Shown piece after piece: positions 1-22,871 of a stretch of 22,871 nucleotides of DNA. The position numbers were made by a program, and so were the translations under genes. The stretch is taken from positions 1 to 22,871 of the IMG/VR virus record IMGVR_UViG_3300032665_000198; one strand, written 5' to 3'. The first letter of the stretch is position 1, and each line of letters opens with the position of its first letter. The notes beneath the pieces are model-generated. The model did not search any database, was not told where the DNA came from, and saw only the letters and a list, made by a program, of their open reading frames with translations. The stretch comes from a virus.

Positions 1-177
1 CATAAAAAATCAGAACATTGGTTGTCTTCTTGGATTAAGGAAGGCAAGAAGGGCAAGTTTATGAGTATTGCCAATAAGCCCAAAGACATCCCCAAGACTA
101 ACGCTCCGGTTGGCAGCAAGCCCGTAAGACATTCCGATATTGATGCTATTGATCTGGACGAAGAAATCCCCTTCTAA
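1..177 (+). CDS. C-terminal part of a small phage protein with an SSB-like acidic tail (partial)
   Basis: Frame 1 is open from the left edge to a TAA at 175-177, giving 58 residues; the start lies outside the window. The visible part holds a basic, tryptophan-containing stretch (HWLSSWIKEGKKGKFMSIA) and ends in an acidic tail, DLDEEIPF. Bacterial and phage single-stranded DNA-binding proteins end in a similar acidic tip (DDDIPF), which recruits partner proteins. That tip and the position ahead of HNH-type genes suggest a replication or recombination role, but the family cannot be fixed from this fragment. Another small phage protein with a convergent IPF tail is possible. It is followed by a 41-bp gap before the next plus-strand gene. 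Confidence 0.55.
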   Translation, partial: HKKSEHWLSSWIKEGKKGKFMSIANKPKDIPKTNAPVGSKPVRHSDIDAIDLDEEIPF

Positions 178-218
178 AACGGGTTGCGCGCTACTTAGAA
201 CGGGCATACTATTGTTGC

Positions 219-728
219 ATGAAAATATGCTTCAAATGCTTAATCAAAAAACCCTTATCTAGTTTTTACAAACACCCCCAGATGGCTGACGGTCATCTGG
301 GGAAATGTAAAGATTGTGCTAAGGCGGACGTTTTATTGCATAGGCAAAATAACATTGAGGAAGTGCGTAAATACGACCGCACCAGAGGCCGTACCGAAAA
401 AAGAAGGCAATTAAATAAAATAATACGCATAAATTTATCTGCAAAAGAAAAAGCCATAAACGCGCTACGGCGGCAAAAATGGGCAAAAAAAAATACAATC
501 AAACGCGCTGCTCACATTATTGTTGGTAATGCAATTAAAAATGGTAATCTAATTCCATGTCCATGTGAGCGGTGTGGAAACAAAAAAGTTGATGCCCACC
601 ATGAAGATTACACAAAAGCATTGAGTGTTAATTGGCTCTGCCGTAATTGCCACGGCAAAAGACATCAGGAAATAAATGACGAGCGAAGAGCCAAGCAAAG
701 AGAGAATACGGGATATATTAAGAGTTAG
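219..728 (+). CDS. HNH endonuclease with N-terminal zinc finger
   Basis: This is a 169-residue protein with two cysteine clusters. The N-terminus has CFKC (Cys4, Cys7) and CKDC (Cys30, Cys33), a probable zinc ribbon common in small phage HNH proteins. The C-terminal half has CERC (Cys116, Cys119), AHHEDY (His127-His128) and CRNCHGKRH (Cys141, Cys144, His145, His149), the pattern of a zinc-bound beta-beta-alpha-metal HNH nuclease. Between them lies a Lys/Arg-rich helical stretch. The gene is strikingly AT-rich with long A runs, unlike its GC-richer neighbours, and no clear Shine-Dalgarno precedes ATG 219. Both fit a free-standing, homing-type HNH gene that entered this genome. The DNA target is unknown. 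Confidence 0.82.
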   Translation: MKICFKCLIKKPLSSFYKHPQMADGHLGKCKDCAKADVLLHRQNNIEEVRKYDRTRGRTEKRRQLNKIIRINLSAKEKAINALRRQKWAKKNTIKRAAHIIVGNAIKNGNLIPCPCERCGNKKVDAHHEDYTKALSVNWLCRNCHGKRHQEINDERRAKQRENTGYIKS

Positions 729-843
729 GGGAATAGTCTCTGAGATATTCAAAATATGGCCCGACGCTAGAATTATCAGAAACACCTTTAAGAAGAAAAA
801 TGCTCAGACAGCGCCAGCCACGGAAGATCGACAAAAAGTATAA
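676..843 (+). CDS. Small overlapping ORF, 55 aa, unknown function
   Basis: An ATG at 676 lies five bases after an AGGA (667-670), a good ribosome-binding site placed inside the end of the HNH gene. The ORF runs 55 codons to TAA 841-843. It therefore overlaps the preceding gene by 53 bp and the next gene, which starts at 800, by 44 bp. Its product is charged and helical (MTSEEPSKERIRDILRVRG at the start, then SEIFKIWPDARIIRN). It bridges an otherwise untranslated stretch between two plus-strand genes, which supports it as a real, translationally linked small gene. I do not recognise the family. Confidence 0.5.
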   Translation: MTSEEPSKERIRDILRVRGIVSEIFKIWPDARIIRNTFKKKNAQTAPATEDRQKV

Positions 844-1168
844 GGGCATCATAGCCCAGCTTCCGTGCGCTATCTGCGGGATGGTCGGCGTCCATGTCGC
901 CCATATCCGCTATACCAGCGCAAAAGACGGCGCTGACCTCACTGGCGCGGGCAGGAAGCCCGATGACTGGCGAGTGCTTCCACTATGCCCCAGACATCAT
1001 GTCCACGGCCCAGATGCACAGCATTCCATGAGCGAAGAGCAATTCTGGCGCAACCACGGGATAAACCCCTACGCCCTCGCCAAGGCCCTATACACCTCAA
1101 AGGATGACGTACCGTTTATGGAGCGGCTGGTGCAGCATGCCCAGAGGCTGTTCCCATCAGAACCGTAA
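800..1168 (+). CDS. HNH-like recombination-type nuclease (DUF968/Ref-like)
   Basis: This is a 122-residue protein. Residues 1-20 are basic; then come LPCAICG (Cys23, Cys26), VAHIRY (His35), LPLCPRHHVHGPDAQHSM (Cys63, His66, His67, His75) and EEQFWRNHGINP. The zinc-cysteine pair, central His and C-x-x-H-H with a following FW...HGI are typical of phage HNH-fold proteins of the DUF968 / Ref type, which act in recombination or as structure- or RecA-linked nucleases. Function here is inferred from family resemblance. It is the last plus-strand gene; its 3' 53 bp overlap the 3' end of the minus-strand Rz gene, and its TAA (1166-1168) directly abuts the Rz1 stop (1169-1171, opposite strand). Confidence 0.75.
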   Translation: MLRQRQPRKIDKKYKGIIAQLPCAICGMVGVHVAHIRYTSAKDGADLTGAGRKPDDWRVLPLCPRHHVHGPDAQHSMSEEQFWRNHGINPYALAKALYTSKDDVPFMERLVQHAQRLFPSEP

Positions 1169-1601
1169 TTACTTCTTGGGCGGCTGTGAGTTGTCTAATG
1201 GCATCGTCCCCGTCGCGGGCGATGGTGACAAGATCGTCAGCAGTCTTTGGGTCAAGTTCGGCTCGCGTTTCTGCATGATCCACGCTGGCACCGTTATTTG
1301 TGGCGGCGGGACAGACGGCGCGGATTGACATCCGCTTAGAGCCATTAGCAATGGCAATACGCAAATCTTCCATCTGTTTGTTGGCATCCTGCATCTCCTG
1401 CGTATGCGCCTTGTCTATAGCGGCAATCTTGTTTTCGCTGTCCGTCTTGTATTTCAGGCTGACCTTGGCGACCTCTCCCATGGCTGATGAGTAGCCTTTG
1501 CTATAGGTATCATGCATCGCCCAGAAATGGTAGGCACCAAGCGCAATGATGGCCCCGCCAGCCAAGAGATATTTCCAATTTGACAGCAGAAATATAGGCA
1601 T
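1116..1601 (-). CDS. Rz: Inner-membrane spanin (i-spanin, Rz-like)
   Basis: This is a 161-residue protein with a single N-terminal membrane segment (about residues 10-28, LLAGGAIIALGAYHFW), followed by a long charged, coiled-coil-like periplasmic region (about 40-95) and an Ala-rich end. Rz proteins anchor in the inner membrane and join the outer-membrane lipoprotein Rz1 to fuse or disrupt the outer membrane at the end of lysis. Assignment rests on this topology and on the lipoprotein gene nested inside it in another frame, the hallmark arrangement. Its ATG shares a base with the upstream gene's stop (TAATG at 1599-1603), so it is probably coupled. Its last 53 bp overlap the opposing plus-strand HNH-like gene. 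Confidence 0.85.
   Translation of the reverse strand: MPIFLLSNWKYLLAGGAIIALGAYHFWAMHDTYSKGYSSAMGEVAKVSLKYKTDSENKIAAIDKAHTQEMQDANKQMEDLRIAIANGSKRMSIRAVCPAATNNGASVDHAETRAELDPKTADDLVTIARDGDDAIRQLTAAQEVITVLMGTASGHAAPAAP
1169..1387 (-). CDS. Rz1: Outer-membrane spanin lipoprotein (Rz1), nested in Rz
   Basis: This 72-residue ORF lies entirely within Rz in a different frame. It has a short basic start (MPTNRWK), a hydrophobic stretch and a clear lipobox, LMALSGC, with the lipidated cysteine at residue 20. The mature part would be 53 residues and starts proline-rich (QSAPSVPPPQITVP), as is usual for Rz1. An AGGAG (1395-1399, minus strand) lies seven bases before the ATG, so it has its own ribosome-binding site inside the Rz coding sequence. 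Rz1 sits in the inner leaflet of the outer membrane and pairs with Rz across the periplasm. Its stop directly abuts the stop of the convergent plus-strand gene. Confidence 0.88.
   Translation of the reverse strand: MPTNRWKICVLPLLMALSGCQSAPSVPPPQITVPAWIMQKREPNLTQRLLTILSPSPATGTMPLDNSQPPKK
1388..1399 (-). promoter_or_regulatory. Ribosome-binding site for nested Rz1
   Basis: AGGAG occupies 1399-1395 on the minus strand with a 7-base spacer to the Rz1 ATG at 1387. It lies within the Rz reading frame and decides the Rz1 start. Confidence 0.75.
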
Positions 1602-1873
1602 TATCCGCCATTCTTGGAATTAAGCACCTGTGACCGCTTGATCGTGTGGCCCACCAAGGCACCCAGATTAGCAATGATGCCGCCACCAACCGTTACCGGG
1701 TCCATGCTGGTCAGGAGAGAGTGCAGATTGTTGGCCGTCGTGATCCACATCATGATCCCCGTGTGGGATATCTGGACAAGATCGTCCTCCAAGAAATGGA
1801 GAAACCTAAGCACTTTCACCCATGTTGAAGTCGGACTGTAGTACCAATCTGGTCCGGGCTGTAGTGCCGTCAT
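1601..1873 (-). CDS. Small protein upstream of Rz, unknown function
   Basis: This is a 90-residue ORF preceded by AAGGA with a nine-base spacer to ATG 1873, and ending in a stop that shares a base with the Rz start. It has an aromatic N-terminal part (DWYYSPTSTWVKVLRFLHFL) and a moderately hydrophobic, glycine-rich C-terminal segment (VTVGGGIIANLGALVGHTIK) that could be a weak membrane or amphipathic helix. I do not recognise the family. Tight linkage to the spanins makes a lysis or membrane role possible, but a minor structural or unrelated role is equally allowed. Confidence 0.65.
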   Translation of the reverse strand: MTALQPGPDWYYSPTSTWVKVLRFLHFLEDDLVQISHTGIMMWITTANNLHSLLTSMDPVTVGGGIIANLGALVGHTIKRSQVLNSKNGG

Positions 1874-1904
1874 ATCAAATAGTCCTTAGCAATGCCTAGA
1901 TATT

Positions 1905-2102
1905 TCATGTGACATTGCGTCTACGGTGCATTGAGTTGAGAATTTCAATGAGCTTGTTAACTGCCGCATCGCATGCAGCTTTGTCGCACGTTCCGTCTGG
2001 ATTGAAAGACCCCGGAGTCTCAAACGTAACAGTGCGGCCATTGGCATCCACAAAGGTGCCCTTGATCTTTTCCAAAGAGTTTTCTGGGTATGTATAGGTC
2101 AT
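1905..2102 (-). CDS. Small protein, 65 aa, unknown function
   Basis: The start is taken at ATG 2102 (MTYTYPENSLEKIKG...), because it forms an ATGA overlap with the stop of the upstream gene (2099-2101), the coupling style used across this block. A longer reading to 2165 would lie inside the upstream gene and adds an unlikely Trp/His/Cys-rich leader. The protein has a beta-like N-terminal part (IKGTFVDANGRTVTFE), a CDKAAC pair of cysteines, and a basic end (MHRRRNVT). It follows virion-protein genes and precedes the spanin group. The family is unknown. Confidence 0.65.
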   Translation of the reverse strand: MTYTYPENSLEKIKGTFVDANGRTVTFETPGSFNPDGTCDKAACDAAVNKLIEILNSMHRRRNVT

Positions 2103-2632
2103 GTGAAAATGCAGGAAACAGTGCCGCTTGTGCCAAGGGGATTGCTGCCGCCAAACCACAGCCATTGCGAATAGGTTGATCCGTCCGTGGAATAGGACGC
2201 AGACGCCGAAGTAAAGTTTGTCCCATTAGCGTTGAGATTGGTAAAACAGCTAGGAGAAACATATGGAGTAGTACAACTTAAACCGAAATACGAAGGGCCA
2301 ATCTGAGCTATAGCATCACAAAAAGCACCGCCCGCAAAAGACAGGGTATTGGGAGAAATGCTGCCAATACCTAAAAGTTGGCTATAACCATAGTCCCCAT
2401 AACCATCATCACCAACGGTTAGTGAAATGACTTCTAACGCAGCCTGTGTACCGTAAAAGTTAGCAATGCTGATTGTTCCACCTGTCGGAACAGGGCCGTA
2501 AGTTCCGCTAGTACCGGAGTTTACATAAGACCCACCAGCATAGTAATTAGCAAGCGATGGCGACGAGGGGCCGCCAAATTCACCTTTAATGTCATTCAAG
2601 GAAAGCGGAACGCCGGGACCGGGAAGCGCCAT
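2099..2632 (-). CDS. Probable virion/tail-tip protein, Gly/Ser/Tyr-rich
   Basis: This is a 177-residue protein whose N-terminal 60 residues carry a module I recognise from many phage structural proteins: LSLNDIKGEFGG, a SLANYYAGGSYV segment, and TGGTISIANFYG. The rest is rich in Gly, Ser, Tyr and Asn with scattered cysteines and looks like a beta-rich surface domain. Its ATG shares a base with the stop of the S74 fibre gene (TAATG at 2630-2634), so the two are probably made together and may be parts of the same tail appendage. Location in the particle is inferred; the C-terminal domain is not recognised. Confidence 0.7.
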   Translation of the reverse strand: MALPGPGVPLSLNDIKGEFGGPSSPSLANYYAGGSYVNSGTSGTYGPVPTGGTISIANFYGTQAALEVISLTVGDDGYGDYGYSQLLGIGSISPNTLSFAGGAFCDAIAQIGPSYFGLSCTTPYVSPSCFTNLNANGTNFTSASASYSTDGSTYSQWLWFGGSNPLGTSGTVSCIFT

Positions 2633-3666
2633 TAAATCCCCCCGATCTTCTTAGACAGCGCATCAATCAGTATCTGCTGCTCCTTGATGGCCTCAACCAG
2701 CAGCGGAACAAGCCGCGCGTAGTCCAGAGTCAGGTACTGCGGGTCAATGGGGGCCGGGGCGACAACCTCTGGCATGATAGCCCTGACATCCTGCGCCGAC
2801 AGGCCAACCTCACGAACCGGCTTGTAGCCCAGAGCCTGCGCCTTTGCGTTAGCCTCGTAATAGAACCCTTTTAACGACATGACTTTGGCAAGAGCGCCAT
2901 CAATATATCCAAGGCGCGTTTTTAGGCGATCATCCGAATAGTACGCAACCACGTTGCCCCCGGCATAAAGAGTGCCAGCAACAGAAAAATCACCAGACGC
3001 ATTGGTTGCGTAAGTGGCGTAAGTGGCATTGGTTGCATTAGTCGCATTAGTCGCATTGGTCGCATTAGTGGCAGTAGCTGCATTGCCCGAAATGTTTATG
3101 CCCCATGTGCCACTTGCACCAGAGCCAGTCTTGCTTGGCGCATAGGTAGTCACATATGTCTGAGTAGCCGCCGTAGCGCCGCTGATGGACAAATTCGTTC
3201 CGTCAAAGGTCAGATTGCTCGACCCCGACAGGAACCCGCCACTATTGAAGATAACCTGCGTGTTCGCACCCACAGCACTGGCTGTATTGTCTGCTTCAGC
3301 AACATTCGTGCCGTCGCTAATCAGCAGCACACGGAAACCAACTGGAAGCGTATAGGGTGTCCCGCCACTGGTAACGCTAAAGGTCACGCTATAGCCATTC
3401 AGCGTAGCGCCATTGTAGATCGACCATATTCCGCCCACACCGCTCGGCAACTTGTAGGCTACGTTGCCAGACAGACTGCCGCTGATCTCAAGATTTGGGG
3501 GGGTGTACTGGGTCGCCGACAGCGTTACCGTGCCGGACGTAGCCGAAAGGCTTGTAACCCCGCCAAAGGCCGCGTCAATGTAGTTCCAGTTAGCGTTAAC
3601 CGGAACGTCCCAGTCGCCAACATAGCTGCCGTTTGTAGGCGTATTCAGGTTTTTATTAGTCGTCAT
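2632..3666 (-). CDS. Tail fibre/spike protein with C-terminal S74 intramolecular chaperone
   Basis: This is a 344-residue protein. The N-terminal part (about 1-130) is beta-rich with GTVTLSATQ- and NLEISGSLSGN-like stretches. A fibre motif, GASGTWGINISGNAATAT, at 184-200 is followed by a run of Asn-Ala-Thr triplets (about 197-222). The C-terminal ~100 residues are an S74 chaperone: YYSDDRLK (Ser244, Lys249), LKGFYYEANAKA, VGLSAQDVRAIMPEVV, and a final coiled-coil helix. In known S74 proteins, this domain drives trimerisation and then cuts itself off just before the Ser, using the Ser-Lys pair seen here. A strong AGGAG (3673-3677) precedes the ATG by six bases. Confidence 0.85.
   Translation of the reverse strand: MTTNKNLNTPTNGSYVGDWDVPVNANWNYIDAAFGGVTSLSATSGTVTLSATQYTPPNLEISGSLSGNVAYKLPSGVGGIWSIYNGATLNGYSVTFSVTSGGTPYTLPVGFRVLLISDGTNVAEADNTASAVGANTQVIFNSGGFLSGSSNLTFDGTNLSISGATAATQTYVTTYAPSKTGSGASGTWGINISGNAATATNATNATNATNATNATYATYATNASGDFSVAGTLYAGGNVVAYYSDDRLKTRLGYIDGALAKVMSLKGFYYEANAKAQALGYKPVREVGLSAQDVRAIMPEVVAPAPIDPQYLTLDYARLVPLLVEAIKEQQILIDALSKKIGGI
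3001..3081 (-). repeat. Asn-Ala-Thr triplet repeat tract in the S74 fibre
   Basis: Nine-base units encoding Asn-Ala-Thr (two as Tyr-Ala-Thr) are repeated about eight times in tandem, at residues about 196-222 of the fibre. Such tracts form regular shafts in trimeric fibres. The tandem DNA could gain or lose units in frame. Confidence 0.8.
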
Positions 3667-3677
3667 ATACGTCTCCT
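3667..3677 (-). promoter_or_regulatory. Strong ribosome-binding site overlapping a stop codon
   Basis: On the minus strand the TAG stop of the 1020-aa gene (3678-3676) runs directly into AGGAG (3677-3673), six bases before the ATG of the S74 fibre gene. Termination and re-initiation are therefore physically linked. Confidence 0.7.
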
Positions 3678-6600
3678 AGACGCTCTCGTTGGCTATAGCC
3701 AGCGCATGTGTAATGGCTTCATCAGGCACAGACAGCAAAGGCTTGGTCTGGCTGTTATGAGACTTCTTGGCCTTGTCAGCCAGCGCAACAAGGCGGTCGG
3801 CTTCGGATGCATGGTTTACAGCACCACCGGACGCACGGCCTACGCGGCCACCGTCCGCTTGGGCATAATCCTTCGCATTTGCTAGGTAATGACCAGCCAT
3901 TAGAGCCGTTGGATTTGTAAGTGCCCGGCCCACTTTACCAGCGCCACGGCGAATTACACCGACATTGCTTTTAGCGCCGGACATGGCCCTTTTTGCAGCC
4001 ATTTTATCCGCAATGTGCTCAGCACCCCCCTCAAGGGCCTCGCCAGCAATAAATCCCATCGGGCCATGCCCTAAAGAATATCCAATAAGACCAGCCCCAG
4101 CTCTACGGCTTGCTTTCCCGAACATATCGGAAAGGAAAGAGTGATGACTCATCAAAGATGTGGGCTTGGCGTTATTTATATTATGAACAGTATGAATGTG
4201 CTTTGCCGCTTTAAGAGAATCAGGGTTAGAGGAAAAAGCCCTATTTAATACAGGGCTTCCATTAGGATTAGACAACAAAGCAGATATTTTCTTGTCTGGA
4301 TTAAGAGAGAGCCCATCATTTTTTAGGACAGAATGCTGAACCCAAGAGTTAACAGCGTTCGCCCCCTCCGATCCGTCTCCGCCCATAGCGTTTATGAGCT
4401 GCCCGTGCGCGTTTGGACCGGCTTTGGGGTCAAACAAGGGCTTTACAAGCGATTGCTGTACCTGTGTATGTATGTCTGGATTATCCGTGGGGATGAGAAA
4501 CCCCGTGTTTTCGTCCTTTGGCATAGCCTTTGTTATTGTCTTTGCTGCATTAACAATCGGATTGTTAAGGCCATTGGGGTTTTCAAACATATTTTTGTAT
4601 TCGCGGTAATACTGCGAAGCATTTTTGACATGGCTCGCCATCGCTTTACCGGCGTCAGGGCCTTCAGAAGACAAAAACTTACCACTCTCTGCGGAATCTT
4701 GTATAAATTTGTCATAAGAATTCATGACTGCGCCCATAGCGGCACGATCATTTCCGTCTGCTTCATTTAGAAGATTTGACAATTTCTTCCGGGTCCATAA
4801 AACCTGACTTGCGTTAATATCGTTGGCACCAAACTGCGTATTGCCATTTGTGAACACATCATTGATGTGGTTAATTGCCTCTTGCGTCTTTGGAAGTGCC
4901 GTCTCTTTCATAATTTCTTCTTGGGTAGAAGGAATCATTTTCTTAGAAAGATTGTCTTGCACGGTGTCGAAGAATGGCTTCGTATCCATCGTGGCCCCAA
5001 AAGAACCCTGAATCCCGCCAAGTGCATTATATTCAGCAATAGATTTGTTATATTTATTTGCTATAGCTTTTTCTAAATTAGAGGCTACAGCAGTATCAGA
5101 CGGGGCTGCCGCCCCAGAAATAGACGATGCAGCGTTTGCCAGTTTTTCATTATTTCCCTGAACAACGTCTGCAACTGCTGCCCTAGCAGCAGGCAATGGG
5201 GCAGTTTGGTTTACAACCGGAGTGGGCGTACCTAGCCCAAAACCCTTCATAAGACCCTCGCGGATCACAGGATCAGAGCGACCCTTTGTTTTCAAGGATT
5301 CTGCAAGAGCGGTCTTAGCGTCCTCGCTCAGATCGTTTGCCGACATAGTGTTTCCAGAAATACGGCGAATGTCGCTGTCTATTTCTGGAACAATGTTTCC
5401 AGCCTTGTCCAAGGCATTATATGTGCCGGGAGCAATTTTGCTTATGCCCTTGGTAAGAATACCGCCGGGGTTAAGTGGGTTTACAAACTCTCCGGCAGCA
5501 CTAACGCCCTTACCAGCCGCCCGCAAAAAGTCTCCCGCCGTAGCTACGCCACGCCCTGTAGCGCCAATACCGGCCCCGATGGGGGCAGCAATTTTACCAA
5601 GATTACCAACCGTCTCACCGGCACGCGCAGCCGCGCTCCCCACCCTACCAAGGACGCTGCCAGTCTTTGCGGCTGTCAAGCCTGCGCCACCAGCAACTAC
5701 GGAAGCGTCCATAGCTACAGACGCGGGGTCATGTGCTAGGTAGTTCTCAAAATTTTCCCACGAACTATATTTGTTCCCATAGGAATTGACCATATTGTCA
5801 ATAAGGGCCTCATCATTGGCTTTTTGTTCCGAGTCTTGCTCGTGACCAGCATATCCAGCAATCTTAGACCGCAAGCCGGTGCCAACCTGCTTAAGCATGT
5901 TCCAAGTGTCGCTCGGATTCAAAACAAGATCAGCAACTCCAGCAACCGCGTGTCCAACAGACGAGGGGGCGTTATAAGCCGTTTCCTCGGCGGCCTGCCA
6001 AGGTGTCAGCTTTTCTTGCATGTAATCTTCGCCCATCTTCTTGGCTAGAAGATTGCGAACGTCTTCAACGCGCTTTCCAACCAGCCCATTAGCAGCGGCG
6101 GCTTTCTGGCCGATAACATCTTCGATCTTATCCATGGGGTCGGCATTATAAATATTGTTAAACCCGCTAGTTCCAAACCAGTGGGCTCCGTACTTAGTGG
6201 CATCAGACACCGGAATACCCATGCTACGAAGCGCATCGGCATTTTTGTTCCCAAGATAACTAATCATTTGCCGACTGAGATCGGGAACGGTCCTCATAGC
6301 TAGAATCTGGTCGTCAGATTTCCCCTGAACCAAATCAGGGCGCGCCTGTTTAAGTGTGTTAAGCCATGTAGTAGTTGTAAATTGACCAAGGCCAAGAGCA
6401 GAGCTTGTCTTAGCCTTGGCGTTAGGATCGCCACCAGACTCGCTATTAATGACCTTGTCTTCATAAGACTGGTATCTGGGATTTTTCGGAACTGGCGCTG
6501 CACTAGGCGCTTGTTCCTGATTACCAGAATTTAAGTAATTCTTGCGCCAAGCAATAAATTCCGGGTCCGTTATGTCAGCAGAGTGATCTACGGGATCGGT

Positions 6601-6738
6601 GTGCTTTGGTACATCCTCAGGCGCAGCAAGTTGCTGACTCGGCTGCGGCGCGGCTTGCACATCAGTAGAGTCCTGATCTGGGGCATCAGTAACATCAAAC
6701 GGCGTCTCTAGTCCCAGAACGTCAGATTCGTATCCCAT
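3676..6738 (-). CDS. Virion-associated lytic transglycosylase / ejection-type protein
   Basis: This is a 1020-residue protein, numbered from ATG 6738, which follows an AGGGG. A TTG three bases upstream is a less likely start. After an acidic, Pro/Gln-rich leader (1-85) comes a soluble-lytic-transglycosylase domain (about 88-195): VINSESGGDPNAKA with the catalytic Glu at 100, SALGLGQFTTTTW, and later a YGAHWFG motif. This cuts peptidoglycan as DNA enters. The remaining ~800 residues are mostly helical, with a Gly/Ala-rich hydrophobic stretch (about 340-420) and another near the end (IGYSLGHGPMGFIAGEAL), fitting an internal protein ejected into the envelope like T7 gp16. The C-terminus carries ADGGRVGRASGGAVNH, a motif echoed in neighbouring virion proteins. 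Confidence 0.8.
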   Translation of the reverse strand: MGYESDVLGLETPFDVTDAPDQDSTDVQAAPQPSQQLAAPEDVPKHTDPVDHSADITDPEFIAWRKNYLNSGNQEQAPSAAPVPKNPRYQSYEDKVINSESGGDPNAKAKTSSALGLGQFTTTTWLNTLKQARPDLVQGKSDDQILAMRTVPDLSRQMISYLGNKNADALRSMGIPVSDATKYGAHWFGTSGFNNIYNADPMDKIEDVIGQKAAAANGLVGKRVEDVRNLLAKKMGEDYMQEKLTPWQAAEETAYNAPSSVGHAVAGVADLVLNPSDTWNMLKQVGTGLRSKIAGYAGHEQDSEQKANDEALIDNMVNSYGNKYSSWENFENYLAHDPASVAMDASVVAGGAGLTAAKTGSVLGRVGSAAARAGETVGNLGKIAAPIGAGIGATGRGVATAGDFLRAAGKGVSAAGEFVNPLNPGGILTKGISKIAPGTYNALDKAGNIVPEIDSDIRRISGNTMSANDLSEDAKTALAESLKTKGRSDPVIREGLMKGFGLGTPTPVVNQTAPLPAARAAVADVVQGNNEKLANAASSISGAAAPSDTAVASNLEKAIANKYNKSIAEYNALGGIQGSFGATMDTKPFFDTVQDNLSKKMIPSTQEEIMKETALPKTQEAINHINDVFTNGNTQFGANDINASQVLWTRKKLSNLLNEADGNDRAAMGAVMNSYDKFIQDSAESGKFLSSEGPDAGKAMASHVKNASQYYREYKNMFENPNGLNNPIVNAAKTITKAMPKDENTGFLIPTDNPDIHTQVQQSLVKPLFDPKAGPNAHGQLINAMGGDGSEGANAVNSWVQHSVLKNDGLSLNPDKKISALLSNPNGSPVLNRAFSSNPDSLKAAKHIHTVHNINNAKPTSLMSHHSFLSDMFGKASRRAGAGLIGYSLGHGPMGFIAGEALEGGAEHIADKMAAKRAMSGAKSNVGVIRRGAGKVGRALTNPTALMAGHYLANAKDYAQADGGRVGRASGGAVNHASEADRLVALADKAKKSHNSQTKPLLSVPDEAITHALAIANESV

Positions 6739-6741
6739 CAA

Positions 6742-9700
6742 TTACCCCTGTCTTCCCTCTGACCATGCAGTCGAGAAATAGCGCCCAAAGTTCCTAAGAG
6801 ACGGGTTTTTCTTTTCTATGCTCTGAATAACCGCAGCCCTGATTTTGGGGTCAGGGTTTTCCAGCATCTTCATGGTGCCTGTATCCGACAGAACATTTGC
6901 CAAAGCCGCTTGTTCAGACATATAGCGGTCGTCCGAATAATCGCGCCGGAAGGAAGATTCGGCATTTTGTCCACTATAAAGGCCCGAAATGCCACCGTTG
7001 GCAGAATTATACTTGTCATATTCGTTAAAATAATTGCCCTCGTCCACGGCCCGCTGATTATCAACGTACATTTTGGTTATCAAATTCATTGCGGCAGGTC
7101 TAGACATTCCGGCGTTAGACACCATTTGCATCCACGCCCTTAAAGCACCAAAGCTGCGCTGATCAGCATTTGCCTCACCAGACGCAGCAATAGACCTAGA
7201 CAACTTTTCTGCCTCTTGAGAATTTGCAAGTTGGTCAAGCTTGACGCCCTGCAAACCAAGGTTAGGGGCAATAGAATCCCACCATGCACCAAGATTAGTC
7301 ATAAATGGATTCAACTTGCCCGGTTCAAACGGTCCGGTTTGTCCTGCCATAGTCTCGGCAAATTTCTTAAGCTGCCGGGTATTATTAGCTCCAGAAGCTG
7401 CCTCATTATTTACTTCTTTGATCTTCTCATTTGACATGCTCAACAAGCCCGGATCCATCCTTGCTGACATGAAAAACTTATCGGCGTCGTTAGCCGCGCT
7501 TTGCTTGCCTACGTCGCCTAAATAGTCGTATTGAGCGGCAATTGGAGGATTAACCCTGTCATCCATGACGTATTGGCCGTTTTGATTTTTTGTAAGGGGG
7601 CCACGCAACTTTGTGACATCGACATACTCTAACTGAGTTTGCCCGTTAGCAAGGGTATGAAGAACAGGGACAATCCCACCGCGCCCAGCAGCGGCCAGTT
7701 CACCAGTTGCCTGAGCCTGCCGCAGGGCAACCTGAGACTGCTGTGTCTGCAAGTCAGGAACGGCTTGAGCAGCCGCCCCTACACCCTGAAGCAACGCACC
7801 GCCAAAGTATCTGCTTGGCGACGACGCCATTGTACCGACGCCCTTCAAAAGAGGGAATAGCCAGCTTTCATTGCGGTCCATCCAAGTACCGGGCTTACCT
7901 TGGTTGATACCAAGCTGACGTTCCGCCCAGTCACCAGCGCGAGTCATAAAATCCCCGCCCTGACCAGTATCCGACGGGCCAGCCGGAGCAGGGCTTGCAG
8001 AGGGCTGCGCGGCTTCGGGCGCTAGACCCTTTTGATACGCAGGCGAACCAGCAAGGTCGCTGCTGATAGGGGGTGGCGGATTACCACCGCCAAGGCCCGG
8101 ACGGGACAGTTGCTGCATTTGGTCGAATACATTTGGCATATTCGCGGTTAATGCATCACCGCCTGCCGACCCAAGCGTTGCTTGCTGATCAGAGGTAAGT
8201 GCAGGTGGCGTTATGGGTGCTGCATTTTTAGGGACAACACCTCCCGGCACAGTACCAGAGGTATTACGACGCCCCGGAGGCGTTGTATCTACAATTTGTT
8301 CTTGCGGCCCAATAGGATTTCCTCTTTGTGCGGCATGCCAGAAATTGCTTAACGCATTTCCCGTCTCATGAAAGAATTTTGTTGGGTCGTCAGAACTACC
8401 TAATGAATTAATACCACCGCTGATATTCTTAGGCCAATTAGGATCACTGGTTGCATTGTTTTGTGGTGCTAAATTACCAGAATCCTTTAAACTCCATGCT
8501 TGCGTAAACGGAGAGTTATCTGCATCAGCCCAAGCCTGAATCAAGGGGTCATCATCAACTCCACCGTCTGTTGCATACCCGTGACGCGCGGCTCCGCCGC
8601 TTGCAAGTTCAAGGGCACGATGCACATGCGGATTTACGCTGCCGCCACGCGAAAGAAAGGCTAGTAGTGCCGATCCTGCGTCTGCTAACGCTCCGGTACT
8701 AGACAAAAATCCGCCTGCTTCTGTTGCGGTATTAAGAGCGTTTCCAAGGCCAAGCAATGAAGATGCTCCGCCTAAAATGCCTCCGCCCCCTCCGCCAGAA
8801 GAAGGAGGCGGCGACGGAAGGGAAAGTTTGTTATCAGATGTATCCTTAGCCGCTTCCGTTAAGCCCGGAATAGAGGTTGGGACTTCTGAATCAGATGAAA
8901 CACCGCCTGAGTCAGAAACATGACCTCCGTCATCATAACCATGCCGATATGCAGAACCACCGTGAGCAAGGGCTAGGGCTGCAATAGAGCCAATATCTTT
9001 AGCCATGTCGAAGAGTCCCTTGCCGGTGTTATAAGCACCGAGAGCGGAATTTGCGGCACCAAGAACACCGGAACCACCGGCACCCTGACCCGGAGCGCCC
9101 GGAGTTTTAAGGCCAGCGGGGGCATTGTCACTCTGTGCGGCAGCGGCCAAGCCGGGAATAGACGGCCCAACGGGTTTATAAGGATCATCATCCGTGCCAC
9201 CAGCGGCGCGGTGACGGCGGACTAGGCCACCTGAATAAAACGGGGATGTAGGATTTCCGTTTTCATCAAGATACTCATTTGCCGTCATAGACGTAGGCGC
9301 TTGGCTTTCGGAAGATGTATCAGGAGGGGCGTCTTTAGACTTACCAAAAGCATCTTGGTATATTTCTCTTGCGCCCGCATAGTCTTTTGTAACATCACCA
9401 GCCGCACCCATAACTTGGGCCATGGTCGATTCCGGCAACTTCGGAATTGCTCCAGCAGTCACAAGGTGAGATACCGATCCAGTCGGCGGCGGGACATAGC
9501 CCATGCTGCCGACACCAGTACCCGAAGCAGGGACGCGGCCAGCGCCGCCATACAGACCAAGGGCCTGAGCCTGAGCCTGCAAGATACCGGCAAGGTCAGC
9601 CGCACTAATCACTGACGGAGAGCCGCCATCCGCGTATCCCTGACCAGCACGGAGCGGAGTTACCGCCCCGCCCTCAGAATGCGGGACTAGACCACCCTTG

Positions 9701-10983
9701 CGGAAATGGCCGCGTTTCGCAGCCGCGTCCGTGGCCTTGTCGTAGTCAACAGTCCGGTACCCACCGGCCAGACCAACCGCATCAGGGTGGTGCTTCTCAA
9801 CATCCTGCGCGATAAGGCCAATGCGCGTTCCCGGTTCGTTCTTGTACCGGAACTTGACGATCTTCTGGCCGTCAAAGGTCTTACCAATCGGCTCGATGTC
9901 TTCCTTGAGCCGCTTATCCGAGAAAAACGGCATTGGCTGCGCCGTGGACGTAGTAGACCCGGACAGCGCACCAGTGCCTTCGGCCACGTTCGCAACCGCC
10001 TGAGCCGTCTGGAAGGGGTAGCCCTGTTGCTGGAGGAACTGGTTGTAGAGCGCCGACAGGCCAGCCTGCTGGGTCTGCTGCGCAAGTGTACCAGCACCGA
10101 TCTGCGCCTGACCGGCACCAAGAAGGTTCTGCTGGGCCTGAGTGCCCAAGCCAGCCAAGGTGGTGCCAGTGCCAACGCCCTGCGTATATGCCTGCTGCCC
10201 GACCCCAGCGAGGCCCTGCGCCAAGCCCGTGCCCTGCCCGTAAGCCTGCTGCCCGATGCCAGCCAGACTGGAGGCACCCTGCTGTAGGGCCGCGCGGTTC
10301 GCCTGCGCCGCCCCAAGATTAACGCCCTGCTGCTGCTGGGCCGCACCCAGAGCCTGATTGTAACCCTGATTTAGGGTATTGGCGTACACGTTCTGGGACG
10401 CAATCTGCTGCTGCTGGGCCAAATTCGCCGCCGCAAGGCCAGCCCGGTCCCCACCAAATGCCCCCTGATTTATGGCGTTGCCCAACTGACCAGACATCTG
10501 TTGCTGGTTCTGCTGGTTCTGCAAAGCCTCCTGCGCCCCCAAAACGGTATTGAGATAGGGCGACATGAAGCTGTTGATCTGCCCCGCACCAATCTGCTGG
10601 GCGTTAACCGGGCCAGTGCCAGCCATAGCCAGACCCGTAGCCATCTGGTTATAGGGCTGCGCCTGATTATACGCCCCTTGGTATGCGCCCGTAGCGGCCT
10701 GATTGTACCCCTGACCCGCCTGCGTCCCCTGCATGATGCTGGACGTACCAGCCTGAAAATAGGGCTGGGCAGCATTCGCTGCCATATTGGTCGTATCAAT
10801 ACCGGCCTGCTGCTGCTGATTTATCGGGGCAACAAATGCGTTTGGATTACCCTGCGGAGCATTATAGGTCTGGAACGGCTGCGTGGCAGCAGACTGCATC
10901 ATATTGTTCGCAAGCTGATAGTTTTGCAGTACCTGCTGCGGTATCTGCACCTGCTGCGTAGTAGTACCTGTCTTGCCGCCCAT
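6742..10983 (-). CDS. Very large virion protein with an internal S74-type domain
   Basis: This is a 1413-residue protein in four visible parts. Residues 1-350 are Gln/Ala/Gly-rich with QQQ and GQ repeats. Residues 351-415 form an S74-like domain: FFSDKRLKEDIEPIG (Ser355, Lys360), KFRYKNEPG, RIGLIAQDVEKHHPDAVGL and YRTVDYDKAT. Residues 425-1005 are Gly/Pro/Ser-rich, probably flexible, with recurring GG...H...GG motifs and an internal duplication. Residues 1005-1413 are more ordered and helical (GDWAERQLGINQ to FSTAWSEGRQG). I recognise the N-terminal plus S74 arrangement from phages of Alphaproteobacteria, without a proven role. Position just ahead of the transglycosylase gene suggests an internal or ejection protein. 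It starts two bases after the GNAT stop, with an AAAGG nine bases before the ATG. Confidence 0.75.
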   Translation of the reverse strand: MGGKTGTTTQQVQIPQQVLQNYQLANNMMQSAATQPFQTYNAPQGNPNAFVAPINQQQQAGIDTTNMAANAAQPYFQAGTSSIMQGTQAGQGYNQAATGAYQGAYNQAQPYNQMATGLAMAGTGPVNAQQIGAGQINSFMSPYLNTVLGAQEALQNQQNQQQMSGQLGNAINQGAFGGDRAGLAAANLAQQQQIASQNVYANTLNQGYNQALGAAQQQQGVNLGAAQANRAALQQGASSLAGIGQQAYGQGTGLAQGLAGVGQQAYTQGVGTGTTLAGLGTQAQQNLLGAGQAQIGAGTLAQQTQQAGLSALYNQFLQQQGYPFQTAQAVANVAEGTGALSGSTTSTAQPMPFFSDKRLKEDIEPIGKTFDGQKIVKFRYKNEPGTRIGLIAQDVEKHHPDAVGLAGGYRTVDYDKATDAAAKRGHFRKGGLVPHSEGGAVTPLRAGQGYADGGSPSVISAADLAGILQAQAQALGLYGGAGRVPASGTGVGSMGYVPPPTGSVSHLVTAGAIPKLPESTMAQVMGAAGDVTKDYAGAREIYQDAFGKSKDAPPDTSSESQAPTSMTANEYLDENGNPTSPFYSGGLVRRHRAAGGTDDDPYKPVGPSIPGLAAAAQSDNAPAGLKTPGAPGQGAGGSGVLGAANSALGAYNTGKGLFDMAKDIGSIAALALAHGGSAYRHGYDDGGHVSDSGGVSSDSEVPTSIPGLTEAAKDTSDNKLSLPSPPPSSGGGGGGILGGASSLLGLGNALNTATEAGGFLSSTGALADAGSALLAFLSRGGSVNPHVHRALELASGGAARHGYATDGGVDDDPLIQAWADADNSPFTQAWSLKDSGNLAPQNNATSDPNWPKNISGGINSLGSSDDPTKFFHETGNALSNFWHAAQRGNPIGPQEQIVDTTPPGRRNTSGTVPGGVVPKNAAPITPPALTSDQQATLGSAGGDALTANMPNVFDQMQQLSRPGLGGGNPPPPISSDLAGSPAYQKGLAPEAAQPSASPAPAGPSDTGQGGDFMTRAGDWAERQLGINQGKPGTWMDRNESWLFPLLKGVGTMASSPSRYFGGALLQGVGAAAQAVPDLQTQQSQVALRQAQATGELAAAGRGGIVPVLHTLANGQTQLEYVDVTKLRGPLTKNQNGQYVMDDRVNPPIAAQYDYLGDVGKQSAANDADKFFMSARMDPGLLSMSNEKIKEVNNEAASGANNTRQLKKFAETMAGQTGPFEPGKLNPFMTNLGAWWDSIAPNLGLQGVKLDQLANSQEAEKLSRSIAASGEANADQRSFGALRAWMQMVSNAGMSRPAAMNLITKMYVDNQRAVDEGNYFNEYDKYNSANGGISGLYSGQNAESSFRRDYSDDRYMSEQAALANVLSDTGTMKMLENPDPKIRAAVIQSIEKKNPSLRNFGRYFSTAWSEGRQG
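8560..9162 (-). repeat. Internal protein duplication within the 1413-aa virion protein
   Basis: Two diverged units lie in tandem at residues about 608-688 (8920-9162) and 704-808 (8560-8874). Each starts with P/T-SIPGL..AA, passes through a Gly-rich LG-A-S-LG segment, and ends with an HGG/RGG stretch and RHGY..DGG. The DNA between has drifted, so this is an old duplication rather than a recent slip. Confidence 0.6.
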
Positions 10984-10985
10984 AG

Positions 10986-11468
10986 TTAATGACCTTTGTA
11001 GCTACCAGTCGTAGCGCCATAGAGGAAAAAAGCACCAGATTGTTCCCCAAACTGACGCTCATAAAGTTTGATTTTACCCTTGGTCCGGTGATTGCTCAGG
11101 ACACCGATCACCAATGGAAGACCAATAGTGTCCGAAACCTTCTTTGCGAAATCGCACAGCATCCGGGCACGGCCCAGCTTCGCGCCACGGAACTCAGGAC
11201 GAACAAAAATAGCCTTTTCTTCGATCACATAATCGTCTGAGTACCACATCTGCCCAATCCGCAGCAGGATCACCGCCTCTGCGGGCTCCCCCTTCTTGCC
11301 GCAAATGCCGACTAGGCCCTGCTGCAAAGTGCATCCAGCGTAGATATTTTCCAGCAACTTGCGGGTACTGGGGTTATTGAACCCGTTCTCTTTGCAGGCC
11401 GACAGCGCAAGGGCCATGATGTCATCGACATCTTCCGGCGTCCCCACCCTGATCTCTATTTGTTCCAT
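10986..11468 (-). CDS. GNAT-family N-acetyltransferase
   Basis: This is a 160-residue protein with the GNAT layout: an N-terminal strand and helix (IEIRVGTPEDVDDIMALAL), a central strand (AEAVILLRIGQMWYSDDYVI), then the acetyl-CoA-binding motif (EEKAIFVRPEFRGAKLGRAR, residues 84-102, with RGAKLG at 94-99), and a late KLYERQFGEQSGAFFLYG segment typical of motif B. GNAT enzymes move an acetyl group to an amine. Its target is unknown; being encoded between virion genes, it may modify a particle protein or a host factor. AGGA with a six-base spacer precedes the ATG. The 205-aa gene stops two bases upstream of this start. Confidence 0.85.
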   Translation of the reverse strand: MEQIEIRVGTPEDVDDIMALALSACKENGFNNPSTRKLLENIYAGCTLQQGLVGICGKKGEPAEAVILLRIGQMWYSDDYVIEEKAIFVRPEFRGAKLGRARMLCDFAKKVSDTIGLPLVIGVLSNHRTKGKIKLYERQFGEQSGAFFLYGATTGSYKGH

Positions 11469-11469
11469 G

Positions 11470-12087
11470 TCAGTTCCTCTTCGGGCCGGGTAGGTTCTTC
11501 AGGGTCTTGATCGTCTTTGACCGCATCTTCTCGACAAACTGGTCAAGAATTTTATGTCCGTCATCCATTGATCCGTGACCGATTTTTACCACATCTTCAG
11601 GCGGGATCACATATTCCCCACCAGCCGCAACAATAGGAACAGAATCTACCTCTCCGCCGTCTGCGCGGTGCGGAGCTGTAGCACCATAGGGAAGTCCAGA
11701 GCCGCCATATGGCATTCCAGAACCAGCGGACTTTTGACCATAGAAAGGTTGCCCAAAAATGCCTTTGGCGACCTTGAACCCAGCCACAGTGTTCCCCTCG
11801 CCCATAGCGGAAATGATGTCTGCCGGGATGACATAAGACCCCGACTTAACATGCATGTTCAGGTGGTCCGTCCGTCCGGCCACTTGGCTGTGTATGGGGC
11901 CAACGTGAATCTTGCTCCTGCCGGGGGTTGGCAGTTTGGGCAGCTTGGGAAGCCCGCCAATGGCATGCGCTTGCCGCGCCGTACTCAGGGCGGCAGCAAT
12001 AGCCTGATCGCGCGGGTGCCCAGCGTGGAGCATTTCGCTTATATTGGAACTAATAGTTTTCTGGCTCTTGCCCTTCTTCAGCGGCAT
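11470..12087 (-). CDS. Phage virion-region protein with duplicated YVIP motif
   Basis: This is a 205-residue basic protein. The N-terminal ~40 residues (MPLKKGKSQKTISSNISEML, then AGHPRDQAIAAALSTAR) form a helical module I recall as common at the start of proteins in phage structural clusters. The C-terminal part contains two related units: HVKSGSYVIPADIISAMGEG (79-98) and VAAGGEYVIPPEDVVKIGHG (153-172). They are joined by a Gly/Tyr-rich linker and HRADGGEVD, a GG motif also found in the two large neighbours. GAGGA precedes the ATG at 12087 by about five bases. Its molecular role is unknown; shared motifs suggest it is part of, or assembles with, the ejection proteins. Confidence 0.7.
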   Translation of the reverse strand: MPLKKGKSQKTISSNISEMLHAGHPRDQAIAAALSTARQAHAIGGLPKLPKLPTPGRSKIHVGPIHSQVAGRTDHLNMHVKSGSYVIPADIISAMGEGNTVAGFKVAKGIFGQPFYGQKSAGSGMPYGGSGLPYGATAPHRADGGEVDSVPIVAAGGEYVIPPEDVVKIGHGSMDDGHKILDQFVEKMRSKTIKTLKNLPGPKRN

Positions 12088-12094
12088 GGCGTCC

Positions 12095-12439
12095 TCACGA
12101 ATAACTGATGGTCAGAACCTGACTGGTTCCGGGCACCACCACGATGCCAATGCTCACGGGTAAGTTTACGATATAGACGCCCACAGCCTGCGGTATGATG
12201 TAGATGAGATTTGCCGTCGAAGTGGCTAGGTTGGTGTCGTATATCTTTCCGGTAGTCGATCCCGCAGTCGTGACGCTAATACTGGCAACCCGGCCAGCAT
12301 TGGCAGACACCAGCGTAGTCGCGGAAATCTGGGATGTGTTCTTGGCACCCTGAACATTAAGATACGTTGTCGCCGCACCGTTAAGCGCAGTAACAATGTT
12401 CTTCGTAGCTGTCAGGATGTCTGAAAGTGATGTTGTCAT
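12095..12439 (-). CDS. Small beta-rich protein of the tail/head-completion region
   Basis: This is a 114-residue protein. An N-terminal helix (SDILTATKNIVTALNGAATTYL) is followed by a beta-rich, Thr/Ser/Ile-rich domain (ISVTTAGSTTGKIYDT through IVVVPGTSQVLTISYS). Its ATG shares a base with the stop of the nozzle-like gene (TGATG at 12437-12441), so the two are probably produced together. I recall similar small proteins next to adaptor/nozzle genes, but cannot name the family. A decoration or tail-completion role is a guess from size, composition and position. Confidence 0.65.
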   Translation of the reverse strand: MTTSLSDILTATKNIVTALNGAATTYLNVQGAKNTSQISATTLVSANAGRVASISVTTAGSTTGKIYDTNLATSTANLIYIIPQAVGVYIVNLPVSIGIVVVPGTSQVLTISYS

Positions 12440-14790
12440 CAGAATTTCCCATCAGGCTGCATACGGTAGCGAATGTTTCCAATTCGCCAGAAGCTGCCAA
12501 CATCGCTGCTGCCTAGGGTGATGGATGTCAGACGCCCACGGAAACGCGGCGAAACATACTGCGTAGCCTGCGTCAGCGTATAAGTCTGCGACGTCTGCGG
12601 AGTATCGCCGGGGTAATCTACATAGTTGAACGTCAGATTGACGTTGGCATTCTGCGTGCCACCGTATAGGCCCCACTTCATGTCGGGCCATACTTGGTCA
12701 ACAAAAGTCTTCAAGTCTGCCTCAGCCATCGTGAAATAGCCAGTCGTGAAGTAAGAGTTCATGGCTGAGCCGTCAGCGTCGAACAAAACCTGACCGTTGT
12801 AATTTTCGTGCTGGTAAATATAGAGCGTATTGGGATCGGCCCCGATGGGAGAGCCAAGCACAGACTGGTCAATCCACGCCGATCTACCCAGATTCCCAAA
12901 GTCCCATGTCTGAAGATATGCATTGTATTTGATGTAGGCGTTTACCTCGCCGCCATCACTAATGGTCGGGTAGTACCAAGTAATCTCTCCAAACAGGGAA
13001 TTTACAGCGGTCCTGATCTTATCAAGATTCGTGGTATCAAGGTCTTGGAAGATGACGTCCCACGCCGGACATGCAACCGGCGTTACACCTGAACCTGTCA
13101 GGCTGTAAAACTGCGACCGCCCCATCCAATAAACAACACCATTGAAAGACGCAGCAGCTTTACGCGCTATCAATCCGCAAGTCGTGCCAATCTCGTTGAA
13201 GGAATAAACATACGGCGGGCCGATATATTGCATCGACCAAATACCAATATCTGTCCAGATAAGCGCCTGCTGCGATGACTGGAGGCAACCGACAATCTTG
13301 GAACCCTTGGGGATTCGGTATGAACCAGCCTGATTGATGACCGTGGCAATCCAACTATTGTAATTATTGACATCGCACCAACGTATCAAAAGGGGATCCT
13401 GTACACCCGTGAAGGTTGATCCCCAAGCAACAATCTGGCGCTGCGGCATCGCCACAAAGAACCCGTCATTTACAGGTGGCCCCTGCGGAATAATTGTAGC
13501 CGTTGGATTGCCGCCAGTCGGATCCCACTGATAAATCGGCTGAAATTGCGGGCTGTTCGTAGTGATCGTGCCAGCGGTCGGGGACGAAACAGCGCACGAA
13601 ATCAGTATTTGGCCCCAGTTATCAAGTGACCATGTGGACGCCGATATGGGGGTGCCAGTAGATGGCGTAATCGCAGTGCCAGACCCGTAGCCACCCAGAC
13701 CATAGCCCAAGACGCCATAGCCAGTGCCAACCGGAATAGCCCCAACCCCAAAGCTGTAAATATACTGCGCGTTTCCGCCGTTCAGATAACCGCTGGTTGT
13801 TGAAGACGCAGTATTAGAGCCGTTGATGATGAACTGGGATGTATTCAGGACGCTTTGGACAATGTAATTGCCGTAAAACGTAATGCCGCCAATGGTCGTG
13901 GTGACGATAACCGGAAAAGTATCGCCTACATTGTACCCGTGATTCGGCAGCGTAACCGTGGCTTGGTTGGATGCGTTCGTGACATTGAATAGCGGAAGTA
14001 AAACCACGGACTGCGTGGTCATGGATTCAGACCCCACAGTCTGGCTGATGCTCACCTGCCAAGTCGTGGCAGTAATCTGCGCCAAAATAATAGTGTTTGT
14101 AGCAATACCAGTGCCGAGCAAAACCTGACCGGGATATAGCGTCCCGGTGATAGCCCCCGGAATGGTTAGCGTCGTGCCGGAAATAGAGCCGGTAAATGAT
14201 GCAATAGTCGATGCAGATGTATATGCCGCTGGCAGGGGATTGCCCAAAACATTTGTAGCAACAACATTATACTGAGTGGGAGAAATGAAACCGTTCTGAT
14301 CAATCGGATACAGACCGTACAGAACAACGCCACCAATGCTGAGATGCGTTGTAATATAAGCAGTATCGTAATTTGTTAAATTTTCAATCGTAGTGTCTGT
14401 GATGAGAATAATCGGACTTCCGGCAGTAGATGATGCTACAGGCGTTATATTGTCACCCGATGCTTGCGGCGTAATGTCAACAATTGAAGAGCTAAGAGTC
14501 GGATTTGTTATGACGGCCAACTGTGCAGTCGTGGTGGACGCAATGTTCTGTGTGCCAAGCGCCAAGTGCGAATTGACGTTTGTATCCTCCCAAGCCCACA
14601 GCGCCCTGACGGGCGCAACAGTTTTAGATGAATTAAATTTGGTCCAGCCGCCCAGTTTCTGGATCAGCCCGCCAAGCTGCTGGTCATAAATGAACCTAAT
14701 CAGATTACTAACCGAAATCCCTGTCTGGTTAAGGGCTGGCGTTTCATTCTGATTAAGGCCGGGGATCAGCTTTACTGCTGCATGGGGCAT
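12439..14790 (-). CDS. Nozzle/tail-hub-like protein (P22 gp10 or T7 gp12 type role)
   Basis: The start is placed at ATG 14790, giving 783 residues, because it makes a TAATG overlap with the upstream adaptor stop. A longer reading to 14841 adds a Cys/His-rich leader that lies inside the adaptor gene. The N-terminus (AVKLIPGLNQNETPALNQ, then SNLIRF and KLGGWTKF) and ALWAWEDTNVNSHLALGT match what I remember of podovirus nozzle or DNA-stabilisation proteins, which form the tail tube end. Two beta-rich stretches at about 195-262 and 268-345 interrupt the protein and look like Ig-like or similar inserted modules. The C-terminal half is a large beta-rich domain (ALIWTDIGIWSMQYIG, YWMGRSQFYSL), fitting a propeller-like fold. 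The exact family is inferred. Confidence 0.7.
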   Translation of the reverse strand: MPHAAVKLIPGLNQNETPALNQTGISVSNLIRFIYDQQLGGLIQKLGGWTKFNSSKTVAPVRALWAWEDTNVNSHLALGTQNIASTTTAQLAVITNPTLSSSIVDITPQASGDNITPVASSTAGSPIILITDTTIENLTNYDTAYITTHLSIGGVVLYGLYPIDQNGFISPTQYNVVATNVLGNPLPAAYTSASTIASFTGSISGTTLTIPGAITGTLYPGQVLLGTGIATNTIILAQITATTWQVSISQTVGSESMTTQSVVLLPLFNVTNASNQATVTLPNHGYNVGDTFPVIVTTTIGGITFYGNYIVQSVLNTSQFIINGSNTASSTTSGYLNGGNAQYIYSFGVGAIPVGTGYGVLGYGLGGYGSGTAITPSTGTPISASTWSLDNWGQILISCAVSSPTAGTITTNSPQFQPIYQWDPTGGNPTATIIPQGPPVNDGFFVAMPQRQIVAWGSTFTGVQDPLLIRWCDVNNYNSWIATVINQAGSYRIPKGSKIVGCLQSSQQALIWTDIGIWSMQYIGPPYVYSFNEIGTTCGLIARKAAASFNGVVYWMGRSQFYSLTGSGVTPVACPAWDVIFQDLDTTNLDKIRTAVNSLFGEITWYYPTISDGGEVNAYIKYNAYLQTWDFGNLGRSAWIDQSVLGSPIGADPNTLYIYQHENYNGQVLFDADGSAMNSYFTTGYFTMAEADLKTFVDQVWPDMKWGLYGGTQNANVNLTFNYVDYPGDTPQTSQTYTLTQATQYVSPRFRGRLTSITLGSSDVGSFWRIGNIRYRMQPDGKF

Positions 14791-15806
14791 TACGGGCCTC
14801 GCGCAGGCGTGGAAACAGGAGCGGGTGACATGGCAGACCAAGCATTAGCTTGGAACTTCTTGCGCGATTCCTCGACCATCGCGCCCTTGAGCAGGGTTTG
14901 ATACTGGGCCTCATAGGAGCCCGGCATCTGCGGATCATTGGAAGTCGGCATGAAATTGCGCTGGTATTGGCTGATGTAAATCATGCTCGCCTGAACCAAA
15001 AGGTCAGGCAGATAGGTGCTAATAAACGTCGTTCCAGTATTGGCAGTCGTAGATGCATAGGAAATGACGCCAGCAGCAGTCTGAGTGCCTGTAGCGGAAC
15101 TCGCAAATGTAACCGACGTAGTTGTGGACGATAGTATTGTCCATGTTCCGTTATAGGCCGTTGGGGTAACGCCACTAATCGTAATGAGCGTACCCGCAAC
15201 CGGAGCGGCAGACTGGGCTGCAAAGGTGACCGTTGCCGTTGCGCCGTTGCCTGAAGTGCTGAGTGTCGCGGTGGTAAAGAGCGGCGTGGTGGCAGAATTG
15301 CTGTACAAAGTCGGGGTTCTGATCGTGCCAAATACTGTCAGCGGGTATGTCGCGTTCGCATACGGCCCAAACAGAATGTTATTGTAAACATCGCCACCAG
15401 TAGAGAGGTCACCGCCAACCATGGCGAAATACTGCGGAATACCCGTCGAGGATGAATTTGCCCAAACATTTTGGATATACTCCTTACTCGTCGGGATTAG
15501 GGGAACAATCGTTCCAGAATTGTTCAATTGAACGGTCTGAACCGTCACAAAATCATTTACAGATAGCTGCAAGGTATTAGACCCGCTGCTCAGGGAATAG
15601 GTATTGCTCGTCAGTGACGGCAAAAGGTCCACATCACGCTGAATACGCAACTCGGCGTAATTGAGCATTTGCGGGATAATTGTGTTGAAGTAGGGATCGA
15701 CGCCCTGATACACGCCATTTACAACTTGGCTGCCAACGACTGCCATCGTGGCAATCTGCTGAATATACCCATTATAGGTCATAGGCGTCGTATTCGGGGC
15801 AGTCAT
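14790..15806 (-). CDS. Adaptor/gatekeeper-like head-tail connector with an Ig-like insertion
   Basis: This is a 338-residue protein. The N-terminal region (MTYNGYIQQIATMAVV, DPYFNTIIPQMLNYAELRIQ, RDVDLLPSLTSNTYSL) and the C-terminal helices (TFISTYLPDLLVQASMIYIS, then a long basic helix) resemble podovirus adaptor proteins such as T7 gp11 or P22 gp4, which bind the portal and start the tail. Between residues about 178 and 253 sits a Thr/Ser/Ala-rich beta segment (GTLITISGVTPTAYNGTWTI...) of the Ig-like kind found on phage surfaces. The adaptor core can be read continuously if it is removed. GGAG with a seven-base spacer precedes the ATG. The role is inferred from pattern and from the following nozzle-like gene. 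Confidence 0.72.
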   Translation of the reverse strand: MTAPNTTPMTYNGYIQQIATMAVVGSQVVNGVYQGVDPYFNTIIPQMLNYAELRIQRDVDLLPSLTSNTYSLSSGSNTLQLSVNDFVTVQTVQLNNSGTIVPLIPTSKEYIQNVWANSSSTGIPQYFAMVGGDLSTGGDVYNNILFGPYANATYPLTVFGTIRTPTLYSNSATTPLFTTATLSTSGNGATATVTFAAQSAAPVAGTLITISGVTPTAYNGTWTILSSTTTSVTFASSATGTQTAAGVISYASTTANTGTTFISTYLPDLLVQASMIYISQYQRNFMPTSNDPQMPGSYEAQYQTLLKGAMVEESRKKFQANAWSAMSPAPVSTPARGP

Positions 15807-15820
15807 TTCAGTACTCCAAC

Positions 15821-16267
15821 CTAATCCGGCAAAAGCGCCGCTTCGGCTTCCCGCCTAGCCACAAGGCCGGGCAATACTTTGCCCCCACCATGGACCCACA
15901 GTTTAAGTTGCGCCCTAGCCAAATCCCAATCACAGGCATCCAAAGCAAGCAGTAAAGTACTGTCGCGCAACTTGCCAATGCCAAGGTTATAACAGAAATC
16001 TACAATTGCGTTTAGTGCTTTAGTGTTTTCCGCGAGCTTTGGACAGATTTTCAGTACGCCGGGGAGAAACTGTGTCTCCAACATATGCATCATCAGGTCA
16101 AACGCCTGATCCTGCGTAATAGGACCATCAGACAAAGTGACGGCAGTGCCGTCTTTGTAGTGTGTCGAACCGTAACCAATAGTGGGGATGCCAGCGGGGC
16201 AGAGATACGGTTTGTCTCTAAATCCCTCGAAGGTCTTCACAAGCTCGGCGGCAAGAGACAGGTCCAT
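15821..16267 (-). CDS. Endolysin, GH24 lysozyme (muramidase)
   Basis: This is a 148-residue protein, the usual length for a single-domain phage lysozyme. The N-terminus shows the E-x8-C-x5-T catalytic signature: Glu14 in FEGFRDKPYLCPAGIPTIGYG, Cys23 and Thr29, then GYGST. NAIVDFCYNLGIGKLRDSTL and a Trp-containing helix before VLPGLVARREAEAALL match the C-terminal lobe of the family. It cuts the glycan backbone of peptidoglycan. No signal peptide or N-terminal membrane anchor is visible, so release needs a holin. Its ATG shares a base with the stop of the holin-like gene (TAATG at 16265-16269). Confidence 0.92.
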   Translation of the reverse strand: MDLSLAAELVKTFEGFRDKPYLCPAGIPTIGYGSTHYKDGTAVTLSDGPITQDQAFDLMMHMLETQFLPGVLKICPKLAENTKALNAIVDFCYNLGIGKLRDSTLLLALDACDWDLARAQLKLWVHGGGKVLPGLVARREAEAALLPD

Positions 16268-16479
16268 TAGTGAAAGACAATCTTAGCTAGAATTGTTGCC
16301 ATACCCCCCATGAGGGCGACCCCCATACCAATTAGGGTGATGGTAAGTGTCATCATGTTACTTTTGATGTCGGAATTTGCCTTGAGAATACCCGCGTATC
16401 GCTCCGCGCAGACGGCTTCATGAGTCGTTATCTGTGACTCGACAACCCTGAGCCTGTTATACACTTCAAGATCTGCCAT
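16267..16479 (-). CDS. Holin-like single-helix membrane protein
   Basis: This is a 70-residue protein with a charged, coiled-coil-like N-terminus (DLEVYNRLRVVESQITTHEA) and one C-terminal membrane segment (about residues 43-68, TLTITLIGMGVALMGGMATI). The helix-then-membrane layout resembles XhlA-type holin/haemolysin accessory proteins. It directly precedes and overlaps the endolysin gene, the classical place for a holin, which would time lysis by opening the inner membrane. No strong ribosome-binding site is seen before ATG 16479, so expression may depend on the glycosyltransferase gene that ends 13 bases upstream. Another small membrane protein in this block is a competing holin candidate. 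Confidence 0.7.
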   Translation of the reverse strand: MADLEVYNRLRVVESQITTHEAVCAERYAGILKANSDIKSNMMTLTITLIGMGVALMGGMATILAKIVFH

Positions 16480-16491
16480 GACACAATAGGC

Positions 16492-18363
16492 TTATTCAGC
16501 CTTCTCCTTGGGGGTTTCAAGAATGAGCCTGAGATTAGCCTGAAGCCTTTCGTTCTCCGGTTCAAGATTGGCCGCAATCGTGGCGTGTTTTATGGCTTCG
16601 TCCTGCATGCCCATGTGCCACGCCGCAATGGCGGCCAGATCGTGGGGCTTGGCTCCCCATACCGTGGGATCACAGGTGTAAACCAGATCGCGGTTTACCA
16701 CTCCAATGGCTCGCATAGCGGCGGCATAGCAGTCAGGCCACTGGTTTTGCCGGAACTTCAGCAAGGCCAGATCGCACCACGGCTCACGGGTATTGGGGGC
16801 TTCGGCACACGCCTTGTGGTAGGCAGCCTCTGCCGACCACTGGTCGCCCTTGTTCTCATATGTCTGACCCAGAAGACGGTACGCATAGCAACGCTCATTC
16901 ATCCACGTTGCTTCTGGCATGGTCAGATAATGGTTCAAGGCGTCTATAGCTTCGTTGAGTTTCCCATAAAAGGTCAGCTCACGGGCGTAATAGAAAGCGT
17001 TACGCGGGCATCGGGGGTCTTCTTTGACCGACACCGCCAGCAAGTCCAGATATTGGCCCCGGCTCTTGAGGGGATCAGGGTGATGGCTGACCAGAAGCAT
17101 ATCTGTGTCGGCCCATACCTCTTTTGTTCTGGGGTCTGGAATCGGATACTCATGGCAGGGGTGGTGCCACATATATCCCTTGCGGTGATGGATTTTCTCA
17201 TACTTGAACTTAATCCCGCTGCCCCAATCAAAATAATAGCGCAGCCGGGTTGTTTCCGGCGTCCAGACGCGCTCAATTTCCTCACGCCAGCCGGGTTCAA
17301 GAATTTCGTCTAAGTCGAGCGAAATGCAAACGTCCATATCAGGCGGCACAAGCGCCAAGGCAACATTGCGAGCCATATCAAAGCGCCAAGGATTGATACA
17401 AATACTATGGACATCCACGCCAGCAGCCTTAGCGGCGGCAATAGTGCCGTCCGTACTGCCGGTATCAGCAATGAGTACATGGTCAGCCTCCTTGGCGGAT
17501 GCAGCAAAGCGTTCCACAAACGCTTCTTCATTCTTACTAATGGCATAAACACATATTTTCAAACGCTTGTCTTGCATGGCTTGCTCCCCTGCATATTTCC
17601 CAAATAGCTCAGTAAATAGGTTATGCTCTGTTCTCAGATAGTGGTCGTTTATTTTCTGAACGTCGTCGGCCCAGATTGTCTCCCACATATGCAAGCAGTA
17701 AGACCCGTCTAACCGGGACTTATCTCCATTCCCAAAGATCAGCTTGTCCATGAACCCAAATGGTATGAACGCCTCTACTTCCTGCAAGGCAAACACGCTT
17801 GGGTCTTTTCGATACATCTCAAAGGGCAGCACAACCGCATGGTTGGCCCAGACATCCGGCTTGATGGCGGCGGGAATCGCTTCCAGCCATTGCCGAATAA
17901 ATTCATTGCTGCGCTCGGCCAGAATTACACCATTTGCCACAGAGGCAATCTGATCGGGGTCCGTAGTATGAAGTCCGACCCTATCATCGGTATAGCGGTC
18001 AGCCCCCATGACGCAGGAATTGTCCATCAATGGCGTCAAGGGCTTCAGCAGCAGGATATCGGTGTCCAGATATATACCGCCATGCTCAAGCAGCTTCTCA
18101 AGCCGCACAACATCTGACTGATACTGGGGATAATCCAAACTGATCCCGCCAATCTCCGTTGGCGGGTTAATCTGAACTAGCGTGACATAAGGCTTGATGG
18201 CTTCCCAGTGCGGATTATTGGCCGGTTCAATGTTATAATAGAAATAGTATTGGTCCGGCTTCTGGACTTCAGCCGCAATCTTTACCGCCAAATAATTCAA
18301 AAACCCGAAGTCGCGTGACTTCGGGCCTGTGAACCACATCATGTGAATGATGTTGGGTATCAT
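16492..18363 (-). CDS. Double glycosyltransferase (GT32-like + GT2-like) with TPR repeats
   Basis: This is a 623-residue protein in three parts. Residues 1-255 are a sugar-transferase domain with a DXD motif: MIPNIIHMMWFTG, SDVVRLEKLLEHGGIYLDTD (Asp100, Asp102) and ILLLKPL, as in capsular-polysaccharide/GT32-type enzymes. Residues 266-450 are a GT2-like domain: ICVYAISKNEEAFVERF, HVLIADTGSTDGT (Asp300) and CISLDLDEILEPGW (Asp350, Asp352). Residues 465-605 are TPR-like helical repeats (GQTYENKGDQWSAEAAYHKA and similar). No membrane segment or signal is seen, so it acts in the cytoplasm. Target could be a virion protein or host surface glycan precursor. It lies between fibre and lysis genes. 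A strong internal ribosome-binding site and ATG sit at the domain junction. Confidence 0.85.
   Translation of the reverse strand: MIPNIIHMMWFTGPKSRDFGFLNYLAVKIAAEVQKPDQYYFYYNIEPANNPHWEAIKPYVTLVQINPPTEIGGISLDYPQYQSDVVRLEKLLEHGGIYLDTDILLLKPLTPLMDNSCVMGADRYTDDRVGLHTTDPDQIASVANGVILAERSNEFIRQWLEAIPAAIKPDVWANHAVVLPFEMYRKDPSVFALQEVEAFIPFGFMDKLIFGNGDKSRLDGSYCLHMWETIWADDVQKINDHYLRTEHNLFTELFGKYAGEQAMQDKRLKICVYAISKNEEAFVERFAASAKEADHVLIADTGSTDGTIAAAKAAGVDVHSICINPWRFDMARNVALALVPPDMDVCISLDLDEILEPGWREEIERVWTPETTRLRYYFDWGSGIKFKYEKIHHRKGYMWHHPCHEYPIPDPRTKEVWADTDMLLVSHHPDPLKSRGQYLDLLAVSVKEDPRCPRNAFYYARELTFYGKLNEAIDALNHYLTMPEATWMNERCYAYRLLGQTYENKGDQWSAEAAYHKACAEAPNTREPWCDLALLKFRQNQWPDCYAAAMRAIGVVNRDLVYTCDPTVWGAKPHDLAAIAAWHMGMQDEAIKHATIAANLEPENERLQANLRLILETPKEKAE
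17575..17590 (-). promoter_or_regulatory. Internal ribosome-binding site and ATG at the glycosyltransferase domain junction
   Basis: On the minus strand AGGGGAG (17590-17584) is followed six bases later by an in-frame ATG (17577-17575), which is codon 263 of the glycosyltransferase. It precisely begins the GT2-like domain (MQDKRLKICVYAISKNEE). Translation from here would give a 361-residue GT2-TPR protein. It may be active or a relic of a former separate gene. Confidence 0.5.
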
Positions 18364-18475
18364 TATTTGAGAGTACCTTTACGTCCGTCAGTAATGTCTT
18401 CAAGAATAGATTTCTCTGAGACTTGTATGGCTAAATATCAAGTTCCTCAAGGTCGAAGTGCTGGGTTAGCTGCAT
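18363..18475 (-). pseudogene. Possible frameshifted remnant of a ~37-codon gene in the gap upstream of the glycosyltransferase
   Basis: The gap 18364-18497 has no intact gene. An ATG at 18475 opens MQLTQHFDLEELDI and stops at TAG 18431-18433. In another frame YLAIQVSEKSILEDITDG and six further residues run to a TAA (18363-18365) that shares a base with the glycosyltransferase ATG, exactly the TAATG overlap used elsewhere in this operon. Adding back one base near 18437 would join the two into a ~37-residue protein. No good ribosome-binding site precedes 18475, so this is tentative. Confidence 0.3.
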
Positions 18476-18497
18476 GGTTATTTCGGGGGTTCGCGGT

Positions 18498-18710
18498 TCA
18501 TTTTTCGTTCATTACCCGGCTGCCTAGCACACCGCAGAACACGCCAACTACGGTCTGGAAGGCGGGGCCTAAAATCTTGAAAATAGCCTCATTGTCCACG
18601 ATAGGGTTAAACAACCCGGCCAGCATGACTATGATGACCGCCAGCAGGACTATGGCCAACGTGCAGACTACGATCATGTAGATCAACGGGACAACGGGCG
18701 GCGTGGACAT
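18498..18710 (-). CDS. Small two-helix membrane protein (second holin candidate)
   Basis: This is a 70-residue protein with a strong membrane helix (about residues 8-32, LIYMIVVCTLAIVLLAVIIV) and a second, weaker one (about 43-65, IFKILGPAFQTVVGVFCGVL), joined by a loop with NPIVDNE, and a short charged tail. Size and two-helix layout fit a class II holin, an antiholin or another phage membrane protein. Its ATG shares a base with the stop of the exported-protein gene (TGATG at 18708-18712). It is separated from the endolysin by the glycosyltransferase gene, which makes the holin role less certain than for the single-helix protein next to the endolysin. Confidence 0.7.
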   Translation of the reverse strand: MSTPPVVPLIYMIVVCTLAIVLLAVIIVMLAGLFNPIVDNEAIFKILGPAFQTVVGVFCGVLGSRVMNEK

Positions 18711-19258
18711 CAGGGGAAATTACCCCCAACCGGGTTCGGGAAGCCTACAGGAGCCGCAGTGCCAATCTTAGCACCCGGAGGAACGGTGGTCGATGTCCAC
18801 GGGCTCTCGTTCATGGGGCCTACGCAGTCGGCTAAGGTCGCGCCGTTTACTGGCTTGGGGCGTACTGTGCAGGGCATGGACCACATGTTGGAGAAGCCGC
18901 CACCCGGCTTTGCCGTGCTGGTAAAGACGCGATTTGTGACGGTGACGGATTTCCAAGACGGAGCGACGGGGTAGGTCTTTTCGTTGCTAAACAGGGACCA
19001 GACCTTGCCCTTGGGGGCCTCACAGGAGCCACCCATCAGACTTAGATCGGCAATGCTCTCGCCCTTGAGAACTGGGCATACTGAGACACCCATAGGGAAC
19101 ACGTTGCCATTTACAGTCACGGTCTTACCCGGAACCGCTACCGTCGCGCTGGAGGCGCACAAGGCGTAGGGCGTATGGCATATCGCCAAGGAGGGCGACG
19201 CCGCAGCCGGTGTTGCAATGAATATAGCGAGGATCGAGGCCGTACGGGTGATGGTCAT
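18710..19258 (-). CDS. Exported six-cysteine protein, unknown function
   Basis: This 182-residue protein begins with a Sec-type signal sequence (MTITRTASILAIFIATPAAA); cleavage is likely near residues 20-25. There is no lipobox. The mature part has six cysteines (27, 34, 61, 79, 130, 145), an even number that suits disulphides in the periplasm. It is rich in Val, Pro, Thr and Gly, with a Pro/Gly-rich end. AGGA with a seven-base spacer precedes the ATG. I do not recognise a characterised family. An exported phage protein next to fibre and membrane genes could affect the host envelope, superinfection or lysis, but nothing in the sequence decides this. Confidence 0.72.
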   Translation of the reverse strand: MTITRTASILAIFIATPAAASPSLAICHTPYALCASSATVAVPGKTVTVNGNVFPMGVSVCPVLKGESIADLSLMGGSCEAPKGKVWSLFSNEKTYPVAPSWKSVTVTNRVFTSTAKPGGGFSNMWSMPCTVRPKPVNGATLADCVGPMNESPWTSTTVPPGAKIGTAAPVGFPNPVGGNFP

Positions 19259-19285
19259 GTGGTGTTCCTAATAGTTGTAGTGCTC

Positions 19286-19308
19286 TGGAAGGCGTTAGAT
19301 TGGAAGGC
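19286..19308. repeat. Short direct repeat in the 62-bp gap 19259-19320
   Basis: TGGAAGGC occurs twice on the plus strand (19286-19293 and 19301-19308), seven bases apart, in one of the few real gaps of the minus-strand block. It could be a protein-binding site or chance; no convincing promoter was seen beside it. Confidence 0.3.
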
Positions 19309-19320
19309 TGTAGTCACTAT

Positions 19321-20412
19321 TTACAGCTCCGCCGTAAACTGCCACACGGCATTATTAGTTACGTCAGCCCAACAAATTGCAGGGCGTCCTGTGGTAAATC
19401 CGCCGCCTGATGCATTAAAATCAAACTGCGCGCGTTGGTTAGAAAGATAAGATGCGGCAACACCAGTTACTGCACCAGTAGCACTGCCATCATATAAGCG
19501 CGTTGTTCCGCTACCTATTACATAGGTGGGGGTCGCCCTCATTGTTACAATCAATGGCATACTGCAACGATTGGCTAGTGTAGCTGAACTAAAGACGCCG
19601 GTAAACGGCGGGTCTATATAGGTTTGGAAGTACCGCTGACACTGCGCCAACTGCGCCTGATACTGGTTGAACTCATACGGCGTGGCGATGGTGCCAGCTT
19701 CGAGTTGGACGCCTGTGATGTAGAAGGTAGCGTTAAGGGTACCAAGAAGGTTAACCGCGCCGGTTGCAGAAGCAAAATTCCCTGCTGTCCACACGCTTGC
19801 TGTTGTGCTGTATGTTGTCCCCATACCAAGAGAAAACATAAGATCCATCCCAACCCCATTAGTAGTTAGCCATGTACCGGATGTATCGCCGGGGATTGTG
19901 ATGGTGGCATACGTCCAAGTATTTGCTACAGGGATGGAATATGTAAACGCATAACTACGGTTTTGCGCGCTGTTCCGTATTGCACCGCCGAAAGAGCCTG
20001 TTGCGCTAGAATACGCCCAAAATGACAGGGTGACAGACTTGGCATTGGCGCTGCCCCAATTCAAATCAGCGATATTGTAGCCTTCAATTCTTTGGTCAAT
20101 TAATGAGAAATCATTCGCCCCCAAAGAAATAGTCGTAGTTACTTTCGCTCCAAGATAATTTGAAAAACCTACCGGTGGCGTAACAGCGCCATAATTTTGG
20201 CCGAAAGTGACTTTGGACGCTTGGGAAATAAATGCGGCCCAGCGGTCAATTATATAGACGTTAGCACTCGTTGCAGAAGGCACAATTGTTCCACCCGATA
20301 AGTACTGATCTATCGCCGTGTTGCCATTGATGATCCGGTTCTTACCAACGTACGGGCCACCAGCGGGACTGGACGTAAGCTGACCAAGGCGGGTGGTTAG
20401 GTTCGCTACCAT
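19321..20412 (-). CDS. Tail fibre / receptor-binding-type protein
   Basis: This is a 363-residue protein. The start (TTRLGQLTSSPAGGPYVGKN, then RIINGNTAIDQYLSGGTIV) and IIDRWAAFISQASKVTFGQN follow a pattern I know from many phage fibre proteins (KNRIINGN...DRW). The middle is a beta-sandwich, carbohydrate-binding-like region (VTLSFWAYSSATGSFGG; YAFTYSIPVANTWTYATITI), with FYITGVQLEAGTIATPYEFN and LAQCQRYFQTY after it. These are typical markers of this fibre family. It likely contacts the host surface. It lies four bases after a 48-residue gene and downstream of the collagen-like fibre, so the right end of the window is a receptor-recognition module. Confidence 0.8.
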   Translation of the reverse strand: MVANLTTRLGQLTSSPAGGPYVGKNRIINGNTAIDQYLSGGTIVPSATSANVYIIDRWAAFISQASKVTFGQNYGAVTPPVGFSNYLGAKVTTTISLGANDFSLIDQRIEGYNIADLNWGSANAKSVTLSFWAYSSATGSFGGAIRNSAQNRSYAFTYSIPVANTWTYATITIPGDTSGTWLTTNGVGMDLMFSLGMGTTYSTTASVWTAGNFASATGAVNLLGTLNATFYITGVQLEAGTIATPYEFNQYQAQLAQCQRYFQTYIDPPFTGVFSSATLANRCSMPLIVTMRATPTYVIGSGTTRLYDGSATGAVTGVAASYLSNQRAQFDFNASGGGFTTGRPAICWADVTNNAVWQFTAEL

Positions 20413-20416
20413 TTAT

Positions 20417-20563
20417 TTAGCTTTCGGGGACTACGGTGGCTTGGACCTGCGGAGCGGCCTGCTTCTGGATTTCGGCAATCACTGGGGCGACCTGAATATA
20501 CGGAGCATTGCCCAGCGCGGACATGATGACGTTGATCTGGTCGATAGTGAGTTCGAGGTTCAT
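20417..20563 (-). CDS. Small conserved-looking phage protein, 48 aa
   Basis: ATG at 20563 shares a base with the stop of the 107-aa gene (TAATG at 20561-20565), and the frame runs 48 codons to TAA 20417-20419, four bases before the fibre start. The product (MNLELTIDQINVIMSALGNA, then PYIQVAPVIAEIQKQAAPQV) is a compact two-helix protein with a hydrophobic pattern I recall from small phage ORFs near fibre genes. It fills a 150-bp gap exactly, with coupled boundaries on one side and near-contact on the other. Its function is unknown. Confidence 0.72.
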   Translation of the reverse strand: MNLELTIDQINVIMSALGNAPYIQVAPVIAEIQKQAAPQVQATVVPES

Positions 20564-20886
20564 TAAACGCTCCAAGGAAGGGGTGGGTTTACGACAGGGG
20601 GATTGACCTGATTGGCAATGTTGGTGTCAAGAGCCGCCTCAACAGCAGCCTGATCGACGCCGTTGGCCCAGACCCAGCCCTGTACCTGAACTTCGGTCAG
20701 ATCGGCATAGGGGGTGTAGGGGTCACCGGCAACGTAGGTCACGCTCACGGTGCCGTACTGGGTGGCATTAAAGGTGCCGTCCGTGGCGTTACAGCGCCAG
20801 CCCACGGTGAAGACGACATCCGTTTCGCCTTCAGCCTGTGGGTAGCAGGACATATATTCGACGATCCATGTGCATGTGGTGGTCAT
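20563..20886 (-). CDS. Small virion-region protein, DUF7936-like
   Basis: This is a 107-residue protein with CTWIVEYMSCYPQAEGETDV, a beta-rich core (VVFTVGWRCNATDGTF, GTVSVTYV), then YTPYADLTEVQVQGWVWANG, and a proline-rich end (NPPVVNPPLPWSV). This ordered set matches a family of small phage proteins found beside tail-fibre genes, which I recall as DUF7936; the role is not known. An AAAGGA with an eight-base spacer precedes the ATG. The stop of the collagen-like gene (20899-20901) overlaps this ribosome-binding site. Confidence 0.72.
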   Translation of the reverse strand: MTTTCTWIVEYMSCYPQAEGETDVVFTVGWRCNATDGTFNATQYGTVSVTYVAGDPYTPYADLTEVQVQGWVWANGVDQAAVEAALDTNIANQVNPPVVNPPLPWSV

Positions 20887-20898
20887 GTTAATTTTCCT

Positions 20899-22871
<1,973 letters not shown>

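Follow-up and report, generated by a model that had tools for sequence, protein, structure and literature searches.

The locus and its operon

The window, by which we mean the entire stretch of DNA analysed here, is a linear contig of 22,871 bases from an uncultivated phage represented in IMG/VR. The original prediction for this contig was that one gene combines a GT32-like glycosyltransferase, a GT2-like glycosyltransferase and a TPR domain, and this is indeed the case: the gene is a continuous open reading frame, and its domains are detected by Pfam, by PHROG and in a structural model. The features relevant to the present analysis are the following.

16492..18363, minus strand: GT32 - GT2 - TPR fusion protein, 623 aa, ATG start (open reading frame and translation, Pfam, PHROG, AlphaFold2 model)
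17572..18363, minus strand: GT32 (Gly_transf_sug) domain, aa 1-264 (PF04488; nearest solved folds YeGT and PaToxG, Z ~16)
18058..18066, minus strand: DxD metal-binding motif DTD of the GT32 domain (D100, D102), invariant in 12 relatives
17059..17562, minus strand: GT2 (GT-A fold) domain, aa 268-435 (PF00535; nearest folds SunS/ThuS)
17305..17316, minus strand: DxD-type motif DLDE of the GT2 domain (D350, D352, E353), invariant in relatives
16498..17058, minus strand: TPR superhelix, aa 436-622 (helical pairs in the model; TPR_14 over the cut-off in relatives)
20899..22869, minus strand: collagen-like (Gly-Pro-Thr-rich) tail fibre, the proposed acceptor, with its 5' end beyond the window (PF01391, 1.9e-36; tail-fibre PHROGs)
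19321..20412, minus strand: second tail-fibre protein, between the collagen fibre and the enzyme (phrog_4492, 2.1e-43)
15821..16267, minus strand: phage lysozyme (endolysin), downstream of the enzyme (PF00959, 1.1e-30)

In minus-strand order, the enzyme gene is preceded by the genes for the collagen-like fibre, a DUF7936 protein, the second tail-fibre protein, a 182-aa protein and a 70-aa protein, and is followed by those for another 70-aa protein, the lysozyme, virion structural proteins (of which one matches a transglycosylase), an additional tail fibre and an Rz-like spanin. The predicted virion and lysis setting is thus confirmed, with fibres upstream and the lysozyme, virion proteins and spanin downstream, all on the same strand. 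The collagen-like fibre belongs to the same operon as the enzyme, at a distance of 2.5 kb and four genes, and contains at least 87 Gly-X-Y triplets, with Thr at the Y position in 68, of which 48 are Gly-Pro-Thr. Elsewhere in the window, a virion protein of 1413 aa (6742-10983) harbors a Peptidase_S74 (endosialidase chaperone) domain at aa 355-403, that is, not at the C-terminus where such self-cleaving chaperones are normally found; the adjoining gene of the virion operon (10986-11468) shows a weak match to GNAT acetyltransferases (PHROG 1249).

Domains, catalytic motifs and predicted structure

The match to PF04488 (GT32-like, DXD) covers aa 75-117 (5.4e-10; 40.3 bits versus a cut-off of 23), and that to PF00535 (GT2) at aa 275-363 is marginal in the window protein (5.9e-5; 23.5 bits versus a cut-off of 23.3), with scores of up to 31 bits in its relatives. 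At aa 493-534, TPR models score below their cut-offs (TPR_14, 21.2 versus 23.5); the cut-offs are exceeded in close relatives, by TPR_14 in L017 and by TPR_2 in L042. PHROG 13126 matches aa 269-622 over nearly the whole profile (1.9e-101). Mutation of the metal-binding aspartates across homologues, which the original prediction named as an observation that would speak against it, is not seen: D100 and D102 are invariant among 12 GT32 sequences, and D350, D352 and E353 among 32 phage sequences as well as in a 20-row set that includes bacterial ones.

The AlphaFold2 model, built on a 32-row alignment (mean pLDDT 82, pTM 0.59), comprises a glycosyltransferase domain, a second one with a GT-A fold and a superhelix of helical repeats; the fold of the TPR region is TPR-like. 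Block pLDDT is mostly 90 or more for aa 270-616, and the GT32 half contains weak loops. The closest structures to the GT32 half in the Foldseek and VIA-align comparisons are YeGT and PaToxG; those closest to the GT2-TPR half are SunS and ThuS (Foldseek, 4.5e-17; VIA-align Z of 21.6-22.9, with a large rmsd across the two domains). The presence of the TPR half, together with the SunS/ThuS fold, points to a peptide acceptor.

Linkage to collagen-like genes in phages

The GT2-TPR half (~355 aa) is a member of a widespread family that adjoins genes for Gly-X-Thr collagen-like proteins. When phage loci were selected by the enzyme only, made non-redundant and filtered on upstream length, a collagen-like ORF was found upstream, on the same strand and within 4 kb, at all 22 loci with at least 5 kb of upstream sequence; with the requirement relaxed to at least 2.5 kb, the linkage holds at 34 of 36 loci, and in 16 of these 34 the two genes are within 200 bases of each other or overlap. 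Threonine accounts for 62-63% of the Y positions in the linked phage collagens, compared with 31.6% across all bacteria according to a review (PMC8968730). Annotated records that carry the enzyme-collagen pair include Actinomycetia phage DSL-LC01, a faecal phage clone and a plasmid of Peribacillus.

The converse comparison starts from the collagens. Among viral stretches found by pattern, the GT2-TPR family is present in 16 of 107 with Gly-Pro-Thr repeats and in none of 106 with Gly-Pro-Gln/Lys repeats (p 2e-5). In a whole-record control limited to records of at least 15 kb, a GT2 match in a frame of GT2-TPR size or in a known fusion occurs in 13 of 39 Gly-Pro-Thr records versus 0 of 31 Gly-Pro-Gln/Lys records (p 0.0003). 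The generic rule that any GT2 enzyme accompanies a Thr-rich collagen was considered as well and is weak (21/39 versus 8/31, p 0.03); it is the GT2-TPR family that yields the strong signal. Among phages that share the virion gene at 12439-14841 of the window and have enough upstream sequence, a Gly-Pro-Thr collagen is present in 7 of 8 with the enzyme and in none of 12 without it, counts that are uncorrected for kinship. Because on the tree of this backbone the enzyme changes state only about four times (the collagen, five times), this particular test is weak once kinship is considered: the few independent pairs nearly all agree and are too few for significance.

The association also has exceptions. 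L375, a phage with the enzyme and a long upstream sequence, shows no collagen-like ORF there, and the enzyme is absent from 91 of the 107 Gly-Pro-Thr phage stretches, many of which are short. Some enzyme-bearing phages (L010, 3054-5099; L007, 72-2525) also encode another Gly-X-Y fibre, which is poor in Thr and has Asn-rich repeats (GGAGNAGGAGNPG...), and L010 carries a Gly-Pro-Thr fibre in addition. In phage DSL-LC01 (L483, 4442-6013), a gene annotated as tryptophan halogenase is located between two collagen genes and the glycosyltransferase.

Bacterial members and the boundary of the family

Members of the GT2-TPR family with 39-54% identity to the corresponding half of the window protein are encoded in bacterial genome contigs from Bacilli, Clostridia, Actinomycetota, Pseudomonadota, Verrucomicrobiota and other groups; since many of these contigs stem from metagenome assembly, there are surely some prophages or mis-binned phages among them. 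A collagen-like ORF is found at 30 of the 53 bacterial loci, with a median gap of 58 bp and Thr at 64% of the Y positions. Since Gly-Pro-Thr repeats are confined to a few clusters per genome in seven whole genomes, a chance neighbourhood should be rare. The other 23 loci have no collagen-like gene nearby, and these include the tandem enzyme genes of Lacrimispora. In Lacrimispora, Hungatella and related Clostridia (L417, L420, L425, L428, L431, L436, L439 and L471; ~8000-10240), two GT2-TPR genes overlap in tandem, and the retrieved stretches of these eight loci contain no collagen-like ORF.

Distant members of PHROG 13126, with 26-35% identity, are found in the jumbo phages PaBG, Lu11, HRDY3 and JA29 and in an Alcaligenes phage (L487, 8022-9296; L486, 8001-9101; L488, 8007-9113; L489, 8001-9101; L490, 7974-9092). 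In these phages, the gene occupies a fixed place between the DNA ligase gene and the genes for the head protease and the major capsid protein, with no collagen nearby, and the distant forms probably act on a different virion acceptor. Because these distant members lack a collagen-like neighbour, we limit the collagen claim to the close subfamily and do not extend it to the whole PHROG.

Shuffled domain architectures

A scan of 2.9 million viral contigs yielded 80 loci for the full protein and more for the GT32 half; with the GT32 half alone as the query, there was no match among named phages. The order GT32-GT2-TPR, for which the original prediction proposed a database search, recurs in homologues down to ~53% identity and so is not unique to the window, and the same parts also occur in other orders. 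Among the non-redundant cores from all sets, GT2-TPR alone is represented by 175, some of which may be shortened by contig ends, followed by methyltransferase-GT2-TPR (17), the GT32-GT2-TPR order of the window (8), methyltransferase-GT2-TPR-GT32 (5), methyltransferase-GT32-GT2-TPR (5) and GT2-TPR-GT32 (4). In L084, GT32 is encoded by a gene of its own that overlaps the end of the one for methyltransferase-GT2-TPR. A quick tree of the core, with some long branches, shows 21 changes of architecture, and the N-terminal and C-terminal positions of GT32 belong to different clades. That these parts have been fused again and again is good evidence for a shared product on which they act, and the attachment of GT32 and the methyltransferase to the core in varying orders fits a machine that starts, extends and caps a glycan.

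A methyltransferase-GT32-GT2-TPR protein close to the phage versions is encoded on a contig of 4.7 kb assigned to an Anaerolineales MAG (L403, 495-2768), which is probably a mis-binned phage contig. Fusion to the methyltransferase exists in bacteria as well, given that two Brevibacillus species encode a methyltransferase joined to a diverged GT2-TPR core, followed by a second GT2-TPR gene (L410, 7398-8990 and 8860-10080; L411, 7176-8978 and 8948-10090).

Proposed function and alternatives

The observed domains, intact motifs and fold class, the tight linkage to Thr-rich collagens in phages and in several bacterial phyla, and the repeated fusions form the basis on which we consider it probable that the gene encodes a soluble multidomain O-glycosyltransferase that acts on the collagen-like tail fibre of the phage itself, in which GT2-TPR starts the glycan on Thr and GT32 extends it. 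From these observations, we infer the acceptor, the donor sugar, the glycan, the order of the steps and the benefit to the phage as follows. In the first step, the GT-A domain, which carries the DxDE motif, would add one sugar to Thr at position Y of a Gly-X-Thr chain that the TPR superhelix would hold; if SgtA of Clostridioides difficile is taken as a guide, the donor in this step may be UDP-GlcNAc, giving GlcNAc. The fused GT32 domain would then attach a second sugar, and the SAM methyltransferase that is fused in some relatives might cap the chain. The sugars on the Gly-Pro-Thr repeats could make the fibre stable, hydrated and protease-resistant in a virus that has no prolyl hydroxylase; alternatively, the benefit could consist in protease resistance or masking. 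For synthetic repeats of Gly-Pro-Thr, the formation of a stable triple helix depends on galactose on Thr, as in the cuticle collagen of a vent worm, which would explain why phages lacking prolyl hydroxylase need such an enzyme. A 2OG oxygenase of the prolyl hydroxylase type (PF13640), considered as an alternative stabiliser, is present in only 1 of 26 enzyme-bearing phage records and so is not the general answer. The two-step construction of a glycan that was proposed originally is plausible, given that GT32 and the methyltransferase have repeatedly become joined to the GT2-TPR core, and is what we infer here. More tentatively, tailed phages might possess a dedicated modular pathway of collagen glycosylation, in which an SgtA-like initiator, a GT32 extender and a methyltransferase cap, fused in shuffled orders, would build a short methylated oligosaccharide on the Thr residues of Gly-X-Thr tail fibres, replacing proline hydroxylation in the stabilisation of the triple helix.

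The alternatives concern the acceptor. The enzyme might modify another protein, such as the capsid, a different tail protein or one of the host, in the way that GmaR modifies flagellin, so that the linkage to collagen would only reflect the co-transfer of receptor-binding cassettes. GmaR appears among the structural and sequence matches, the distant family members adjoin head genes without a collagen, and mycobacteriophage capsids bear glycans (PMC11256854). However, the enzyme is missing from phages whose collagens are of the Gln/Lys type and from related phages with different fibres, and the enzyme-collagen pair is found outside phages too, with gaps of tens of bases; we therefore regard a different protein acceptor as unlikely. 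Glycosylation of phage DNA at modified bases occurs in some phages and has been suggested for glycosyltransferases of freshwater actinophages (PMC10202952). In the present case, it appears extremely improbable and was rejected: the gene sits in a late structural and lysis operon, no base-modification gene is recognised within the window, and the bacterial relatives adjoin collagen-like genes.

The original prediction left the choice between virion glycosylation and a change of the host receptor. In the latter scenario, the enzyme would alter LPS or another host glycan and thereby change the receptor and block superinfection. Reports on freshwater and marine phages have proposed such a role for their glycosyltransferases (PMC10202952, PMC7029224), and PHROG as well as some records designate the family a beta-1,4- or LOS glucosyltransferase. 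Nevertheless, this scenario appears quite improbable. No LPS genes are recognised within the window, the TPR half and the SunS/ThuS fold favour a peptide acceptor, and Thr-rich collagen-like genes accompany the close subfamily on a plasmid and on bacterial chromosomes as well, including those of Gram-positive bacteria, which lack LPS, so that this branch of the prediction is left without support. By contrast, the linkage to Thr-rich collagens supports the virion branch, with a fibre as the target and the TPR repeats holding it, and narrows the target to a Gly-X-Thr collagen-like fibre. Glycosylation of the fibre thus is far likelier than a change of the host surface. Neither the link to collagen nor the SgtA precedent figured in the original prediction.

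Implications

Glycosylation of phage virions, namely of mycobacteriophage capsids, and glycosylation of the bacterial collagens BclA and BclA3 are already known; new elements are the proposed substrate, a phage fibre, the wide occurrence of the enzyme-collagen pair and the fused modules that would extend and cap the glycan. Among 5.39 million open-access papers, we found none that ties a phage glycosyltransferase to a collagen-like fibre, and we found no account of the stabilisation or decoration of phage Gly-Pro-Thr collagen-like fibres. Gly-Pro-Thr-rich fibres are encoded by many environmental phages, and the linkage suggests a concrete substrate for a group of phage glycosyltransferases usually interpreted as enzymes that modify LPS or DNA, making the glycosylation of phage fibres directly testable. 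If the proposal is correct, the one-chain enzymes could be used as tools for the production of glycosylated collagen in bacteria.

Comparison with known systems

Glycosylation of a collagen encoded by a virus is not without precedent, given that Mimivirus glycosylates its own collagen. There, the reaction is performed by a bifunctional lysyl hydroxylase/glycosyltransferase, as cited in a review (PMC8968730). In mycobacteriophages, the glycans are on the capsid protein (cited in PMC11256854), rather than on a fibre as proposed here. PHROG 13126, nearly the whole profile of which is matched by the GT2-TPR half, is named 'beta-1,4-glycosyltransferase', a name that should not be passed on to the window enzyme. 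Like the peptide S-glycosyltransferases SunS and ThuS, the phage protein combines a GT2 catalytic domain with a helical-repeat domain, and the acceptor of SunS and ThuS is a peptide; unlike in those systems, there is no bacteriocin gene nearby, and the identity is ~17%. The window protein has no listed match to the SunS family model TIGR04195, and the scores of two bacterial relatives, at about 15 bits (best, 15.4), fall short of the cut-off of 350. GmaR of Listeria is a TPR-bearing protein glycosyltransferase with a GT2 domain that targets flagellin and is also an anti-repressor; its GT2 domain is matched by profile (3.6e-11), whereas its gene setting is different.

The most relevant precedent is SgtA of C. 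difficile, a protein of 358 aa with a GT-A domain (1-260) followed by TPR (262-358), the gene for which is located immediately upstream of bclA3 (Aubry et al. 2020, PMC7157674). In vitro, SgtA transfers beta-O-GlcNAc from UDP-GlcNAc to Thr of synthetic collagen-repeat peptides, and the enzyme that extends this sugar could not be identified in C. difficile (PMC7157674). Glycosylation of bacterial collagens is known for BclA and BclA3 (PMC8968730, PMC7157674). The window protein shows the same arrangement of a GT-A domain and TPR over ~355 aa (268-622), with an intact, invariant DxD-type motif as expected of an enzyme of the SgtA type, and its gene is similarly found near a Gly-Pro-Thr collagen-like gene, within the same operon in the window and at the phage and bacterial loci enumerated above; for the phage family, we likewise propose protein Thr as the acceptor. 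The phage enzyme differs in being fused to GT32, and in its relatives also to a methyltransferase, and in having as its neighbour a tail fibre instead of a spore coat protein. Judging by the published description of SgtA, as opposed to its sequence, the phage enzyme most likely works in the same way. The present observations extend the SgtA-BclA3 pair to phages and several bacterial phyla, and the fused GT32 and methyltransferase suggest the form that the extension and capping step, missing its enzyme in C. difficile, might take.
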